NCBI RefSeq assembly: GCF_000186365.1 | Contig: NC_014961.1 | Coordinates: 868,001 to 932,000, forward strand | DNA from: Desulfurococcus mucosus DSM 2162 | Lineage (GTDB): Archaea > Thermoproteota > Thermoprotei_A > Sulfolobales > Desulfurococcaceae | Length of the DNA: 64,000 bases | Direction: 5' to 3' | Shown here: positions 1 to 64,000 of the stretch, piece by piece | Numbering within the stretch: the stretch's first letter is position 1 | Layout: each line of letters begins with the position of its first letter | Position numbers and translations under genes: made by a program | Notes under the pieces: generated by a model | What the model was told of the DNA's origin: nothing | Database searches by the model: none | Seen by the model: only the letters and a program-made list of their open reading frames with translations

Positions 1-14
1 ATAGTGCGTCCACG

Positions 15-383
15 CTAAATATCATCAGGGATGAACACTGGTTTTTCCGCAATGCTCACTATAGGTATAGCTACACCTGGCTTCGGGTTTTTAGACAGCT
101 CTATCTTTTCCTCACCGGTGCTCACAATAATGTAGTTTGCGTCCCCGACGCTTTCAGGGCTAGTCGAATAATAGTAGAAGACCGGGATACCATAGTACTT
201 GTAGTAGTCGCGGAAAACCCCGAGGATACCCAGGTAGACCTTGTCTCTGTGTCTAAACCTTATTATATAGGTACTGAACTGCTGGGGTATCATTGTTGAA
301 ACAGCAAGCCTCACGAGATCGCCGAGGGATGCAACCCTTATCGGTACGACTTTCTCAACCTCGCTCACGCCGGCAACACCCAT
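15..383 (-). CDS. hypothetical protein, 122 aa
   Basis: I do not recognise this family. The protein is short and soluble-looking, with no membrane segment, signal peptide or cysteine cluster. Its middle is rich in Tyr (FRDYYKYYGIPVFYYYS, about residues 57-73). It lies 23 bases downstream of the start of the nitrilase-like gene on the same strand, so the two may be one transcript with that gene and reverse gyrase upstream. The start is uncertain: ATG at 383 has no clear ribosome binding site, while the in-frame GTG at 368 is preceded by GGGTG. Confidence 0.6.
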   Translation of the reverse strand: MGVAGVSEVEKVVPIRVASLGDLVRLAVSTMIPQQFSTYIIRFRHRDKVYLGILGVFRDYYKYYGIPVFYYYSTSPESVGDANYIIVSTGEEKIELSKNPKPGVAIPIVSIAEKPVFIPDDI

Positions 384-406
384 GTGAAACCCATGTGTCT
401 CAAGGC

Positions 407-1303
407 TTAAAACAGCTTGCCTGCCTTCCTCCGTTTTCTCACATATCTCAGTAGGAAACCAAGGATCCCTGCTGCATCAACCCCGTGGTCAACGTGTTCC
501 GCTGCAAGTATATCCCTGTATGGCACCGTCACCAGTCCGGGCGTGGCCTCGCTGTACATCACCACGAGCTCTCCCTGAGGATTCACCACCAGGGAGTTTA
601 AAACATATCTGTCATCGTTGACTATGAAGATCCCGCCTACATGTAGAACCCATACCCCTAGTATCTGTGCAAGAGCCCTCACAATATCCACATAGTTTCT
701 AACGGGCTTCAGGGGAGAGATCGTTGACACCACCATGTTGCAGCCCTGAGCCACACCCACCCTGCCCAGCTCGGGAACCACTATTTCATTGGAGACTAGA
801 ACCACGTACTTTAAGTAGTAGTCATTTAACACCGAGATCTCGTGTCCGGGTCTAATGCCGATCTTCTTCTCTTCGCTGGAGACCAGGATCTTTCTCTGCG
901 AGACCGGCTCCTCCCCGTTCCCATAGGGCACGAACACTGATGAAATATAGTACCTGCTCCCCGCGCGCTCGATGAGGGCCGGGGAAATAATGTTCAACCC
1001 GTAGTTAGCCGACAGGTACCTGAGGGTTTTAAGGTATTGATGCTCACTGTCAACAGCGTACCTTCTACGGAGTTCCTCAGCCTCCATAATGTCCGAGTAG
1101 GCTTCGATGACCGGGCCGAAGGCGGCTGAGTACGGTATGATCAGGGTGTTCACATTTCTCTCGCTGGCGTAGAAAACTATCCTACGTAGATGGTTAAGGT
1201 TTATCCCGAACGCGTCGGTGACCACTGGCATATGGGCTATCCCAAGCCTTGAACCGGGAACCCCCTTGCCTAGTTCAACTAGCTTGAATCCCTCCGTGCT
1301 CAA
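407..1303 (-). CDS. nitrilase-like (carbon-nitrogen hydrolase fold) protein
   Basis: The alternating hydrophobic strands and their spacing fit the CN-hydrolase (nitrilase) fold: NTLIIP near residue 52, a Lys segment SQRKILV near 135-141, and GCNMVVSTISP near 187-197 with Cys188 where the nucleophile sits. The family's catalytic triad is Glu-Lys-Cys; the expected Glu after the first strand is not evident here (IIPYSAAFGP instead of a PE motif). It may therefore be a catalytically altered member. It starts with TTG five bases after the reverse gyrase stop codon, with GTGA just before, so it is likely co-transcribed with reverse gyrase. Substrate unknown. Confidence 0.6.
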   Translation of the reverse strand: MSTEGFKLVELGKGVPGSRLGIAHMPVVTDAFGINLNHLRRIVFYASERNVNTLIIPYSAAFGPVIEAYSDIMEAEELRRRYAVDSEHQYLKTLRYLSANYGLNIISPALIERAGSRYYISSVFVPYGNGEEPVSQRKILVSSEEKKIGIRPGHEISVLNDYYLKYVVLVSNEIVVPELGRVGVAQGCNMVVSTISPLKPVRNYVDIVRALAQILGVWVLHVGGIFIVNDDRYVLNSLVVNPQGELVVMYSEATPGLVTVPYRDILAAEHVDHGVDAAGILGFLLRYVRKRRKAGKLF

Positions 1304-1308
1304 CTAGG

Positions 1309-4300
1309 TCACTTCTCCTCGGAACACTTCTCCCTATACATCTTCTCCAGTAGCTCGTTAACACGGTGATTCCCTATCACAGCCGTCGTAACCTCCCTAT
1401 ATATTCCCTCCAGTGCACTCTGGTATTCGACGGTGTTTTTACTGATGTCCTCCATTAACTCCTCCAGCCTCCTAGTGGTGTCGACGCTGACGACATTGCC
1501 GTAGTATTTCCCAAGGAAGTTAAACACGCTCCTACCTCTCTCAGTAGGTATCAGGGCCTTGACCTTCCCCGTCACCCTTACATATCCCCTATCGATCAAT
1601 GTCTGCACGATTTTCGCATAGGTGCTCGGCCGCCCTATGCCCTGTTCTTTCATCCACCTTATGACGTCATGCGACCTCAACCTTGGCGGCGTAACTCTGT
1701 TCCCGTCATGTATCTCGGCTTCAACCCGTTCACCGGGTTTTAACCCGAGCTCCCTCCCCAGTAGTCTCACATTCTCGTATACCTCAAGGTATCCTTTCCA
1801 AACAGCCTCTGTGTATATCTCGGTTTCATAGCTACGATCCCCGATGTAGACCCTTAACACGAGCTTCCTGAGCTTCGCTGCCTCCATTTGGCTAGCGATA
1901 AACCTCCTGAACACGAGGTCGTAGAGCCTCACGTGATCCCTCGTCAACCTCAGAGGGAGGGAGAGCACGCCCTCCTTGACTAGTTCAACCAGTCTGTCCG
2001 AGTCTATCGGCCTGGTTGGACGTATAGCTTCATGGGCTCCGCCCTCACCCCATGTTCTAGGCTTGAAGTAATGGGGGGCTTTCTCCCCGTACTTGTCTTC
2101 AAGGTACTGTCTAGCTATCTTCACACCTGTATCGCTTACACGCGTACTGTCTGTTCTATGGTAAGTTATAAGGCCTGTTTCAAAGAGGTCTTGAGCTATC
2201 TCCATGGTTCTCGTAGCGGGTAATCCCAGGGTTCTTGATGCCTCCTCAAGAAGCGAGTCGGTTGTGAAGGGGGGCGGGGGATTCAACTGTACTTCCTCCT
2301 CGCTGACGACCTCCACCTCCACTGGGTGTGGACGCTTCTTAACGGTATCCACTATGCCCGCATTCTTAGCATCAATATAGGGGATTGAGACCTCCACTAA
2401 GTCCCCTATTCTCTCAATATATATCTTCATCCTGTAGACGTATCTCTCAGGCCTGCTACGTGCATCTGTCTCCTCTATAATGTACCCTAGTACCGGTGTC
2501 TGAACCCTGCCAGCACTCATGTTCCCGTTGGGTCTGCAACAAGTCGACTTCTCGACCAAGCCCCTCTTATGGAACAGGTATCTTAAACAGTAATCCATCC
2601 ACGCGTACTTCTGAACCTTCTCGGAGAGCGAGAAACCCAACCATCTGTCATCTATTCTCCTGACGATCTGGGATTCAACAAGTCTAATGTCGAAGTCCCT
2701 GGGCTCCCTCAGCGCGTTGAGTATGGCTTTCCTCGTTACCTCGTGGAACTCTATTCTCCTTACCTCGTTTGCATACGGCTCCAGGAGCACCCTTAGATCC
2801 CAGGCGATCTTCTCTCCCTCGGCGTCGGGGTCCGTGCCTATGAAGACTACGTCAACCTCTTCAGCGAGCTCCCTAAGGGCCTTGATCACGTCGAGCTTCC
2901 TGATCACATGTGACTGCTTATTATCCATCTTACACCTGGGGCATTCAACCGTGTTTCCTCCAAGCTCCTCTGTGAACTGGTGTCCATTAGAACACTTCTT
3001 GATATCCGTGTAGACCGGTATGAACCTCCCGTCCACCCTTAACACGCCGTAGAGGGCTTCAGCCCCCTCGGCCTCCGGGAGGGATTTATCTGTCACCAGG
3101 TCGTAAACATGGCCAGCGCTAGCGGTTATCGATAAAACATAGCTTCCAATCGTCACCTCATAGACTTGGAGAATGTTCCCCACTATCCTCACGCTTGGCT
3201 TACCGAAGAAGCCTGCTATTGTTCTCGCCTTATTAGGCGATTCAACCACCATCAGCGCTGTCTTAACCGGCTCCACCCATGTTCCTGCAGCTGTACCACC
3301 CTTAATGACCTCTGAAACCCTTCTCCTCTCCTCCTCTATCTGCTTCATGAGCTCCTCCAGGTTAACCTGGCTCAGGGGAGTCATGGTGAAGTCCTCGAAG
3401 ATCCATCTCATCCTCCTCACTAGGCCATTTAGGAGCCTCTTATCGTCGACTACCACTATTGAAAGCCCCTTTGTTATCCCTCCAGGATAGAGCCTTGAAG
3501 CCCTACCACTAGCCTGTATATATGTTGCTACATCCGGTATCAGCATGTAGTATTTATCATTCTCCTTCAATATCCCTACATCACCCAGGCCCGAGATCCT
3601 TTGCCATGTCTCCTCCTTGGAGAACTCCTCTGCAATTACCTTGTAAGCCTCAAACAGGGTGGAGAGCAATGGTGTTTCTTCAACGCTCTCACCCCTTATC
3701 TTCCTGGCTAATTCCTCCCTCAGCCTTAACACCGCGCCGGGACTCATTCTTCTAAGCCTGCTCGAAATCCTTCCGAGAAGCCTCTCAATAAGATCCCTCT
3801 TCTCCCCCTCGGCAATATCCCTTAGAACAGCGAGCACCCTGAGTATGTCTGTTGGTGAGAGGGCTTCAAGCATTGAGCTGAACCTGTGACGGGGAACACC
3901 CGCGAAGACCACGTACTTAACTCTCTCCGGGAGGTCTATGCCCCTAACCATGACACCGTAGTATGTTGCAACTCCAACAAGCACGTTCACGTCTCCTTTC
4001 GCAAACGCGTCGAGGAGCTCTATAGATGTCTTTGAGTGGAAAGCCTCCGCTCTCAACCCTTTCTCACGTAGCAACTCAACGATCCTCTCAGCGTATTCCA
4101 CCCCCTTGTCAACGGGCACGAAGACCAGTACCCCATCCCTGAGAGTGAGCACCAGCTTGACTAATTCCTCCTCAATACCTCCCTGTGGTTCAACATATGA
4201 GTCCACGATGTTACGGATGGCCTCAGGCTTCGAACCAGCCTCGAAACCCATGAACACCTTGAAGAGCTTAGGGTACATCCCCCTTGGCCTACCTGTTGCA

Positions 4301-5289
4301 CTATTAACGAGTAGCATCGTGTTTATCCTGCTCCTGACGCTTGAAACCTCGTTCTCGAGACCCCTGATCTCCTCCTCGAGTCTAGCCCTTTCCTCCCCGC
4401 TGGCCGCAACGAGTCGTGATCTAGCCTTGACGAGGGTCAACGCCTTCTCTATGTGCTCCTCTTCAACCCCTATGATGCCCAGTAGCCTTCTCACAGCTCT
4501 ACCGCTCTTCAAGACGGCGTCAACGTCGTCCATAACGATGAGCCTGAACCCCTTACCCTTCAACAACTCGTAGTTTCTATGTATGAAAGCACTCGTCGTT
4601 AAGAGGATGTCGAAGCTGCCTTCCTTAAGCCTGTTCATGGCTGTCTCCCGGTCTCTTTTACCGAGGTGTCCATGTATGCATAGAATCCTGATGCAGTCAC
4701 CGTTATCCCAGTTGTCGTTGCTACATATGCTTACACCGAGGTTCTCGGCGAAAGCCCTCAGCTTTCTCTCAGCTTGCAGAAGGAGCGGTGTCGTAGGGAA
4801 GACTAAGTAGGATCTCCAACCACGTGGATCCCCCTCCCTCCTAGCCCGCTGCGTTATGTATAGTGCTGTTACAAGCGAGAAGACTGTTTTACCCATCCCG
4901 GTTGGAGCAATAATACTGAATGAGAGGCCCTTTAAGACGCGTCTAGCCCATGTCTTCTGCGCACTCCACATCTTGAAGCCTGTGGCCTTCTCGAAGAAAG
5001 CCTCGAAATCCCTCAACATCTCCTCTCTTTTAACGAGCTCCCTCAAGGCCCCCTCACGGCTTGACTCAGCGTAAAGCCGGAGGAGTTGGAAGCGATCGAT
5101 TCCCCCACGCTTTCCCGCTAGTTCCACTATGCCTCTGAATTCCTCATCCCTCAGGCACTTCTCACACGGCGCCTTAAAGATGAGCCTATAGTCGCTTATC
5201 GGACCACCGCAGTTAGGGCATGCATGACGGTAAACACCATGGGTTTTAAACCCGTCGGGTAAGCTGGGTGAACCGGGTAAATCAGGCAA
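1309..5289 (-). CDS. rgy: reverse gyrase
   Basis: ATP-dependent introduction of positive supercoils into DNA; the hallmark enzyme of hyperthermophiles. The 1326-residue chain shows an N-terminal zinc finger (Cys24, Cys27, Cys42, Cys45), a SF2 helicase-like module with Walker A APTGMGKT at 128-135 and a DDVD box near 253, and a type IA topoisomerase module beginning near TALMVVESPNKARTIAG. A second zinc finger inside the Toprim region is of C-x3-H...C-x2-C form (CSNGH ... CPRC, about 764-784). The catalytic Tyr lies in GLITYHRTDSTR near residue 1040. No intein and no frameshift are seen. It is slightly longer than the usual 1200-1250 residues. The nitrilase-like gene follows directly. Confidence 0.97.
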   Translation of the reverse strand: MPDLPGSPSLPDGFKTHGVYRHACPNCGGPISDYRLIFKAPCEKCLRDEEFRGIVELAGKRGGIDRFQLLRLYAESSREGALRELVKREEMLRDFEAFFEKATGFKMWSAQKTWARRVLKGLSFSIIAPTGMGKTVFSLVTALYITQRARREGDPRGWRSYLVFPTTPLLLQAERKLRAFAENLGVSICSNDNWDNGDCIRILCIHGHLGKRDRETAMNRLKEGSFDILLTTSAFIHRNYELLKGKGFRLIVMDDVDAVLKSGRAVRRLLGIIGVEEEHIEKALTLVKARSRLVAASGEERARLEEEIRGLENEVSSVRSRINTMLLVNSATGRPRGMYPKLFKVFMGFEAGSKPEAIRNIVDSYVEPQGGIEEELVKLVLTLRDGVLVFVPVDKGVEYAERIVELLREKGLRAEAFHSKTSIELLDAFAKGDVNVLVGVATYYGVMVRGIDLPERVKYVVFAGVPRHRFSSMLEALSPTDILRVLAVLRDIAEGEKRDLIERLLGRISSRLRRMSPGAVLRLREELARKIRGESVEETPLLSTLFEAYKVIAEEFSKEETWQRISGLGDVGILKENDKYYMLIPDVATYIQASGRASRLYPGGITKGLSIVVVDDKRLLNGLVRRMRWIFEDFTMTPLSQVNLEELMKQIEEERRRVSEVIKGGTAAGTWVEPVKTALMVVESPNKARTIAGFFGKPSVRIVGNILQVYEVTIGSYVLSITASAGHVYDLVTDKSLPEAEGAEALYGVLRVDGRFIPVYTDIKKCSNGHQFTEELGGNTVECPRCKMDNKQSHVIRKLDVIKALRELAEEVDVVFIGTDPDAEGEKIAWDLRVLLEPYANEVRRIEFHEVTRKAILNALREPRDFDIRLVESQIVRRIDDRWLGFSLSEKVQKYAWMDYCLRYLFHKRGLVEKSTCCRPNGNMSAGRVQTPVLGYIIEETDARSRPERYVYRMKIYIERIGDLVEVSIPYIDAKNAGIVDTVKKRPHPVEVEVVSEEEVQLNPPPPFTTDSLLEEASRTLGLPATRTMEIAQDLFETGLITYHRTDSTRVSDTGVKIARQYLEDKYGEKAPHYFKPRTWGEGGAHEAIRPTRPIDSDRLVELVKEGVLSLPLRLTRDHVRLYDLVFRRFIASQMEAAKLRKLVLRVYIGDRSYETEIYTEAVWKGYLEVYENVRLLGRELGLKPGERVEAEIHDGNRVTPPRLRSHDVIRWMKEQGIGRPSTYAKIVQTLIDRGYVRVTGKVKALIPTERGRSVFNFLGKYYGNVVSVDTTRRLEELMEDISKNTVEYQSALEGIYREVTTAVIGNHRVNELLEKMYREKCSEEK

Positions 5290-5344
5290 GCATTATTCAC
5301 CATTGATTTAAAAAAGGCCCAATCAAAGTATTTTAAGCCTTCGC

Positions 5345-6790
5345 CTACCTCGATTCCCGCCTCGAGACATATATGTCTAGCATGAACCCTGCCAGAAGCA
5401 CTAGTGTTGACACGGTGAGCACCCATAGGGATGCCGGGACACCAGCGTAGACCGAGGTGAAAGCCCTGGAACCCCTGTTTAGAAGGGTGCTGGCCACCGC
5501 TACGGTCTCCCCGGTTGCAAGGGATAGCAAGGCAGCCGTCCTAGCGTGGGAGCCTACATGCCTGGCTAGATACAGGCCTATGGCTGTGATCGGTGCTAAG
5601 GGTAATAGGTATACTGATGTCATCACGCTGAGATCAACTATGTAGGCGACCCTGGCATAGGCGAGGAAGGAGGATAACGCTATGATCACCAGGCTCACAG
5701 CGTTGAGCAGTGCCAGTTGCCTTCTAGGCGAACCAATAACCTCCCTGTAAATGCTGCTTGCAACGGCGTGAACTATACTGTTGACTGTTGATACGGCTGC
5801 TGCAACTATCGATACAGCTATCAAGGAGCCTACGAAGGGGTTGAACAACCTAATCAGGTATATGGTTACCTCGTCACGTTTGAGGTTAGCTGGGATGAAC
5901 CCGGCCTCGGCAAAGCCCCTGGCTAGCAGTCCAGCTGTAACAGCTATCAACGTGTACAGCAACCCGTAGAACGAGAATAATGCCACGCTCCTCCTGTATG
6001 CTGCCTCATCGCGCTGGATATACAGCCTCATGACTACCTGCGGGTTTGTCAGTGCGAAGAATATCCATGGCACGGTGTAAGCCAGGAAGACATGGGGGGT
6101 CCAGAAATCGGTGAGTCCAAGGTAACCTTTCTCACCGACTAGGGCAATGGCCTGGGATGGCGAGGCTCCAGGGAGCCACGGGGCTGGCAGCATTAGCTGT
6201 GTTATGTAGAGGAGGCCGCCGGTCAACATTAGGATAGCCTGGTAGAGGTCGGTTGTCGCAATACTCCACATTCCGGCGAACAATATCCATAGATATGCGA
6301 CGGCGGCGCTTACCAGGGTCCCCGCGACTGGGTCGAGCCCTGCGTACGTGAATACAATGGTTAAGCCCTGTATCTGTGCAGCCACATATGGTATCATCGT
6401 GAACAAGTAGAGGCCGGCTACAAGTATGCCTAGAAGCCTCGAGGAGTATATGTCTCCTAGCATTTGTGAAGGAGTTATCCACCCCTTCTCCCTGGAAAGC
6501 CTCCATATCTTGAAGCCTATTGTTGAGAGAATTATCACTGTCACCAGTAAGTAGAGTAGCTCGAATCCCAGCGCCCCTACACCCGTGGAGTACGCTAGCC
6601 CAACTAGTCCAAGCATCATGAAAGCACTATATGTTGTAGCGGCATAGGTGCCGAAGCTAACCAGGCTCCCGACTCTACCGCCAGCTATAATGTAGTCCCT
6701 TGCATCCTTGATCCCCATCTTCCTGGAGAAGTAGGCTATGATCGTACCCACCAGTATGTATAGCAGTAGGAGTGCGACGAACATGTTCAC
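5345..6790 (-). CDS. sodium/solute symporter (SSS/SSF family)
   Basis: Membrane carrier of the sodium:solute symporter family, about 13 predicted helices in 481 residues. Family signatures include ARDYIIAGGRVGSLVSFGTYAATTYSAFMMLG near the N-terminus and the long hydrophobic helices that follow. The GTG start at 6790 is chosen because it overlaps the TGA of the preceding 59-residue gene (GTGA) and has GGAGGG seven bases before it; a downstream ATG at 6784 is the alternative. Substrate is not readable from sequence; organic acids, amino acids or sugars are typical. The divergent gene at 7035 encodes a regulator with a ligand-binding domain and may sense the same solute. Confidence 0.88.
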   Translation of the reverse strand: MNMFVALLLLYILVGTIIAYFSRKMGIKDARDYIIAGGRVGSLVSFGTYAATTYSAFMMLGLVGLAYSTGVGALGFELLYLLVTVIILSTIGFKIWRLSREKGWITPSQMLGDIYSSRLLGILVAGLYLFTMIPYVAAQIQGLTIVFTYAGLDPVAGTLVSAAVAYLWILFAGMWSIATTDLYQAILMLTGGLLYITQLMLPAPWLPGASPSQAIALVGEKGYLGLTDFWTPHVFLAYTVPWIFFALTNPQVVMRLYIQRDEAAYRRSVALFSFYGLLYTLIAVTAGLLARGFAEAGFIPANLKRDEVTIYLIRLFNPFVGSLIAVSIVAAAVSTVNSIVHAVASSIYREVIGSPRRQLALLNAVSLVIIALSSFLAYARVAYIVDLSVMTSVYLLPLAPITAIGLYLARHVGSHARTAALLSLATGETVAVASTLLNRGSRAFTSVYAGVPASLWVLTVSTLVLLAGFMLDIYVSRRESR

Positions 6791-6966
6791 TGCTGAACCC
6801 TCCTCAGATACACTATTGATGCAGTAATCCATGCGAGTGTTAGCAGCGTCCAGAACAAGAAGAGCTCTAATCCACGTGAATTCCTCAGGAAGACATATGG
6901 TACAACGTAGCTTGAGAGTATTGTGATCAAGCTACCCATAGTGTACAGCCTCTTCACGGTGATCAC
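6787..6966 (-). CDS. small two-helix membrane protein, partner of symporter
   Basis: A 59-residue reading frame starting GTG at 6966. Two hydrophobic helices are visible: LYTMGSLITILSSYVVPYVF (residues about 7-26) and LELFLFWTLLTLAWITASIV (about 33-52), followed by a basic end YLRRVQQ. The stop codon overlaps the symporter start by four bases, which implies translational coupling. Many SSS-family symporters are encoded after a two-helix accessory protein (DUF3311-type small subunits), and this matches in size, topology and position. A TATA-like AAATATATT centred near 6990 would place transcription start at or near the GTG, so the message is probably leaderless. Confidence 0.8.
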   Translation of the reverse strand: MITVKRLYTMGSLITILSSYVVPYVFLRNSRGLELFLFWTLLTLAWITASIVYLRRVQQ

Positions 6967-6980
6967 CGAACATATGTTCG
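6967..6980. promoter_or_regulatory. 14-bp palindromic operator candidate in divergent promoter
   Basis: CGAACATATGTTCG is a perfect 14-bp palindrome. It sits between the TATA-like element for the leftward symporter operon (6986-6994) and that operon's first codon (6966), a typical repressor position. The rightward regulator gene has its own TATA (7005-7011) about 26 bases before ATG 7035. The geometry suggests control by the product of 7035-8057, which has a DNA-binding domain. Confidence 0.6.
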
Positions 6981-7034
6981 ATTAGAAATATATTGGGGCA
7001 AACCTTATAAACCCTGCTGGAGAAGGGACAGGGG

Positions 7035-8057
7035 ATGGGAAGGGATCTACGCAGAGCACTACTAGAGCTCCTATCAAGCATGCAGGGCAAGGAGGTGCCG
7101 CAATCATATCTACACAGAGCCCTTAATGCCTCCAAGAGCAGGATTAGCGAGATACTCAGCGAGCTGGAGAAGGAGGGGTTGATAGAGAGGCGTGTCATCG
7201 GGAGGAGCAAGATAGTTTACGTTAAAGAAGGCTTAGTGGAGGCACCGATCACCAGGAGCTCCAGGGTTCTCAGGTTGGGCATAGTTTACTCAAGCGAGTA
7301 TCTTTTCCTCGGGTACTTCGCAAGCAGGATGAATGAGAAAGGATACAGGGTTGAGATCAGGGTGTACAGGGACGGGCTTGAAGCGACACGCTCACTAGCC
7401 GAGGGAAGAATAGAGCTGGCTCTGTCACCGCTAGTAGGGCAACTATACATGTACCCCCTCTACAGATCCTACAGGGTGATAGCGGGAGGCATGACCGGGG
7501 GCTTCAAGATCCTGGGTCCGAGCGGTGAATCACCCTCAGCGACACTCGTGTACTCCAGCAGGCTCAGCACCATGGACTATGTGAGAAGCGAATACGTGGA
7601 GAAGGCGGGGCTTGAAGGCAGTGTTAAAACAATGTACTTCAAGAACCCTGAGGCCGTGGCCAATGCGAAAGGCTACGTGGTCATATGGCATCCCTTCTAC
7701 CGTATCCTAGAGGAAAAAGGCCTCAGGGATCTAACCGGTAAGGCCGGGATCGAAGTAGGAAACTGCTGCACCCTCGCAGCCTCCAACACTCTTAGCGATG
7801 AAGTGATTGCACTTGTAAGGGATGCATACATGGCATCGATCAGCGAGTACTCTAGGAACCCGTACAGATTCCTTGAATACTACTCCGCCGTAACCGGAAT
7901 ACCGGTATCAATACTCAGGGAAGCCGTATCAGCATACAAGCCGTCGCCATACATAGATGGGGAAACCGTTAGAAGAATAGTGGCAAAGCTGGGGAGAAGC
8001 GTCCCGGATCAAGCCCTGTACACTGAACCCCTCGCCAACCATGATGCAGGGTTTTAA
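7035..8057 (+). CDS. winged-helix regulator fused to a solute-binding-like domain
   Basis: Residues 1-70 form a winged helix (ALLELLSSM...ALNASKSRISEILSELEKEGLIERR, then a wing SKIVYVKEG). Residues about 80-320 look like a periplasmic-binding-protein fold of the NMT1/phosphonate type: LRLGIVYSSEYL, ARSLAEGRIELALSPLVGQLYMYPL, and later a hinge and second lobe (YVVIWHPFYRILEEKGL). There is no signal peptide, so the binding domain is cytoplasmic and most likely the effector-sensing part of a one-component regulator. It is divergent from the small membrane protein and symporter with a palindrome between. A conserved pair of Cys (GNCCTLAAS) is in the second lobe. The message is probably leaderless. 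The ligand is unknown. Confidence 0.75.
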   Translation: MGRDLRRALLELLSSMQGKEVPQSYLHRALNASKSRISEILSELEKEGLIERRVIGRSKIVYVKEGLVEAPITRSSRVLRLGIVYSSEYLFLGYFASRMNEKGYRVEIRVYRDGLEATRSLAEGRIELALSPLVGQLYMYPLYRSYRVIAGGMTGGFKILGPSGESPSATLVYSSRLSTMDYVRSEYVEKAGLEGSVKTMYFKNPEAVANAKGYVVIWHPFYRILEEKGLRDLTGKAGIEVGNCCTLAASNTLSDEVIALVRDAYMASISEYSRNPYRFLEYYSAVTGIPVSILREAVSAYKPSPYIDGETVRRIVAKLGRSVPDQALYTEPLANHDAGF

Positions 8058-8089
8058 ACACCTCCTGTAATTAATTACCCAAGGGCATT

Positions 8090-8755
8090 ATGTTCGAGGT
8101 CAAAGTGGTTAACAGGAAGTATGCGCAAGCCGTTCTCACAACTCTACGCGACAAGAATACTAGCCAGATAGAGTTTCGCAAGGGGCTTGTAAGGCTCGGA
8201 AGGATCCTTGGCTTAGAGTTGATCGAGGACTTCGAGTGCGAGAAAACGGTTGTCGAAACCCCTCTTGGAGCCCGGGTCGATGGCTGCAGGATAAAGGATC
8301 TCGACAACATAGTGGTCATCACGGTGTTGAGGGCCGCGTGGCCCTTGACTGAGGGATTGATAAAAGTGCTCTTCACAGCTAAGCAAGGGGTCGTAGCTGC
8401 CCGACGGGTTGAGGAGAAAGGCATGAAGGCTGGCTCCTTTGAGATAGAAATATCATATGTTAAAACACCGAGGATCACTAGCAGGGATGTAGTGGTCATA
8501 AGCGATGTAATGGTTGCCACAGGGTCAACCCTCGTGAGCGTGCTGGAAAAGCTCAGGGAGAAGGGGATCGCCAAAAGGTACTATGTTGCATCAGTCATCA
8601 CGACACCGCACGCCATAGGTAGGTTGAAGAAGTATGCTGAGGAGGCTGGAATAGACTTGAAACTATACACAATAGCGATCGATCCTGAAATCGATGAAAA
8701 AGGCTACATAGTGCCGGGCCTCGGGGACGCAGGAGATAGAGCATTCGGCTCTTGA
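8090..8755 (+). CDS. upp: uracil phosphoribosyltransferase
   Basis: Pyrimidine salvage: uracil + PRPP to UMP. The PRPP loop is VVISDVMVATGSTLV (about residues 140-154), and the uracil-binding C-terminus is GYIVPGLGDAGDRAFGS, both diagnostic. Length (221 aa) is normal for archaea. The start follows a short AT-rich gap after the regulator gene. Its 3' end overlaps the convergent nucleotidyltransferase gene by 52 bases. Confidence 0.95.
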   Translation: MFEVKVVNRKYAQAVLTTLRDKNTSQIEFRKGLVRLGRILGLELIEDFECEKTVVETPLGARVDGCRIKDLDNIVVITVLRAAWPLTEGLIKVLFTAKQGVVAARRVEEKGMKAGSFEIEISYVKTPRITSRDVVVISDVMVATGSTLVSVLEKLREKGIAKRYYVASVITTPHAIGRLKKYAEEAGIDLKLYTIAIDPEIDEKGYIVPGLGDAGDRAFGS

Positions 8756-9498
8756 TCAAATACCCTGGTAACCCACTCCATATCCAGCTTTTTATACCTC
8801 TCAAGGCTCCCCACGTCAAACCACTCCCCGCTATAAATATATGCTTTAACCCTGTAACCATTGTTGATCAACCATGGCACAAGGTTCCCCATGAAGTCGA
8901 AATCCCTTCCAAGCTCCCTCTCAAGGCCCTCTGAGAAAACCCGGAGCTCCGCCACGGCTACACCTATCGTTGCATTTATATCCAGCTCGGGCTTCTCCCG
9001 CATCTCAACCACATTGTAATCGTTATCCACCTTCACAACTCCAACCGGGACCCTATACCTGTTCGTCACCACAAGCGTTAGATCGCTCCCAGCCCCACTA
9101 TGATACCTTAAAAGGTCGGGTACATCTAGGGGTGCGAGGATGTCTCCGTACCATATGAGTGCCCTACCCTTGATCAATCCATCCCGGTACGCCTTCAGTA
9201 TGGCGCCACCAGTGTTAGAGTATCCTCCCTCCTCATCTATAGAGTATGTAATACTCACATCGAACCTGGAGCCGTCCCCGAAGTAATTATAGATGTATCT
9301 CCACTTATAGTTGACGAGGAACACTATGCGGCTCACCCCGTGCCTCCTAAGCCACTTCACAACCAGCTCGAGCACCGGTTTCTCATTGTTTCCAACGGGA
9401 ATCATGGGCTTGGGTATAATCTCCGTGTAGGGGCGGAACCTCTCACCCTGCCCCCCGGCAAGCACGACGGCTGTAACGTCTCCCTGCAATAAGGTCAC
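8704..9498 (-). CDS. sugar-1-phosphate nucleotidyltransferase
   Basis: Predicted transferase of NTP onto a sugar phosphate (GlmU/GMP/RmlA superfamily). The N-terminus carries the signature AVVLAGGQGERFRPYTEIIPKPMIPVGN, with the Lys of the P-K-P motif; IWYGDILAP and a C-terminal EWFDVGSLERY are also typical of mannose- or glucose-1-phosphate nucleotidyltransferases. About 264 residues, without a left-handed beta-helix extension. The GTG start is chosen because a TATA box (9524-9532) lies about 27 bases before it, giving a leaderless message; GTG 9501 or TTG 9489 remain possible. It converges on upp with a 52-base overlap. It may supply nucleotide sugars for glycosyltransferases such as that at 10150. 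Confidence 0.85.
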   Translation of the reverse strand: MTLLQGDVTAVVLAGGQGERFRPYTEIIPKPMIPVGNNEKPVLELVVKWLRRHGVSRIVFLVNYKWRYIYNYFGDGSRFDVSITYSIDEEGGYSNTGGAILKAYRDGLIKGRALIWYGDILAPLDVPDLLRYHSGAGSDLTLVVTNRYRVPVGVVKVDNDYNVVEMREKPELDINATIGVAVAELRVFSEGLERELGRDFDFMGNLVPWLINNGYRVKAYIYSGEWFDVGSLERYKKLDMEWVTRVFDQEPNALSPASPRPGTM

Positions 9499-9523
9499 CA
9501 CCAGTAAATTTACCGTGGTTAAA

Positions 9524-9532
9524 CTATATAAC
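9524..9532 (-). promoter_or_regulatory. TATA box of nucleotidyltransferase gene
   Basis: GTTATATAG on the minus strand, about 26 bases before the proposed GTG start at 9498. No other gene lies upstream, so this is the likely promoter. Confidence 0.5.
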
Positions 9533-9599
9533 TCTTCTGGCAAGCCCGTGGAATCAATACGCAAACACCGTGAAAGCTACCATACCTTTCACATAGACC

Positions 9600-10148
9600 T
9601 CGATAAGCATTGCGAGCCGTGAACCCATGGCATCCAGAGAGCCCTTCGCCCCAGAGGATAGAGTGCAGTGCCCTCCAAGGGCTTCCGCCTCACTCATTCC
9701 TCGCAGGCTACCGGTATAGGGTTATGAGCGTGGTTGAGCCCGGCGATACTGAACCCTGTCCACGGGAACAGGTTCCATGTGACTTGGAACAATACCCTCA
9801 TCACCTAGGCAGGCTTTGAGGAGGCCCCAGCATGCTGCAACATCACGGTACCATAGCCCACCACCTTCACTACACCCACCTCTCCTTGAACTATTACAGA
9901 TGTAAACCCGGGGAGATGCAGGGGAACCAGTGAACCCCCTAAACGGGAGCCCCCACCCTTTTAGGGCGGAGAGGAGGTCAGATGGGATACCAGCACACGG
10001 AGCTCTCCAGCTTTCTCCACTCTAGCCTCCTGAAACCCTAAAGATGCCTGGAGTATCCTGTGACGCGAATGCTATCCCAGGCCTTCTTAATAATGTTGGT
10101 CGCTGCACACTTACAACTGAAGGCCTCGTCCTTTAGGGCTGGAAGAAG
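9600..10148 (+). pseudogene. degraded IS200/IS605-type element (tnpB 3' remnant and end hairpins)
   Basis: The 650-base gap between the nucleotidyltransferase and the glycosyltransferase has no intact gene. A stretch at about 9636-9740 aligns by eye with relics at 18.0 and 31.6 kb (GGGCTTCCGCCTC, then GGTTGAGCCC). The + strand can be read as a tnpB-like C-terminal tail (VVEPGDTEP). An end hairpin lies at 9936-9983 (CCCTAAA...TTTTAGGG, then GGAGAGGAGGTCAG). A second, oppositely oriented hairpin of the same family is at 10111-10148, so the ends may flank a nested or rearranged copy. Frames are broken by stops; assignment to tnpB rests on the tail and hairpin resemblance only. Confidence 0.5.
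10111..10148 (-). repeat. IS605-type end hairpin, solo-end family member
   Basis: Read on the minus strand it has the family core GCCCTAAAGGACGAGG followed by CCTTCAGTTGTAAG. The same core recurs at 24145, 54367, 56899 and 62756. It abuts the stop codon of the glycosyltransferase at 10150. Confidence 0.6.
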
Positions 10149-10149
10149 A

Positions 10150-11136
10150 CTAGTGCTTGCTCCCCAGTCTTAGAATGTATTCCGCTATGTATTCTCCCCC
10201 GTTGCTGTATCTGGGTGCCTTCATCCCCCTGGCCTCCTCTATTGCCTCAGCCAGCCTCGCCGGGTCTACTTCCTCGAGGTATACAGCGTTGAGTTTTTCG
10301 GCCAGCTTAGAGGAGTCGCCCCGTGGAGCCGCCAATGTATGCCTCGGTGAGTAAACCATTACAACGGGTTTACCGTAAGCCAATCTCGCTGTAAGCGCGG
10401 TTGTACCGGGGTAATGGGTCACCACTAGGCTTGCACCAGCTATCCACCTATGTATGTCACTCGTGTACTGGAAAACCACCCACTCAGGGTGTCCCCTCCT
10501 ATAGGGTTCTGGATCCACGTCCCCGGTCTGCATAACGACCCTCTTCAACCCAAGCCTGCTGATAGTATCGAATAGTGTTCTATGCCCAAATGTACCGGTT
10601 GAGACAAGTATGTAGCCCTCGTCTCTAGGCTCGTAGAGAGGGGGCTCATACACGGGTCCCGAGACTATGCCTTTCCCGTAGAGGTTCAACTGCTCCTCCC
10701 AATGGAGGAATACCTTCGCACCCAGCCTGTACAGGGTGCTCACCGCCCTGGATCTCTCTGTGAACCTTGCTACATCCTCTATTGTTAGAATCATGGATCC
10801 CGCCAGCATGCATGTAAGAGATGGGGGAATAGAGAAGTTTGAGCCTGATGCAAACACTACGGTATACTTGTTCCGGCACACCCTGATCGACTCCTTCAAC
10901 GCCTGGATCCACCTGGGTAGCCCCCTGTATATTGGTTCAGCTGGTTTCCTAGGCAGTGTCATCTCTATCACTCTGCCCAGCCTCATCATTCTCTCTCTAA
11001 CCCAGCTGTATCCCCTAGGTACAAGTATGTCTAGTTCGATGCCTCTCTCAGCGAGATAGTGTCCCACAGTGTAGGCGAAGCCAGCGTGCCCCCCGTACCC
11101 GGCGATCAAGAGCACTTTATCCATACGGGTCCCCAT
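10150..11136 (-). CDS. Alg14/Alg13-like fused glycosyltransferase (Agl24-like)
   Basis: GT-B type glycosyltransferase, probably adding N-acetylglucosamine to a lipid-linked sugar at the membrane face. The N-half has the Alg14-type motif GYGGHAGFAYTVGHYLAERG (about residues 13-32) and an acidic loop TIEDVARFTERS; the C-half has the Alg13/MurG-type YILVSTGTFGHRTLFDTI and the nucleotide-sugar pocket VVTHYPGTTALTARLAYGKPVVMV. Eukaryotes split these halves into two proteins; crenarchaeal Agl24 is a fused form in N-glycan synthesis, and this gene fits that layout. There is no transmembrane anchor, so membrane association would be peripheral. ATG at 11124 is an alternative start. Confidence 0.7.
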   Translation of the reverse strand: MGTRMDKVLLIAGYGGHAGFAYTVGHYLAERGIELDILVPRGYSWVRERMMRLGRVIEMTLPRKPAEPIYRGLPRWIQALKESIRVCRNKYTVVFASGSNFSIPPSLTCMLAGSMILTIEDVARFTERSRAVSTLYRLGAKVFLHWEEQLNLYGKGIVSGPVYEPPLYEPRDEGYILVSTGTFGHRTLFDTISRLGLKRVVMQTGDVDPEPYRRGHPEWVVFQYTSDIHRWIAGASLVVTHYPGTTALTARLAYGKPVVMVYSPRHTLAAPRGDSSKLAEKLNAVYLEEVDPARLAEAIEEARGMKAPRYSNGGEYIAEYILRLGSKH

Positions 11137-11244
11137 GCTCGTAGTCCTCGAGCTAATGTATGCTTCCTAACAATTAATATTGGATGAGGCAATAAGAAAG
11201 ACAATAGAGGGAGAGTACTGCCCGGAGAAAGCCTTGGTGTCAAG

Positions 11245-12174
11245 GTGATCACATTGGGTTTCACCCCGGTCTCCAGCATAGAGGCTAGATTGCGGAGTGC
11301 ACGCAGCGGCTTCATAGCGTCAGCTCTGCTGTCTTTCACCGGCCTCGTACTAGAGCTGGCTGTGGCATTAATAGCTCCAAGCATAATACTCATCACGGAT
11401 CTACTCCACTGGACAGTGGACACTGTTCTGGAAGCAGTATTCCTGCTAGTGGTGTACCTGGCCAGCAGGTTCAGTAAGAGGTTCCCGTGGTCGATAGTAA
11501 TGATAGAGGGCGTTACCGTTACCACCGCTATCCTGGTGATACTTGGATTATACGGCTACATATTCCTCGACTACATCTCCTCTACTGCTGAAGGAGTATC
11601 CACGAGGAGCTTGATCCCACTGGTGGCAACCCTTGCAGGAGGCGTCATAACTGTTGCAATGTACATTATACAGCGGAGGAACTATCTAAGGTATAGAATA
11701 GAGCTCCTCAGAGTCGACGCAGCCCATGCCTTGATAGACTTCATAGCATCCATCCTAGCATCCATAGGCATAGCTCTAACATACTGGAGTGGCAGTCACT
11801 CCGTGGAACTCCTATTCACATTCATGTCAATGATGTTCGTAGTACACAGTCTCTTCGAGGTTTTCAAGGACATAGTGAGAACGCTTACAGGGTCGAACAT
11901 AGATTACGAGTTACGGGCAAGGATAAAGGATTCCCTGATCGAGGACTTCAGTAATGTAGAGGTAGGGGATGTGGATGCCAGGAAGATAGGTTCATTCTAC
12001 GTGGTGTCAGCCAAGATACTTGTGGACCCGGATATGACGATGCGTGAGATCCACCGGTTGAGGAAGAGAATAGTGAGAAGCATTACATCCTGCTCCGAAC
12101 TGATATATCATGTTGATGTTAAATTCTACCCTAATCACCGCGTGAAAACGCGGAGACGACAGCACACGAGGTAA
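11245..12174 (+). CDS. cation diffusion facilitator (CDF) metal exporter
   Basis: Proton-coupled export of divalent metal (Zn, Mn, Fe, Co or Ni). Six transmembrane helices, with the paired metal-site motifs H-x3-D in helix 2 (LLHWTVDTV) and helix 5 (AAHALIDFIAS), and a C-terminal cytoplasmic ferredoxin-like domain from about residue 215 (VEVGDVDARKIGSFYVVSAKILVDPDMT). 309 residues, standard length. Metal specificity cannot be assigned. It is divergent from the glycosyltransferase and ends one base before the stop of the convergent 100-residue gene. Confidence 0.87.
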   Translation: MITLGFTPVSSIEARLRSARSGFIASALLSFTGLVLELAVALIAPSIILITDLLHWTVDTVLEAVFLLVVYLASRFSKRFPWSIVMIEGVTVTTAILVILGLYGYIFLDYISSTAEGVSTRSLIPLVATLAGGVITVAMYIIQRRNYLRYRIELLRVDAAHALIDFIASILASIGIALTYWSGSHSVELLFTFMSMMFVVHSLFEVFKDIVRTLTGSNIDYELRARIKDSLIEDFSNVEVGDVDARKIGSFYVVSAKILVDPDMTMREIHRLRKRIVRSITSCSELIYHVDVKFYPNHRVKTRRRQHTR

Positions 12175-12477
12175 TCATGTAGCCTGCGTTAGGGGATCAC
12201 TACACCTGTCTCCCTCCTCAACTTCCACCAGCTGCGCCTTCGCGAAGCCGGGTTTGGCACCCTCTATGATGTGTTTAACCAGTTTCATGTATCGTCGAGT
12301 CGGGTGTAGTGCCACAGCTACATATGCTCTCACTATAGCTGCCACTGTAGCCTCCTGGAGGACTATGGTTTGATCCCTCAGCTTCAACACGATCCTGACG
12401 TGTCGATGGCCCTCGGGGATACATGCAACTATCTCGTCTACATCCTCGTTCCTGTAGATCTTAACCTCGCCGGGCAT
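12175..12477 (-). CDS. hypothetical protein, 100 aa
   Basis: Not a recognised family. It is predicted alpha/beta with a regular pattern (VRIVLKLRDQTIVLQEATVAAIVRAYVAVALHPTR), without membrane segments. It is the last gene of the leftward run 15104 to 12175 and overlaps the end of the preceding gene by 17 bases, so it is probably translated from the same message as the nucleoside phosphorylase and PfkB kinase. Confidence 0.65.
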   Translation of the reverse strand: MPGEVKIYRNEDVDEIVACIPEGHRHVRIVLKLRDQTIVLQEATVAAIVRAYVAVALHPTRRYMKLVKHIIEGAKPGFAKAQLVEVEEGDRCSDPLTQAT

Positions 12478-13291
12478 CAGGATCCACCACTATTGCCCTA
12501 CCTTCCACCCCTGGTAAATCCCTGAGGAAAACATACTCGGGTGTGAGAACCGGGTATACGTGGCCGTGCATTGCGTTCAACGCCTCGATTGCTCTGCCGT
12601 AGAGTTCGGCACGGCTTCCACCGCACTCTTTAACCGTGCTGGATAGCCTTGTAATCTTTAAGTGCTCATCTATCTCGACCCCCAGCACTGCTTTAACCAT
12701 GTCTTCCGGAGCCGGCTGTATGCCTCCTGCAAGGGCCTCCTCTACTACTCTGATCGCCTTGAGGAGTTGACGCTCTCCGCCTGACAACTGTATGCCTCGT
12801 GAAACCAGCTTGCTGAGCCTCTCTCGGAGCTCCTGGTATCTAATGTATTCCTCGCTGCTGACATCCCTGTTGCTGAGGCTTTTAACCTCCTTACTGCACT
12901 TCAATAGCTCACTTATGATCACGCTTAGCTCCAGTGTGTTTTCCCCGGGCTCCATGTTGACTGATAGAGCCGTGTACGCTGTAAGCATATCCCTTCCCTC
13001 AGGGCTGCAATCATCAAGTAATACTAGTAGGGTGACGCACTTGGCGACCCGGGTGAAGCCTGCTAGATACCTGTAGAACTTCAGGAGTCTACTAATGGGT
13101 TCCACGGGTGTCAGCATCGGTGGCACGAGAAGCAGTGATGATGCATCCACCACTTGTACCGCCCCGTATTTTTCAATCAGCATTCGATCAGTGAAAACAA
13201 TCCTCATATGTGGCTCACATGCCTCCACATGGAATGCGTTGCGATCCCAGGATGAGAGTAAATCCCGTATGAGCTCGGGAAGCTTCAACAC
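12461..13291 (-). CDS. hypothetical protein, 276 aa, in nucleoside-salvage operon
   Basis: No family recognised. Mostly helical; residues about 138-180 (KSLSNRDVSSEEYIRYQELRERLSKLVSRG) could form a coiled coil. The start codon shares its base with the stop of the PfkB gene (both use 13291), and its end overlaps the next gene, which indicates tight translational coupling. A role tied to nucleoside or sugar-phosphate metabolism is only an inference from this position. Confidence 0.65.
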   Translation of the reverse strand: MLKLPELIRDLLSSWDRNAFHVEACEPHMRIVFTDRMLIEKYGAVQVVDASSLLLVPPMLTPVEPISRLLKFYRYLAGFTRVAKCVTLLVLLDDCSPEGRDMLTAYTALSVNMEPGENTLELSVIISELLKCSKEVKSLSNRDVSSEEYIRYQELRERLSKLVSRGIQLSGGERQLLKAIRVVEEALAGGIQPAPEDMVKAVLGVEIDEHLKITRLSSTVKECGGSRAELYGRAIEALNAMHGHVYPVLTPEYVFLRDLPGVEGRAIVVDPDARRG

Positions 13292-14238
13292 TATCCCTTT
13301 GAAATCAGGCTTAACGCGTTGACGCCCTCCTCAACTATGCTTGCCTCCAGGTGCCTCTTGAAGAGGCCTCTATCCCAGCACAACATGCTTCCCTTGCAAA
13401 GCGTTTTTAAAGCCCCGGCGGAGGCACCATACCTAAGTGCCTCTCTCACGCTCCCTGTGTCTATGTATGCAGCGTTAAAGAACGCGTTGAAAGCATCGCC
13501 GGCCCCCGTGGTGTCCACAGGCTTCCCCTGCGGTGCTGTATACGCATGGTAGACCCCGCCATCCCTGGTCAACGCCACCGCTCCTTTACCGCCGAGCTTA
13601 ACAACTATTATGTTTACGCCTAGATTGAAGAGCTCCCGTACATCTACCTTACCGGTGAGCACAGCGTACTCCTGCCTATTCAGGAAGAGCACGTCTATGT
13701 GCCTCAATACCTCACGTAGCTCGCTTACATCTGTGTGCACGTAGACGCCTGGGTCATAGCTTTTCATGGCTGCACGGGTTCTCCGCGAGATCTCCAGTGC
13801 CTTCGCCGGGTGGAGAGTCGCCATGTGCACCACGCTGGATGAATCAAGGAGCTCCTGACTCACCTTGTCAGGTGTCAGGTAGGCATTAGCGCCGAGACTC
13901 CTGATCATGGATCTTGATCCATCCGGGTAGACTATTGATACAACCATGCCTGGCTGTGCATCCACGTATGAGACGTGGGAGACATCTACACCCATGTCCC
14001 TCACTGTTTCAAGACCCATCTTCGCCAATGGGTTGCTTGACACTGACGCTATGAGTGATGAGCGATGGCCGTAATGTGATACGGCAACAGCATAATTCGT
14101 GGCTGCACCGCCTGGCCGTATATCTACCTCCCTTGCATTCACGCTCTCATCTAAACCTGGCATCTTATCCACGTATACTGCTACATCAATGTTGAAGTTC
14201 CCAACGCTCACATGTAGTGGTGTATTGGCTTTAGGCAA
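13291..14238 (-). CDS. PfkB-family sugar/nucleoside kinase
   Basis: Phosphorylates a sugar, sugar phosphate or nucleoside. PfkB signatures: SVGNFNIDVAVYVDKMPGLDE at the N-terminus, RPGGAATNYAVAVSHYG (about residues 41-57), and the anion-hole/catalytic motif DTTGAGDAFNAFFNAAY (about 240-256). It lies two bases downstream of the nucleoside phosphorylase stop, so a substrate released from nucleosides is plausible, such as ribose-1-phosphate as in the archaeal pentose-bisphosphate route, or a nucleoside itself. The sequence alone does not decide between these or between ATP and ADP as donor. Confidence 0.88.
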   Translation of the reverse strand: MPKANTPLHVSVGNFNIDVAVYVDKMPGLDESVNAREVDIRPGGAATNYAVAVSHYGHRSSLIASVSSNPLAKMGLETVRDMGVDVSHVSYVDAQPGMVVSIVYPDGSRSMIRSLGANAYLTPDKVSQELLDSSSVVHMATLHPAKALEISRRTRAAMKSYDPGVYVHTDVSELREVLRHIDVLFLNRQEYAVLTGKVDVRELFNLGVNIIVVKLGGKGAVALTRDGGVYHAYTAPQGKPVDTTGAGDAFNAFFNAAYIDTGSVREALRYGASAGALKTLCKGSMLCWDRGLFKRHLEASIVEEGVNALSLISKG

Positions 14239-14240
14239 GT

Positions 14241-15104
14241 CTAATTCCTCCGGGAGGCTGTGCGTTTAATGACGGATGCCGTTATGTATTTCTTGCCCTC
14301 CCTTCTGGCTTCCTCATCCCACTCGCTCAGTATCTTCACAGCTTCATTCGCAACCCTGATAGCGTCTCCTACACCAGCGTTCACTATGAATTCCTCTGTC
14401 TCCCTGTTGGCTATGGCGGCGCAGACAGCGCCAGCCCTCAACCCATATATGTTTGCAAGCGTAAAGATGAGTGATGCCTCCATTTCGAAGTTCAATACAT
14501 TGATGCTTCTCAGGTATGAGACGAGGCCTCTCTGGAATGGAGGCAGGTAATCCCTGAAGCCCGGTCTCTCCTGCCCCACGTAGAAGCTGTCACTGCTGGC
14601 TGTTAAGCCAACATGATACCTGACACCCAGGGAATCAGCCGCCTCGACTAGAGCCATCACTACATCGTAGCTAGCTACAGCAGGGTATTCCGGCATAACG
14701 TAGTGTCTACTGGTGCCCTCCAGCCTCACAGCACCCGTTGATATCACTATGTCCCCGACACGTATATCGCTTCGAAGCGCACCGGTGGTTCCAACCCTTA
14801 TAAACGTGTCCCCTCCAACCCTTGCAAGCTCCTCAACCGCGATCGCCGTGGCCGGTGCACCTATACCGGTGCTTGTAGCCGAGACAAATACTCCCTTGTA
14901 GTATCCACTGTAAGTAACATACTCCCTATGCCTCGCCACAAGCCATGACTTCTCCCAGAAGCTAGCGATCCATGGAACCCTCTCCGGGTCACCCGGGAGG
15001 AGGATGTATCGGCTGACATCACCGGGTTTAACCTGTAGATGATACTGCCTGCCCTCCCCGCTCTCAGGGCGGCTCGCACTCTTTAATCTCTCCCCTGCAT
15101 CCAT
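14241..15104 (-). CDS. udp: uridine phosphorylase-type nucleoside phosphorylase
   Basis: Phosphorolysis of nucleosides to base and (deoxy)ribose-1-phosphate. NP-I family motifs are clear: YILLPGDPERVPWIASFW (phosphate site), TSTGIGAPATAIAVEELARVGGDTFIRVGTTGAL, and NFEMEASLIFTLANIYGLRAGAVCAAIANR near residue 196 (ribose-binding Met-Glu). The EMEAS form and the length (287 aa) favour uridine phosphorylase over purine specificity. First gene of a tightly packed operon with the PfkB kinase. The start may lie a few codons downstream, as residues 1-18 look non-conserved. Confidence 0.88.
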   Translation of the reverse strand: MDAGERLKSASRPESGEGRQYHLQVKPGDVSRYILLPGDPERVPWIASFWEKSWLVARHREYVTYSGYYKGVFVSATSTGIGAPATAIAVEELARVGGDTFIRVGTTGALRSDIRVGDIVISTGAVRLEGTSRHYVMPEYPAVASYDVVMALVEAADSLGVRYHVGLTASSDSFYVGQERPGFRDYLPPFQRGLVSYLRSINVLNFEMEASLIFTLANIYGLRAGAVCAAIANRETEEFIVNAGVGDAIRVANEAVKILSEWDEEARREGKKYITASVIKRTASRRN

Positions 15105-15125
15105 GCCCCCCGCCTCTACATGGAT

Positions 15126-15653
15126 TCAGTCGGCCTCCACTATTTTAGCCTTCATGGTATCGGTATCCACGATGCCATAGCTGCGTCTACCGGTTATATA
15201 GCCGCATGCCTCACCCGGGTTGAAAACAAGCTTGCCCTCGAGGAATTCAGCCCTGGCTACATGTGTATGCCCATATAGCACCATGTCCACATCCAGGGAT
15301 CTTGCAAGCGCGTCCACCATTTTATTGGTTGCAGCTATATCACCATAGCCGTGCAAAGCCAGCATTCTCCTGCCACCTATCTCGAGGAAAACTGGCTCAC
15401 TATAGTAGTCCCATCCGTAGCTGGCTGAGATCCTACTCAGCAAGTGTACGTCGCCATCGTTGTTGCCTTTCAAAATAATGAACTTCAACCCTCTCGCTGA
15501 ATCCCTCATGAATCTCAGCGTGAAGGGGCTTACCACGTCACCGAGATGTATCGCTAACTCTACTCCCTGCTCCACCATGCGTTCAACTATGCTTCTAGTG
15601 GCTGACACATTATCATGCGTATCGCTTAGAACCCCTATAAGCATTGAGGGCAC
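15126..15653 (-). CDS. YfcE/MJ0936-type metallophosphoesterase
   Basis: Dinuclear-metal phosphodiesterase of the small YfcE/MJ0936 group. All metal motifs are intact: LSDTHDN (residues 9-15), HLGDVVSP (36-43), LKGNNDG (60-66), LHGYGD and YGHTHVA (about 121-127), then FNPGEA. 175 residues is the usual length. The natural substrate of this group is not settled. It lies just upstream of the phosphorylase operon and just downstream of hsp20. Confidence 0.88.
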   Translation of the reverse strand: MPSMLIGVLSDTHDNVSATRSIVERMVEQGVELAIHLGDVVSPFTLRFMRDSARGLKFIILKGNNDGDVHLLSRISASYGWDYYSEPVFLEIGGRRMLALHGYGDIAATNKMVDALARSLDVDMVLYGHTHVARAEFLEGKLVFNPGEACGYITGRRSYGIVDTDTMKAKIVEAD

Positions 15654-15670
15654 CGTTAAAAATGGCTCTA

Positions 15671-16249
15671 TTACTCGACCTTTATCTTGACGCCTTTATC
15701 CTCCCTACCGGTCTTCTTCAGCTTTACCTCGAGTACTCCATTCTTGTAGGAGGCCTTGGCTGATGCTGGATCCACCTTGGCAGGTAACTCGATCTCCTTG
15801 TAGTACTTCCTGTTAGTGTCGCTGGCGTTGATTACAATTGTCCTGCCGTCGTCTGAAACTTTCACATCGATCTTATCCTTTTCCACGCCAGGTATCTCAG
15901 CTATGACTGTTACCTCGTCCCCGGACTCGAATACATCGATCAAGGGCTCCCTTTCCTCAGAGATCACGGGTTTACCCCGCACCCTCCTGACATTGCCGAA
16001 CTCCTTGATAACCGGCTTACCATCGGGCCCTATTGTTATACTGAACCCGTATACATATGGTTTCACACCCTTCCTCTCCAGCTCGCGCTCAAACTCCTCG
16101 AATCCTTCAGGCGTGAATCCCCTGCTTAATCTACGCATTAAATCCCACATCATCCTCTCCATGTCCTCGAACATCCTGTCTATCTCGTCGAAGAAGCCTT
16201 CCTCCCAGAACGGCCTTCTCCTCCTCCTATACCACCAGTCGTCCTCCAT
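15671..16249 (-). CDS. small heat shock protein, Hsp20/alpha-crystallin
   Basis: ATP-independent chaperone. An acidic-aromatic N-terminus (MEDDWWYRRRRRPFWEEGFFDEIDRMFEDMERMMW) precedes the alpha-crystallin domain (about residues 90-190) with PLIDVFESGDEVTVIAEIPGVEKDKIDVKV and the closing YKNGVLEVKLKK; the C-terminal VKIKVE carries an I-x-V-type tail motif for oligomer assembly. The ATG at 16249 is favoured because GGTGG precedes it by five bases; a GTG at 16270 is possible. A TATA-like GTTTAAAGG lies about 45 bases upstream. Confidence 0.9.
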   Translation of the reverse strand: MEDDWWYRRRRRPFWEEGFFDEIDRMFEDMERMMWDLMRRLSRGFTPEGFEEFERELERKGVKPYVYGFSITIGPDGKPVIKEFGNVRRVRGKPVISEEREPLIDVFESGDEVTVIAEIPGVEKDKIDVKVSDDGRTIVINASDTNRKYYKEIELPAKVDPASAKASYKNGVLEVKLKKTGREDKGVKIKVE

Positions 16250-16375
16250 GCGTGCCACCATGTAGAACACTTATTTAGAGACTCTATTAAACCTTTAAAC
16301 CATGCTAAGGAAGACGCTGTTTAAATCTAGTATTTTAAATCCTCGTAGCACATTGTATACTCCCGGGGGTCGCCT

Positions 16376-16792
16376 GTGAAAATATATCATCATGTCGCCA
16401 GATTCTCGACGAGTACGCGTTTCCAGCTAATAGATATAACGGGGATCGTTGAAGAAGCCGTTGAAAAATCAGGGGTAGCCAACGGGATCGTCGTGATCCA
16501 CGCTCCCCACGCGACGGCAGCCATAGTTCTCAACGAGAATGAAGAGGGCTTGATCAACGATATAGTAGACAAGCTTAAAGACCTAACAGAGCCCGATAGT
16601 GGAAGATGGAGGCATAACAGGATAGATGACAACGCCCATGCCCACATAGGCTCAGCCATTATTGGAGCTGAGAGAGTGATCCCGGTTGTAAACGGCAGAG
16701 TCGCCAGGGGAACATGGCAGAACGTGTTTTTCATAGAGATGGATGGCCCCCGTTCAAGCAGGGAGGTAATTATAACCGTTATGGGTGAGTAG
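16376..16792 (+). CDS. YjbQ family protein (UPF0047)
   Basis: YjbQ/UPF0047 proteins have been reported to have weak thiamine-phosphate-synthase activity; the true role is unclear. Signature segments: [20 protein letters not shown] (about residues 38-57), [25 protein letters not shown] and [15 protein letters not shown]. The His residues of these motifs form the conserved pocket of the family. GTG start. It runs divergent from hsp20 and is followed within two bases by nicotinate phosphoribosyltransferase, so the two are probably one transcript. Confidence 0.88.
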
Positions 16793-16794
16793 CC

Positions 16795-17973
16795 TTGGGA
16801 TTCTACATAGCCCGTGAAGAAGAGATACTTGGAGGACTCGCCACAGACGTATACTTCACGAGAACATTCAAGGTGCTCAAGGCTAAAGGCGTCAGGAAAA
16901 AGGTTAGGATGGAGTTCCATGTGATGAAGCTACCCAAGGGCTATGAGTGGGCCGTGTATGCAGGGCTCGAGGAGGTCATATACCTGCTTAAAGGTAAACC
17001 CGTCACAGTATACTCGATGCCTGAGGGAACACTCTTCAAGGCGGGGGAACCCCTACTCATCATAGAGGGGTACTACGATGACTTCGCACTCTACGAGACC
17101 CCGGTGCTCGGCATACTGAGACACTACTCCAGTATAGCCAGCAAGGCTGCACGTGTTAAGAGATTGGCCATGGATAAAACCATCCTATTCTTCGGGCTCA
17201 GGGCGGTGCACCCTGCAATAGCCCCGATGGTTGATCGAGCCGCATACATAGGTGGAGTCGACGCTGTTTCAGGCGTGTTAAGTGAAAAATACCTTGGACT
17301 AAAACCATCGGGAACCATGCCTCACGCACTGATCCTTACCTTTGGCGATCAACGTGAAGCATGGAAAGCATTCGACGAAGTAGTTGAACCCAATGTGCCG
17401 AGAATAATGCTGGTGGACACACTCTATGACGAACGTGAAGAAGCATTAATGGCTGCACGCCTCCTCGGCGGGAGACTATACGGCGTCAGGCTTGACACGC
17501 CGAGCAGTAGACGCGGTGACATGAAACATATTGTTGAAGAGGTGAGGTGGACCCTTGACATTAACGGCTTCAAGAACGTTAAGATAGTTGTAAGCGGCGG
17601 GCTCGACGAGAAGGAGATAGTGAGGCTCAGAGACCTTGTGGACGCCTTCGGCGTCGGGACAAGCATCTCCATGCCCCCCAGTGTAGACATAAGTGCTGAC
17701 ATTGTTGAAGTATACGAGAATGGAGCCTGGAAACCGTTCACCAAGAGAGGTAAGTTACCGGGTGCGAAACAAGTATACAGGAAGAGGCCGGGATTAAACG
17801 ACATAGTTGCATTAATGGATAACCCGGGCAACATACCGGAGGACTACACACCGTTGCTCCTGAAGTACCTTGATAACGGCGAACCAGTAAGGGAACTCCC
17901 GAGTCTAGAGGACATAAGGAGATATGTGCTCGAGCAACTCAGGGAAGTACCGGAACCCACCCTAGCTGACTAA
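16795..17973 (+). CDS. pncB: nicotinate phosphoribosyltransferase
   Basis: NAD salvage: nicotinate + PRPP to nicotinate mononucleotide. The archaeal-type protein (392 aa) shows [21 protein letters not shown], the [29 protein letters not shown] region, [14 protein letters not shown] and the phosphate-binding [11 protein letters not shown]...[11 protein letters not shown] start at 16795, right after the YjbQ stop. Its 3' end is followed immediately by a tnpB remnant. Confidence 0.92.
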
Positions 17974-17984
17974 TCAACCGTTTG

Positions 17985-18165
17985 TCCCTGAATATTCATC
18001 CTCATAATCCTCATCGTCTTTATGTTTACACGTGTCCAAGGGCCTCCACCTCGCCCACATCTCGCGGACGGCTGAGCCCAACGGTTCCCATCCACAGGCA
18101 GCCCTACAGGGCTCGCCCCTAAAGGGAACCCTCATCCTTTAGGGTGGAGAGGGGCTGAATCCGTG
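17985..18165 (+). pseudogene. tnpB C-terminal remnant with IS605-type end hairpin
   Basis: Homologous by eye to 31500-31760 and, more weakly, to 9636-9740: CATCCTCAT, then TTTATGTT, GGGCCTCCACCTCGCCCACA and GAGCCCAACGG. From 18071 the + strand reads a tail typical of crenarchaeal TnpB (AEPNGSHPQAALQGSPLKG, ending LIL and TAG at 18140-18142). The stop lies inside a hairpin (CCTAAAGG...CCTTTAGG, 18118-18142) followed by GTGGAGAGGGGCTGA, the right-end signature. Nothing of the RuvC catalytic core is left. The minus strand also has a short open frame, so strand assignment is by tail similarity. Confidence 0.55.
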
Positions 18166-18219
18166 AAGCGGCGGGGCGGCGATCACGGGGCGGGAGCTGA
18201 GAGCGAGGGGACGTCGGGC

Positions 18220-18909
18220 TCACGGCTTTCCCCTCAGCTCTTTGACGAGTCTTACGAGCTCAAGCAGATTATTTACAGCCCTGTATTTTCCAACGGGATC
18301 CATCCAGGGGGCGTCATACTCGGATCTAAATGTGTTTCTAACCAGTGTAACCCTGTTCCTGTACTCTCCGAGACCCTGGTCTATCACTGCTAGGTTCACG
18401 GGTTTATCGTCCACGTAAACTACTGCATCGTAATCCTCCAGTATTTCAAGGAGCGCGCTAAGCCTGGACCGCGTGTTCTCCTCAACGATGTATAGTGTTT
18501 TAAAGTACTCTGAAAACCCGTCTACTTCAACCCTGTGCTCCTTCAACCCATAGATGTCGTCCCTGTGGCCCACATGGTACAGGTCTACATCGTTCTCCAT
18601 CAGCAGTTTTAACGCGTGCCTCACTCCCGGGAGGGGATGTGAATACTCCATCCTCCTCTCCCAGTACCTTGTTATCAACTCATCGTAGAGGCTTAGCGAA
18701 AACCCTGGAATATACCTTGGCCACAACTCCTCCCGTAGAAGACCTATTCCCTCGGCTAGGTATTCAAGGTACAGTAGTTGCCTAGCGTAATCTGATGCAG
18801 CCCCGGTGAGAACGGGGAGATCCATGATGTAGAAAACCGGGATCCCCCTGTAGCTGTCAACCAGTACGCCATCATAGTCTAATGCGACAGCCAGCTTCAC
18901 TGCCTCCAC
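18220..18909 (-). CDS. HAD-superfamily hydrolase
   Basis: Haloacid-dehalogenase-fold phosphatase. Motif I is VALDYDGVLVDSY (Asp nucleophile, about residues 10-12), motif II is probably LYHVGHRDD near 113, and motif III/IV YDAVVYVDDKPVNLAVIDQG near 165-181. A helical cap is inserted between motif I and II. The substrate is unknown. It is divergent from the COG1665 gene with only 26 bases between starts, so the two promoters overlap. Start codon is GTG or ATG near 18909. Confidence 0.78.
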   Translation of the reverse strand: MEAVKLAVALDYDGVLVDSYRGIPVFYIMDLPVLTGAASDYARQLLYLEYLAEGIGLLREELWPRYIPGFSLSLYDELITRYWERRMEYSHPLPGVRHALKLLMENDVDLYHVGHRDDIYGLKEHRVEVDGFSEYFKTLYIVEENTRSRLSALLEILEDYDAVVYVDDKPVNLAVIDQGLGEYRNRVTLVRNTFRSEYDAPWMDPVGKYRAVNNLLELVRLVKELRGKP

Positions 18910-18935
18910 CTCACTGCTGCTAACACCTATATTAG

Positions 18936-19976
18936 ATGATGAGGCTCCTGATTAAAGTAGGAGGCTATACATTAATGGTGGGGAACAACCTGAAAATACT
19001 CGATCACTATTACCTGAGGCTTGCAAACAACTGCTTCTTCGTCGTAGTTGGAAATAGGCATCTAGGCTACGGCTTCATAGGGTACATCAAGTACTGTCCT
19101 CTTCAAGAAGGATCATCAATATGGGCTTCAAGAGGCATTCCACTGGAGAGGCTTGTTAAATGGTATGATGCGAGGGAGATCCATGAATACACTCCCTGGA
19201 AGACATACATCCCATACTATGATGCAGAGCTACCCTACGTCCCCATGTGGCTGGTAACCGAGTTCTACAACCCTGTCGACCGATTACTGGAGATCATTAG
19301 GTCTCCGAGAGATGGCTTGGAGCAGGAGGTGATCGAGGTGTCCACCTGCCTCGGGAGCCTAATCGGGGGCTTAGACGATGTTGGAGTAACGGGTTCACTC
19401 CTGCCAGGCATACACAACCCTCTCTTCAGCGACATAGATCTCGTTGTATACGGATGGAGGAAAGGATTAGACGTGGTTGAGGCAATCTCTGAAAACAGAG
19501 ATGTCTTCAAGCCGTTCACCGGAAGCAGACTACTCGAATGGTCCAAGAGGATCTCCGAGAGAACCGGCTTGACACGTAGACAGGTTGAGCTACTCTATAG
19601 GAATTGGAGACGCGGGGTCTTCAATGGAAGAGAGTACTCGGTCACGTACAGCGGCAACATACATGGATCTCTCTCCGTTCTACAGGGTTTCAGAACTATT
19701 GGCGTAACCGAGATTACGGCTGAGCTCTCCGGCGGTGTCGATGCATTGGATTATCCTTCTAAGAGCCGCATAGAGAGGTACAGGGTCATCGGGGGCTCCA
19801 ACACCCCGTTCGATATAGTGTATGTCGAGAGCTTCGAGTCCCTGTACACTCCGCTACTCTACGAGGGTGGGAAAGCATTCATCAGGGGGCTCCTTCAATG
19901 CAGCCAGGGTCTCTGCAAGATACTGGTGGGCGGCGTCGAGGAAAAAGGATTCATCGCCCCTGGTGACACGGCTTGA
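18936..19976 (+). CDS. predicted nucleotidyltransferase, COG1665-like
   Basis: The central segment VTGSLLPGIHNPLFSDIDLVVYG (about residues 151-173) is the nucleotidyltransferase-fold signature G-S...D-I-D with both catalytic aspartates. Residues 1-140 form an extra N-terminal domain, and the C-terminal third has a beta-rich region (YRVIGGSNTPFDIVYVESFESLYTPLLYEGG). This arrangement matches the archaeal COG1665 family, of unknown substrate. The next gene starts inside its last codons, so the two are coupled. Confidence 0.72.
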   Translation: MMRLLIKVGGYTLMVGNNLKILDHYYLRLANNCFFVVVGNRHLGYGFIGYIKYCPLQEGSSIWASRGIPLERLVKWYDAREIHEYTPWKTYIPYYDAELPYVPMWLVTEFYNPVDRLLEIIRSPRDGLEQEVIEVSTCLGSLIGGLDDVGVTGSLLPGIHNPLFSDIDLVVYGWRKGLDVVEAISENRDVFKPFTGSRLLEWSKRISERTGLTRRQVELLYRNWRRGVFNGREYSVTYSGNIHGSLSVLQGFRTIGVTEITAELSGGVDALDYPSKSRIERYRVIGGSNTPFDIVYVESFESLYTPLLYEGGKAFIRGLLQCSQGLCKILVGGVEEKGFIAPGDTA

Positions 19977-20557
19977 GCAGCAGGCTCAGACTACTAGCAG
20001 TTTACGACTTGGAGGCCTCTAAAACCCTCTCAAGGATCCTCTGCGTAATTGCGCGAACACTAGGGGTTGATGCAGTGATCCTCCTGGGTGACACAGTCTC
20101 CCCTGTGATCATTGATTGGCTGGTGGAGAGATGCGTGATCCCAACATACGGTGTCCTGGGAAGGCTTGACGACGCATCTGTTTCACAGAGCTTGAGGAGG
20201 CATAACGGCCTACTCGAAGGAAGACTCGTCAACCTGAAGGGATACGTGTTAACCGGTATAGGGGTCTCACCAAGCCCGCTTGGAGAAAGCAGGGTTGATG
20301 TTCTTGCAACCTATAGGCCGGGCCCCGGTGTGAGGTGCTGTAGTGTAAGCAGCGATATTGTTGGAGAGGCTGTTGAATCACTGAAGCCGAGGCTTATCCT
20401 GGCGGGGGCCTGTGTAGAGCCCTGTGTGGAGGGTAATCTCATCTCCCCGGGCAGCGCCTTGAAAAACCACTTCATGTATGTAGCTATAGAAGGGGATTCC
20501 TACATCGTGAAGAAAGGGGTCTTCTGGGAGGTGCTCAGGGAACTCGGGGCTGATTAA
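19973..20557 (+). CDS. degenerate metallophosphoesterase-like protein
   Basis: The strand order resembles the YfcE-type phosphoesterase at 15126, but the metal motifs are altered: VYDLEAS in place of SDTH, LLGDTVSP kept, GVLGRLDD instead of GN(H/N)D, LAGACVEP instead of GHTH, and LISPGSAL kept. It has probably lost normal metal binding. TTG start overlaps the COG1665 stop by four bases (TTGA), so it is likely translated with that nucleotidyltransferase and may be a structural or regulatory partner. Confidence 0.6.
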   Translation: MSSRLRLLAVYDLEASKTLSRILCVIARTLGVDAVILLGDTVSPVIIDWLVERCVIPTYGVLGRLDDASVSQSLRRHNGLLEGRLVNLKGYVLTGIGVSPSPLGESRVDVLATYRPGPGVRCCSVSSDIVGEAVESLKPRLILAGACVEPCVEGNLISPGSALKNHFMYVAIEGDSYIVKKGVFWEVLRELGAD

Positions 20558-20560
20558 ATT

Positions 20561-20570
20561 TAAATATATA
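20561..20570 (+). promoter_or_regulatory. TATA box of acdA
   Basis: TAAATATATA about 30 bases before a GGTGAT ribosome binding site and 36 before the ATG at 20601; predicted initiation near 20593 gives a very short leader. Confidence 0.6.
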
Positions 20571-20600
20571 AGTAGCTGTAACTCCCCACGGTGATTACCG

Positions 20601-21986
20601 ATGGTTAAAGCCCTGTTCACGCCTCGAAGCATAGCGGTGATCGGGGCTAGTCGCACGCCCGGCAAGATAGGGTACGTGGTGCTTAGGAACATTAAGGGAT
20701 ACGGGTTCCCAGGCAAAGTATATCCTGTCAACCCACAGGCGGATGAAATACTGGGGTATAAGGCTTACCCCTCAATACTGGATGTACCGGACGAGGTCGA
20801 TGTAGCCATAGTGACTGTTCCAGCCGATGCAGTACCTAAGGTTATGGAGGAATGCGGTAGGAAAGGAGTCAAGGTAGCAGTGATAATCACGTCTGGGTTC
20901 TCCGAGGTAGGCAACGTCGAACTGGAGAACAGGATTGTTGAGACAGCGAGAAAATACGGGATGAGGATACTGGGCCCCAATATATTCGGCTATGTCTACA
21001 CGCCGTCAAGCATAAACGCTACCTTCGGGCCGCTGGAGGTTGCGAAAGGCAACATCGCTCTCATCTCGCAGAGCGGGGCACTCGGCATAGCATTGATGGG
21101 ATGGACGATAATGAATGAAATAGGTCTCTCAGCACTACTCAGCGTTGGAAACATGGCGGATCTCGATGTAGCAGAGCTCTCAGAGTACTTGGCTGATGAC
21201 CCGAATACAAGGGTTATAACGATATACCTGGAGGGGATAAAGCCAGGTAAGGGAGGAGAATTCGTTGAGAAGATGAGGAAGGTTACATTGAAGAAGCCGG
21301 TGGTAGTTATAAAGGCGGGTAGGAGCAGGCGTGGCGCGGCAGCCGCGGCAAGCCACACTGGCAGCCTAGCTGGAAGCGATAACCTATATGAGGCGGCCTT
21401 CAAGCAAAGCGGTATCATCAGGGCTTACACCGTTGAGGAGATGTTTGACATAGCGAGGGCTTTTGCAGCACAGCCGTTGCCGAAGGGGGAAAACACCATT
21501 ATAATAACCAATGGAGGCGGCGTCGGCGTACTAGCCACCGATGCAGCGGAATTCAACGATGTAAAGCTCCTGGAGCCAAGCCAGGAACTCAGAGAGAAGC
21601 TTAAAACAACAATGCCATGGTTCGGCAGTGCCAAGAACCCGGTTGACTTAACCGGGCAGGCAGTCGTAGATAACTATGTGAAGGCGTTAAGGATAGCTGC
21701 TGAATCCAGCGAGGTAGACAACATAGTTATACTCTACTGCAGGACAGCCGTCCTCGACCCACGTGACCTAGCGAAGGCAATAGTTGAACTCTACGAGGCC
21801 GAGCACATAGATAAGACCACGGTAGCCGGGTTCGTGGGCGGTGAGGACACGTATGAGGCAATAAAGTACCTCAACAGGCATAATATCCCAGCGTATCCTT
21901 CACCAGAGAGAGCAGTATACGCCCTCTCTAAAATGGTGTGGTATAGAAGGTACTTGGAGGCTAGAAGAGCCTTGCCCCAGGCTTGA
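20601..21986 (+). CDS. acdA: acyl-CoA synthetase (ADP-forming), alpha subunit
   Basis: Makes ATP from acyl-CoA, ADP and phosphate at the end of archaeal amino-acid and sugar fermentation. The 461-residue protein contains the CoA-binding domain (PRSIAVIGASRTPGKIGYVVLRNIKGYGFPGKVYPVNP), the ligase-CoA domains and the phosphohistidine segment AAASHTGSLAGSDNLYEAAF (His near residue 253). The beta (ATP-grasp) subunit is not fused and is not in the window, so it must be elsewhere. Strong TATA and GGTGAT support the start. Its end overlaps the convergent MetRS-beta-like gene by 26 bases. Confidence 0.92.
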   Translation: MVKALFTPRSIAVIGASRTPGKIGYVVLRNIKGYGFPGKVYPVNPQADEILGYKAYPSILDVPDEVDVAIVTVPADAVPKVMEECGRKGVKVAVIITSGFSEVGNVELENRIVETARKYGMRILGPNIFGYVYTPSSINATFGPLEVAKGNIALISQSGALGIALMGWTIMNEIGLSALLSVGNMADLDVAELSEYLADDPNTRVITIYLEGIKPGKGGEFVEKMRKVTLKKPVVVIKAGRSRRGAAAAASHTGSLAGSDNLYEAAFKQSGIIRAYTVEEMFDIARAFAAQPLPKGENTIIITNGGGVGVLATDAAEFNDVKLLEPSQELREKLKTTMPWFGSAKNPVDLTGQAVVDNYVKALRIAAESSEVDNIVILYCRTAVLDPRDLAKAIVELYEAEHIDKTTVAGFVGGEDTYEAIKYLNRHNIPAYPSPERAVYALSKMVWYRRYLEARRALPQA

Positions 21987-22287
21987 CGGGTTTCTCCACA
22001 GTAGCTAAGACCGGTGGATCAGTATCGGTGGCTAGAAGCATTCCCTGGCTCTCCAACCCCATCATTTTCTTGGGCTTCAGGTTTGCCACCACAATAACAT
22101 GTTTACCCTGGAAGAACTCGGGCTGATACCATTTACCGAGCCCCGCAATTATCTGCCTCTCCCCTAGCTCACCCAGGTCGACTATTAGCCTTATCAGCTT
22201 CTCGCTTCCCGGAACCCTCTCAGCTGATTTCACTAGTCCAACCCTTAAGTCCACCCTCTGAAAATCCTCTATTCCGATCACTTCCAT
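21961..22287 (-). CDS. tRNA-binding protein, MetRS beta-subunit-like
   Basis: A free-standing EMAP-II/OB-fold tRNA-binding domain of 108 residues: FQRVDLRVGLVKSAERVPGSEKLIRLIVDLG, then RQIIAGLGKWYQPEFFQGKHVIVVANLKPKKMMGLESQGMLLA. In archaea this domain is usually a separate chain that partners methionyl-tRNA synthetase to raise tRNA affinity; it equals the C-terminal domain of bacterial MetG. No catalytic MetRS gene is adjacent. Confidence 0.88.
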   Translation of the reverse strand: MEVIGIEDFQRVDLRVGLVKSAERVPGSEKLIRLIVDLGELGERQIIAGLGKWYQPEFFQGKHVIVVANLKPKKMMGLESQGMLLATDTDPPVLATVEKPVKPGARLF

Positions 22288-22381
22288 CCAGCACCACCGG
22301 GATTACACAGTGATCAATGAGCACGCATGTAGTTTATAAGCATTGAAACCCGTGCCTTGAAGTGTGGATATGAAAAGCATC

Positions 22382-23092
22382 CTACCACATGCCTCTTGAA
22401 AGCTCTCCAAACACCTCCAAGGGGTCTCTTTCATGTATCCTAATACCGTGCTTCACAATGTACTCCATCACCTCGTCATCCGGGCTCCACGGTATACTCC
22501 TCTTCAATTCCATATAGAGTCTTGAAAGCCTCTTCTTACCCTCATAGAGTGTTGCATTAGCCAGCTCAACCAGTCCATCTATGCTTTCAGATCCAACAAC
22601 ATCGCCTCCCCGTGTCCTTAAGGGTATGGATAAGTAGACGCCGGTAGTCAACTCCAGGATAACCCCCTTGCTCCTACTAAGACTTATGATACCGCTATGC
22701 TTGTAACCGCTCAACCTAGCTATTCTGAGGATCCTCGCCGCCGTCTGGAGGTCTCTCGCCGACAAATGGATAATGGGTCCCGTCACATTGAGCCATATCT
22801 TCCTGTTAACCGGGATACTGTACAACCTGAGTAGTTCACCCGGCTCCACGGGTACATGTTTCTTAAAGATCACCGTGGAATCCACGCCTCTCTCCCATGG
22901 CGTCTCAGAATCGCTGGCAACGATCCTCCCGCTGCAGCTGCTCATAGTGTATACTTTCCTCTCGGTATTCAGCAGGATTAACAGTGGAAGCAGATCCTTG
23001 TCTAGGTAACCTATCTCCAGATCCTCCCACATCCTCCGCCAGAACATTCTTTTCCTCCTAACCCATGCATCCTCCTGCACTCCTAAACCCAC
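22382..23092 (-). CDS. taw3: wybutosine-synthesis methyltransferase Taw3
   Basis: Taw3/TYW3 methylates N4 of the tricyclic base at position 37 of tRNA-Phe. Diagnostic motifs are YTMSSCSGRI (about residues 48-57), the PIIHLSARDLQTAARILRIARLSGYKHSGIIS segment, and VILELTTGVYLSIPL. 236 residues fits the family. It lies next to DTD2 and the MetRS-beta-like gene, which makes a small tRNA neighbourhood, but no operon link is evident as DTD2 is divergent. Confidence 0.9.
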   Translation of the reverse strand: MGLGVQEDAWVRRKRMFWRRMWEDLEIGYLDKDLLPLLILLNTERKVYTMSSCSGRIVASDSETPWERGVDSTVIFKKHVPVEPGELLRLYSIPVNRKIWLNVTGPIIHLSARDLQTAARILRIARLSGYKHSGIISLSRSKGVILELTTGVYLSIPLRTRGGDVVGSESIDGLVELANATLYEGKKRLSRLYMELKRSIPWSPDDEVMEYIVKHGIRIHERDPLEVFGELSRGMW

Positions 23093-23302
23093 CCTGGTGC
23101 ACGAGTATTAATCCAGCATACTGTGGGAGCATGGTCCGCTGGATTCACGTCTTCTGATGGGTTTTCAGCGTATTAAAACCGTGTTCGAGAATCCATTATT
23201 CACGAGCCGTGATGATGGCTCATCCAGTAGGCTGGATCGTGGAATACTTATAAGCTGCCTCGAGGCTCTAATTAGCTGAATACGACGGGATGATGAACCT
23301 CC

Positions 23303-24121
23303 ATGAAGAGTCTCGCTTACAGTGTACGGGATCCAGCTGGGAGAGGTATAGCGCTCTACATTGCTGAGTCACTTGGGTTAACTAGCGCTAAGTGCCCCGG
23401 AGCCGTTGAGTGCTTCAGAGGAGACGGCTTCATACTAGCCGGCTTCGAAGAAGACGTCATATACTTCGACTTCCTCGAGGATAGATTGCCCTCGGCCTCA
23501 GAGTACATTGTTTTATCGAGGCATAGTAGTGAGGCAGGCGTGAAAAGCTACACGGTGCATCATACAGGGAACTTCGGTGGTGAAGCCGCCTACGGTGGTA
23601 AACCCGGGGAACTCGGCGTCGCCTCCCCGCTCACCGCGTGGAGGCTTCTCAGACTACTTAAAACCCTTAGAGACAGCTATGGGAGAAGCGAGTACGAGGT
23701 CAGCTATGAGGCAACGCACCATGGGCCTACAAGCATCTCGAAGCCCCTTGTCTTCGTGGAGATCGGGAGCACGCTTGGCGAGTGGAGGGATGAAGTAAAC
23801 CATAGGGTGGTGGGTGAAGCCGTGGCCAGGCTGCTCAAGGAGCCCGGTGGAGACGAGTGTAATCCCGCAATAGGTATTGGAGGAGGACACTACCCGAGGA
23901 AGCACACTGAGTTAGCGTTATCGGAGCCCGTGTGCTACGGGCACATAATGGCCAAGTACGCCTTGGGAGCACTTTCAATGGATACACTGGATAAGATGGT
24001 TCACAGGAGTGCCGTTAAACCATCCATCATAGTTGTCGAGAAGAAGGGGACGAGGCAGGAGCACAGGGTTCTCGTAGAGGAGTATGCTTCGAATAAGGGT
24101 TTAACCCTCCGCTACATCTAG
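23303..24121 (+). CDS. dtdA: D-aminoacyl-tRNA deacylase (archaeal type, DTD2)
   Basis: Hydrolyses D-aminoacyl-tRNAs, removing mischarged amino acids. The archaeal/plant form is recognised by YTVHHTGN (about residues 82-89), YEATHHGPTSISKPLVFVEIGST and IGIGGGHYPRKHTEL, where the Gly- and His-rich loops form the active site. 272 residues, complete. TATA-like AATACTTATAAG lies near 23241-23252. An IS605-type end repeat follows 24 bases after the stop. Confidence 0.93.
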   Translation: MKSLAYSVRDPAGRGIALYIAESLGLTSAKCPGAVECFRGDGFILAGFEEDVIYFDFLEDRLPSASEYIVLSRHSSEAGVKSYTVHHTGNFGGEAAYGGKPGELGVASPLTAWRLLRLLKTLRDSYGRSEYEVSYEATHHGPTSISKPLVFVEIGSTLGEWRDEVNHRVVGEAVARLLKEPGGDECNPAIGIGGGHYPRKHTELALSEPVCYGHIMAKYALGALSMDTLDKMVHRSAVKPSIIVVEKKGTRQEHRVLVEEYASNKGLTLRYI

Positions 24122-24144
24122 GGAGCCTTCACCTGTGTCTCACC

Positions 24145-24187
24145 GGCCTTCTCCCCGCCCTAAAGGGTGAGGTTTTCAGTTGTAAAC
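24145..24187 (-). repeat. solo IS605-type end element
   Basis: On the + strand CCGCCCTAAAGGGTGAGG is followed by TTTTCAGTTGTAAAC; on the minus strand it ends CACCCTTTAGGGCGGGG. The GCCCT-AA-AGGG hairpin and flanks match 54367, 56899, 62756 and 10111. The gene at 24160-25194 reads into it and takes its TAG stop from the CCTTTAG of the hairpin. Confidence 0.6.
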
Positions 24188-25194
24188 CATGTCTTAGAGA
24201 GCTTGCCCCACACCACCCTGATGGAAAGGGTTTCACCGGGACTAGGCGTCACCGGCACCACGAGCTCCTTCACAACTGCTTCACCCGGTTGCACCGCATC
24301 TAAAGCCTTAACCGTGGCCACGATATTCCCCTTATGGATTACCGTGTAGACGGTGAAATCCGGCGAGGCCTCACCCTTATTCCTCAATGAGACATTGAGT
24401 CTTAGCCCGTCTCCAGCCTGCTTTACTTCAACACCCTCGATTACGAGAACCGGTTTCCTCATGGACGAGGAATACAATAGTACGCTTGACACCATGAAGG
24501 AGCCGTTGCCTTCATTGACGAGCCCGATCCTGTAGCCGTTGGATGACGATGCTTGCACCACGTATTCCTCGAAGCCATCGCCATGCATACCCTCGAACTC
24601 GTACCTTGCATCGTTAACCAGTAGAACCAGTTTGCCCGCATGCTGCAACATGCATCCTGAGACACGTATCTCCGGTTCCCCAGCGACTACACTACTCGTG
24701 AGGAAGTGGGAGTCCCCGGGGCTGAGGCTGAGTAGCCCCGTCCAATACTTTAGGCTCGTTGAGGCATCAGGGTCCTCATATACAGCTATGAGCTGCGCCT
24801 TCCTAAGCCTAACGGGTGAGCCTCCCTCATGCCTGAACGTCAGGTTCACCCAGTCCTTCCCCATGGAGTCCTCTGTATTTAGGAGGGAGGTGACGTCGTA
24901 GACGAACTTCGAGACCAGTTTATCCCTGAGCCTAGCCGTGTAATGAGGCTTAAACTCCTTGGTGACGCTTATACCGTTGAGCTTAAGCCTCCAGTCAACG
25001 CTTTCACTCTGAGACTCAGCCACCACCTCAAGCAACCCTAGGCTCATCCTCCTCCCCCTTCTATTAGGCGTGCTCAAAGCCACGCTCTCCCTCGAATAGT
25101 ATCCATGCAGCTGTAGATCAAGGGGCTTGAAGGCTACGTACAGATCCCCCTGTAACACCCTATCCACGATGACGTCTACCACTCCCTGCACCAT
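24160..25194 (-). CDS. hypothetical protein with CARDB-like C-terminal domain
   Basis: 344 residues, without signal peptide or membrane helix. The C-terminal third (VLVIEGVEVKQAGDGLRLNVSLRNKGEASPDFTVYTVIHKGNIVATVKALDAVQPGEAVVKELVVPV) has the spacing of a CARDB/Ig-like beta domain; the remainder is beta-rich and unrecognised. ATG 25194 is chosen because GGAGG precedes it by seven bases and a TATA box (GGATTTATATC) lies farther upstream; the TTG at 25212 is less likely. The last five codons and stop lie inside the IS605-type end element, so the natural C-terminus may have been changed. Confidence 0.6.
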   Translation of the reverse strand: MVQGVVDVIVDRVLQGDLYVAFKPLDLQLHGYYSRESVALSTPNRRGRRMSLGLLEVVAESQSESVDWRLKLNGISVTKEFKPHYTARLRDKLVSKFVYDVTSLLNTEDSMGKDWVNLTFRHEGGSPVRLRKAQLIAVYEDPDASTSLKYWTGLLSLSPGDSHFLTSSVVAGEPEIRVSGCMLQHAGKLVLLVNDARYEFEGMHGDGFEEYVVQASSSNGYRIGLVNEGNGSFMVSSVLLYSSSMRKPVLVIEGVEVKQAGDGLRLNVSLRNKGEASPDFTVYTVIHKGNIVATVKALDAVQPGEAVVKELVVPVTPSPGETLSIRVVWGKLSKTWFTTENLTL

Positions 25195-25354
25195 TCCACA
25201 TCCTCCACTCAAGGCATTAGATATAAATCCTAGAAGGGTTATTTAGTGGCTTCTGGATGAAGACGCCCTGCCGCAAGCGATCGATGAGCGCTTTGAACCC
25301 CTGGCTGACACAGTATTTAACCCTGTGTTAAAGACGTTAAGTAATGTGGGCAAC

Positions 25355-25573
25355 ATGATAGTCCACATCAAGAAGACCCGTGAGAGGGGATTCGACGCCT
25401 CAGTGTTCTCAGAGTACGGGTATCCTTTCAGCAGGTATAAGAGCGTCATGGTATACGTTGACGACAAGGCCATCATGGACGCCGATGAAGTATTCGTCGA
25501 GGCATACACAGTTAAATTCATTGAAGACCGTAAAGAGGTACACGTGTACTCAACACCGCCAAGGAGAATATAG
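25355..25573 (+). CDS. hypothetical protein, 72 aa
   Basis: Small alpha/beta protein (IVHIKKTRERGFDASVFSEYGYPFSRYKSVMVYVDDKAIMDADEVFVEAYTVKFIEDRKEVHVYS). Not recognised. ATG 25355 is preferred since a TATA-like TATTTAACC at about 25313 predicts initiation near 25343; a GTG at 25325 would extend it by ten residues. It stands alone, divergent from the gene at 24160 and 50 bases before a tRNA. Confidence 0.6.
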   Translation: MIVHIKKTRERGFDASVFSEYGYPFSRYKSVMVYVDDKAIMDADEVFVEAYTVKFIEDRKEVHVYSTPPRRI

Positions 25574-25625
25574 CCATACCCATAAACAATTTTAAACCCT
25601 GAAGGTAATCATGGTTGGATAGTAC

Positions 25626-25726
25626 GCCGCCGTAGCTCAGCCCGGTGGAGCGCCGGCCTTGTAAGCACTATTAGGTAGGCCCGTCGAGAAAGCCGGTGGA
25701 CGCGGGTTCAAATCCCGCCGGCGGCT
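25626..25726 (+). tRNA. tRNA-Thr(TGT) with 27-nt intron
   Basis: Acceptor GCCGCCG (25626-25632) pairs with CGGCGGC (25719-25725) and the discriminator is T, as in archaeal tRNA-Thr. D arm GCTC/GAGC, T arm GCGGG-TTCAAAT-CCCGC. Anticodon TGT is at 25660-25662. An intron of about 27 nt (25664-25690) interrupts after position 37, the canonical archaeal site for splicing endonuclease. TATA-like CAATTTTAAACC lies near 25588. The glycosyltransferase gene converges with two bases between. Confidence 0.95.
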
Positions 25727-25728
25727 CT

Positions 25729-27012
25729 CTAGCCATACTCCCCGGAGCACTTCAGCCAGAACCCGAGCTCCTCCTCGAGTATTTCATCCCATTCCTTCAC
25801 ATGCAAATCGGCCTCATCCCTCCATGCCCTACCCTCGATTAGATCCATGGCATCCTGTACGAGCCCCTCTAAATCCCCTTCTGGTGCTAGCCTCACATTA
25901 TCCAGGCCCCCGAAGTATGTTTGCAAGGCTGGGATACCGTATCCTGCCACGGGAGTACCCAGCAACGTCGCCTCCAACACCGCGTATGAGTATGAATCCT
26001 CATGGCTCGGGTAAAGCATTAGCATGGCCCTTCTAACAAGCCTCAACCGCTCCTTCCTGCTAATATAGCCTGTGAATAATACCTTCTCTCGGATACCCAG
26101 CTTCTCCGCAAAGGCTAATACCCTGGCCTTGTTCTGCCGTCCAATGTATCCTGTGAACACAAGCTTCAAGTCACTGAGCTCCCTAACTAGTTTACTGAAC
26201 GCGAGTATGCCTTCAATTAAGCCCTTGCTTGGGATCGGCCTCCCTCCAAATACTACTATACCCTTCCTCTCCTTCACCGTGTCCCTTATACTCTTTATCA
26301 GGGCTTCATCCTCGGGATCCAGGGATACACCGGGATCAAGATAGCTTACGTAGCCGGCTCCGCCCATGTCCATGGGTATGGATTTGGAAACAGCCAGTAT
26401 ACATCCCTTCCTCTTCACCACCTCCTCTATGTACCTCTTGTTCTCCTTCATGCAGAGCTCTAGGGCGGTCTTGCTGAGAGAAAAGAGGGAAGGATAGAGC
26501 TCCCTGTACAAGTATTTGTAGAATAGCTTGTGGGAGTGAAGTATATGTATCCAACGCCTCCTCTCATAGAAAGGCGGTAGTTGAAGGAACACGCCTACAG
26601 GCGTACCATACATGGTTGAAAACCTCAGGGCTAAGCTTATCGCGTCAAAACCCTCATGGTAGCTGACTACTATTAGTGGCTTGAGATGCTTGTCGCTGAA
26701 GAACCTTATGCCCGTTGACACTCTATGAAGCAGTGGCGATAGGGCTGTGAGCAATAGGTATTTTCTATTCACTATTGATGGAAGATAACTGGCTGCAAGC
26801 GGGTGGACGCCGTTCCTCATAAGATTTGATACCCCTTTAACAGATGATTCGAGAGCAATCAAATCCGGGATGGAAGCCCAGGGCACTATGAAGTATGTTC
26901 TCAACCCCTTTCTCGCAAAGTATAGTAGTCCCCGCTGAGCCCTGTACGATCCCCCGCCTCCGGAGCCAAATGGATTCGCAATGAACAGTATTTCACGATC
27001 CTTCGCCGACAT
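25729..27012 (-). CDS. GT4-type glycosyltransferase
   Basis: GT-B fold transferase of glycosyltransferase group 1. N-terminal Rossmann domain begins ILFIANPFGSGGGGSYRAQRGLLYFARKGL; the C-terminal nucleotide-sugar domain contains GIVVFGGRPIPSKGLIEGILAFSKLV, KVLFTGYISRKERLRLVRRAMLMLYPSHEDSYSYAVLEATLLGTPVAGYGIPALQ, with the E-x7-E-like motif near residue 365. About 427 residues. ATG 27012 is chosen: GGAGGTG lies nine bases before it, within the end of the preceding gene. Substrates unknown; probably protein or lipid glycosylation. Confidence 0.86.
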   Translation of the reverse strand: MSAKDREILFIANPFGSGGGGSYRAQRGLLYFARKGLRTYFIVPWASIPDLIALESSVKGVSNLMRNGVHPLAASYLPSIVNRKYLLLTALSPLLHRVSTGIRFFSDKHLKPLIVVSYHEGFDAISLALRFSTMYGTPVGVFLQLPPFYERRRWIHILHSHKLFYKYLYRELYPSLFSLSKTALELCMKENKRYIEEVVKRKGCILAVSKSIPMDMGGAGYVSYLDPGVSLDPEDEALIKSIRDTVKERKGIVVFGGRPIPSKGLIEGILAFSKLVRELSDLKLVFTGYIGRQNKARVLAFAEKLGIREKVLFTGYISRKERLRLVRRAMLMLYPSHEDSYSYAVLEATLLGTPVAGYGIPALQTYFGGLDNVRLAPEGDLEGLVQDAMDLIEGRAWRDEADLHVKEWDEILEEELGFWLKCSGEYG

Positions 27013-28249
27013 ACGTGGATCCACCTCCCAGACCATGTATTTCCTTGGAGAACAATTCATCGAACACCCGGGAATCATAGCTGATGCTCCTGTGCCTTGA
27101 GAGCTCATGGTACTTTGTCCACAGGGATGAGTCGTGGAGGATTAAATATATCGACTCGGAGAGCTCCTCGATAGAGGAGTAGCCAAGCCCGTAGTAGCCG
27201 CCTCCCAGGATGTCCCTGTAGCTGCCGCTCTCCCTGTTAACGATGACTGGGGCTCCGGCAGCCATTGCCTCCACCACAGCGATCCCGAAGTGTTCCCCGA
27301 TGGCGGCGTGGACGAGGGCTTTGGATGAGCAAAGGGTCTCCGCGAGTGTTCTCCTAGGGGCGTTGAAGTATACTTCGAGCCTTACGTTATGTTTTGAAGC
27401 CAGCTTCCTCAGGTATGCTAGGTAGCCCAGGTTCCCCCTGGTTAATGCGCCGATGACCCTGACAACGGGTTTATCGTCAAGCATGCCTACCGCCTTGATA
27501 ACATCGTCGTGCCTTTTCTCGCTGCTTATCCTGCCAACCATCACTATACTGTTATCTCTCTCATTGAAGCCCTTCCTCCCGCACTCGAGGAGATCCTCTA
27601 TGTGGACAGGGGGGTACACTACCCGTGCTTTCACGCCGTAGAGCTCCCTCAGGAGATCCCTCGTGTACTCTGAGTTAACCATGACGAGGTCGGCGTGCTG
27701 GAAAGGGTTCTCCGGTAATGTTGATTCAAGTACCTTAAGGTACGTCGCCCAATACGTTCTCCAAAACATGGATGAGAAATACTTCCTAGAGTAGGATAAT
27801 GCATCACGACAGTAGAGTGAGAGAACCCTGCTCCCGGTGCGACTACAGTTACGTGTTGCAAGATAGAGGCTGTGCGGGAAGTGAATATACTTGACCAGCT
27901 TGAACCCCATTCTCTCCTTTAAACCGTCAATAACTCTTGAACCCTCGCTGTCTATGAAGACCAGGCAGGGCCTGTGAAGCCGTATCGCTTTCTCAACAGC
28001 CTTGCTGGCCAGGTGCACCTGATACAGGCCGAGTGCTTGAGGAAACCATGGCAGTAAATAGTTGAACTCCATACAACCCGTCGCTGAGACGTCGACTGGT
28101 AGGTGCCGTAGTTCCACATGGGTGAGGCCGGCGAGCACGACGCTGTAGCCCATGTTGCAGAGAACCCTAGATGCCTCTGCTTTAACTAGCTCGGCACCGC
28201 CTACGATGGTTGTAAAGGGGCCAACCACAGCTTTAACTCTCTTAGTCAC
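26993..28249 (-). CDS. GT4-type glycosyltransferase, Alg2/Alg11-like
   Basis: Similar two-domain GT4 enzyme. Motifs: VVGPFTTIVGGAELVKAEASRVLCNMGYSVVLAG (N-terminus), VNSEYTRDLLRELYGVKARVVYPPVHIEDL, SIVMVGRISSEKRHDDVIKAVGML and the C-terminal ALVHAAIGEHFGIAVVEAMAAGAPVIVNRESGSYRDIL. The EHFGIAVVEAMA form resembles Alg2/Alg11 mannosyltransferases of lipid-linked oligosaccharide synthesis. GTG 28249 with GGTGGGGG before it is the preferred start. It overlaps the next glycosyltransferase by 20 bases, so the pair is an operon. Confidence 0.85.
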   Translation of the reverse strand: MTKRVKAVVGPFTTIVGGAELVKAEASRVLCNMGYSVVLAGLTHVELRHLPVDVSATGCMEFNYLLPWFPQALGLYQVHLASKAVEKAIRLHRPCLVFIDSEGSRVIDGLKERMGFKLVKYIHFPHSLYLATRNCSRTGSRVLSLYCRDALSYSRKYFSSMFWRTYWATYLKVLESTLPENPFQHADLVMVNSEYTRDLLRELYGVKARVVYPPVHIEDLLECGRKGFNERDNSIVMVGRISSEKRHDDVIKAVGMLDDKPVVRVIGALTRGNLGYLAYLRKLASKHNVRLEVYFNAPRRTLAETLCSSKALVHAAIGEHFGIAVVEAMAAGAPVIVNRESGSYRDILGGGYYGLGYSSIEELSESIYLILHDSSLWTKYHELSRHRSISYDSRVFDELFSKEIHGLGGGSTYVGEGS

Positions 28250-28459
28250 GGTGCCCCCACCATGGGAACAAGGCTTTTTCACGCAGCCACACTGTCAACA
28301 TGTCGCAGGCCCCTCCAGCCTTAAAGCTTATTCCTCCAGAGGGCTCGCGGGCTCCCTGCTTTCAAAGGGCTGGAAGCCTGGTTTGTGAGACTACATTAGT
28401 GGATGAGGGTAATAAAAGAGGGGGAGAAAGCAAACTGGTGGTATATGGGATGCTTCATC

Positions 28460-29227
28460 CTAGCGGAGTGCATCTAGTGGAGTATAGGTTTTCGCAGGGT
28501 AGAAGGGTAGTATATGCCTAGTGGTCTTCGGCGCGTAGACCCCTCCGTTCCTCACATATCTCATCACGTCTTCTTTCGTGAGGGATTTACGTATGAAGAG
28601 GTAGTGAAGCCAGCCGGACTTAAGGTCCTCCAGTGCCTCTGAAAGCTCCCCGTAGTATACCAGTGTGAAAAGCCCCTTCATGTTGAGCTCGTTCAGTACT
28701 TGCGACACTATCTTCTGCCCTTCAACGCCTCCACTTATAGCTCTACACAGGTCTCTCCCGAGCACTATGAAGGATGACTCCTCCAATAGTTTCGCATCGA
28801 TGTCTCCGCTGGTGTCAACACTGTACCTGCACTCCGCCACCCCAAGCCCTCTCCTGGCGGCTTCCTCGAGGACCGGTTTCACATCGCCTATTATGCCAGG
28901 CAGCCAGGTCTTCAGCTTCACATCCTGACTGAAGTAGTCTATGATTATGCACGGTATCTTCCTGTAACCAAGTGCTTTAACAGCTGCCCACCTGTGGTGT
29001 CCGTCGACTATCAAGTATTTATCGGTGCCAGGTATAGGTGTCACCACTATGGGCATGTCGACCGCGTTCTCACTACGGATTTTATCCATGAGCTCCCTGA
29101 GTCTCGCATCAACAAGCTCTTCATGGTTTACCAGTTTGTCGACTTCTATTAGGACGGGCTCCACATACTTGTATGGTATACTGGTTTTAGGCAGCTTTAT
29201 TATCACCTTACCGGTGCTACTACTCAT
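28460..29227 (-). CDS. serK: free L-serine kinase, ParB/Srx-like (SerK)
   Basis: The N-terminal ParB/sulfiredoxin-like fold carries [27 protein letters not shown] (about residues 70-96). In Thermococcus SerK and the Staphylothermus homologue this DGHHRW segment phosphorylates free L-serine to O-phosphoserine. Context supports SerK over a DNA-partition ParB: the start overlaps the serA stop by four bases (ATGA) and an aminotransferase precedes. There is no helix-turn-helix. It could feed cysteine synthesis from phosphoserine or run serine breakdown. ADP or ATP dependence is not readable. Confidence 0.82.
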
Positions 29228-30174
29228 AGGCGTGCACCATGCTTCTTAAAGTACTCCACTATTTTCTCAGCTACCTCTATCCCAGCCCGCTCCTGAGCCT
29301 CCACCGTGCTCGCACCTATATGGGGTGTTAACACAACGTTCTCCAACCCTAGTAATGGATGACCCTTTGGCAGTGGCTCCTCCTCGAACACATCTAGCCC
29401 AGCGCCCGCGATCCAACCCTCCTTGAGTGCTTTGACAAGCGCGTTTGTGTCGACTACTTGCCCCCTAGACGTGTTGATGAGTATAGCCGTCTTCTTCATG
29501 AGTCTCAGCTTCTCCTCGTTTATCAGGTGCTGTGTCTGAGGTGTTAACGGCACATGTATTGAGACTACATCGGATTCCCTTAGCAATGTGTCTAAGTCCA
29601 CGTATCTAGCCCCCACCTCTTTTTCGAGCTGCTCGTTCCTGTAGGGGTCGTAGTAAATGATGTTCATGTTGAAGCCGAACCTGCAGATCCTTGCTACGGT
29701 TGACCCTATTCTGCCAGCGCCCACTATCCCCAGGGTTTTTCCATGCAGTTCAACTCCCACGGCGTGTTTTTTAGGCCATTCACCCATCCTCATGCGCCTA
29801 TCACTGAAGGCTATCTTTCTCGCCACCGAGATCATTAGTCCGACAGCTAGCTCAGCGACACTCATAGTTGATGAAGCAGGTGCATTGATTACCTCTATCC
29901 CCCGCTCCCTAGCCGCCTCCACATCTATGTTGTCCAGTCCAACGCCAGCCCTCGCTATGATCCTGAGTGAGTCAGCCGAGTATATTACTCTCCTAGACAC
30001 CAGCGGCTTACTACGTACTATTAATGCATGGAACCCCTTTATCAGTGAAGCCAGCTCGTCCTCGCCTGGCTCCTCCCTTACAACCACCTCGAACCCGTTG
30101 GCCCTCAGTGTCTCCAGTGCTTTCTCATGTATGTGGCTTGCAACCAGCACCCTGTACCCTGTAGGAGTACTCAT
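29224..30174 (-). CDS. serA: D-3-phosphoglycerate dehydrogenase
   Basis: Oxidises 3-phosphoglycerate to phosphohydroxypyruvate. The short form without an ACT domain, 316 residues: [23 protein letters not shown], Rossmann motif [19 protein letters not shown] (about residues 143-161), the catalytic Arg/Glu region [21 protein letters not shown] and [34 protein letters not shown] (His in TPHIGAST). It is coupled to serK. A TATA-like ATATTATACA near 30192-30199 predicts a nearly leaderless message, and a 10-bp inverted repeat sits just upstream of it. Confidence 0.9.
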
Positions 30175-30199
30175 CCCGCATGCACCTACATGTATAATA

Positions 30200-30231
30200 T
30201 TAACGGGTTGAAGAGAATAAAAACCCGTTAA
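30200..30231. promoter_or_regulatory. inverted repeat upstream of serA
   Basis: Perfect 10-bp arms TTAACGGGTT (30200-30209) and AACCCGTTAA (30222-30231) around a 12-base AT-rich loop, in the 64-base gap between the aminotransferase stop and the serA start. It directly abuts the serA TATA on its upstream side, so it may be an operator; it could also act as a hairpin ending the aminotransferase transcript. Confidence 0.5.
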
Positions 30232-30238
30232 CTCATGT

Positions 30239-31393
30239 TTATGCCGCGGGCTTGAAACCCAGTGATATCAGTACCTCCCTCAGGTTCCTGAATAACGCGT
30301 CTATGTCCTCACTAGTTATATACCCCATGTGCCCTATCCTGAAGGTTTCATCCTTTACTTTCCCATACCCCTTTGCTATCTCTATCCCCCTCTTCCTCAG
30401 CTCCTCATATATTACGGGACCCTTCACGCCGGGCGGGTTATACACGACGGTTATAGTGGGGCTGTAATAGCCTGGCTCGGCGAAGAGCTTTAACCCCAGC
30501 TCCTGGACGCCCCTCCTGATCCTCTCAGCCCTTTCAGCATACATTCCAAGCCACCTCTCTCTTCCACCCATTTTCTCAACTATCCTCAACGCCACGTTCA
30601 ACCCGGCTATCTGGGGGATCGGTGGAGTGGTAGGCGTCGACCACTGCTTTACAAGGAACTCCCTTATCTCTAGGAGGTCGAAGTACAGGCCCCTCTCAGG
30701 GATACTCTTGGCTTTCTCGAACACCTCTTCGCTCACAGCAGCCATCGCTAGGCCTGGTGGGACGCCGAAAGCCTTCTGACTGCTTGCGAAAACAATGTCT
30801 ATTCCCCAGTCATCTACCCTTATGTCGGCTGCACCCATGGCTGACACAGCGTCCACGAACAGTAGCTTACCGTGCTCCTTAACCACCTTAGCCAGCTCCC
30901 TCAACGGGTTTAAGACCCCTGTACTAGTCTCATTGTACGTTATGGTGACCGCTTCAACATCCCTGTTCTTCCTTAACGCGTCATCCAGCTCTTCTGGGAG
31001 GACTGGTTTCCCCAGTGGCTTCTCCAGTACGACCGGCACCCTCCCATTCCGTTCAACCGCCTCCCTGTACCTGTTGCCGAACTCTCCTATCACGGTTACC
31101 AGCACTTTCCCCTTCGGGGTGACAGCGTTTCTAATACTCGCCTCCATGAAGCCTGTCCCACTAGACGGTATTAGGAGTACCGTCGCCTTCCTGGCGAGAA
31201 GGAAGTCAGCAAGCCTCTTCACCGTGTCTCTATGAAGCTCCTGGTACTCCTTGCTTCTGTGACTCAACTGCTGGATCCTCATCGCCTCGAGAACCTCGGG
31301 GAAACAGGCTACGGGCCCAGCCGTGAAGAGCTTCATTGGCCTAGGCCACAGGATCTTTTCAACCTCCCTCACAGCATCCATGTAACTGCTCAA
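30239..31393 (-). CDS. class V aminotransferase, serine-glyoxylate/alanine-glyoxylate type
   Basis: PLP enzyme of the AGT/SGAT group, 384 residues. N-terminal MKLFTAGPVACFPEVLEAM and QQLSHRSKEYQELHRD, cofactor-contact VLLIPSSGTGFMEASIRN, the Asp of LLFVDAVSAMGAADI and the Schiff-base Lys in DIVFASSQKAFGVPPGLAM (about residues 196-213). With serA and serK it forms a serine-metabolism cluster, and it may interconvert phosphohydroxypyruvate or hydroxypyruvate and serine; the exact amino donor is not determined. Confidence 0.87.
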   Translation of the reverse strand: MSSYMDAVREVEKILWPRPMKLFTAGPVACFPEVLEAMRIQQLSHRSKEYQELHRDTVKRLADFLLARKATVLLIPSSGTGFMEASIRNAVTPKGKVLVTVIGEFGNRYREAVERNGRVPVVLEKPLGKPVLPEELDDALRKNRDVEAVTITYNETSTGVLNPLRELAKVVKEHGKLLFVDAVSAMGAADIRVDDWGIDIVFASSQKAFGVPPGLAMAAVSEEVFEKAKSIPERGLYFDLLEIREFLVKQWSTPTTPPIPQIAGLNVALRIVEKMGGRERWLGMYAERAERIRRGVQELGLKLFAEPGYYSPTITVVYNPPGVKGPVIYEELRKRGIEIAKGYGKVKDETFRIGHMGYITSEDIDALFRNLREVLISLGFKPAA

Positions 31394-32222
31394 GGCTCAC
31401 ACCCCTTGAAGAGTTATTGAACGCCCAGTTAAAATATCTAGCTAATGGAGGACAAGGAATCGGTCCCAGTCGCTCCACCTACATCACAACTCAGTACGTC
31501 TCTGCCCGGTCATCCCATGCCGTTTGCCCCTAGATATTCATCCTCATCTATTTATGTTCGATCGTATCTAGGGGCTTCCGCCTCGCCCACAGATCACGCG
31601 CTATCACTATGGGGTCATGGGCGGCGGTCGAGCCCAACGGCATGGGGCTCCCATCTACAGGTAACCAGCCCCGAAGGGGCTTGGAGCAGTGCTCCCATCA
31701 CCCCGTGGGGCCCGCCCCGGCTCACCCCTCACAGCCAGGGCACCCCGGCTAGACTCCACAAGCCTATCTCATTAATCATCATCCAGGGGAAACATGCAGC
31801 ACCAAGGCTTATAAACGTTTTCACCAGCCATTTAAATGGTAACAGCCCCAGATGGCTACCGCTCCTAATTACCTTTTCCATTTATTCCTGAATGCCGCTC
31901 CCACCTCTTCATGCCAGCCTCGCATTCATGTACTTCCACTAGGCCTAGGGCCCATGGATTATTACTCTATCGGTGAGGCCATGGATTGCTCCGGCTTGGA
32001 GCAATACTTCACCGCCGAGGCATACAATTCAACACCAGCACCAATAGAGAGGGTTCAAAAAGCATATTAGTGATTGTAGAAGTGGAGGCACTCTGCTACT
32101 GAGCTGAGGGAACTCTGGGACCCCTTGGATGACGCTCTCATGGTTTTAAATCGCGGTGGGCATATAGTTAGCGGTGGACTACCAGGTAGTCGCAGTGTTC
32201 ACCAGTAGTAGTCTGCACCGGG
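31394..32222 (+). pseudogene. 829-base gap with a tnpB C-terminal remnant (31500-31760)
   Basis: No intact gene. At 31535-31660 the sequence matches the relic at 18 kb (ATATTCATCCTCATC, TTTATGTT, GGGGCTTCCGCCTCGCCCACA, GAGCCCAACGG). From 31609 the + strand reads MGSWAAVEPNGMGLPSTGNQ, a tail resembling crenarchaeal TnpB. A G+C-rich stretch with repeated inverted segments continues to about 31760. A TATA-like GGCTTATAAACG lies near 31808, but from there to 32222 I see no convincing gene on either strand; that part may be older transposon sequence. Confidence 0.45.
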
Positions 32223-32615
32223 GTGATGCCTGTGGAGGTCTATGTGGAGCTACGTGGCAACCGCTGGATACGTGTCACCGGCAGGTTGAAGCAGGTGGTG
32301 GTTTCCAAAGGCAGGAAGAGCCTCAGGTATGTGCTAGTTGGAGAGAGCGTTGGGGAGTTGCCTAAGCTTGATGGCAAGTATGCTCTGAGAATCCCGGCTA
32401 GTAAGCTGAACAAGGTTATCCTAAGGCTGATTGAGGAGGGTAAGGGGTACATCATTGTCTTCGAGAAGACAGGCGTAGACGAGTATACTGCTAAGGCAGA
32501 ATCAATGGAGGCGCTTTCACTCTTGAAGAATATTGTTGAAGACGTATTCAGCAGTGGGAGGAGAACCGCGAGCTCCGAGCCTAGCCGGGAGGCTGAGGAG
32601 TCACAGTCCTCTTGA
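32223..32615 (+). CDS. hypothetical protein, 130 aa
   Basis: Unrecognised. The first 85 residues are beta-rich and basic (VEVYVELRGNRWIRVTGRLKQVVVSKGRKSLRYVLVGESVGELP), followed by a helix (ESMEALSLLKNIVEDVFSS) and a disordered Ser/Glu tail. The size and beta pattern could suit a nucleic-acid-binding or adaptor protein, but nothing decides it. GTG 32223 or ATG 32226 may start it. Its 3' end overlaps the convergent zinc-ribbon gene by 35 bases. Confidence 0.6.
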   Translation: MMPVEVYVELRGNRWIRVTGRLKQVVVSKGRKSLRYVLVGESVGELPKLDGKYALRIPASKLNKVILRLIEEGKGYIIVFEKTGVDEYTAKAESMEALSLLKNIVEDVFSSGRRTASSEPSREAEESQSS

Positions 32616-32793
32616 CGCTGAGCACTCCTTCGCCCCGCGTCACCTCGATCCTCTCGGCTTCCAGCCTGAAGCCGCATATAGGGCACCTGTAGCTGAAATA
32701 AGCCTTCACTGTGCCATCGCTGAGTTTCTCTGACTCCAGAACCAGTATCATCGTGTTACCGTCCCTGGGGCACTTTACCTCCGTGGACATCAT
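32581..32793 (-). CDS. small zinc-ribbon protein, 70 aa
   Basis: Two pairs of metal ligands: CPRDGN near residues 8-13, where one Cys is replaced by Asp (C-x2-D), and CPICGF at about 37-42. The rest is two beta strands (ILVLESEKLSDGTVKAYFSYR, RIEVTRGEGVL). It resembles single-domain rubredoxin-like or transcription-type zinc ribbons. Two adjacent ATG codons can serve as start, with GGTGA just before. Function unknown. Confidence 0.65.
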   Translation of the reverse strand: MMSTEVKCPRDGNTMILVLESEKLSDGTVKAYFSYRCPICGFRLEAERIEVTRGEGVLSVKRTVTPQPPG

Positions 32794-32873
32794 TGCTCAC
32801 CATGCATCCATGTAGATCCTTAGCGGAGCCCTATTTATACTTGCAACATTATAGTTAGCCACCGGTGCACACG

Positions 32874-33986
32874 ATGAGTACGGGAAGCAGGTTGGGGAAA
32901 CTGCTCAGCCTAATGGAGGAGAAAGGCCTCCAAGACCTGATACTAGTGTCACCCGAGAACATAGAGTACTATACTGGCGTTGAAGCAGTAGCCGATGCCG
33001 TCATGATGCTCCATGTGTCCCGGGGAGGAAGCATAAGCCTCTACGTGCCGCTTTTAGAATACTACAGGTACAGGGATTCACTGCCCGGTAGCATAGAGGT
33101 TAAGGCCGTCACTAAGACTTTGAAGCCGAGTGATGTAAAGGCCTCTGAGAAGGATTACCCAGATATAGTGAAGGAGATAGCTGGCTCAAGCAACCGGGTG
33201 GGCGTGGATAAATCGCACCCCGGCAGTCTTACAGCAGTCTTACAGAGCCTCCCCGCTGAGAGGATAGTGGATGTATCGGAGGATATATGGAGGCATAGAA
33301 TGATAAAGGATGAGGAAGAGATAGCAGCCGTGAGGAGAGCAGTCGAGATAACCATCAAGGGTATAAGAGTTGTCCAGGATAACGTGGCAGATGGGGTCAC
33401 CGAGGCTGAACTAGCCGGCGTCTTCGAGGAGAGGGTTCGCAGGGAGGGAGTCGGGAAGTATGCTTTTGAACCAATCATAGCTTTCAAACCCAATAACAGC
33501 TACCCCCACACTCTCCCAGGTCGCAGGAGGCTCGGCAAGAGGGATCTAATACTGGTTGACGTAGGTGTGAAACACGGGGGCCGGTGCAGCGACCTCACAA
33601 GGATGATCACGTGGGGGAGGCCGAGCCCCGAGGAGAGGAAGAGCTTGGAGGCCGTTGAAGAGGCGCTCTGGGAGTCAATAGACCACATATATCCAGGCGT
33701 CAAGGCCGGCGACGTGGCTGAGACAGCTGTTAAAGTGCTTGAGAAACACGGGTTACGTGAGAAATTCATACATGGGCTTGGACACGGCATAGGAGTAGTC
33801 GTCCATGAACCACCATACTTGAGGATTGGAAACTCCACCGTGATAGAGCCAGGCATGGTTTTCACTGTTGAACCCGGCGTATACTTCAACGGGGCGTATG
33901 GTGTTAGAATGGAGGAAGACGTACTGGTGACTAGGAAGGGGGCTAGAGTACTCTCAGGCCGTCTTAAGCCATTACTGGTTGCCTAG
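32874..33986 (+). CDS. pepQ: Xaa-Pro dipeptidase (prolidase)
   Basis: Metallopeptidase of the pita-bread fold (M24) that cleaves X-Pro dipeptides from imported or degraded peptides. Metal ligands: Asp in LILVDVGVKHGGRCSDLTRM (both Asp), His in FIHGLGHGIGVVVHEPP, Glu in FTVEPGVY and Glu in VRMEEDVLV; all five are present. About 370 residues, normal for archaea. ATG 32874 is favoured (GGTG six bases before, TATA CTATTTATACTTG near 32829); GTG 32865 is the alternative. The end overlaps the convergent phosphatase gene by four bases. Confidence 0.93.
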   Translation: MSTGSRLGKLLSLMEEKGLQDLILVSPENIEYYTGVEAVADAVMMLHVSRGGSISLYVPLLEYYRYRDSLPGSIEVKAVTKTLKPSDVKASEKDYPDIVKEIAGSSNRVGVDKSHPGSLTAVLQSLPAERIVDVSEDIWRHRMIKDEEEIAAVRRAVEITIKGIRVVQDNVADGVTEAELAGVFEERVRREGVGKYAFEPIIAFKPNNSYPHTLPGRRRLGKRDLILVDVGVKHGGRCSDLTRMITWGRPSPEERKSLEAVEEALWESIDHIYPGVKAGDVAETAVKVLEKHGLREKFIHGLGHGIGVVVHEPPYLRIGNSTVIEPGMVFTVEPGVYFNGAYGVRMEEDVLVTRKGARVLSGRLKPLLVA

Positions 33987-34831
33987 CCTCCACTAAACCA
34001 CCTGTTTCTCAGCTCCTCCATGAAGGCATCCCTGCTTGAACCTATGGCCAGCCTCCTGAGTATTTTCACGCCGTCGACACGTAGATTGCTCAAGGGGGGA
34101 TCCACAAGTACCCTTCCTCCTAGTCTTTCCGCAGTTGCCACAGCTAGTGCTACATCGGTGTTTCTCAAGCGCCCGGTTAACGAGATGAAGTAGTCTATTA
34201 GCCCTAGAGCAGCTAGCGTTGCCTCTAGTGCAGCCGACCCCATTACCCGCAGCTTGAAGCCACCCGTATGATTCATGAACATATCGCGGAGAATCGAAAG
34301 CTCCTCAACGCTGTCGAAGTATATTGAGGCCACCTTGAATCCCGTGTTTTTCCCGGCACGTTGCTCGAACACTCTCCCATTATACAGTACTTTACCGTTG
34401 ACGTACTCCACCTGTATATCGCTGAAGATGCTTGCAACAACGCCGTATATGGCCTCGTGAAGTAGAGGAGGCGGATCACTGGCCTTATACACTGCTATCG
34501 ATACGCTTGAGAAAGGTATTTGTGATGCGTAATTAAGGCTTCCATCCAAGGGGTCTAGCAACACTATGTACTCTGCGCGCTCCCTCAGCTTATAGACTCC
34601 TTTCTCCTCGCTTATCACCCAGGTGTTGAAGCCTGCTCTACTGAACTCTTCTACAACGTATTCCTCCGCGAGTAAATCTATGCGTCTCGTCACATCGCCT
34701 GAGACCCCTTCCCCTACAACGTTGCCGTAGTATGCGTCCCCATAGTGTTCACGTAGAAGCGTTTTTAGCCCAGCAAGAATCCTCCTGGAGGCATCCACTA
34801 TGCTGCTGTCTACATGCATCCCGAGCACCAT
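33983..34831 (-). CDS. inositol monophosphatase family phosphatase
   Basis: Mg-dependent phosphatase of the IMPase/FBPase superfamily. Metal motifs: ISEEKG (about residues 75-80), LLDPLDGSLNYASQIPF (about 92-107) and, near the C-terminus, GRLRNTDVALAVATAERLGGRV, equivalent to the W-D-x-A-A motif though the Trp is replaced (N-T-D-V-A). Archaeal members often hydrolyse both inositol phosphate and fructose-1,6-bisphosphate. An inositol-1-phosphate synthase is 5 kb away, which suits a role in inositol-lipid or di-inositol-phosphate synthesis. ATG 34819 is another possible start. Confidence 0.82.
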   Translation of the reverse strand: MVLGMHVDSSIVDASRRILAGLKTLLREHYGDAYYGNVVGEGVSGDVTRRIDLLAEEYVVEEFSRAGFNTWVISEEKGVYKLRERAEYIVLLDPLDGSLNYASQIPFSSVSIAVYKASDPPPLLHEAIYGVVASIFSDIQVEYVNGKVLYNGRVFEQRAGKNTGFKVASIYFDSVEELSILRDMFMNHTGGFKLRVMGSAALEATLAALGLIDYFISLTGRLRNTDVALAVATAERLGGRVLVDPPLSNLRVDGVKILRRLAIGSSRDAFMEELRNRWFSGG

Positions 34832-34862
34832 GACAGCGTTATTGAGAGTTAGTTTTATTTAG

Positions 34863-36440
34863 TTGACGCTTTTACTCTATAAAGTAGCGGGGAAGGTGTC
34901 ATTTTTGACAAGATACTTGAGGACGCATAAGTACTTGAACGAGGCCAGCGAGATATTCAGCGACCCCCTTAACCTCGCAATGCTCGTGAGGAAAGTCACC
35001 ATTATAGAGCCTGAAAGAGAGGCTGGATGCGGGGAAGCCTTCTCGCTACTGGTTGAGACAAGTAGACGTGTCCTCTCCGAAAGGAAGAGCGTTGTTTACT
35101 CCATTCTAAGATATGATAGAAAGAGGAAGTCCCTGAGGCTCATACTCGCAGGCGACCTGGTTCTAGCACTCCTAGGGGAGTCGCCCGGGGTCCTCGTTAA
35201 GGGTGATGAAGCCTATAGGTTGCTTCTTGAGGCATCATCAGCCCCGGGAGCGTTATGCAGTATAGTTGTAGGTGAGGTGAACCCGGATGCCCTCCCACAA
35301 CAGCTTAAATCCATCCTAGAGGACGCACTGAGAACGAGAATAGTGTTTCCAGATGCATGGGTTAACAGGGTGATCCATGGTTTCAAGGCATCTAGTGTGC
35401 TACCAGGGGATGAATATTCATTCAGGCTTGACGCACTGGACCCCGCAGGTATGCGTTACCTGATTACAGTGCCTAGATGGGATCAGCCGAACAGCGGAAT
35501 GCTACTACTAAACGCTGCAGACGCCCTGGGCTTCCAGCTCCTAGCACAGGAGTCCCTTCGGAGGCCACAACTCGGGGAAGTTGACGCCGAGACATTGAAG
35601 AGGCTTGCATTCTTCACTAGATACATGGCCCCCTGTAGGGGCATCATAGCTGAATACGGTGGAATGGATGAGCAGAAATACCTCGATACTCCGCCATGCA
35701 TCATCGAGGCCTACGAGGGTGGTGTAAGCCTCTATGAGAGGTTGAAGAGCGGCGGGCTCGATGCGAATGATTCCCTGCTTATCCTCCACAGGTTCTCAGG
35801 GCTAGCGGCAGTCATGGGTTTACTTGGCTACGGGTTGAACACGCTGAGACCCAGCGACATATGGCTCGTGGAGGACAAGAGCGAGCCCACGGGGCACAGG
35901 TTCCTGCTGACGGGCTGCAGCAATGTGCAAAGGCTTGACTCACCTTACAGGGGACTATACAGGGGGCTGGAGACCATTGACCCCTTAACCCTGGTGACCG
36001 GGCGACTCACATGGATGAGCAGCATGTTTACGGCGTCATCCACAGCGTTACTGGTGTTGCTGGGTAAGCCGGTCACACCATACCTACAGTTAAACCTGGC
36101 TATCCTGCAGACGCTCCACGGGGTGAAAGCACAGTTACCCGGGGAACCAGGCCTCGAAGAATATGTGAAGAATGCAAGAGGGATCCTCGAACAGTTGCTG
36201 AAAGGAGAGATTGATCACCGGGAAGCCCTCCGCAGCCTCGACAAACTGGTTGAAGAAGAGTTCAGCAGGATTATTGAGCTGTTGAAGAATAAGATTGGGG
36301 CGAAGACCTCAGAGTATTTAGCAAGGACGCTGAGCCTCAACCCGGATAGACGCTATGGCTCCCCTATTGAGGCCTTCAAAGCCCTGGAGGAGGCATTGCT
36401 GGAGGATGGGTATTCGGGAATACTTGCGTTGAAAACATAG
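34863..36440 (+). CDS. hypothetical protein with pseudokinase-like C-terminal lobe
   Basis: 525 residues with no family I can name with certainty. From about residue 299 the layout recalls a protein-kinase C-lobe without its catalytic residues: LLILHRFSGLAAVMGLLGYGLNTLRPSDIWLVED stands where H-R-D-L-K-P-x-N-I-L-L would be, LLTGCS where DFG would be, then a stretch ending VLLGKPVTPY (like the G-x-x-P-F of helix F/G) and LNPDRRYGSPIEAFKALEEAL at 490-511 (like the final Arg-containing helix). The first 290 residues are unrecognised. TTG start at 34863 with a TATA-like TTTTATTTAG directly before it. No signal peptide or membrane helix. Confidence 0.55.
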   Translation: MTLLLYKVAGKVSFLTRYLRTHKYLNEASEIFSDPLNLAMLVRKVTIIEPEREAGCGEAFSLLVETSRRVLSERKSVVYSILRYDRKRKSLRLILAGDLVLALLGESPGVLVKGDEAYRLLLEASSAPGALCSIVVGEVNPDALPQQLKSILEDALRTRIVFPDAWVNRVIHGFKASSVLPGDEYSFRLDALDPAGMRYLITVPRWDQPNSGMLLLNAADALGFQLLAQESLRRPQLGEVDAETLKRLAFFTRYMAPCRGIIAEYGGMDEQKYLDTPPCIIEAYEGGVSLYERLKSGGLDANDSLLILHRFSGLAAVMGLLGYGLNTLRPSDIWLVEDKSEPTGHRFLLTGCSNVQRLDSPYRGLYRGLETIDPLTLVTGRLTWMSSMFTASSTALLVLLGKPVTPYLQLNLAILQTLHGVKAQLPGEPGLEEYVKNARGILEQLLKGEIDHREALRSLDKLVEEEFSRIIELLKNKIGAKTSEYLARTLSLNPDRRYGSPIEAFKALEEALLEDGYSGILALKT

Positions 36441-36470
36441 AAGCATCGCCGAGGATAAGGGTGGAGTAGG

Positions 36471-36544
36471 AGCCGCCGCCGGGATTCGAACCCGGGTCCT
36501 CTGCCTTACCAGGGCAGCGCTCCACCAGGCTGAGCTACGGCGGC
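36471..36544 (-). tRNA. tRNA-Thr(GGT)
   Basis: Acceptor GCCGCCG/CGGCGGC with discriminator T, D arm GCTC/GAGC, anticodon stem CTGCC/GGCAG, anticodon GGT (complement of 36508-36510), T arm CCGGG-TTCGAAT-CCCGG. No intron, unlike tRNA-Thr(TGT) at 25626, whose body is nearly the same. A TATA-like run AAAAATATAATCC is about 35 bases upstream on the minus strand. Confidence 0.96.
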
Positions 36545-36708
36545 AGGCTTGGCTTAATGTATGGGGGGCTGGGATTATATTTTTTTATTTCGCCGAGGAA
36601 TACGCGAACCCATCGCTCCACGCAATTAAGCTCCCCCCATGTCTCCGACTCATTGATAAAGCCTTATAACCCCTCATACACCATTAATTAGATGCAGCGG
36701 GGCTCCAT

Positions 36709-36782
36709 AGCGGGGTAGGGCAGCCAGGTAGCCCGCGGGGCTCATAACCCCGAGGTCGGTGGTTCAAATCCACCCCCCGCTA
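36709..36782 (+). tRNA. initiator tRNA-Met(CAT)
   Basis: Acceptor AGCGGGG (36709-36715) pairs with CCCCGCT; the first pair is A1-U72 and the anticodon stem has three G:C pairs next to the loop (CGGGG-CTCATAA-CCCCG), both initiator marks. D arm GGGC/GCCC, T arm GGTGG-TTCAAAT-CCACC. TATA GCCTTATAACCC at 36661 predicts a short leader. AGCGGGG also occurs 13 bases upstream. The 3' end overlaps the stop codon of the minus-strand gene by three bases. Confidence 0.95.
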
Positions 36783-37664
36783 CTTCCTTTTCCTCGGCCT
36801 TTTCCTGCATACTACAAGCATTAGCACTGATAGAACCGATGCCTCCACCGCGATCACCCATGCTATGTATCTACCGAGATCCAGTGCTAGACGCCCATCG
36901 GTGAGCGTGAAGACAAAGGGGCCTAATGAAACCTCCTGCAGAGTGAACACAGGTATCCCAATCCCGCTTATGCTCAGGTTTACAGTGGAGCCGGGAGGTA
37001 GCTGCTTCTCGATCCTGCTGGCTAGGCCGTCTACTCCGTGAACCTCTATGGTGCACTTGTAGAAGCCCCACCCTTCATTATGTATCTCTATGGCGGGATC
37101 CACTGGGAGCACGTATAGGTTAACCGTTACATTAAGCAGGTACGGCGAGTAGAATACGAGGAGCCAGTGCCCTTGCTCAGGGCTCGTTAATACTGAGGGT
37201 GGATAGGGCTCGTATCCCTTCAACCCTGCATCAAGCTTTACACTGGTAATAGCGGTGAGGTTCTCTACATCTACGGGTAGACGCACCCCGCCTACATACT
37301 CTACGTCATACATGTCAACGCCCTCAACAACGTGAACCTCACCAATAGGCATGGTGTGATCACCTATACGGAGACTCAGCTTCAACGTGTCATTAGCGCT
37401 CAGCAGGGTCTTCGGCGGGGTAATATAGCCACTTGCATTCACCCATAGATAGACCTCTCCATACCTCTCCTTAATCACGACACTATACTGTGAAAGCATC
37501 AGCCTCGGCGGCGAAACCGTTAGCAAGTACCATGACGCCGCGATTACCACGACTAGGAGTATTGCTAAGCGTTTAACACACCTCCGGCTTAGCCTTAAGA
37601 CCACTGAAGCACCCACAGGGCTCACCATGCATCTATTAACTAAACGATGGGTTAAAACAAACAC
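36780..37664 (-). CDS. membrane-anchored extracytoplasmic hypothetical protein
   Basis: Topology is one N-terminal helix (LAILLVVVIAASWYLLTV, about residues 33-50), a beta-rich external domain of about 200 residues with several N-x-S/T sites (WVNASGY, SANDTLK, LLNVTVNL, TVNLSIS), and a C-terminal helix (YIAWVIAVEASVLSVLMLVVC) followed by a short basic tail RKRPRKRK. Function unknown; a cell-surface or secretion-related role is possible. The start is probably ATG 37628. Its TAG stop shares bases 36780-36782 with initiator tRNA-Met. Confidence 0.65.
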   Translation of the reverse strand: MFVLTHRLVNRCMVSPVGASVVLRLSRRCVKRLAILLVVVIAASWYLLTVSPPRLMLSQYSVVIKERYGEVYLWVNASGYITPPKTLLSANDTLKLSLRIGDHTMPIGEVHVVEGVDMYDVEYVGGVRLPVDVENLTAITSVKLDAGLKGYEPYPPSVLTSPEQGHWLLVFYSPYLLNVTVNLYVLPVDPAIEIHNEGWGFYKCTIEVHGVDGLASRIEKQLPPGSTVNLSISGIGIPVFTLQEVSLGPFVFTLTDGRLALDLGRYIAWVIAVEASVLSVLMLVVCRKRPRKRK

Positions 37665-37719
37665 CGCTAGCTTAAGCCAGCTGATGGAGCGTGGGAACAG
37701 AGGGAGAAACTAGGGAAGC

Positions 37720-37975
37720 ACCCAGGTGAAACCCTTCCAGAGGATTAGGGGCCATGTGGTTTTCGACACGTGTTTAAAGAATAGCCCGCCCTGGTGAAAC
37801 CCAGGGCGGGGCATGGTTGTAGCCTACCCCCGGTATCCTAACCAGGCTCGCCCCCTAGATACCTTTGGAGCCCTCGGGGGCTCTGCCCGGCTTACTCAAT
37901 AGCCTGCTAGGCATATTGGCAGCCGGGCTGCCTGGTCACGGGCTCAGGGGTATTCAGCCACCCGACGGATCTGAT
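37720..37975. other. G+C-rich structured intergenic island
   Basis: The 424-base gap before aspS has no open frame that looks real. It holds a 10-bp perfect hairpin (CCCGCCCTGG - TGAAAC - CCAGGGCGGG, about 37785-37810) and further G/C-rich pairable segments (GGCAGCCGGGCTGCC, 37918-37932; GGAGCCCTCGGGGGCTC, about 37867-37883). Local G+C is clearly above the neighbourhood, as seen for structured RNAs in hyperthermophiles. I could not match it to RNase P RNA or SRP RNA consensus motifs. A transposon-derived origin is also possible. Confidence 0.4.
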
Positions 37976-38088
37976 TAAACATGTTTAAGCCGTAATAAAC
38001 TTTTCAAGCACAACTCTATGCCCACCAAGCCCTCCCGTGGGGACAAGGCTTGTGGATGCAATGATTTTAAGAATGCGTCGCCACTATA

Positions 38089-39384
38089 GTGGTTGGTGAT
38101 GCAGTTTCACGGTGTTGCGGGATGGGTTTGAAAAGGATCTGCGGGTGGATCATTAGGAAGAAGGCTATCGGCAGAGTAGTCATCATTGAGGTGAGTAGTG
38201 ACAGAGTAAAACCCTATGTCGTAGTGTTGAAGGAGGAAAGAGAGCCGGAACTATATGCTGTGGGAAAGGAGCTCGACGTAGGCACAGCATTATGCTTCGA
38301 GGGCGAGGAGGCACAAGAACAGAAGAGTGTCAGGGGGATAGAATATGTTGCCAGAAAGATAGAGGTCTATGCAAAACCCATTGAACCCCTCCCCGTTGAC
38401 ACCATGGGCAAGGTGCCGGCACTGCTCGACACAAGGATAAAGTACCGCTGGCTTCTCGTCAGAAACCCCGTTGAGAAAGCCATCTTCAGGGTGAGAAGCG
38501 CGATGCTAGCCGCGGCAAGAGAGTACCTGTCGTCCAACGGGTTTACCGAGGTGCAGACACCGAAGATAGTTGCAGCGGGTGCCGAGGGCGGTGCAACCCT
38601 CTTCAGGGTTCAATACTTCGAGAACGAAGCCTACTTGAGTCAAAGCCCCCAGTTATTCAAGCAGATGTTAATGGCCGGCTTCACAAGGGTCTATGAGATT
38701 ACACCCTACTTCAGGGCCGAGAAGTACAATACCACCAGGCACCTGAACGAGTCATGGGGTATAGATGTAGAGCAGGGCTTCATAAACAGCTTGGAGGACG
38801 TCTTAAACACCCTTGAAAACCTTGTAGCTTACATCATAGACTATGTTTCAAGGAACAATGCTGAAGAGCTAGAAGTGCTCGGCGTCAACCTTAGAAAACC
38901 GTCCACCCCCTTCAAAAGGCTGAGGTTCCAGGAAGCCGTAGACATACTTAGAAGCGAGGGAATCGAGGTCTCGGACACGGAAGACCTAAGCGATCAAGCC
39001 GAGAAGAAGCTGGGGGAGATAATGGCTGAGAAAGGACACGACCTCTACTTCATAGTAGGCTTCCCATGGTCTTCAACAGGCTTCTACTACATGAGAGAGG
39101 AGAATGGGGTCTACACGAGGAAGTTCGACCTTGATTACAGGGGACTGGAGATAGCTAGCGGAGGGCAGAGGGAGCACAGGTATGAGAGGCTTGTAGAAGC
39201 CCTGAGGGAGAAGGGCTTGAACCCAGCTAGCTTCGACTTCTACCTCGAGGCATTCAAGTACGGTATGCCACCGCATGGTGGCTTCGGGCTCGGTGTTGAA
39301 AGACTACTGATGAGGATGCTTGGATTGGAAAACGTGAGGGAGGCCATACTCTTCGTCAGGGATCGTGTAAGGCTGGTTCCCTGA
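38089..39384 (+). CDS. aspS: aspartyl-tRNA synthetase
   Basis: Class IIb aminoacyl-tRNA synthetase. A short OB-fold anticodon-binding domain (RICGWIIRKKAIGRVVIIEVSSD...) is followed by the catalytic domain with EAYLSQSPQLFKQMLM, motif 2 ITPYFRAEKYNTTRHLNES, LDYRGLEIASGGQREHRY, and motif 3 PPHGGFGLGVERLLMRM. 431 residues matches archaeal AspRS with GTG 38089; ATG 38122 would shorten the OB fold. In motif 2 the usual His after FRAEK/E is Tyr here. AsnRS of this group is very similar, but the G-G-Q-R-E-H-R form favours AspRS. It may charge both tRNA-Asp and tRNA-Asn. Confidence 0.87.
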   Translation: MVGDAVSRCCGMGLKRICGWIIRKKAIGRVVIIEVSSDRVKPYVVVLKEEREPELYAVGKELDVGTALCFEGEEAQEQKSVRGIEYVARKIEVYAKPIEPLPVDTMGKVPALLDTRIKYRWLLVRNPVEKAIFRVRSAMLAAAREYLSSNGFTEVQTPKIVAAGAEGGATLFRVQYFENEAYLSQSPQLFKQMLMAGFTRVYEITPYFRAEKYNTTRHLNESWGIDVEQGFINSLEDVLNTLENLVAYIIDYVSRNNAEELEVLGVNLRKPSTPFKRLRFQEAVDILRSEGIEVSDTEDLSDQAEKKLGEIMAEKGHDLYFIVGFPWSSTGFYYMREENGVYTRKFDLDYRGLEIASGGQREHRYERLVEALREKGLNPASFDFYLEAFKYGMPPHGGFGLGVERLLMRMLGLENVREAILFVRDRVRLVP

Positions 39385-39490
39385 GGAAACCACCCTTCCT
39401 CTTGACCCGCTGGGAGCGGGGTCTCTGGGGCCGTATAGTTTTTAACCCCTTGGCCTCTATATTTGTGATCGTGAATATAGGGTAAAAGCC

Positions 39491-39811
39491 ATGTCCATGC
39501 CTAGAGCGTACACCCGGCTCGTAAAAAAGCTCACCGTGGAAAACCTATGGCTCTACATAGTGAAAATACTACTGGACGAGGGGAAACCCCTGAAGGCCTA
39601 TGATGTAAAAGTCAGGCTCAGAGAGAGATTCGGCATAGATCCTCCAGCTGTAACAGTGTACACCGTCATATACAGGATGAGCCGGGATGGAATCCTAGCT
39701 AGGAGGCAGGAGGGTGAGGAAACCGTGTACTCCGTGACTGAGAGAGGGGTAGACGCGTTTAGGAAAGCCCTTCTTTTCCTCGAGGAGGTGGTTAGCAAGC
39801 TCAAGATATGA
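39491..39811 (+). CDS. PadR-like winged-helix regulator
   Basis: 106-residue DNA-binding protein: NLWLYIVKILLDEGKPLKAYDVKVRLRERFGIDPPAVTVYTVIYRMSRDGILARRQEGEETVYSVTERGVDAFRKALLFLEEV. This is the PadR-type layout, with a winged helix and a C-terminal dimer helix. TATA GTTTTTAACCCC lies near 39436. The inositol-1-phosphate synthase gene starts 10 bases after its stop, so the regulator may control that gene or both. Confidence 0.8.
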   Translation: MSMPRAYTRLVKKLTVENLWLYIVKILLDEGKPLKAYDVKVRLRERFGIDPPAVTVYTVIYRMSRDGILARRQEGEETVYSVTERGVDAFRKALLFLEEVVSKLKI

Positions 39812-39821
39812 GGTGGTTGGA

Positions 39822-40982
39822 GTGATCCATGTAGCTATAATAGGTCAAGGCCTGGTTGCACTGCACTTCGAGGTAGGATTGGAGAAGCTGAAGAATAATG
39901 AAATACCAGACTACGGGGTCCCATTGAGGAATTGGCTCCCCTATAAATACGACGATATAGAGATAGTCGCATCATACGATGTAGATGAATCTAAGGTTGG
40001 GAAAACAGTATACGAGCTGGCTAAGAGGGATTATCCAGGTAACCATATACCGGGCTCGCTGAAGGACATAGTTGTAAGCAGGGGCATCCACCTGAACAGC
40101 ATGAAGGGGCTCCCGTTTAAGGCCAGGGGGAGAGAAGAAGACAAGGGTATTGAGGCAGCAATCAACGAGCTGGTGGATGAGTGGAGGAGCCTCAACATAG
40201 ATGTATTGATAAACATCATGACCACCGAGCCCGTTGAGCCCGTTGGAAACGCTGGTGAAATAGAGAGGAGAGCCCTAAACGGTGATCTAACGGCTAGCCA
40301 GACCTATGCCTATGCAGCAACACTCTACTCCGCTAAGTACAGGCCTGTTGCATTCGTCAACGCTATACCATCCCCTATAGCCAATGACCCAGGCTTCATC
40401 AAGCTCTGCAGTGAACGGAGATGCGTTGTGTTCGGTGACGATGGCTCCACCGGTGCCACACCATTCACAGCCGACCTGCTTGAACACATGTATGAGAGGA
40501 ATAGGAAGGTTATCGATATAGCACAGTTCAACATAGGAGGTAACACAGACTTCCTCGCATTAAACCTGCCGGAGAGAAACATCATGAAGAAGAAGACTAA
40601 GAGTGCAATAGTTGAAGACATACTGGGTTATGACGCACCGAACTATATTAGGCCAACCGGTTACCTAGAGCCCCTCGGAGACAAGAAGTTCGTTGCCATG
40701 ATAGTTGAATACTATAGCTTCGGCGAGTTCAAAGACGAATTCTACGTGGTTATGAGGATAAATGACAGCCCGGCTCTAGCAGGCCTACTGGTCGACTTAA
40801 GTAGAATAGGGAGGATAGCTCTCGATAGACAGGCGTATGGCTCAATCTACGAGGTCAACGCCTTCTACATGAAGAGGCCGGGTCCCCCAGGGTCAAAGGC
40901 CGTGTCGAAGTACCATGCATTCCAAGGGTTGCTCAACTGGCTTGGAATAAGCGATCCAAGGATGCAGCAAGCTAGAAGATAA
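39822..40982 (+). CDS. ino1: myo-inositol-1-phosphate synthase
   Basis: NAD-dependent cyclisation of glucose-6-phosphate to inositol-1-phosphate, for archaeal phosphatidylinositol lipids and possibly the thermolyte di-myo-inositol phosphate. Motifs: VIHVAIIGQGLVALHFEVGL, NAIPSPIANDP, FGDDGSTGATPFTADLL (catalytic loop) and FNIGGNTDFLALN. GTG 39822 is chosen because GAGGTG ends six bases before it; the GTG at 39813 is inside that ribosome-binding site. About 386 residues, full length. It is probably co-transcribed with the PadR-like gene. Confidence 0.92.
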   Translation: MIHVAIIGQGLVALHFEVGLEKLKNNEIPDYGVPLRNWLPYKYDDIEIVASYDVDESKVGKTVYELAKRDYPGNHIPGSLKDIVVSRGIHLNSMKGLPFKARGREEDKGIEAAINELVDEWRSLNIDVLINIMTTEPVEPVGNAGEIERRALNGDLTASQTYAYAATLYSAKYRPVAFVNAIPSPIANDPGFIKLCSERRCVVFGDDGSTGATPFTADLLEHMYERNRKVIDIAQFNIGGNTDFLALNLPERNIMKKKTKSAIVEDILGYDAPNYIRPTGYLEPLGDKKFVAMIVEYYSFGEFKDEFYVVMRINDSPALAGLLVDLSRIGRIALDRQAYGSIYEVNAFYMKRPGPPGSKAVSKYHAFQGLLNWLGISDPRMQQARR

Positions 40983-41054
40983 CTCAATGGCTTTTTCCAC
41001 TGTCATGTTCACTCCGTGGCTGCCCGTAATCCCAGTCGCTTAGAACGCTCTGGG

Positions 41055-41306
41055 TACTTGTAGTCGTCTTGGGCACGGGCTTCCCCTCCGATACCTTATC
41101 TATTCTCAGTACTTCACCGGGGGCTGCATCAACGGGCACCACGGGGCCCGCCCCACGGGGAACCAGGGACATACCCATGCATCTAATGGCCACTCCACCG
41201 TCATCGAGGCGAGGGAACACGTATCCGGCAGAGCCCCATTCACCGCCACGCCTCCAGTGCTTCCAGCGGCTGAACCAGCCTAAAAACCTTCACTCAGTGA
41301 ACAGTC
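41055..41306 (-). repeat. 255-bp dispersed repeat, copy A
   Basis: Nearly identical to 63617-63871. Shared blocks include TATTCTCAGTACTTCACCGG, ACCACGGGGCCCGCCCCA, AACACGTATCCGGCAGAGCC, and GTGAACAGTC at the right edge. The minus strand of this copy is open throughout (VFPRLDDGGVAIRCMGMS, VPVDAAPGEVLRID, VSEGKPVPKTTTS) and ends at 40984. One end is a palindromic TTCACT-NAGTGAA. It is likely a relic of a mobile-element gene, possibly the tail of a TnpB, but I cannot prove this. It fills the gap between ino1 and the 95-residue gene. Confidence 0.6.
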
Positions 41307-41581
41307 TCTTCCCGATCCATGTACCCACCGCTAGAATCCGGTGGAACACCGTATGCCTCGCTTGTGAATGCAAATATGTCCTCAGCCCTAGGCCTCCTTC
41401 TCAAATCCCTTATTCTTTTCCTGTACCATGGCTTGCTCCTCATAACATGGTATATTATCTCGTTGAATACCTTCCAACCCTCGCTGTTTAATTCGTCTCC
41501 ATGAAAATAGTAGTCTATTCCATTGTAGAGCTTCAATACGAGGCTTCTCACATATTCGTCTCTTTTATCCACATGCATCAC
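41294..41581 (-). CDS. hypothetical protein, 95 aa, downstream of adk
   Basis: Acidic/basic helical protein (DKRDEYVRSLVLKLYNGIDYYFHGDELNSEGWKVFNEIIYHVMRSKPWYRKRIRDLRRRPRAEDIFAFTSEAYG). Not recognised. It starts two bases after the adk stop on the same strand, so it is an operon partner. The last codons (E-T-V-H and TGA) fall in the edge of repeat A, and the same T-V-H-stop reading is present in repeat B, so the C-terminus may come from the repeat. Confidence 0.6.
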   Translation of the reverse strand: MMHVDKRDEYVRSLVLKLYNGIDYYFHGDELNSEGWKVFNEIIYHVMRSKPWYRKRIRDLRRRPRAEDIFAFTSEAYGVPPDSSGGYMDREETVH

Positions 41582-41583
41582 TA

Positions 41584-42264
41584 CTACCCTGTCCTGCTCT
41601 CCTCCCTACACGGCTTCAACTTGAGAATACCATCCCTTCTAAGGGTTTCCTCGAGCGCCGGATACACCTCTCTAACCGACCTATTGGAGTCAACCTCTAT
41701 TAGTCTCCCCGTCTTCTTGTAGTAATCTATTATGGGTGCGAAGGTCTCGTAGAACACTTTATACCTGTTCCTCACAACATCCGGCTCGTCATCAGGCCTC
41801 CTAACCAGCTGGGCACCGTCGTAGTCGCATTTCTCATCTTCACGCGGCTTGGGCTCGTAATATATGTTGTAAACCCTGTTGCATACAGGGCATATCCTCC
41901 TACCACTCAGCCTTTTCACAGCTACTTCCTCGGAGATCACTAAGTGTATTACTGCGTCGACACGCGTCATCCTGTCGAGTGCCTTGGCTTGCTCGAGGGT
42001 TCTCGGGAAGCCGTCGAGCACAAAGCCGTTGGCTGCGTCCGGTTGCTCCAGCCTCCTCTTTACAACCTCTATCACGATCTCGTCTGGAACCAGGAGCCCT
42101 CTCTCCACGTATGACTTAACCTTCAACCCAAGCTCGGAGCCTTTAGCTATTTCCTCCCTGAGAATGTCCCCCGTAGATATATGGGGGATGCAGTACTTGT
42201 CCCTAATGATCTGGGCATAAGTGCCTTTTCCAGCTCCAGGTGCACCTATCAATACTATCCTCAA
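41584..42264 (-). CDS. adk: adenylate kinase with zinc-type lid
   Basis: AMP + ATP to 2 ADP. Walker A IGAPGAGKGTYAQII, AMP-binding GFPRTLEQAKAL, a long lid with metal ligands C-P-V-C ... C-D-Y-D (C-x2-C-x16-C-x2-D), and the Arg-rich RRPDDEPDVVRNRYKVFYE. This is the long-lid, bacterial-type enzyme rather than the short trimeric archaeal AdkA. TTG 42264 is proposed because GGTG lies six bases before and it begins right at RIVLIGAPG; the longer frame starting at 42309 adds an unconserved N-terminus. About 226 residues. Confidence 0.9.
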   Translation of the reverse strand: MRIVLIGAPGAGKGTYAQIIRDKYCIPHISTGDILREEIAKGSELGLKVKSYVERGLLVPDEIVIEVVKRRLEQPDAANGFVLDGFPRTLEQAKALDRMTRVDAVIHLVISEEVAVKRLSGRRICPVCNRVYNIYYEPKPREDEKCDYDGAQLVRRPDDEPDVVRNRYKVFYETFAPIIDYYKKTGRLIEVDSNRSVREVYPALEETLRRDGILKLKPCREESRTG

Positions 42265-42384
42265 GCTGGACACCCTTGAATACCTGGTTACTGCACCTGT
42301 GATCCCCATTGTGAAGCAGGATATTTAATTCTGAACCCGCTGCAGGAGGACACCTGTATCATCCAGCCACGTGTACACCGCGTC

Positions 42385-42903
42385 CTACGTGTTTCTGCCT
42401 CCATTCCTGTTTCTGAGCAGAGGAAGGCAGCTATTACAGTAGGTATTGTTGCAGTCTGGGTGCGGATTCCTTATCTGCACCTTGAAATCCAGGGGCAATC
42501 TACCATACTCTATGTCGACCTCGACGTCGCCGTCCACATTGTTCCTTAACACGTCTATGACGGATACTATGTCGCCTTTATCCCTCCCGTAGATCACGAG
42601 TACTGCTTCTCCCTCACCCATCTTCAATCCCGCTATAACCCTGTTGCACCTCGATGCCTTTGAGAGCATGTCGTCCACTCTATGACCATGTACCCTGACG
42701 ACTGCTGCAACCGACCCGGCTAGAAGCGGGGATACTGAGAGAGTGAAGCTTATCAATCCCTTATGTGATAGTTTTCTAAGCCTGTCCCTCAGGGCGATGT
42801 AGCTGACGCCTAGCTCGTTTGCAAGCCTCCTTATACTTATCCTCGGGTTCTCAACAAGTTTCCGCGTCAGCTCTAGGCCATCGTTTTCCAAGCCCTTGTT
42901 CAC
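42385..42903 (-). CDS. Lrp/AsnC-like regulator with Cys-rich tail
   Basis: Residues about 8-52 are an AsnC-type helix-turn-helix (LTRKLVENPRISIRRLANELGVSYIALRDRLRKLSHKGLI), followed by a RAM-like alpha/beta domain (VAAVVRVHGHRVDDMLSKASRCNRVIAGLKMGEGEAVLVIYG). The C-terminus adds PDCNNTYCNSCLPLLRN with three Cys in C-x4-C-x2-C spacing, which could bind metal. The effector is unknown; an adjacent aldo/keto reductase could be a target but faces the same way with 85 bases between. Confidence 0.75.
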   Translation of the reverse strand: MNKGLENDGLELTRKLVENPRISIRRLANELGVSYIALRDRLRKLSHKGLISFTLSVSPLLAGSVAAVVRVHGHRVDDMLSKASRCNRVIAGLKMGEGEAVLVIYGRDKGDIVSVIDVLRNNVDGDVEVDIEYGRLPLDFKVQIRNPHPDCNNTYCNSCLPLLRNRNGGRNT

Positions 42904-42988
42904 CGCTTTTAGATCATTACTTTAAACCGGATTTTATACCATGTATTCGTCACGTGTCTTAGGGGAAAGCCGCTGCTTGACGCTAAAG

Positions 42989-43795
42989 CTACGCATACTT
43001 TCTCAAGTACTCTAGGTCCTCGACCCTCATCCACCAGCCTATGGAGCCCAGTATCTCCTTTACATGCACCATGTTCTCCGCCTTCGGTATTGCAACAACA
43101 TTGGAGTGGCTTATCAGGTAGTTTAATGCTACCTGGACAGGGGTCTTCCCGTATTTCTCAGCCATTTTCTTCACCGCGCTATTTATCACTACACTCCCCC
43201 TTTCAAGCGGGGTGTACGCCTGGAGGGTGATTTTCCTTTCAATGCAGAACGGTAGAAGCTCCTTCTCCACGTAGTGTCTATTTATCACACTATAGTGCAC
43301 TTGGTTTACAACGATCTCGTGCCTACCCGTTGACTCTATCGCCTCCCTCAACATAGCTGGCTCAAAGTTGCTTACACCAATGTATCGAGTCAACCCTCTC
43401 TCTGCGAGCACCTCGAAGTTCCTTACCTGGACACTTATGGGGAGTCTTTCATTAGGCCAATGGATCAGGTAGAGATCCACGTAGGACACTCCCAGTCTCC
43501 TCAACGCCTCCTCAGCTGCCTTCACAATGCTCTCCCTGTCCTCAAGCCTGTTGGGCAGCATCTTGGTGGTTATGAAGACCCCGTCTCTGCCAACCGCCTT
43601 TACAACCCTGCCCACGAATTCCTCGGCTCTCCCAGTGTCATACATTTCAGCTGTGTCAACAAGGTTAACCCCGTGGGTTAAGGCGTATGTAAAGGCTTCA
43701 AATGCTTTCTCATAATTCCTGATGCCGTATGTACCGAGCCCTATGGCTGAGACGCGGTCTGAGCCTATGATTTTCCACTCGGTGAACTCGTACAT
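42989..43795 (-). CDS. aldo/keto reductase
   Basis: NAD(P)H-dependent oxidoreductase of the AKR superfamily. The catalytic tetrad is visible: Asp and Tyr in NLVDTAEMYDTG, Lys in VFITTKMLP and His in DLYLIHWPNE; the cofactor site includes IPKAENMVHVKEI. ATG 43795 (MYEFTEWKIIGSDRVSAIGLGTYG) gives the usual N-terminal hairpin; the frame extends 18 codons upstream without conserved content. 268 residues. The substrate is unknown. Confidence 0.88.
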   Translation of the reverse strand: MYEFTEWKIIGSDRVSAIGLGTYGIRNYEKAFEAFTYALTHGVNLVDTAEMYDTGRAEEFVGRVVKAVGRDGVFITTKMLPNRLEDRESIVKAAEEALRRLGVSYVDLYLIHWPNERLPISVQVRNFEVLAERGLTRYIGVSNFEPAMLREAIESTGRHEIVVNQVHYSVINRHYVEKELLPFCIERKITLQAYTPLERGSVVINSAVKKMAEKYGKTPVQVALNYLISHSNVVAIPKAENMVHVKEILGSIGWWMRVEDLEYLRKYA

Positions 43796-43881
43796 GACGA
43801 CCCTGATCCCCGGGTACCTGTATTTCCAACCTGAACCAGGGTCCAGCATCTCTGAGGCAACCGCTGGACCCCGTGAGCCCT

Positions 43882-43921
43882 ATGTGAGGCGGCTGCAAGG
43901 CGAATGCTTAAAGCCGCCTCA
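43882..43921. other. hairpin upstream of aldo/keto reductase gene
   Basis: GAGGCGGC and GCCGCCTC form a perfect 8-bp stem around a loop of about 19 bases. It lies about 90 bases upstream of the reductase start, between that gene and the Cys-cluster gene, and could be a transcript terminus for the latter or a regulatory site. Confidence 0.35.
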
Positions 43922-44029
43922 AGCTTTAAGATAATGTTTCAATCCCTATAAGCTTTTCCATCGGCGTGCTGAAGGAATCACGGAGGATGGTTTAGGGGCG
44001 GCGACCCTGTCATGTCGATGCTTCGAAAA

Positions 44030-44563
44030 TCACCACGCGGTACGAGAGCATACTTCATCTATGACTGCTTCCAGTGCTTGGAGGGGCTCATAGCCCTTGT
44101 TGAAGATGTACTCGTAGAGGAGCTTGTAATGAGTTGTCGACTCATCGCTGAACTTCTCTAGGTCGCCCCAGGGTGGCTCAGACTCCTCGCCGACGCCTAC
44201 GCCGGGGCATATTCTCGACACATACATTTTATCCCTTATAGATGGGGAGACAGGTATGAAGGGGAATAGCCTGCATCTCATGGGTCTCGCTGGGTAAATA
44301 CTGCATGACGGTACACTGTTCTCGGTCTTAAGGAACACGCATCTATCACTGATCCCCCGTAGAACCGGTATCGGGATTTGATCCGCTATGACAACATATA
44401 TGAATCTACCTCTGAGGCCCCTCCACTCAGTGTTCAGGAACCTAGCGATCCTACATATATCGAAAGCCGTTAAAGCCACATTAGGCCCGCTCCTACAACA
44501 CGTACCGCTTCTAATACACCTGTACCTTACCCTTTCACCCTTTGAGACAACGCGCTCCAACAC
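44030..44563 (-). CDS. YkgJ-family cysteine-cluster protein (UPF0153)
   Basis: Putative Zn/Fe-S chelating protein. Cysteine layout matches the family: RCIRSGTCCRSGPNVALTAFDICRIA at the N-terminus, RCVFLKTENSVPSCSIYPARPMRCRLFPFIP in the centre, then RICPGVGVG. 177 residues. TTG start at 44563, just three bases after the TAA of the Cys-rich segment upstream, so the two are likely one transcript. The function of the family is not established. Confidence 0.85.
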   Translation of the reverse strand: MLERVVSKGERVRYRCIRSGTCCRSGPNVALTAFDICRIARFLNTEWRGLRGRFIYVVIADQIPIPVLRGISDRCVFLKTENSVPSCSIYPARPMRCRLFPFIPVSPSIRDKMYVSRICPGVGVGEESEPPWGDLEKFSDESTTHYKLLYEYIFNKGYEPLQALEAVIDEVCSRTAW

Positions 44564-44566
44564 GCA

Positions 44567-44779
44567 TTACCCGCAGAAGCCTTTCAACGGGCACCGACTA
44601 CACTTATCGCCGGTTAGACTATACACTACATCCTCGTCTGCATCGTCAAGTATGACGCCTGGAATGAACTTCTTTTTCCCATCCCTATCATCCTTCCCCG
44701 CCATGCAGGCCCACCTGTAAGCGCTTTCATCGACTACTATGCGTAAGGCCCATCTTATAGCTTCGCATCGGAGGCATTG
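44567..44779 (-). pseudogene. Cys-rich 70-codon segment in frame after a TAG, no canonical start
   Basis: Directly after the TAG of the gene at 44780-45463 the same frame stays open for 70 codons: QCLRCEAIRWALRIVVDESA then YRWACMAGKDDRDGKKKF, IPGVILDDADEDVVYSLTGD and KCSRCPLKGFCG before TAA. C-x2-C at the start and K-C-x2-C-x5-C at the end look like a metal site. No ATG, GTG or TTG occurs until the internal ATG at codon 27, which would drop the first C-x2-C. It may be a separate gene using a rare start, a readthrough extension, or a gene split by a nonsense change. Confidence 0.5.
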
Positions 44780-45463
44780 CTAGCTAATCCTCTCCACGGC
44801 CACGACGTGTCTGAGAGGAGAGTTGTCCGGGGTCACCCTGAGCCAGCCGTCCAGTTGGATCATGCTTGTTGCAATAGCTATATCACCTATGTCCGCCTCA
44901 ACCACGCATACTCCATCCCTGATAGATCCCAGTGCTCTACACGTCTCCGCCACGGGCTTCACCCACCCTTCCCTTAGCGCTGCCTGCAGGAGGAGCCAGT
45001 CCCCTATATTTCCTTCAGGCGGCTTACGGGGATCCCCCTCCCTCGGCTTAAAGTAGAACTTGAACACCCTTGTGTTAACTATGTCGATGGAGAGGGGTCG
45101 CAACCCGGTTTCACCGAGGATGTATGAGCCTATCCCCCCGTAGAATGAGGTGTGAACCGCGAGATCCAGCTCCACATTGAAGCCTTCTACTGCTTCCCCA
45201 GCTATACTCCGACATGCCTCCATGCTCCTCACGTATCCCCGCTCCCAGTCGATGTTTGAGACCACCCGCCACTCCCCGTTTTTCCTAAGCAACGCCACCC
45301 TATAGTTGAGTAGAGGTAGTGTAACCCACCCAGTGTGACCTCTATGCGTGAAGGAGCCAAGGATCACTACCAGGGGGCAACTGTATAGTTCATCGTACAC
45401 CCACATCCCGCTTACACACCACTCGCGTAGATTACGATTATTAACCCGGCTTATATAATCCAA
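44780..45463 (-). CDS. hypothetical protein, 227 aa
   Basis: Not a family I can name. Alpha/beta protein with VVILGSFTHRGHTGWVTLPLLNYRVALLRKNGEWRVVSNIDWERG in the N-half and GDWLLLQAALREGWVKP...VVEADIGDIAIATSMIQLDGWLRVTPDNSPLRHVVAVERIS at the C-terminus. No signal peptide. It ends at a TAG followed in frame by the Cys-rich segment 44567-44779. It is divergent from the membrane-anchored winged-helix gene at 45482 with 18 bases between. Confidence 0.62.
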   Translation of the reverse strand: MDYISRVNNRNLREWCVSGMWVYDELYSCPLVVILGSFTHRGHTGWVTLPLLNYRVALLRKNGEWRVVSNIDWERGYVRSMEACRSIAGEAVEGFNVELDLAVHTSFYGGIGSYILGETGLRPLSIDIVNTRVFKFYFKPREGDPRKPPEGNIGDWLLLQAALREGWVKPVAETCRALGSIRDGVCVVEADIGDIAIATSMIQLDGWLRVTPDNSPLRHVVAVERIS

Positions 45464-45481
45464 AGAAACAGGTGGCGGAGG

Positions 45482-46471
45482 ATGGTTTTAACCATGAGGA
45501 GCATAGTGTTTATCCTGGTTCTCCTGGTACTGTTATTTACCCTCGCTTACCCGTCTCCTGCATACGGGCTGCCAGCGGGAATCACAAGCGTTGAGTACAT
45601 AGTCTTCTACGATCCCACCGAAGGAGTAGGTACACTCAGAGTAACTGTTTCAATGACCCCGGATGCCAGTCAGCAGGCATTCAGCATCCCAGACCTACCT
45701 GTGAAGGTTTTCAGTGATGCATCCCTGGAGCTGTTGAACTACACGGGTTACCCGGCAACAGGCTACCTGCTAGTCGAGTACAATGATACCACTGGCTACG
45801 CCTCGATAACAGCTGTCAACGTATCCTCAGTAACCATGTATTTCTCTGTCAGCAACTTAACCGAGGAAGTCTCAGTGGGCTCCTACACTGCGACACTCGA
45901 CTTAACTGAGTACAGTGGTAGCGGTATAAGTCCCTCAGTGGAGATGTACCTGCTAGGAGTATACAACGCCACAGTGGACTCCTACCCCAGGGCCGCTGAC
46001 TACAGTATCCAAGTAGCCAATAACATGACGATCATCAAAGCGTCTTCACCAGCAGTGTACTTCATAGTGCTCACGGTACCGATCACCACTCCTGGAGTAC
46101 CCCCGGCCCCAGCCCAACCCATCAACTTGCTTATAGTCGCCCTGGTAATTGCAGCCGTGTCAGCTGTCGCAATAATACTCTACCTGATACTGAGAAGGCC
46201 TAAGAGCATAGGGGGCGTGGAGCCCGCGGATGTGCTCAACGACCCGGTTTCAAGAAGCATTATACGGATCCTTGGGGAGGCTGGCGGGGAAGGCTTAACG
46301 CAGGCTGAAATAACCAATAGAACCGGGGCACCCAAGTCAAGCGTCAGCAGGAGGATCAAGAGGCTTGAGGAAGAAGGATATATCGCTGTCGACCGAACCG
46401 GTAAATACAACTACCTGAAGCTAACGGATAAGGGTGTGGAGGCATACAGGAAGATAGCGGGGAAGAAGTAG
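45482..46471 (+). CDS. membrane-anchored winged-helix regulator with extracytoplasmic domain
   Basis: N-terminal signal/anchor (SIVFILVLLVLLFTLAYPSPAYG, residues about 7-29), a beta-rich outer domain of about 180 residues with many N-x-S/T sites, a single transmembrane helix INLLIVALVIAAVSAVAIILYLIL (about 214-237), then a cytoplasmic winged helix DPVSRSIIRILGEAGGEGLTQAEITNRTGAPKSSVSRRIKRLEEEGYIAVDR with wing and end. This is a one-piece transmembrane DNA-binding protein, with sensing outside and output inside. What it senses and controls is unknown. ATG at 45494 could also be the start. Confidence 0.78.
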   Translation: MVLTMRSIVFILVLLVLLFTLAYPSPAYGLPAGITSVEYIVFYDPTEGVGTLRVTVSMTPDASQQAFSIPDLPVKVFSDASLELLNYTGYPATGYLLVEYNDTTGYASITAVNVSSVTMYFSVSNLTEEVSVGSYTATLDLTEYSGSGISPSVEMYLLGVYNATVDSYPRAADYSIQVANNMTIIKASSPAVYFIVLTVPITTPGVPPAPAQPINLLIVALVIAAVSAVAIILYLILRRPKSIGGVEPADVLNDPVSRSIIRILGEAGGEGLTQAEITNRTGAPKSSVSRRIKRLEEEGYIAVDRTGKYNYLKLTDKGVEAYRKIAGKK

Positions 46472-46494
46472 AGGGACCCATACCCCTCTACGGA

Positions 46495-46998
46495 ATGGGC
46501 TTTTTCCATGTGAGGGAATCAGGCTGGATAGATGAGACAGTGGTCTTCGACTACTATGACCCAGACCACTACTATGCGAGCCTCACGCGGGATGAACTCC
46601 TCGAGGAGAAAGAGGCCCTTGCCAGAAACATGCAGTTCTACCTGGATCTAGAGGATGTGAGGCTTAACGGTAAACCCTGTTTCCCAAGGGTTTTAGATGT
46701 GGATGTAGGCTTCAGAGGGAGCATGGATCACCCCTATGTAGTCTTCACAATAGTTTTCAAGGGCGAGCTGGTTGAAGGCGTAAACGTCTTCGAGGATAGA
46801 TATGAAGAGGAGGTGGCTGAATACGGTTACAGGGTTTACTGGATTCTCCCCCCTACCGGTAGATTCACCGAGGTCGATGTAGGAGTCCCCTACATGTTGT
46901 CAGCCAACAACAGGATCCTCGTGTTCACCGTGGATGCAGGTGTAAGAGTAAGAGGATACGAGAGAATAGTTTTCGAAATAGAGAAAAGGATTAATTAG
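46495..46998 (+). CDS. hypothetical protein, 167 aa
   Basis: Unrecognised soluble protein; acidic, rich in Tyr and Val (WIDETVVFDYYDPDHYYASLTRDELLEEKEALARNMQFYLDLEDVRLNG, then a beta-rich C-half). It follows the membrane regulator by 23 bases on the same strand, which suggests joint transcription. ATG start with no strong ribosome binding site. The 214-base gap after it contains two sRNA candidates. Confidence 0.6.
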   Translation: MGFFHVRESGWIDETVVFDYYDPDHYYASLTRDELLEEKEALARNMQFYLDLEDVRLNGKPCFPRVLDVDVGFRGSMDHPYVVFTIVFKGELVEGVNVFEDRYEEEVAEYGYRVYWILPPTGRFTEVDVGVPYMLSANNRILVFTVDAGVRVRGYERIVFEIEKRIN

Positions 46999-47046
46999 CT
47001 ACCCTCCACATAGCTATATCATGCGGGAATGATGTATGGGGACCTC

Positions 47047-47094
47047 CATTGATGGAGGTCGCCTGACAAGTGATGTGGGGCCAAAGCGCTGAGC
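47047..47094 (+). ncRNA. C/D-box sRNA candidate 1
   Basis: Boxes in order: C-like TTGATGG (47049-47055), D' CTGA (47063-47066), C' GTGATGT (47070-47076), D CTGA (47089-47092). The D'-to-C' gap is 3 nt and the C'-to-D guide is 12 nt, both typical of archaeal 2'-O-methylation guides; the D' guide is only 7 nt. The C box is imperfect and lies in the hairpin GACCTCCA-TTGA-TGGAGGTC. The rRNA or tRNA target is not identified. Confidence 0.5.
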
Positions 47095-47151
47095 CCGCTT
47101 ACTCGTCGTGTAGGAGGCTTACCCCCAGGGATCGCTGTTAAGGCGTGATCA

Positions 47152-47204
47152 AGGTGATGAATACGTCATCGCATGACCGGTGATTTGAACCGACCCTACT
47201 GAGG
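47152..47204 (+). ncRNA. C/D-box sRNA candidate 2
   Basis: C box GTGATGA (47154-47160), D' ATGA (47173-47176, one mismatch to CTGA), C' GTGATTT (47180-47186), D CTGA (47199-47202). Spacings are 12-3-12, the textbook symmetric arrangement. The RNA ends directly at the GAGGTG ribosome-binding site of priL, so it would be part of, or abut, the priL 5' end. Guides are ATACGTCATCGC (D') and GAACCGACCCTA (D); I could not assign targets. Confidence 0.62.
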
Positions 47205-47212
47205 TGTTTGAA

Positions 47213-48340
47213 ATGGGGTACCTGAACCTTGTAAAGTACCCTTTTGTCGCGAGGCCCAGTGACCTTGGGCTACCTGATGAGGCAGGTTTCTCCATAGTGA
47301 TAGACTCCCTGAGCGATAGGCTTCGCGAGGTTTTCCCAATAGTCTTCAGGAGCATAGTTCATGCAGAGATGAGGATTGATCCACGTGTCTTCATAGATGA
47401 TGCTGAAAGCGTTGCCTGCTACAGGCTTTTACTCGCCGTGGCGAAGGCCATCGGCGACAGGAGACTGGTTAACAGGGTGGCACTGGCATACGCTAAAACC
47501 GCTGGGAAAAGCCTCATGGAGGAAGAGGACTCTGTATTGATCTCGCTGTCGAGCAGGATAGGCCTTCACCTGGAGTATCTTGAGAACCCGCCAACCCTAC
47601 CCGTCTTCGGGGAGTCCACGGGGAGGAAGCGGGTTAAAGGCTTCTTCACCCCGCTCAACTACTCTCTCCCATGGGCTGAGTATGCTGGGATAGTCTCCGG
47701 GAGGCTGTCCCAGGATCCATCGTACAGTCTCGAAAACAATGTGGTGGAAGGTGGAAAAGTATACATGGATAAGAGGACCGTGGTAAGGGTGCTCGAGGAA
47801 GCCATCACCGGCTACATCGTGTCTGATGCATCCGTTGGCATAGGTACACTTGGAATAGACCTAGGCTTCTTCCTGGAGGAAGCGAGAAAAATACTCTCGG
47901 AGGCAGGGTGGTTTAAAACCCTCCGGGTTGAACAAGGGTATGGTAAGGCTGGAGAAGTGGCCCCGGAGAAGTTTCCTCCATGCATCCTGAGAATAATTGG
48001 GATCATAGAGTCAGGGGGAAACCCGAGCCATGAGGAGAGATTCAACCTAGCTGCATTCCTAGCCAACATAGGGCTCGACGTCGACTCCATTCTAGAATAC
48101 TTTAGAAAAACCCCGGACTTCAATGAGAAGATAGCTAGGTATCAAATAGAGCACATATCTGGTGTAAGGGGTAGCGGTAAGAAGTACATGCCCTACAGTT
48201 GCGAGAAGATGAAATCCATGGGGATATGCCCGGTGGAAGGGAAGTGTAAGGGGGGAAGGAACCCCTTGGCGGTATATAGGTATAACCTGAGGTCTGCCCG
48301 CCCCGGATCAATCCATGGTACCTCCCAACAAGCCAGCTGA
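47213..48340 (+). CDS. priL: DNA primase large subunit
   Basis: Regulatory [4Fe-4S] subunit of archaeal/eukaryotic-type primase, which supports primer initiation with the small subunit PriS. The C-terminal domain carries four Cys: EKFPPCILRIIG (about residue 261), YMPYSCEKMKSMGICPVEGKCKGGRNPLAVY. The N-terminal helical region contains IDDAESVACYRLLLAVAKAIG. ATG 47213 is chosen since GAGGTG lies six bases before; the GTG at 47204 is that site itself. 375 residues. PriS is not adjacent. The last 206 bases are overlapped by an antisense gene. Confidence 0.9.
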   Translation: MGYLNLVKYPFVARPSDLGLPDEAGFSIVIDSLSDRLREVFPIVFRSIVHAEMRIDPRVFIDDAESVACYRLLLAVAKAIGDRRLVNRVALAYAKTAGKSLMEEEDSVLISLSSRIGLHLEYLENPPTLPVFGESTGRKRVKGFFTPLNYSLPWAEYAGIVSGRLSQDPSYSLENNVVEGGKVYMDKRTVVRVLEEAITGYIVSDASVGIGTLGIDLGFFLEEARKILSEAGWFKTLRVEQGYGKAGEVAPEKFPPCILRIIGIIESGGNPSHEERFNLAAFLANIGLDVDSILEYFRKTPDFNEKIARYQIEHISGVRGSGKKYMPYSCEKMKSMGICPVEGKCKGGRNPLAVYRYNLRSARPGSIHGTSQQAS

Positions 48341-49394
48341 TCACGGAGTATATGGTGTAGAGAATTATTGAGACCACCAGTATAGTGAAGACTACTGCAT
48401 CAATGCTGGGTGGACTGTAACTCGGCGGCACCCCCTTCTCGCTTCCAGGCACATCCTTCCCGTTGCTGATGGGTGCCGTGATGTTAAACCATATGGTGTC
48501 GCATGGCTCCTTCTGCACACTATAGTACACTGTGAGCCCGTTTAGAGACGTGTACTTCAACATACTGATGCTCGAGGTGAAATTCACCGAGGAGTCGAAG
48601 GGGCCTACTAGTATGAAGCACCGCGTGCTTTCATTAAAGGATATAGTATACATGGAGCCCTCATGCGATCCCTTAAGTGCAACCAGCGAGGGGTATACTA
48701 CTATTATGCTGGGGTTAACAGTGGAGTTAAGGAACCTCAACTCCATGACGCTCCTGCTTACGAGGTCGCCGAATGCATCCCGGTAATTGATGAGAGAAAG
48801 GGTTACGGAGTAGAAGTATGAACCACCATACGGGCTCTTCTCACTGTACGTGTAAGTGTAGTACACTAGGGCTGTTGTTAAAGGCTCATAGTAGATGCTC
48901 CAGAAGCTAGTGTGGTTGGTTTGATCCATGGAGGGAAAGGGGTTGCCGCCAACCATGTGGATCGCGTCCACGTCAAGCCTCACTACACCGATAACCGTAC
49001 CGTTCCTCAATGGTTTCTCAAGAGTTGCCTCACCACTCCTGAAACTAAGGATCAAGGGTGGGTTAAAGCAGTCCTCTCCCTCCAGGCGAAGGTTTCCCTG
49101 TGAGGACACGTTGCCCAGTATACTGGTGAGGGACGCCGGCGACGCGGAGACCGATAGAACCTTTATCTCAACAATGCATGAAACCGGTTGCAGCTCGAGA
49201 AGCGTCATGTTCACGTGTTCCTCAATCCTGTATGCTATTGATATCGAGAGAGACGAATACTCACTGGACCCCGATATCTCTCTAGCAGGCATCCCTGTGG
49301 CAACTATGTCGACTAATGCTTCGTAGACCAATGTCTTCTCCACGACACCTGCATCCACCGCGACACCCGGCGTCATCAGGGAGGCTGCGAGCAC
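48135..49394 (-). CDS. secreted or surface hypothetical protein with C-terminal anchor
   Basis: 419 residues: hydrophobic N-terminus ending MTPGVAVDA (signal peptide), a large beta-rich outer domain with many N-x-S/T sites, a transmembrane helix AVVFTILVVSIILYTIYSVIS at about residues 325-345, then a Pro/Tyr-rich cytoplasmic tail. The tail runs 206 bases into priL on the opposite strand. The start is doubtful: GTG 49394 is inside the hydrophobic stretch, and the same frame continues upstream (TEKSACVAILLVLAAS) without a start codon until a TGA; a well-placed ATG near 49437 is in another frame, so a frameshift is possible. Confidence 0.6.
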   Translation of the reverse strand: MLAASLMTPGVAVDAGVVEKTLVYEALVDIVATGMPAREISGSSEYSSLSISIAYRIEEHVNMTLLELQPVSCIVEIKVLSVSASPASLTSILGNVSSQGNLRLEGEDCFNPPLILSFRSGEATLEKPLRNGTVIGVVRLDVDAIHMVGGNPFPSMDQTNHTSFWSIYYEPLTTALVYYTYTYSEKSPYGGSYFYSVTLSLINYRDAFGDLVSRSVMELRFLNSTVNPSIIVVYPSLVALKGSHEGSMYTISFNESTRCFILVGPFDSSVNFTSSISMLKYTSLNGLTVYYSVQKEPCDTIWFNITAPISNGKDVPGSEKGVPPSYSPPSIDAVVFTILVVSIILYTIYSVISWLVGRYHGLIRGGQTSGYTYIPPRGSFPPYTSLPPGISPWISSSRNCRACTSYRYPLHQICALFDT

Positions 49395-49514
49395 CAGCAG
49401 GATCGCTACACATGCACTCTTCTCCGTGGCCGCTCACCATCCAGGGTCCTTGACTACTATGGTTAAACATCTATAAAACCCTTGAATCAGTAGAAGCAGG
49501 GTAGGTGATTCTAC

Positions 49515-49883
49515 ATGTGTGCAGATGAATACCAGGTCTCGCACACGTCAACCGTGATATATGCCAGGCTGCCCGATGGAAGCAAGGCTTACATAAAGTA
49601 CAGTGTTGAAGGCGGCGTCATGAAGCTTATATCAACGTATACACCGCCACAGTTCAGGGGTAGGGGGATAGCCGGGAGACTCATGGAGTACGCGTTGAAG
49701 CTGGCCAGGGAGAACAATTGGCTTGTTGAGCCGATATGTAGTTACGCAGTATACTACTTCATGAAGAACCCCGGCGTGAGAGATGTACTGCTAGAGAAGT
49801 ACAGGGGGTTAACGGAGGAGGAGTGGAAGAGGTTCTACGAGGAGGCCCTTGCGAGGGAGAAAAATAGTGAGGGTAAGAGTTAA
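49515..49883 (+). CDS. GNAT-like N-acetyltransferase (YidJ/COG2388 type)
   Basis: Small acetyltransferase-fold protein: AYIKYSVEGGVMKLISTYTPPQFRGRGIAGRLMEYALKLARENNWLVEPICSYAVYYFMKNP. The QFRGRGIAGRLM loop binds the CoA pyrophosphate and the VEPICSY motif is characteristic of this minimal GNAT group. 122 residues. TATA CTATAAAACCC is near 49470. Its 3' end overlaps the ubiquitin-like gene. Acceptor unknown. Confidence 0.85.
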   Translation: MCADEYQVSHTSTVIYARLPDGSKAYIKYSVEGGVMKLISTYTPPQFRGRGIAGRLMEYALKLARENNWLVEPICSYAVYYFMKNPGVRDVLLEKYRGLTEEEWKRFYEEALAREKNSEGKS

Positions 49884-50139
49884 GTACATGCTGTGGCTGG
49901 AGAGTAAAACCGGTTTGAGGGAAGAAGTCGTTGAGGTAGGCGACAACTGCAGGCTCCGAGACCTCGTGAAAATGCTTGGAGAGAGGCATACCGCATTATC
50001 CAGGCTCATCGGTGAACTCTTACATGGTGAGTCAGGGATAATAGTCCTCCACAACTCTAGGACGCCTGAGGAGGGAATGGACACCCCTTTAAGAGACATG
50101 GATGAAGTAGTCTTGATGCCCCCGGTTTCAGGGGGGTGA
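49867..50139 (+). CDS. MoaD/ThiS/SAMP-like ubiquitin-fold protein
   Basis: Beta-grasp protein of about 90 residues: VRVRVKYMLWLESKTGLREEVVEVGDNCRLRDLVKMLGERH, then VLHNSRTPEEGMDTPLRDMDEVVLMPPVSGG. It ends in the free Gly-Gly needed for adenylation and thiocarboxylation. It may donate sulfur for molybdopterin, thiamine or tRNA thiolation, or be conjugated to proteins as a SAMP. GTG 49867, with GAGGGAG seven bases before, fits the family N-terminus better than the TTG at 49849. It overlaps the GNAT gene by 17 bases. Confidence 0.88.
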   Translation: MRVRVKYMLWLESKTGLREEVVEVGDNCRLRDLVKMLGERHTALSRLIGELLHGESGIIVLHNSRTPEEGMDTPLRDMDEVVLMPPVSGG

Positions 50140-50202
50140 AGCAATGTTTTTAAATTGCTCAACCCATACCTGGGTAGTTGAGTGTTTACGGGTGTTGCAG
50201 GC

Positions 50203-50490
50203 TTGAAGATACCAAAGGTTATTGTGACGTATTGCCCCAGGTGTAGAACGCACACTGAGCACAGCGTCACAATATACAAGCATGGGAAAAGGAGGAGTTT
50301 AGCTGAGGGAGAGAGAAGGTACGCGAGGAAGAAGAAGGGCTATGGTTCAAAGAGGAAGCCTGAGCAAAAACGGTTTGCGAAGGTGACGAAGAAAACAGTG
50401 TTAAAGCTTAAGTGTCAGAAATGCGGCTACACGATCCACAGGGAGGGCATAAGGCTCAAGAAGGCTGAGCTGGCTGAGGTGGGTAAGTAG
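50203..50490 (+). CDS. rpl44e: ribosomal protein L44e
   Basis: Large-subunit protein near the E site. The sequence [39 protein letters not shown]...[42 protein letters not shown] has the zinc ribbon C-P-R-C ... C-Q-K-C. TTG 50203 gives 95 residues, the family length; GGGTG precedes by eight bases and a TATA (50147-50156) lies about 50 bases before. The S27e start overlaps its stop. Confidence 0.96.
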
Positions 50491-50696
50491 TGAAGAAGAA
50501 GAGAATACTGATACCGGCTCCCAGAAGCAGGTTTTACAAGGTTATATGCAAAGTCTGCGGTGCTGAAAACGTGGTTTTCAGCCATGCATCTTTCCCAGCC
50601 CGTTGCAAGGTGTGTGGAACACAGCTTGTCCAGCCGACCGGTGGAAAGGCCAGGATACTTAAGGATAAGGCTGAGATAGTGGCTGAGCTAGGCTAG
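50490..50696 (+). CDS. rps27e: ribosomal protein S27e
   Basis: Small-subunit zinc-ribbon protein of 68 residues: [42 protein letters not shown], with C-K-V-C-G ... C-K-V-C-G metal ligands. GTG start overlaps the last base of rpl44e, the usual archaeal pairing of L44e with S27e. Confidence 0.96.
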
Positions 50697-50765
50697 CGAA
50701 CCCGCTGTGTTTTTATACTTAGCCCTGGATCACACATCTATTGATGTATAGAGGTGTGCCACGGG

Positions 50766-51059
50766 ATGGGCAGGGATCAATTGGTTGGATGGGGCTTACT
50801 CGCATTATCAGTAGTAGTCGTAGTGGTCTACGCGTACATCCTGTTCCTGACACCCTACTCAAGCCTACTCATACAGATAACATTAATGGTGGCTGTCGCC
50901 GGGGTCTTCGGGATCCTGGGTTGGATAGGGTACACACTGGCTACAACGCCTCCACCAAAACCCATTGAGGAGATAGAGAAGGAGATAGAGGCAGAGCTGA
51001 AAAAACTCGAGGAGAACACCGGCAAGGATAACGCGAGCGAGAGTAAGCCATCAGCGTAA
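50766..51059 (+). CDS. small membrane protein with acidic tail, 97 aa
   Basis: Two hydrophobic helices (LVGWGLLALSVVVVVVYAYILFL, about 6-28; SSLLIQITLMVAVAGVFGILGWIGYTL, about 33-59) and a charged helical tail EEIEKEIEAELKKLEENTGKDNASES. Not a named family that I recognise. ATG 50766 with GAGGTG nine bases before; GTG 50754 is possible. TATA TTTTTATACTTA near 50709. It has its own promoter after the ribosomal pair. Confidence 0.68.
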   Translation: MGRDQLVGWGLLALSVVVVVVYAYILFLTPYSSLLIQITLMVAVAGVFGILGWIGYTLATTPPPKPIEEIEKEIEAELKKLEENTGKDNASESKPSA

Positions 51060-51064
51060 AACAC

Positions 51065-52024
51065 TTAAACCATTAGTTTAACCACAGGGAGCTTCATACT
51101 GTACCTAAGTTTTCCCGTGTCCTCCCCCACGCCTGGCTTCCTGAATACGAATAGCTTCTCATGGTAGATCAAGAGGAAGTTTCTCTTCCTCAGCCTGTTC
51201 CAAACTTCCCTAGTTGTCTTCATCTTGTGCTGGATCTTTATGACCTCCTCCTTCAGTATGAAGCCCGCGTCCAGGAAGACTTCCAGGGCGTAATGTGTTA
51301 TCGGAACATAGTGTCCGTGCACCCTTGTGTCGCCGATGAGGATCCCACAGTACCTGCCTGGCTTAAGAACCCTGTATATTTCCCCAGCCACCTCCCTGAG
51401 CCACTCCAGGTATTCTTCAAGCGTTCTAGCATTGGAGAGATCCCCGTCTACATTGCCTCCATACCCTATTATGTTGAAATACGGTGGGTGAGTGGCAACC
51501 AGGTCCACCGTGTTATCTCTTATCTCATCAAGCCTCCTAGCATCACCGTGGAAAACCCTGTATCCCTGTACACCAGTGCCTTCTCCCCCAGCATCTAAGC
51601 CGGGCAAGGCTCCCTGTTTTCTCAGCGCGTTGACAAGATAGTAGAGTCTGTGATGGGTTAGCATGACAGCGTTATAGTTTATGTCGACAGCTATGCATTT
51701 TCTCCCGAGGAGGACTGCCTCTATGCATGTGGTCCCGGAGCCAGCCATGGGGTCTAGAACAATCTCGCCTGGCTCCGTATAGCCTAATATGAGTGCCCTA
51801 GCCATCTGGGGAGGCCAATTACCCCTGTAGTCACCTCTGTGAGTGGCCCAGGAACCCCTCTTAGGGAAACTCCATATGGTTGTGGAAACATCGGTTAGCT
51901 CATCCGCGGAGGGCTCAAGCCTTCTAACCTCAATCGGGCTAAGATCAACTTCTTGGCCTCCAACAATGATTCTCCTGTTCCTTGAAACGAAATCCAGGTA
52001 TTCTCCAACAGTTACCTCCCTCAT
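51065..52024 (-). CDS. solo DNA methyltransferase-like protein
   Basis: SAM-dependent amino-methyltransferase of the N4/N6 type (COG0863-like). Motif I is VLDPMAGSGTTCIEAVLLGRKCIAVDI (about residues 86-112), and the catalytic motif IV is LVATHPPYFNIIGY near 180-193 (H-P-P-Y where D/S/N-P-P-Y is usual). The early WSFPKRGSWATHRGDYRGNWPPQMARALILGYTEPG resembles the target region of such enzymes. No restriction gene is nearby, so it could be an orphan DNA methylase or act on RNA. The His in motif IV is unusual. It converges on the membrane protein gene with five bases between. Confidence 0.8.
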   Translation of the reverse strand: MREVTVGEYLDFVSRNRRIIVGGQEVDLSPIEVRRLEPSADELTDVSTTIWSFPKRGSWATHRGDYRGNWPPQMARALILGYTEPGEIVLDPMAGSGTTCIEAVLLGRKCIAVDINYNAVMLTHHRLYYLVNALRKQGALPGLDAGGEGTGVQGYRVFHGDARRLDEIRDNTVDLVATHPPYFNIIGYGGNVDGDLSNARTLEEYLEWLREVAGEIYRVLKPGRYCGILIGDTRVHGHYVPITHYALEVFLDAGFILKEEVIKIQHKMKTTREVWNRLRKRNFLLIYHEKLFVFRKPGVGEDTGKLRYSMKLPVVKLMV

Positions 52025-52199
52025 AGCTGACTATCTCCCCCATAGTACAAGCCTTCAACACGGATGCTATGCGACCCACATACTATATGACGGGGGCTCC
52101 TTAATGCTTAATTAATCAAAGGCGTCTAAGTTTCCGGGAAGCATGCCGCGTAGGGCCTGGAAGCTAAGGAGAACCTACAAAGGGGATCGAGTCTACACT

Positions 52200-52400
52200 T
52201 AGGCACCAGTTTTTTAAACCATACACTGGCCGCCGGCCCCCTACTCTAGGAGGCGGGGAAGATTTAGGGCTACATCCCCAGGTGGATCCGGCTCTAGGCC
52301 GGGTCCCCGGCCCACCGCCCCCATCATCTCTGCGACTCGGCACTATGGATTCAATGCTTTTCAACAGCACGCCCTGCGTCCTCCGCTAGGCGGCGAGTAG
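52200..52400. other. G+C-rich structured intergenic island
   Basis: The 452-base gap between the methyltransferase and the hemerythrin-like gene holds no convincing frame. A TATA-like TTTTTTAAACC at about 52208 is followed by a dense G/C-rich segment to about 52340 with pairable blocks (CCGGCTCTAGGCCGGG; GGCGGGGAAGA ... CATCCCC). Promoter plus structure suggests a small RNA on the + strand, but I found no consensus of a known class. The remaining flanks (52025-52200, 52340-52476) show only the promoter of the downstream gene (TTCTTATACAG near 52457). Confidence 0.35.
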
Positions 52401-52476
52401 CTTGTTTCACATACTCGTTTTCAGCCTCAATGTATAATAATGGCGTTCAAGATCATTTCTTATACAGTGATATCAC

Positions 52477-53238
52477 ATGGCATCCAACATTTTCATGGTT
52501 AGAGAGGATGAGGATATTGAAAGAGTGATGGAGGAGATCCCGTTAAACAAGCTACTACGCTACTTAGAGTTAGAGTCCGTAGAAGTGTTTGGAACCGGGG
52601 ATAGGAGGATAGACCCAGGCATCCTGGAGAAGTATGTTTCATCGAACGAATACTACCTCGTAGAGGGGTGCACAGGGGATTTCTGCCGGAGGATACTTTC
52701 CAAGGGCAGGGTTGTCCTCAACGCTGAGTGTTTTTCAAAATCATCGGGTAACCCTGTCGCCTGCAGGGATCGCAGTGTTCTCACATCCCTGGGCGATGTC
52801 GAGGAACTCTCCATCTACAGGGTTCTCTCTCCATTCACGGCATGGATGGAGAAGTATGGGCTGGGATTCAAGCCCATGGATGACGCACATAGAGTAATGT
52901 TCGAAAAACTCAACGGTGTTATCGAGTACATAGTGGAGGGGAAGCCTGACAAGATAACTGAAGCATTCAAAGAGGCATACGACTACATATTACTCTACTT
53001 CAAGATTGAGGAGGAATACATGGCTAGATGCGGCTACGATAAAAAGAAGATGAAGGAGCATATGAAAAGACACAGGGAGTTCAAGGAAGTACTCGACAAG
53101 TTGACTGCAGCGGGCAGGGCCTCCGAGTTCGTGGCAATGTTCGGAGAGCTCTACGAGTACATGGCCTCATACCTTGACTACATGTTGAGAGACGACAAGG
53201 ATATAGCAGAGTTCCTCAAGAACACGTGCGGCATGTGA
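52477..53238 (+). CDS. hemerythrin-like protein with altered ligands
   Basis: Residues about 138-250 form a four-helix bundle like hemerythrin: DDAHRVMFEKLNGVIEYIVEG, YDYILLYFKIEEEYMARCGYD, KMKEHMKRHREFKEVLDKL, LYEYMASYLDYMLRDDKDIAEFLK. The H-x3-H pair and the E-E motif are present, but the His of H-F-x2-E-E is Tyr (LYFKIEEE) and the final His before x3-D is missing. Residues 1-137 are an unrecognised domain with several Cys (EGCTGDFC, LNAECF, VACRD). It may bind metal differently or not at all. ATG start, TATA about 20 bases before. Confidence 0.65.
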   Translation: MASNIFMVREDEDIERVMEEIPLNKLLRYLELESVEVFGTGDRRIDPGILEKYVSSNEYYLVEGCTGDFCRRILSKGRVVLNAECFSKSSGNPVACRDRSVLTSLGDVEELSIYRVLSPFTAWMEKYGLGFKPMDDAHRVMFEKLNGVIEYIVEGKPDKITEAFKEAYDYILLYFKIEEEYMARCGYDKKKMKEHMKRHREFKEVLDKLTAAGRASEFVAMFGELYEYMASYLDYMLRDDKDIAEFLKNTCGM

Positions 53239-53301
53239 ACACCCGGCTTTAAGCCTGCTTCCAGCACCATGCATCCATGAACTATACCGCTACTGAAGAA
53301 C

Positions 53302-53646
53302 CTACCGTCGGAGTCCACTGGCTTCAGCCACCCTTGTCCCTGGGCCCAGCTTCTCGAGCACGGATGCCACTTTTCCCTCTATTGAGAGATCCTTGTCAAC
53401 CCTGTAATCTATGGATAGATCTATTAGTATTCTTCTAACGCCCTTATGCGTGAGCACGTCGATCACCGCTTTAAGTATTTCAGACACCTCCTCTACATTA
53501 TTCACCTCTATTATCGTGGCTGAAGCCGTTAACACATGCTTGAGCCCTAGTGATTCGAAAACCCTCTCCACCTCGGCTACGTAGTCACTGAGGCTGGTGG
53601 TGCATGTTCCAATTGGGGTCACGCGCAAAGTTAGTATCAGCTTCAA
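53302..53646 (-). CDS. MTH1187/YkoF-type protein (DUF77)
   Basis: 114-residue ferredoxin-like protein: LILTLRVTPIGTCTTSLSDYVAEVERVFESLGLKHVLTASATIIEVNNVEEVSEILKAVIDVLTHKGVRRILIDLSIDYRVDK. The T-P-I-G-T...S-L-S-x-Y-V motif and R-I-x-x-x-x-x-I-D-x-R-x-D are the family marks. Relatives bind thiamine or hydroxymethylpyrimidine, so a role in thiamine salvage is possible. It stands alone between two unrelated genes. Confidence 0.85.
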   Translation of the reverse strand: MKLILTLRVTPIGTCTTSLSDYVAEVERVFESLGLKHVLTASATIIEVNNVEEVSEILKAVIDVLTHKGVRRILIDLSIDYRVDKDLSIEGKVASVLEKLGPGTRVAEASGLRR

Positions 53647-53781
53647 CCCGGGCCACCGTTACTAGTCCTCTAGTAGATGATTAGGAGTATTTATCTCTTG
53701 GATCCATGCTTCCTGAATCCCGGGGAATATTGTGGGAAACATTTTTAAGCATGGCAATATAGATATGAGCATGTGGTGGAT

Positions 53782-54288
53782 ATGAGCCTCTTGATCAGGC
53801 TACAGGCACCCGTACATCCAGGGAGCAGGGGGGATGCCAGGCTCCTGGGAATAGTCCTCTATACTGCCACACTACTTAGACCGGAGACATTACAGTTATT
53901 GAGCAGCGTGGAGGATAAGGCAGGGTTCATCAAGGAGCTTTACGCTGCGGCATCAGCCTTATCCATGTTTAGAGCTAACTACTCCTACGGTTTAATAAGC
54001 CAGGAGCTCGGGATACCTGAGAAAACCGTGAGGAGGTACACTAGGGGCGGGGACACCATTAGCAAACTCGTGTCATCAGTCCTCAGCGAGCTCGAGTCTA
54101 GGGGAGGGTACATTGAGGTAGAGATACCCAGTGTTGAATCCTTAAAGGCAAAGATCAACGGGTTAGAGGAGGAGAACAAGGAGTTGAGGAAACGCATCCA
54201 GGAGCTAGAAGCCCAGGTATCCCAGTTAAGGAACACCGTGGAGCTCGTTAAGGCCCGGCTCAAGGAGCTACAGGAAACACTCCACTAG
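53782..54288 (+). CDS. coiled-coil protein with HTH-like segment, 168 aa
   Basis: Residues about 62-90 (YSYGLISQELGIPEKTVRRYTRGGDTISKLVS) look like a helix-turn-helix; residues about 118-168 (LKAKINGLEEENKELRKRIQELEAQVSQLRNTVELVKARLKELQETL) form a clear heptad coiled coil. A helical N-terminal segment precedes. It may be an archaeal DNA-binding protein that dimerises through the coil. ATG 53782 has GGTGG just before and TATA ATTTTTAAGC about 40 bases upstream; GTG 53773 is the other option. Confidence 0.68.
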   Translation: MSLLIRLQAPVHPGSRGDARLLGIVLYTATLLRPETLQLLSSVEDKAGFIKELYAAASALSMFRANYSYGLISQELGIPEKTVRRYTRGGDTISKLVSSVLSELESRGGYIEVEIPSVESLKAKINGLEEENKELRKRIQELEAQVSQLRNTVELVKARLKELQETLH

Positions 54289-54366
54289 CCCTCACGGAGC
54301 TGAGGAAACTAGCTGACCACGCATACCTGTCGAGGAGCCCGCCGGGAACAATTCACTACCCTCGGA

Positions 54367-54405
54367 GGGCTCCTGCCCTGAAGGGTGAGGCTTCCAATTG
54401 TAAAC
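54367..54405 (-). repeat. solo IS605-type end element
   Basis: GGCTCCTGCCCTGAAGGG then TGAGGCTTCCAATTGTAAAC; the hairpin GCCCT-GA-AGGG differs by one base from the copy at 24145. It sits in the 135-base gap between two convergent genes, 18 bases from the dipeptidase stop. Confidence 0.55.
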
Positions 54406-54423
54406 GGTGTGGTTAACGCCTCT

Positions 54424-55431
54424 TCACTTAAGCCATGCTGAGAGCACTCTCACAGCGTTTCTCCATGCTATCTTCTCGATGTCCTCGGGGGTGAAGCCCT
54501 CGGCTACTAGTGAGCTCCAGAGGTTTCCTATCTTGTCAATGGACTCGAGCCCGGCGACCAGTGGGGTGTCGAGTGAGCCGAAGTAGTCTGAGCCAATTGC
54601 AATTACGTCCACGCCGTAGTTATCCCTTATGTAGACTGCATGCCTGACGAGTTCTGCCACCCCTGGCCTCCCGCTTGAGACAAACGGGGATATGAAGACT
54701 AATCCTACGACTCCCTTGCTCTCAGCTATGGTCTCCAGTGACTTATCATCCAGGTTCCTGGGTGCGTCGTGCACGGTTTTCACGTTAGCGTGGCTGACGA
54801 GCACGGGTTTCCCGGTTACCTCGTAGACATCCCTGATGGTCTTGGCGCTGGCGTGGGCTAGGTCTACAACTACCCCTAGCTCGACGGCTCTACCAACCAG
54901 TTCCACTCCCTCCCTCGTTAAACCGTTGTCCACCTGTGCCCTGCATGAAGACGCATACTTGTTACTGTAGTTCCAGGTCAAGCCAAGTACTCTGAGGCCT
55001 GCACTGTGCAGTAGGTCGAGTTCCTCCGGGTTCCTCAACGGGTCTGCTCCTTCGAGCCCGATTATCAGCCCCATTCGATTCCAGTCGCCCTCGAAGAGGC
55101 CTGTGAGACCGTCCTTTGCTTCAACAAGCTTCAACTCCCTGTGTGCTGTGACAAGATTCCTGTACAAGCTGATCCCTTCGAAAACTAACTCGAGGCTTGG
55201 GTAGTGCCTGTAAGTTATCCTTCCATGCCCCGTGTACCAGGGTATCATGGGGAAAACCGCCCCCACTATGAGCCGCGTGTTGCTGGCGATGTACTTCGGT
55301 ATGTCTGCATGCCTGTAGGGCTCGTCAACGTCGAGGGGCTTCAATGGGAAGGGGTTGAGCAGGCTGCCTGACAGTATATAGGCTGCTAAGTCCTCGTGGA
55401 GATCCACGAGAGGCGGGTTCAAGGCATGCAC
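54424..55431 (-). CDS. membrane-dipeptidase family peptidase (M19)
   Basis: Zinc dipeptidase of the renal-dipeptidase family. Metal ligands are all visible: H-x-D in VDLHEDLAAY, Glu in IIGLEGADPL, His in VVDLAHASAKTI and His in LVSHANVKTVHDAPRNLDD, with Asp in IGSDYFGSLD. 335 residues, complete. It hydrolyses dipeptides and sometimes D-amino-acid peptides. GTG/ATG at 55431. Confidence 0.92.
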   Translation of the reverse strand: MHALNPPLVDLHEDLAAYILSGSLLNPFPLKPLDVDEPYRHADIPKYIASNTRLIVGAVFPMIPWYTGHGRITYRHYPSLELVFEGISLYRNLVTAHRELKLVEAKDGLTGLFEGDWNRMGLIIGLEGADPLRNPEELDLLHSAGLRVLGLTWNYSNKYASSCRAQVDNGLTREGVELVGRAVELGVVVDLAHASAKTIRDVYEVTGKPVLVSHANVKTVHDAPRNLDDKSLETIAESKGVVGLVFISPFVSSGRPGVAELVRHAVYIRDNYGVDVIAIGSDYFGSLDTPLVAGLESIDKIGNLWSSLVAEGFTPEDIEKIAWRNAVRVLSAWLK

Positions 55432-55535
55432 CCTGGATCACTGATGGCAACCATGGTTAAAAACAATAATGTGCCGTGTTTCAACGTGTTCACATAGCAT
55501 GAACAGGGGACGGCATCTATATTAGGCACAAGACA

Positions 55536-56825
55536 TTGAGTTATGGATGGGTGTCAAGGTTGCTGGACCCCGAGGAGGTTCGCAAGGACTTCCCCATCCT
55601 GACCAGGGAGGTGAATGGTAGGAGACTAGTATACTTCGACAACGCGGCAACAACGCAGAAGCCTCTTCAAGTGATCAACGCTATCAGCAACTACTACATG
55701 TATCACAACGCCAATGTTCACCGGGGCTTCCACACTCTCAGCCAGGAAGCCAGTCAAATGTATGAGGAGGCGCATGAGAAGGTGGCGAAATTCATAAATG
55801 CCTACTCGTGGAGAGAAGTGGTCTTCTGTAGTAACACGACTGAAGCACTAAACATAGTTGCATACGGCTGGGGCCTATGGAACCTTAGGGAGGGAGATGA
55901 AATAGTTTTAACGGTAATGGACCACCATAGCTCCATGCTTCCATGGAGAATAATAGCCAAGCTCAAGGGTGCAAGAGTCAAGTACGTTGACATCACTGAC
56001 GACGGATACCTAAGGTATGAGCAGTTCGAGGAACTCATAAGTGAGAAGACCCGCGTGGTCGCATTCCCGATAGCCAGCAACGTGCTGGGCACTATAAATG
56101 ATGCGCGGAGAATAGCCCGGCTAGCACATAGGGTTGGAGCAATAGTTGTCGCGGACGGCGCCCAGAGCGTCCCACACATACCAACCGATGTAAGAGAACT
56201 CGAAGTAGACTTCCTGGCTTTCAGCGGGCATAAAATGCTCGGCCCCACAGGGATAGGTGTACTGTGGGGTAGACAGGACCTCTTGGAGTCCATGCACCCA
56301 TTCAAGGTCGGGGGCGACACCATCAAGGATGTAACACTCGACGACATAGTGTGGCATGACCTCCCCTGGAGATTCGAAGCTGGAACACCAAACATTGCCG
56401 AGGGCATCGGGCTCGGTGTGGCAGTGGAATACTTAACTAGGATCGGTATGAGTAATGTAAGGGAGCATGAGAAGACCCTTGTCGAATACACGTTGAAGAG
56501 GATGAGGGAGCTCGAGGATGTAGAGTACTATGGGCCGCGGAACCCCGCGGATAAGACCGGTGTCATAGCATTTAACATCAAGGGCTTAAACCACCACACC
56601 GTGGGATCAGCGCTCGACTTGTTCGGAATAGCTGTGAGAACCGGTATGCACTGCGCCCACCCATTACACTACAGGCTCGGGTTGAAGGGTACTGTCAGGG
56701 CAAGCTACTACATATACAATACACTCGAAGAAATCGACTACTTCATAGAATCACTAGAGAAAATAATCTCATTAAAGGACTCACTTAGATCCAAGCCCGC
56801 AAAAGAAGTCTGCACGGGTACATAA
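55536..56825 (+). CDS. sufS: cysteine desulfurase, SufS-type
   Basis: PLP enzyme that takes sulfur from cysteine for Fe-S clusters and thiolated tRNAs. Motifs: RLVYFDNAATTQKPLQVI, DHHSSMLPWRIIAKLKGA, the Schiff-base Lys in FLAFSGHKMLGPTGIGVLWG, and the persulfide Cys in VRTGMHCAHPLHYRLG (about residue 372). SufS-like spacing, 429 residues. TTG 55536 is possible; a GTG at 55551 (VSRLLDPEEV) could be the true start. No SufBCD genes are adjacent. Confidence 0.92.
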   Translation: MSYGWVSRLLDPEEVRKDFPILTREVNGRRLVYFDNAATTQKPLQVINAISNYYMYHNANVHRGFHTLSQEASQMYEEAHEKVAKFINAYSWREVVFCSNTTEALNIVAYGWGLWNLREGDEIVLTVMDHHSSMLPWRIIAKLKGARVKYVDITDDGYLRYEQFEELISEKTRVVAFPIASNVLGTINDARRIARLAHRVGAIVVADGAQSVPHIPTDVRELEVDFLAFSGHKMLGPTGIGVLWGRQDLLESMHPFKVGGDTIKDVTLDDIVWHDLPWRFEAGTPNIAEGIGLGVAVEYLTRIGMSNVREHEKTLVEYTLKRMRELEDVEYYGPRNPADKTGVIAFNIKGLNHHTVGSALDLFGIAVRTGMHCAHPLHYRLGLKGTVRASYYIYNTLEEIDYFIESLEKIISLKDSLRSKPAKEVCTGT

Positions 56826-56898
56826 CACTAATCTAGCATAGGGTTGCTTTTCATTCCAACGGTTCAGAGGCCGTAAAGCCACATACTCTTTGATGATG

Positions 56899-56933
56899 AC
56901 CCGCCATGAAGAGCGAGGCCTCCAATTATAAAC
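56899..56933 (-). repeat. solo IS605-type end element, diverged
   Basis: CCCGCCATGAAGAGCGAGG then CCTCCAATTATAAACCATGT; two mismatches weaken the hairpin, but the right flank matches 24145 closely (TAAACCATGT in both). It lies in the gap after sufS with no other gene content in 56826-57049. Confidence 0.5.
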
Positions 56934-57049
56934 CATGTCCCGGGGACGGCGGAAGACTGGGGTTTCCACGTATCTAGTGGAAGCAAATGAGAGAAAAGCG
57001 TGATACGGGAAAAAACAAGTGGATATAGGTCTAGACGAGTAGCAGTGAT

Positions 57050-57217
57050 TTACTTCGCAGGACCAAGGATCCTGGCGAACTTCTTACCGGAATAGGGGCT
57101 GGTAGCGAACGCTATCTTTATCTTGCCCCTCTTAGTCTCCTTCACTACTACCTCGTACTGGTCTGTCTCGAAGTACTTCTTAGCCTTTAGGTCGAAGAAC
57201 TTTAGTTTCTCCGGCAT
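57050..57217 (-). CDS. small basic protein, 55 aa
   Basis: Starts ATG 57217 with a strong GGAGGG eight bases before and a TATA (GTTTAAATATAGC) farther upstream. Sequence MPEKLKFFDLKAKKYFETD, then QYEVVVKETKRGKIKIAFAT, SPYSGKKFARILGPAK: about 15 Lys/Arg, alternating beta strands, no Cys. The size and charge recall small crenarchaeal nucleic-acid or chromatin proteins, but it is not Cren7, Sso7d or Alba. Real coding is supported by the promoter, ribosome-binding site and codon pattern. Confidence 0.72.
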   Translation of the reverse strand: MPEKLKFFDLKAKKYFETDQYEVVVKETKRGKIKIAFATSPYSGKKFARILGPAK

Positions 57218-57227
57218 TCCCCAATCC

Positions 57228-57512
57228 CTCCTTCTACGTGTACTTTATCTAGTACATTGCTATATTTAAACTTTATGTTTTGTAGAAACAGTTCCCGCTA
57301 AACACATTTATGTTTGACATAAAATGTGATTAAGAACTATTACACTATCTTGTTTCTAAGACATGAGAAATATATAAGGGGATATGATAAAAAATTCATC
57401 GGCTTTGGACTACTGTTACATTATAAAATACATTGTTATAGTTACAGTTCACGATCTGGGGAGACACCGCGGATCGCGTGTACAGTGGAGAGTTGTTTGT
57501 ATAACATTGAAC
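57228..57512. other. AT-rich gap
   Basis: About 285 bases, markedly more AT-rich than the rest of the window, with several TATA-like runs (TATATTTAAACTTTATG, AATATATAAGGGGATATG, ACATTATAAAATACATTG). It contains the promoter of the 55-residue gene. A short + frame across it has no supported start or family, so I call no gene. It may be a foreign insertion or a regulatory region. Confidence 0.45.
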
Positions 57513-58922
57513 TCACACCAAGGGCCATGAGACATCCGGCTCCCTGCATATGCCGGCCCGAGTATACAGGTTCCAAGCCGCTTTCTCGGCTTCCTCAATG
57601 ACGTCTTCCTCTTTGAATGTTAGTATCCTTCTCTCAAACATTACTAGTCTACCATCTATGATACTGTGCTTCACATCGCTACCTGAGGCAGCGTAGACCA
57701 GGTGTGATACTGGATTATTCAATGGATGTAGATGAGGGCTCCAGTAGTCGACCACTATAATGTCCGCTCTCTTGCCTACCTCTATGCTTCCAACCATGTT
57801 ATCTATCATCAGTGCGCGTGCACCATTCAATGTAGCCATTTCTAGGACTTGCTCTGCTCTTATAGCGTCGGCCCTAAGGGTTCTCAACGGCTGGAGGAGG
57901 GCCGCATGCTTCATCTCTCTTACCAGGTCGTATGTATTGTTGCTTGGGCCTCCATCCGTACCAAGTGCTACGTTAACCCTGTGTGAGAGCATTTCCGCTA
58001 TTCTTGCGGCTCCACTGGCGAGCTTCATGTTGCTTGACGGGTTGTGACTAACAGTTGTACCGGTCTCCCCGAGGATCCTTATTTCCTCGTCGCTGACCCA
58101 TACAACATGGACTAGCACGGTGTTGGGACCCGTTAATCCAACCCAGTGGGCGAACTCGACTGGTTTCTTCCCGAACACCTTGCTCGTGTACTCTACGTCT
58201 TCACGCACCTCGGCGAGATGCATTGTTACACCAGTCTTAAGCTCCCGTGCTTTCTCCGAGATCCTCCTATACAGTTCCACGCTCACTGCTCCAGGGGTTC
58301 TCGGCCCGAACCAGATCCATATCCTGCCATCCCATCCATGATACTTACTGTGGAGTCTCAGGGTATCCTTGAAGCTCGTGTCCCCTGGCTCAACCAGGCC
58401 CTCGTGCAGTATGTTGTCTTCTAACGCATACCCTTTTAAATCCATAACGTGTCTCGCTATTGCCGCCCTGATCCCTGAGCCATGAATGAACTCCACTATG
58501 TTGTCTATACCGTATCGCCCAACAAGCCCTGTCTCAAGGAAGCCCGTGGTTCCAGTCTTAATCATCTCTAACACTACTAGTTTAGCTGATGCAAGTGCCT
58601 CCTCAGGCTTATAGTTTCCCTGGAGTGGCCATACCCTCTCCTTCAGCCAGGGGATCAATGGAAGGTAGTCCGCACACGCCCTCAGAAGGCCTTGGGCTAG
58701 GTGCACGTGTGTGTTGATTAACCCCGGCATAACTATGTCTCTCTCAGCGTTGATGACGATGTCCGAGTAGTGGAGGTAGTCCTTGTCGAGTACATCCCTT
58801 TTCCCAACAGCCCTTATCACGCCGTCCTCCACGGCTACCGCGCCATCACGTATTATCCTCCTGGAGGAGTCCATTGTTATTATCCAGCCGCCTCTCACAT
58901 AGATGTCGGCCAAGTAACCCAC
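57513..58922 (-). CDS. amidohydrolase, MtaD/SAH- or deoxyadenosine-deaminase type
   Basis: Zinc-dependent deaminase of the TRZ/ATZ group, 469 residues. H-x-H in MPGLINTHVHLAQGLLRACAD, His in TMHLAEVREDVEY, His in HVVWVSDEEI, and Asp in NVALGTDGGPSNNTYDLVREM; the SHNPSSNMKLASG segment is typical. In archaea such enzymes deaminate S-adenosylhomocysteine, methylthioadenosine or 5'-deoxyadenosine. It is divergent from adenine deaminase with 65 bases between, so both purine enzymes may share control. Confidence 0.87.
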   Translation of the reverse strand: MGYLADIYVRGGWIITMDSSRRIIRDGAVAVEDGVIRAVGKRDVLDKDYLHYSDIVINAERDIVMPGLINTHVHLAQGLLRACADYLPLIPWLKERVWPLQGNYKPEEALASAKLVVLEMIKTGTTGFLETGLVGRYGIDNIVEFIHGSGIRAAIARHVMDLKGYALEDNILHEGLVEPGDTSFKDTLRLHSKYHGWDGRIWIWFGPRTPGAVSVELYRRISEKARELKTGVTMHLAEVREDVEYTSKVFGKKPVEFAHWVGLTGPNTVLVHVVWVSDEEIRILGETGTTVSHNPSSNMKLASGAARIAEMLSHRVNVALGTDGGPSNNTYDLVREMKHAALLQPLRTLRADAIRAEQVLEMATLNGARALMIDNMVGSIEVGKRADIIVVDYWSPHLHPLNNPVSHLVYAASGSDVKHSIIDGRLVMFERRILTFKEEDVIEEAEKAAWNLYTRAGICREPDVSWPLV

Positions 58923-58987
58923 CTACATGTTAGATGTTATCACGTAAAGTTTAATAATCCTGACCAAGTGAAAAAGACCTAAAAGGC

Positions 58988-60823
58988 GTGGACGGTGATC
59001 GCTTGCCATCCTCCCTCATCGGGTACGACCCTGTCGAGAGAGCTGAACTAATAGACACCGCGATGGGCCGTGTACCAGCCGATATCGTGATAGCGAACGT
59101 CAACCTGGTCTCCACAACCACGGGCGAGATAATTGAAAAGTCAAGCATAGTGCTCAAGGGGAAGAGGATAGCGAGGGCTGGCAGGATAAGTGATTTATCG
59201 AGACACATATCCAGTAAGACCATAGTTATCGATGGCAAGGACAGGTACGCTGTACCAGGCTTCATAGACCTACATATACACATAGAGTCAACGCTCCTGG
59301 ATCCAGTTGGCTTCTCCAAGATAGCGTTGAAGCATGGAACAACCACAGTGGTCGCCGACCCACACGAGGTCGTCAACGTCCTAGGGATACATGGATTAAA
59401 GATGTTCATCGAGGCGTCGAGGGAGCTGCCTCTGAAGATACTCTACGAGGTGCCTAGTTGCGTCCCTGCAACGGATCCATCCTACATGCTGGAGACCTTT
59501 GGAAGCCTCCTGGACTCGAGGAGTGTTGAGGAGGCAATGCACTTGGAGGGCGTGGCCGGCCTAGGGGAGGTAATGGACTTCGTGAGCGTGATAAGGGCTG
59601 ATAGAGAGGTACTCTTTAAGGTGAAAGCAGCCTGGGATAGACGCATGGTGGTCGACGGCCATGCCCCCCTTCTAAGCGGGGAGGAACTAGACGCGTATGT
59701 TGCAGCAGGCATACTGAGCGACCATGAGTCCACCAGTGCTGGTGAGGCCCTGGAGAAGCTTAGGCGTGGAATGTTCCTCTTCGTGAGGGAGGGAAGTGCC
59801 TGGAGAGACCTTAAAGCACTACTGCCTGTTGTGAGGAGCGGTGACTGCAAGCTCTGCGCCTTCGTCAGCGACGATGTAAACGTATACGACTTGTTCACGA
59901 AGGGGCACATGGATAGGATAATTAACCTCGCCGTGGAATACGGTGTAGACCCCGTTAAAGCACTACAGTATGCCACAATAAACCCCGCGATAAGGCTCCA
60001 CCTAGAGGATCAAATCGGCTCTATAACGCCGGGGAGGTTGGGCGACATAGTTATTACGAGGAGAATAGAGCACGTGGAGCCCATTACAGTGATCGCCAAC
60101 GGCGACATAGTTTATTACGAGGGTGAGGCAAGCAGGCAGTTCAAGCCAACCCGGTACCCGGATAAAGCACTGAAAACCGTTAACATCGGCGTCGACCCAG
60201 AGGCCCTCCAGCTTACACCCAGGGCAGGGATACCCGATGGAAGCGCCCTGGTCAACGTGATAGAAGTATCCCCGGGCTCAGCCTTAACCAAGTGGAGGAT
60301 CCTTGAAATGCAGGTCTCCGACGGTGAGGTGAAGCCGGATCCAGGCAGGGATATAATGTTTATCTCGGTGATCGATAGGCACAGGGGCTCAGGCTCACAT
60401 AGTGCTGGATTGATCAAGGGGTTGAACTTCAAGGCGGGTGCAGTGGCACAGACTATAGCACACGACACGCATAACTTGATTGTGGCTGGATGGAATAGGA
60501 GGGATATGGTTACAGCTGTGAAGAGGGTTGTGGAACTCCAGGGCGGGATAGTGGTTGTCAATGATGGTGAAGTAGTCTCAGAGGTTGAGCTGAGGCTGGC
60601 AGGGCTGATGAGTGTTAAAGAGCCTGAAGAAGTATTCAGGGAGTACTTAAACATGGTTGACGCATTGAAGAAACGATTCCACCTAGACTTCGAGTCCTTC
60701 TTCATGACTCTAGCATTGGTGTCTCTCCCAGTGATCCCAGAGCTACGTATAACCGATAGGGGCCTTGTCGATGTTGCAAAGGCTAAGCTAGTCCCGCTTA
60801 TTACCGAGGAATCCAAGAGGTAG
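58988..60823 (+). CDS. ade: adenine deaminase
   Basis: Adenine to hypoxanthine, in purine salvage. The 611-residue amidohydrolase shows VPGFIDLHIHIESTLLDP, TTVVADPHEVVNVLGIHG, DGHAPLLSGEELDAYVAAGILSDHESTSAGEALEKL, FVSDDVNVYDLFTKGHMDRIINLAVEYGVDPVKALQYATINPA and the C-terminal LALVSLPVIPELRITDRGLVDV, all diagnostic of AdeC. GTG 58988 is nearly leaderless after the TATA-like GTTTAATAATC; TTG 59003 is an alternative. Confidence 0.94.
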   Translation: MDGDRLPSSLIGYDPVERAELIDTAMGRVPADIVIANVNLVSTTTGEIIEKSSIVLKGKRIARAGRISDLSRHISSKTIVIDGKDRYAVPGFIDLHIHIESTLLDPVGFSKIALKHGTTTVVADPHEVVNVLGIHGLKMFIEASRELPLKILYEVPSCVPATDPSYMLETFGSLLDSRSVEEAMHLEGVAGLGEVMDFVSVIRADREVLFKVKAAWDRRMVVDGHAPLLSGEELDAYVAAGILSDHESTSAGEALEKLRRGMFLFVREGSAWRDLKALLPVVRSGDCKLCAFVSDDVNVYDLFTKGHMDRIINLAVEYGVDPVKALQYATINPAIRLHLEDQIGSITPGRLGDIVITRRIEHVEPITVIANGDIVYYEGEASRQFKPTRYPDKALKTVNIGVDPEALQLTPRAGIPDGSALVNVIEVSPGSALTKWRILEMQVSDGEVKPDPGRDIMFISVIDRHRGSGSHSAGLIKGLNFKAGAVAQTIAHDTHNLIVAGWNRRDMVTAVKRVVELQGGIVVVNDGEVVSEVELRLAGLMSVKEPEEVFREYLNMVDALKKRFHLDFESFFMTLALVSLPVIPELRITDRGLVDVAKAKLVPLITEESKR

Positions 60824-60831
60824 CCTAGACG

Positions 60832-60858
60832 TTTTTATCCTTCTTATCCTTCTCTCCT
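60832..60858 (+). terminator. pyrimidine-rich terminator after ade
   Basis: TTTTTATCCTTCTTATCC, a T-rich tract about ten bases after the ade stop, the usual form of intrinsic termination in archaea. Confidence 0.45.
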
Positions 60859-60937
60859 ATCCTGCATTTGCTAGTTGACGCCGTGTACTAGCTCGGCCTG
60901 CATACATGGGTTACTGAAGCCTGTTGATCCATGCAGA

Positions 60938-61522
60938 TTATTCAACACCACGGGCTCTTAGCGCGTCCTCTACTTCACTAAGCCTCACTATGGTGAGCTT
61001 TATTGCATCAACTATTACAACATAGTATTTGAAGGGGTTTAAGCCGGGGTCCCATCCCCTGGCGATTTTGGAGTCCACCATGGTCTTCAACTCCTCGAAC
61101 ACGTTGTATGTGAGCGAGTAGGCTAGATCCAGTTTAACCCTTGACAACAACCTCAACATGTCGCCGCGCCTCGTTGTAGAGAACAATAGTAGTACTGAGA
61201 GTATTAGAGAGTACCCGTATAAGTAGAGGTTTACGCTATGCATCGTTAAACCACCGGTCAGATACGCTAGTGCAGCCACGATGAATATCGGTGGGGCATA
61301 CAGCAGGATGGTTGAGAACAAGAGCCTACCTGCCTTCACACTGGTGAAGAGAGCCGTGTACACTAGAATGAAGAATAGTGTCGCATACACGTTGTCGAAC
61401 AGTATCACTGAGAGATTGACCACTAGCATCGTTATCTTCACAGGAACCATGGCTTTCCTACTCAGCCACGTGTCTCTTTCCTGAGCAAGCAAGGCCTCAA
61501 AGTGTAGAGCCACACGAAACAC
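60938..61522 (-). CDS. ECF transporter T component
   Basis: Transmembrane coupling subunit (EcfT/CbiQ type) that links the ATPase to the S component. Four to five helices and the two coupling-helix motifs with A-R-G: MVDSKIARGWDPGLNPFKYY and VEDALRARGVE. 194 residues is short but normal for archaeal EcfT. The start overlaps the ATPase gene by 26 bases; TTG 61492 may be the real one. Confidence 0.82.
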   Translation of the reverse strand: MFRVALHFEALLAQERDTWLSRKAMVPVKITMLVVNLSVILFDNVYATLFFILVYTALFTSVKAGRLLFSTILLYAPPIFIVAALAYLTGGLTMHSVNLYLYGYSLILSVLLLFSTTRRGDMLRLLSRVKLDLAYSLTYNVFEELKTMVDSKIARGWDPGLNPFKYYVVIVDAIKLTIVRLSEVEDALRARGVE

Positions 61523-62219
61523 CCCTGGGTATTACGCCTGCCTCCAGTAGAACCTCGTCGGTGAGCTCGCTCCATTCACCCATAAGCAGGCGTCTCCTAC
61601 CCCTGTCTATCAGCAGGAAGCCCTTGGGCTTCAATGAGTCGAGCAGGGACACTATGTGCGTGGTTACAACTATAATCTTCCCCTTCTTAACCCCGTACTC
61701 CACTAGATCCGCTAGGACGCGGTATCCTTTATAGTCGAGATCCGAGAATGGCTCGTCCAGAAACCATACCGGTTGATCTATTGAGAGAACACTGGCAATG
61801 GCAACCCTCCTGGCTTCGCCACCGCTGAGACTGAAGGGGCTTCGATCCATGAGCTCTGGATCCACTAGCCTGTACACTATCTCCCCGTGTTGCCTGGCCC
61901 CCGTCGTCTTGGATATGAATGCTATCTCGCGTTCCACGGATGCCTCGATAAAGCCGTGAAACGGGTTCTGCCAGACATAGCCCACGAGCCTTGCTGCATC
62001 CCTCCTGGGCACCCTGTGTATGTTCACCCCGTTGATTTCAACCTTCCCCTTCAACGGCTTCAATATGCCTGCCATTGTTTTAAGCAGGGTAGACTTACCG
62101 CTTCCGTTTGCTCCCACTAATACATGTAACCCTGGCTCGAGCGTGAACCCTATGTTCTCTACTAGTGGTTTACCACCGGGGTAACCTATTGAAAGGTCAA
62201 CCACCTTAATGGTGTTCAC
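61497..62219 (-). CDS. ECF transporter ATPase
   Basis: ABC ATPase of the EcfA group, 240 residues: Walker A LVGANGSGKSTLLKT (about 34-48), Q-loop GYVWQNPFHGFIE, signature FSLSGGEARRVAIA, Walker B VWFLDEPFSDLD and the switch His in VVTTHIVS. Only one ATPase gene is present, so a homodimer is expected. Start overlaps the S-component stop by four bases. Confidence 0.9.
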   Translation of the reverse strand: MNTIKVVDLSIGYPGGKPLVENIGFTLEPGLHVLVGANGSGKSTLLKTMAGILKPLKGKVEINGVNIHRVPRRDAARLVGYVWQNPFHGFIEASVEREIAFISKTTGARQHGEIVYRLVDPELMDRSPFSLSGGEARRVAIASVLSIDQPVWFLDEPFSDLDYKGYRVLADLVEYGVKKGKIIVVTTHIVSLLDSLKPKGFLLIDRGRRRLLMGEWSELTDEVLLEAGVIPRGVSCGSTL

Positions 62220-62701
62220 TTAAAAAACACCTTGAGGGATCTATAGACTAGCCCACCTATGACGCCTATGACTACTACCTCGCTCACGAATATGTAGACT
62301 GTTGTAAGCCAGGGGAGCCCGTATATCGCTGTCAACTCGTACCCCACTATCACCGATATGGCGAGGGCTGCTAGGAGCGTGGAGGCCGCTACCTTGATGT
62401 AAGTGTTGAGGCCGGTTCTCCCCACCAGGTAGACTAGTAGTGACGCCGCCAGGTTTGCCAGGGGTCCAAAGAGCCAGTCCCATGGAATGAATGGGCTGGT
62501 TAGGTTGCCGAGGAAGCCGCCTATCGTTAAACCTACCACTGCCTCTAAGCCTATGCCGCGTACCAGTGGCAGTATCATCATTGCATCACTAACCCTAAAC
62601 TGTAGCTCGCCGTAGGATAGGTATCCCAGCATCACGGTTACAGCTGTGTAAACCGCTGCTATTATAATCGACCTTATAGTGAACAGTGGGCTCAACCTCA
62701 C
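62216..62701 (-). CDS. QueT-type ECF substrate-binding (S) component
   Basis: 161-residue membrane protein with about five helices. The N-terminal region IIAAVYTAVTVMLGYLSYGELQFRVSDAMMILPLVRGIGLEAVVGLTIGGFLGNL resembles the QueT family (G-x-x-Q-F-R-V-S-D), which imports queuosine precursors in bacteria. In an archaeon the ligand might be a 7-deazaguanine related to archaeosine or another vitamin; the assignment to QueT is by resemblance. It heads the S-A-T operon. Confidence 0.75.
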   Translation of the reverse strand: MRLSPLFTIRSIIIAAVYTAVTVMLGYLSYGELQFRVSDAMMILPLVRGIGLEAVVGLTIGGFLGNLTSPFIPWDWLFGPLANLAASLLVYLVGRTGLNTYIKVAASTLLAALAISVIVGYELTAIYGLPWLTTVYIFVSEVVVIGVIGGLVYRSLKVFFK

Positions 62702-62755
62702 GGGGCTTCACCGAGTTCCATGCCTCATAGTCTATTAGAAGAGTCGGCTTTTTAA

Positions 62756-62799
62756 CTTACAACCGAAAGCCCCGCCCTTTAGAGCGGGAAGGAGGCCGG
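62756..62799 (+). repeat. solo IS605-type end element
   Basis: On the + strand CTTACAACCGAAAGCCCCG then CCCTTTAGAGCGGGAAGGAGG; its complement has the family core CGCTCTAAAGGGCGGGGC and TTTCGGTTGTAAG. It lies 55 bases upstream of the QueT-type gene start, the only copy upstream of a gene start. Confidence 0.55.
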
Positions 62800-62847
62800 A
62801 CCCCTATCGAGCCCTGCACCGGTGAACCATTCACGCCGACCCCTATC

Positions 62848-63135
62848 TCAGACCACGCTGCGACGTGACAGGGCTTCAACCCGAGTAAGCCTTAACGTGA
62901 AGCCCAATGACTCCAGGTAGCGTTTACCGTAGGAGCCAGCTATGTAGGCCGCCAACCTCAAGGGGATGCGACCCCTTGCAAGGGCTATCACTAATCGCGT
63001 GTAGTTATAGATGAACATGGTCATGTATAGTGCGAAGAAATGCGTAATGATCAACATGCACCAGAACCCGGCTCTAACTGTTAAAGCCAGTGCCTCAATG
63101 ATTATTGCGATGTAGCGGATTATCAGCGTCTTCAA
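62848..63135 (-). CDS. small membrane protein, 95 aa
   Basis: TTG start at 63135 with GGAGGG four bases before, overlapping the preceding stop by four bases (TTGA). Two hydrophobic helices: LIIRYIAIIIEALALTVRAGFWCMLIITHFFALYMTMFIYNY (about 3-44, probably two spans). The C-terminus is basic (YGKRYLESLGFTLRLTRVEALSRRS). Not recognised. It is coupled to the winged-helix gene upstream. Confidence 0.6.
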   Translation of the reverse strand: MKTLIIRYIAIIIEALALTVRAGFWCMLIITHFFALYMTMFIYNYTRLVIALARGRIPLRLAAYIAGSYGKRYLESLGFTLRLTRVEALSRRSVV

Positions 63136-63704
63136 TGCTCTCCCTCCACACACCTCCTCAACACTATCCTCGGCCTCTCATCGCTCCCCATATTCATTAA
63201 AACGCCTCTATCAATAAGTCTTCTAACCCTCTCCCCAACGATACGCCTAGAGGATCTACCCCTTAGGCCTCTAACCCTCCTATGTATCTCCGAGATGCTT
63301 GCCTCGCTACAGTCTGAGAGAGCTTCTATAATGGCCCTAGTGATTGGGTCCGGTTCACCCAGCCTTACTATTACCTCATACGCGTTCCTAGCTATCTCCA
63401 GGGATCTAAGCAATGGCAGCGAGAACGCTGACGCTATCTCCAGCGCCATCTTGACCTCGGGGTGGTCTACACCACGCTTCTCCAGTGTTTCCTCAAGCCT
63501 CCTTATTCTCTCGGATAGCTCCCTTATCAACGCTATTAGCAGGTCTAGCTTCTCATCCAGGTTGGATAAGCCGTGGTTGTCCGCGCCATTGCTCTGGCTG
63601 CCCTGAATACTTCGGCTACTTGTAGTTGTCTTGGGCGTTGGCCTCCCCTCCGATACCTCATCTATTCTCAGTACTTCACCGGGGGCTGCGTCGACGGGCA
63701 CCAC
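63132..63704 (-). CDS. winged-helix protein with N-terminus derived from repeat B
   Basis: 190 codons. The first 30 residues (VPVDAAPGEVLRIDEVSEG, RPTPKTTTSS) are the same as in repeat copy A. Then an acidic helix LDEKLDLLIALIRELSERIRRLEETLEKRG forms a coiled coil (about 50-80), followed by a helical segment and a winged helix (ITRAIIEALSDCSEASISEIHRRVRGLRGRSSRRIVGERVRRLIDRGVLMNMG, about 118-170). The start is uncertain: GTG inside the repeat or TTG 63552 within the coiled coil. A real DNA-binding gene seems present, but its 5' end may have been replaced by the repeat. Confidence 0.55.
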   Translation of the reverse strand: MVPVDAAPGEVLRIDEVSEGRPTPKTTTSSRSIQGSQSNGADNHGLSNLDEKLDLLIALIRELSERIRRLEETLEKRGVDHPEVKMALEIASAFSLPLLRSLEIARNAYEVIVRLGEPDPITRAIIEALSDCSEASISEIHRRVRGLRGRSSRRIVGERVRRLIDRGVLMNMGSDERPRIVLRRCVEGEH

Positions 63705-63871
63705 GGGGCCCGCCCCACAGGGAACCAGGTATATCCCCCGCCCCTGGTGGCCACTCCGCCGTCATCGAGGCAAGGGAACACGTATCCGGCAGAGCCCCCC
63801 ATTCACCGCCACGCCTCCAGTGCTTCCAGCGGCTAAACCAGCTTAAAAAAACCTTCACTTAGTGAACAGTC
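63617..63871 (-). repeat. 255-bp dispersed repeat, copy B
   Basis: Second copy of 41055-41306, same orientation. Compared with A it has a 2-base gain in the GGGGGG run and a 1-base loss farther on, so the long minus-strand frame of A is broken here, though the last 30 codons stay in the A frame. In that part about half of the differences are at third codon positions, as expected for sequence that was under coding constraint. Confidence 0.6.
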
Positions 63872-63891
63872 TTAAACCCTTTCTTCAAGTG

Positions 63892-64000
63892 TCATTGAGT
63901 ATTCTCCTGCTTATCCTGTTCTCCGCTGGTTTCCCTTGTCTGCGTCCACTCAGCAGTAGACTGCGTCACCAGCTGCATGAGGCGTCCGAGTATGTCTCCC
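63892..64000 (-). CDS. 3' end of a gene, partial
   Basis: Open frame entering from the right edge and ending in TGA at 63892-63894: ILGRLMQLVTQSTAEW then TQTRETSGEQDKQENTQ. A polar Glu/Gln/Thr-rich tail after a helix; no function can be given from 35 residues. It ends 20 bases before repeat B. Confidence 0.4.
   Translation of the reverse strand, partial: GDILGRLMQLVTQSTAEWTQTRETSGEQDKQENTQ

What the first reader, a model, noticed from the sequence alone, without database searches (positions are those of the whole stretch)
47047..47204. Two tandem C/D-box sRNA genes in front of primase PriL
Candidate 2 has C, D', C' and D boxes at exact 12-3-12 spacing; candidate 1 has good D', C' and D boxes with 3- and 12-nt gaps. 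Candidate 2 ends right at the priL ribosome-binding site, so an sRNA and a replication gene may share one transcript, with sRNA processing setting the priL 5' end.
Basis: partly seen in the sequence, partly recalled or inferred. Interest (0 to 1): 0.6.

Follow-up and report, generated by a model that had tools for sequence, protein, structure and literature searches.

The report
Paired RNA-methylation guides before a primase gene
Just in front of the gene for the large DNA-primase subunit, this heat-loving archaeon carries two small guide-RNA genes that probably direct methyl groups onto two transfer RNAs; the arrangement is kept throughout its family, and one guide RNA carries an extra, hairpin-masked stretch complementary to ribosomal RNA.

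Summary
Both candidates are real C/D box sRNA genes. Neither architecture occurs in 200 shuffles of the window, and relatives keep the boxes and guides.

Candidate 1 is longer than reported: about 47022-47099, with the true C box at 47029-47035. The "C box" inside the reported start lies in a hairpin loop. Its D guide (GGGGCCAAAGCG) matches tRNA-Gln(UUG) with U34 in the methylation position; the match is a perfect 11 bp in five genomes of other families. Published mass spectrometry finds Um34 in Sulfolobus acidocaldarius tRNA-Gln(UUG). The C-to-D' half is unusual: a conserved GGGGACCUC sits beside the C box, is masked by a hairpin, and matches 23S rRNA. Three genomes of a sister family change guide and rRNA together.

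Candidate 2 (47154-47202) has boxes and 12-3-12 spacing as reported. Its D' guide matches tRNA-Leu(UAG/CAG) with U44 in register. Its D guide best fits G26 of the same tRNA, weakly here.

Linkage to priL is family-wide for candidate 1 (36 of 39 genomes; the other three are contig-truncated). Here the candidate 2 D box overlaps the priL Shine-Dalgarno sequence. A shared transcript is likely; processing setting the priL 5' end is inference. All functions are predictions; no expression data exist here.

The parts
46990..46997 (+). TATA-like ATTAATTA, possible promoter of sRNA 1 / sRNA 2 / priL
   Evidence: Inference from position: many relatives have an A/T-rich box 27-38 nt before the C box; not mapped experimentally
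47022..47099 (+). sRNA 1 (candidate 1, corrected boundaries); ends approximate
   Evidence: Conserved in 36 of 39 priL-bearing family genomes; model R1 matches 85 of 165 genomes of the class
47023..47027 (+). terminal stem, 5' arm GCGGG
47029..47035 (+). C box ATGATGT of sRNA 1
   Evidence: UGAUG invariant in alignment A1
47037..47046 (+). C-side antisense element TGGGGACCTC, 10-nt complement of 23S GAGGUCCCCA (L002 3659-3668)
   Evidence: guide and 23S differ together in G048, G049, G050
47041..47060 (+). masking hairpin GACCTCCA-TTGA-TGGAGGTC
   Evidence: MFE and stem scan; hairpin arms covary in f2 genomes
47063..47066 (+). D' box CTGA of sRNA 1
   Evidence: invariant in A1
47070..47076 (+). 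C' box GTGATGT of sRNA 1
47077..47088 (+). D guide GGGGCCAAAGCG; predicted target tRNA-Gln(UUG) U34
47089..47092 (+). D box CTGA of sRNA 1
47094..47098 (+). terminal stem, 3' arm CCCGC
47154..47202 (+). sRNA 2 (candidate 2), C box to D box
   Evidence: model R2
47154..47160 (+). C box GTGATGA of sRNA 2
47161..47172 (+). D' guide ATACGTCATCGC; predicted target tRNA-Leu(UAG/CAG) U44
47173..47176 (+). D' box ATGA of sRNA 2
47180..47186 (+). C' box GTGATTT of sRNA 2 (degenerate)
47187..47198 (+). D guide GAACCGACCCTA; tentative target tRNA-Leu G26, rival 16S 1415
47199..47202 (+). D box CTGA of sRNA 2, overlaps the priL Shine-Dalgarno sequence
47201..47206 (+). GAGGTG, priL ribosome-binding site
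   Evidence: six bases before ATG 47213; complementary to the 16S 3' end read
47213..48340 (+). priL, DNA primase large subunit
   Evidence: PF04104 E = 4.8e-30

Best explanation
Two box C/D guide RNA genes and priL probably form one transcription unit. sRNA 1 would assemble with L7Ae, Nop5 and fibrillarin; its D guide would direct 2'-O-methylation of wobble U34 in tRNA-Gln(UUG), pairing with precursor or spliced tRNA. Its C-to-D' half carries a conserved sequence that can pair with 23S rRNA near E. coli position 1985, normally masked by a hairpin whose 3' arm copies the rRNA target. Because this sequence lies next to the C box and not next to D', I infer an antisense or chaperone contact rather than an ordinary D'-guided methylation. 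sRNA 2 would modify the junction of tRNA-Leu(UAG/CAG): U44 by its D' guide and, less certainly, G26 by its D guide. Shown by sequence and comparison: the genes, their conservation, their position before priL, the complementarities, and the joint guide/23S change. Inferred: expression, sRNP assembly, the modifications, co-transcription with priL, and any competition between excision of sRNA 2 and priL translation.
For: Architecture absent from 200 shuffles. sRNA 1 upstream of priL in 36 of 39 family genomes, three cut at contig ends. D guide of sRNA 1 best fits tRNA-Gln(UUG), N+5 = U34 (34 of 2,000 shuffled guides as good); perfect 11 bp in intronless genes of five genomes of other families; Um34 measured in S. 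acidocaldarius tRNA-Gln(UUG) and linked there to a C/D guide (PMC7668247). Pattern scan: 61 contigs in 84,980 species, all Thermoproteota. C-side element: guide GGGGACCUC with 23S GAGGUCCCC in the family, GGGGCCCUC with GAGGGCCCC in G048, G049, G050. sRNA 2 D' guide: 10 bp to tRNA-Leu, U44 at N+5, conserved in 29 family genomes and beyond. D guide: tRNA-Leu G26 first in the family sum and in a separate other-family set.
Against: No expression or modification data for this organism. In this genome the sRNA 2 D guide is not significant (1,113 of 2,000 shuffles) and 16S 1411 scores slightly better; its own D' guide is weaker (223 of 2,000) than the common form (80 of 2,000). tRNA-Leu does not vary, so covariation could not be tested. 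The joint guide/23S change is one evolutionary event. 5S, SRP and RNase P RNAs were not tested as targets.
Confidence: 0.75

Rival explanations
1. The 23S complementarity is incidental and the C-to-D' half of sRNA 1 is conserved only as a structural hairpin; the sRNA is a single-function tRNA-Gln guide.
For: The element is out of register with D', so no methylation site follows; a 10-nt match somewhere in rRNA is not rare by itself; the hairpin arms also covary.
Against: In genus g14 the hairpin partner decays while GGGGACCUC stays; guide and 23S change together in G048, G049 and G050; G109 keeps pairing through G-U.
Confidence: 0.3
2. The D guide of sRNA 2 targets 16S rRNA helix 44 (site 1415), or nothing, instead of tRNA-Leu G26.
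For: 16S 1411 scores 111.6 against 112.2 for tRNA-Leu in the family sum and is the better site in this genome (8.0 against 7.4); good fits in G010, G027 and G028; the guide drifts between genera.
Against: By hand comparison with each genome's own helix 44 pairing is poor in G001, G002 and G034; in the separate other-family set tRNA-Leu G26 is first and 16S 1411 is not among the top eight.
Confidence: 0.4
3. sRNAs and priL are independent neighbours: the sRNAs have their own promoter and processing, and adjacency to priL is only inherited gene order.
For: Outside the family sRNA 1 homologues are not next to priL; in G018 the tRNA-Gln guide sits at another locus; some genera have A/T-rich stretches between sRNA 1 and sRNA 2.
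Against: Spacing is tight in many genera and all 24 priL-linked named contigs keep the same special D' half; no obvious separate priL promoter in this genome (inspection).
Confidence: 0.3
4. Chance box matches, no sRNA genes.
For: Box motifs are short.
Against: 0 of 200 shuffles; deep conservation.
Confidence: 0.02

Closest known systems
Archaeal box C/D sRNAs guiding tRNA wobble methylation: predicted S. acidocaldarius guide for tRNA-Gln(UUG) U34 (PMC7668247) and Pyrococcus position-34 guides (PMC7994747)
   Same: sRNA 1 D half: same target nucleotide, same N+5 geometry; Sulfolobaceae genomes carry the same D guide
   Different: Different, enlarged C-to-D' half with a masked 23S complement; linked to priL only in this family
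Dual-guide C/D sRNAs with both guides on nearby sites (rRNA in PMC7994747, PMC4644070)
   Same: sRNA 2 may place both guides on one RNA, at facing positions 26 and 44
   Different: Target is a tRNA; the review states that tRNA-targeting Pyrobaculum sRNAs use one guide only (PMC7994747)
C/D sRNA genes overlapping the 5' end of an ORF (about 7% of cases, PMC7994747)
   Same: sRNA 2 D box overlaps the priL ribosome-binding site
   Different: Tandem pair, family-wide conservation before one replication gene
Rfam sR14 (RF01145)
   Same: Best Rfam match to sRNA 1: 25.2 bits, E = 6e-5 for the 311 bases searched
   Different: Below the gathering score of 38 bits; the guides differ, so it is not filed there

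Membership tests
Archaeal box C/D sRNA (sRNA 1) | C, D', C', D boxes in order | tested here: met
Archaeal box C/D sRNA (sRNA 1) | 10-12 nt guide directly before D, target with N+5 rule | tested here: met
   tRNA-Gln(UUG) U34
Archaeal box C/D sRNA (sRNA 1) | 10-12 nt guide between C and D' | tested here: not met
   C-to-D' spacer is 27 nt here with an internal hairpin; conserved complement is beside the C box. This half is a variant; the box core and D half are typical
Archaeal box C/D sRNA (sRNA 2) | C, D', C', D boxes with 12-3-12 spacing | tested here: met
   C' and D' degenerate
Archaeal box C/D sRNA (sRNA 2) | Guides complementary to rRNA or tRNA with N+5 rule | tested here: inconclusive
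   D' guide to tRNA-Leu U44 supported by conservation; D guide weak in this genome
Archaeal box C/D sRNA (both) | Stable small RNA bound by L7Ae, Nop5, fibrillarin | not testable with these tools
   Needs small-RNA sequencing and pull-down
Rfam sR14 | Covariance-model score at or above 38 bits | tested here: not met
   25.2 bits
sRNA with 5' ORF overlap sharing a transcript | One transcript, priL 5' end set by sRNA processing | not testable with these tools
   Needs 5' RACE or TSS mapping

The most novel reading that the evidence does not exclude
sRNA 1 is a bifunctional C/D RNA: one half guides tRNA-Gln wobble methylation, while the other half is a self-masked antisense switch whose hairpin contains a copy of its own 23S target and opens only on nascent rRNA. 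The same transcript carries priL, with excision of sRNA 2 and translation of priL mutually exclusive, so that tRNA and rRNA maturation would be coupled to replication.
Probability: 0.15. Interest if true: 0.8.

Novelty: new variant of a known kind. Interest (0 to 1): 0.5.

Why it matters
It adds two conserved guide RNA families with specific, testable tRNA targets (tRNA-Gln U34; tRNA-Leu U44 and perhaps G26), and one has a half-molecule that does not follow the normal guide geometry. The family-wide linkage to a core replication gene gives a natural case for asking whether guide-RNA processing and expression of the gene behind it compete.

Tried and rejected
Rfam at gathering threshold finds only tRNAs in the window, and the relaxed match to sR14 is below threshold. 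An ordinary D' guide for sRNA 1 (GATGGAGGTCGC) was rejected: it is not conserved, though 23S 483 pairs with 9 bp. 23S 1877 as target of D guide 1 was rejected: three mismatches before N+5. tRNA-Pro(UGG) is a second-best target of D guide 1 (10 of 12 pairs, mismatch next to N+5) and is not excluded. A covariation test of sRNA 2 against tRNA-Leu failed because tRNA-Leu hardly varies. A D'-like NNGA in the hairpin loop would put GGGGACCUC in normal register in many genomes, but it is missing in genera g3, g5, g7, g11 and g16, and in tetraloop members the GA is explained by stem pairing; left open. The automatic consensus structure used for model R1 (4 pairs) is not the structure proposed here; R1 acts almost as a sequence profile. 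The three in-frame TGA reported for priL of G001 were not seen on translation. Lui et al. 2018 (Pyrobaculum) is not held.

Full report
Setting. The window lies in a single-contig genome of 1,314,639 bp. That length, and named relatives among homologous contigs (Thermosphaera, Staphylothermus, Thermogladius, Ignisphaera), point to the Desulfurococcaceae; from memory the length fits Desulfurococcus mucosus, which I did not verify. The gene behind the sRNAs is priL (PF04104, E = 4.8e-30). Its most likely start is ATG 47213 with GAGGTG six bases ahead.

Observation. A search for C-D'-C'-D architecture with canonical spacing finds one place in 64 kb on both strands, candidate 2. A looser form with a C-to-D' spacer up to 45 nt also finds one, candidate 1. 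Neither occurs in 200 dinucleotide-preserving shuffles. These patterns were written after seeing the candidates, so the comparison is somewhat favourable to them; conservation is the stronger evidence. Candidate 1 was mis-bounded: the block conserved in relatives runs from the C box at 47029 to the D box at 47092, flanked by a 5-bp terminal stem (47023-47027 with 47094-47098).

Conservation. sRNA 1 is found upstream of priL in 36 of the 39 family genomes with a priL match. The remaining three (G006, G012, G019) are cut at contig ends; in G012 sRNA 1 is on another contig and sRNA 2 starts the priL contig. sRNA 2 is recognisable in 29 genomes, a few degenerate (G031, G018, G014), and is missing in others such as genus g12, where priL follows sRNA 1 by about 33 nt. 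A covariance model of sRNA 1 matches 85 of 165 genomes of the class. A 22-nt pattern of its D half hits 61 contigs in 84,980 species, every one titled as a thermophilic archaeon of the Thermoproteota. In 24 of these, priL is 33-280 nt downstream, and all 24 carry the GGGGACCUC element or a one-base variant. 34 have no priL in the fetched DNA, and 3 had too little downstream DNA. So the D half is widespread and combines with different D' halves; the special D' half fixed before priL marks this family.

Target of sRNA 1, D half. Among 7,845 rRNA and tRNA sites of this genome, the D guide fits pre-tRNA-Gln(UUG) best, with U34 at N+5; 34 of 2,000 shuffled guides do as well. In this genome the tRNA has an intron, placed by me after position 37, and pairing uses either the first intron bases or, after splicing, the stem with one mismatch. 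In five genomes of other families with intronless genes (G170, G050, G163, G151, G042) the match is GCUUUGGCCCC, 11 perfect pairs. Mass spectrometry found Um34 in S. acidocaldarius tRNA-Gln(UUG), and the authors connect it with a predicted C/D guide (PMC7668247). In G018 the priL-linked copy has lost the guide and a second locus carries GGGGCCAAAGCG-CTGA. This target is therefore the best supported statement here, although not shown in this organism.

The other half of sRNA 1. GGGGACCUC follows the C box, then a self-complementary 3' arm, then D'. It matches 23S GAGGUCCCC (L002 3659-3667; with the preceding U, 10 pairs), near E. coli 1980-1990, in domain IV, where helices 68-71 are a methylation hotspot (PMC4644070). 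In f2 genomes (G048, G049, G050) the guide reads GGGGCCCUC and their 23S reads GAGGGCCCC; G109 keeps pairing through a G-U. G095 has GGGGCCCUC but its 23S was not found; another member of its family has GAGGGCCCC. In genus g14 the hairpin partner decays while the guide stays. I read this as pairing with 23S plus a hairpin that masks it. It is one evolutionary change, so support is moderate. The element is not in register with D', so a methylated nucleotide cannot be predicted; an antisense or chaperone role is inference.

Targets of sRNA 2. The D' guide in its common form pairs over 10 Watson-Crick bases with tRNA-Leu(UAG/CAG) from position 41 into the variable arm, with U44 at N+5 (80 of 2,000 shuffles as good); this genome's version has one G-U pair (223 of 2,000). 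The guide is kept in other families. The D guide drifts. Summed over the family, tRNA-Leu G26 is first (112.2) with 16S 1411 almost equal (111.6); 11 of 1,000 column shuffles reach that maximum. In a separate set of 13 homologues from other families tRNA-Leu G26 is again first (36 of 500 shuffles reach its score). For this genome alone the D guide is not significant (1,113 of 2,000). The site list counts near-identical tRNA genes, and homologues are related, so these frequencies are not probabilities. Positions 26 and 44 face each other, and G26 modification including m22Gm26 is known in thermophilic archaea (PMC7668247).

Link with priL. Many relatives show a TATA-like box 27-38 nt before the C box of sRNA 1, and in this genome the two sRNAs and priL are close, so a single transcript is likely. 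In this genome and in several relatives (G002, G029, G032, G034, G026-G028) the D box of sRNA 2 runs straight into the ribosome-binding site; excision would then damage it. A review reports that 5' overlaps occur in about 7% of C/D sRNA genes and lower downstream expression (PMC7994747). In other genera the sRNA ends farther away, so this is at most a lineage-specific effect.

Verdict. These are C/D sRNAs; sRNA 2 is a new member of the kind and sRNA 1 a variant with an unusual half. The functional claims rest on sequence comparison and need RNA data.

Noticed in passing
L342 (G018:C1:449343-449722): In G018 the priL-linked sRNA 1 has a changed D guide (GGGCCATAAT), while an unlinked locus carries the exact GGGGCCAAAGCG-CTGA D half: the guide appears to have moved.
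   Followed up: partly
L344-L404: Across the order the same tRNA-Gln D half is joined to many different, canonical D' halves (for example AGCAYGCTAAAY-CTGA in several Ignisphaera-like contigs), suggesting modular exchange of sRNA halves.
   Followed up: no
window 47049-47052 and equivalent loops in relatives: In many family genomes and in G048, G049, G050 and G095 the hairpin loop ends in NNGA exactly where a degenerate D' box would put GGGGACCUC in normal guide register; absent in several other genera.
   Followed up: partly
L340 (G000:C1:4264-4503): The other tRNA-Gln gene of this genome (anticodon CUG) is about 240 bp long with a long intron; its GGCUCUGGCCC pairs with the sRNA 1 D guide except at the N+5 nucleotide (C34).
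   Followed up: no
window 46495-46998: 167-aa ORF directly upstream of sRNA 1 has no Pfam match; its last codons overlap the TATA-like box.
   Followed up: no
window 45482-46471: 329-aa protein with a C-terminal winged-helix (MarR/IclR-like) domain and a hydrophobic stretch before it, perhaps a membrane-bound regulator.
   Followed up: no
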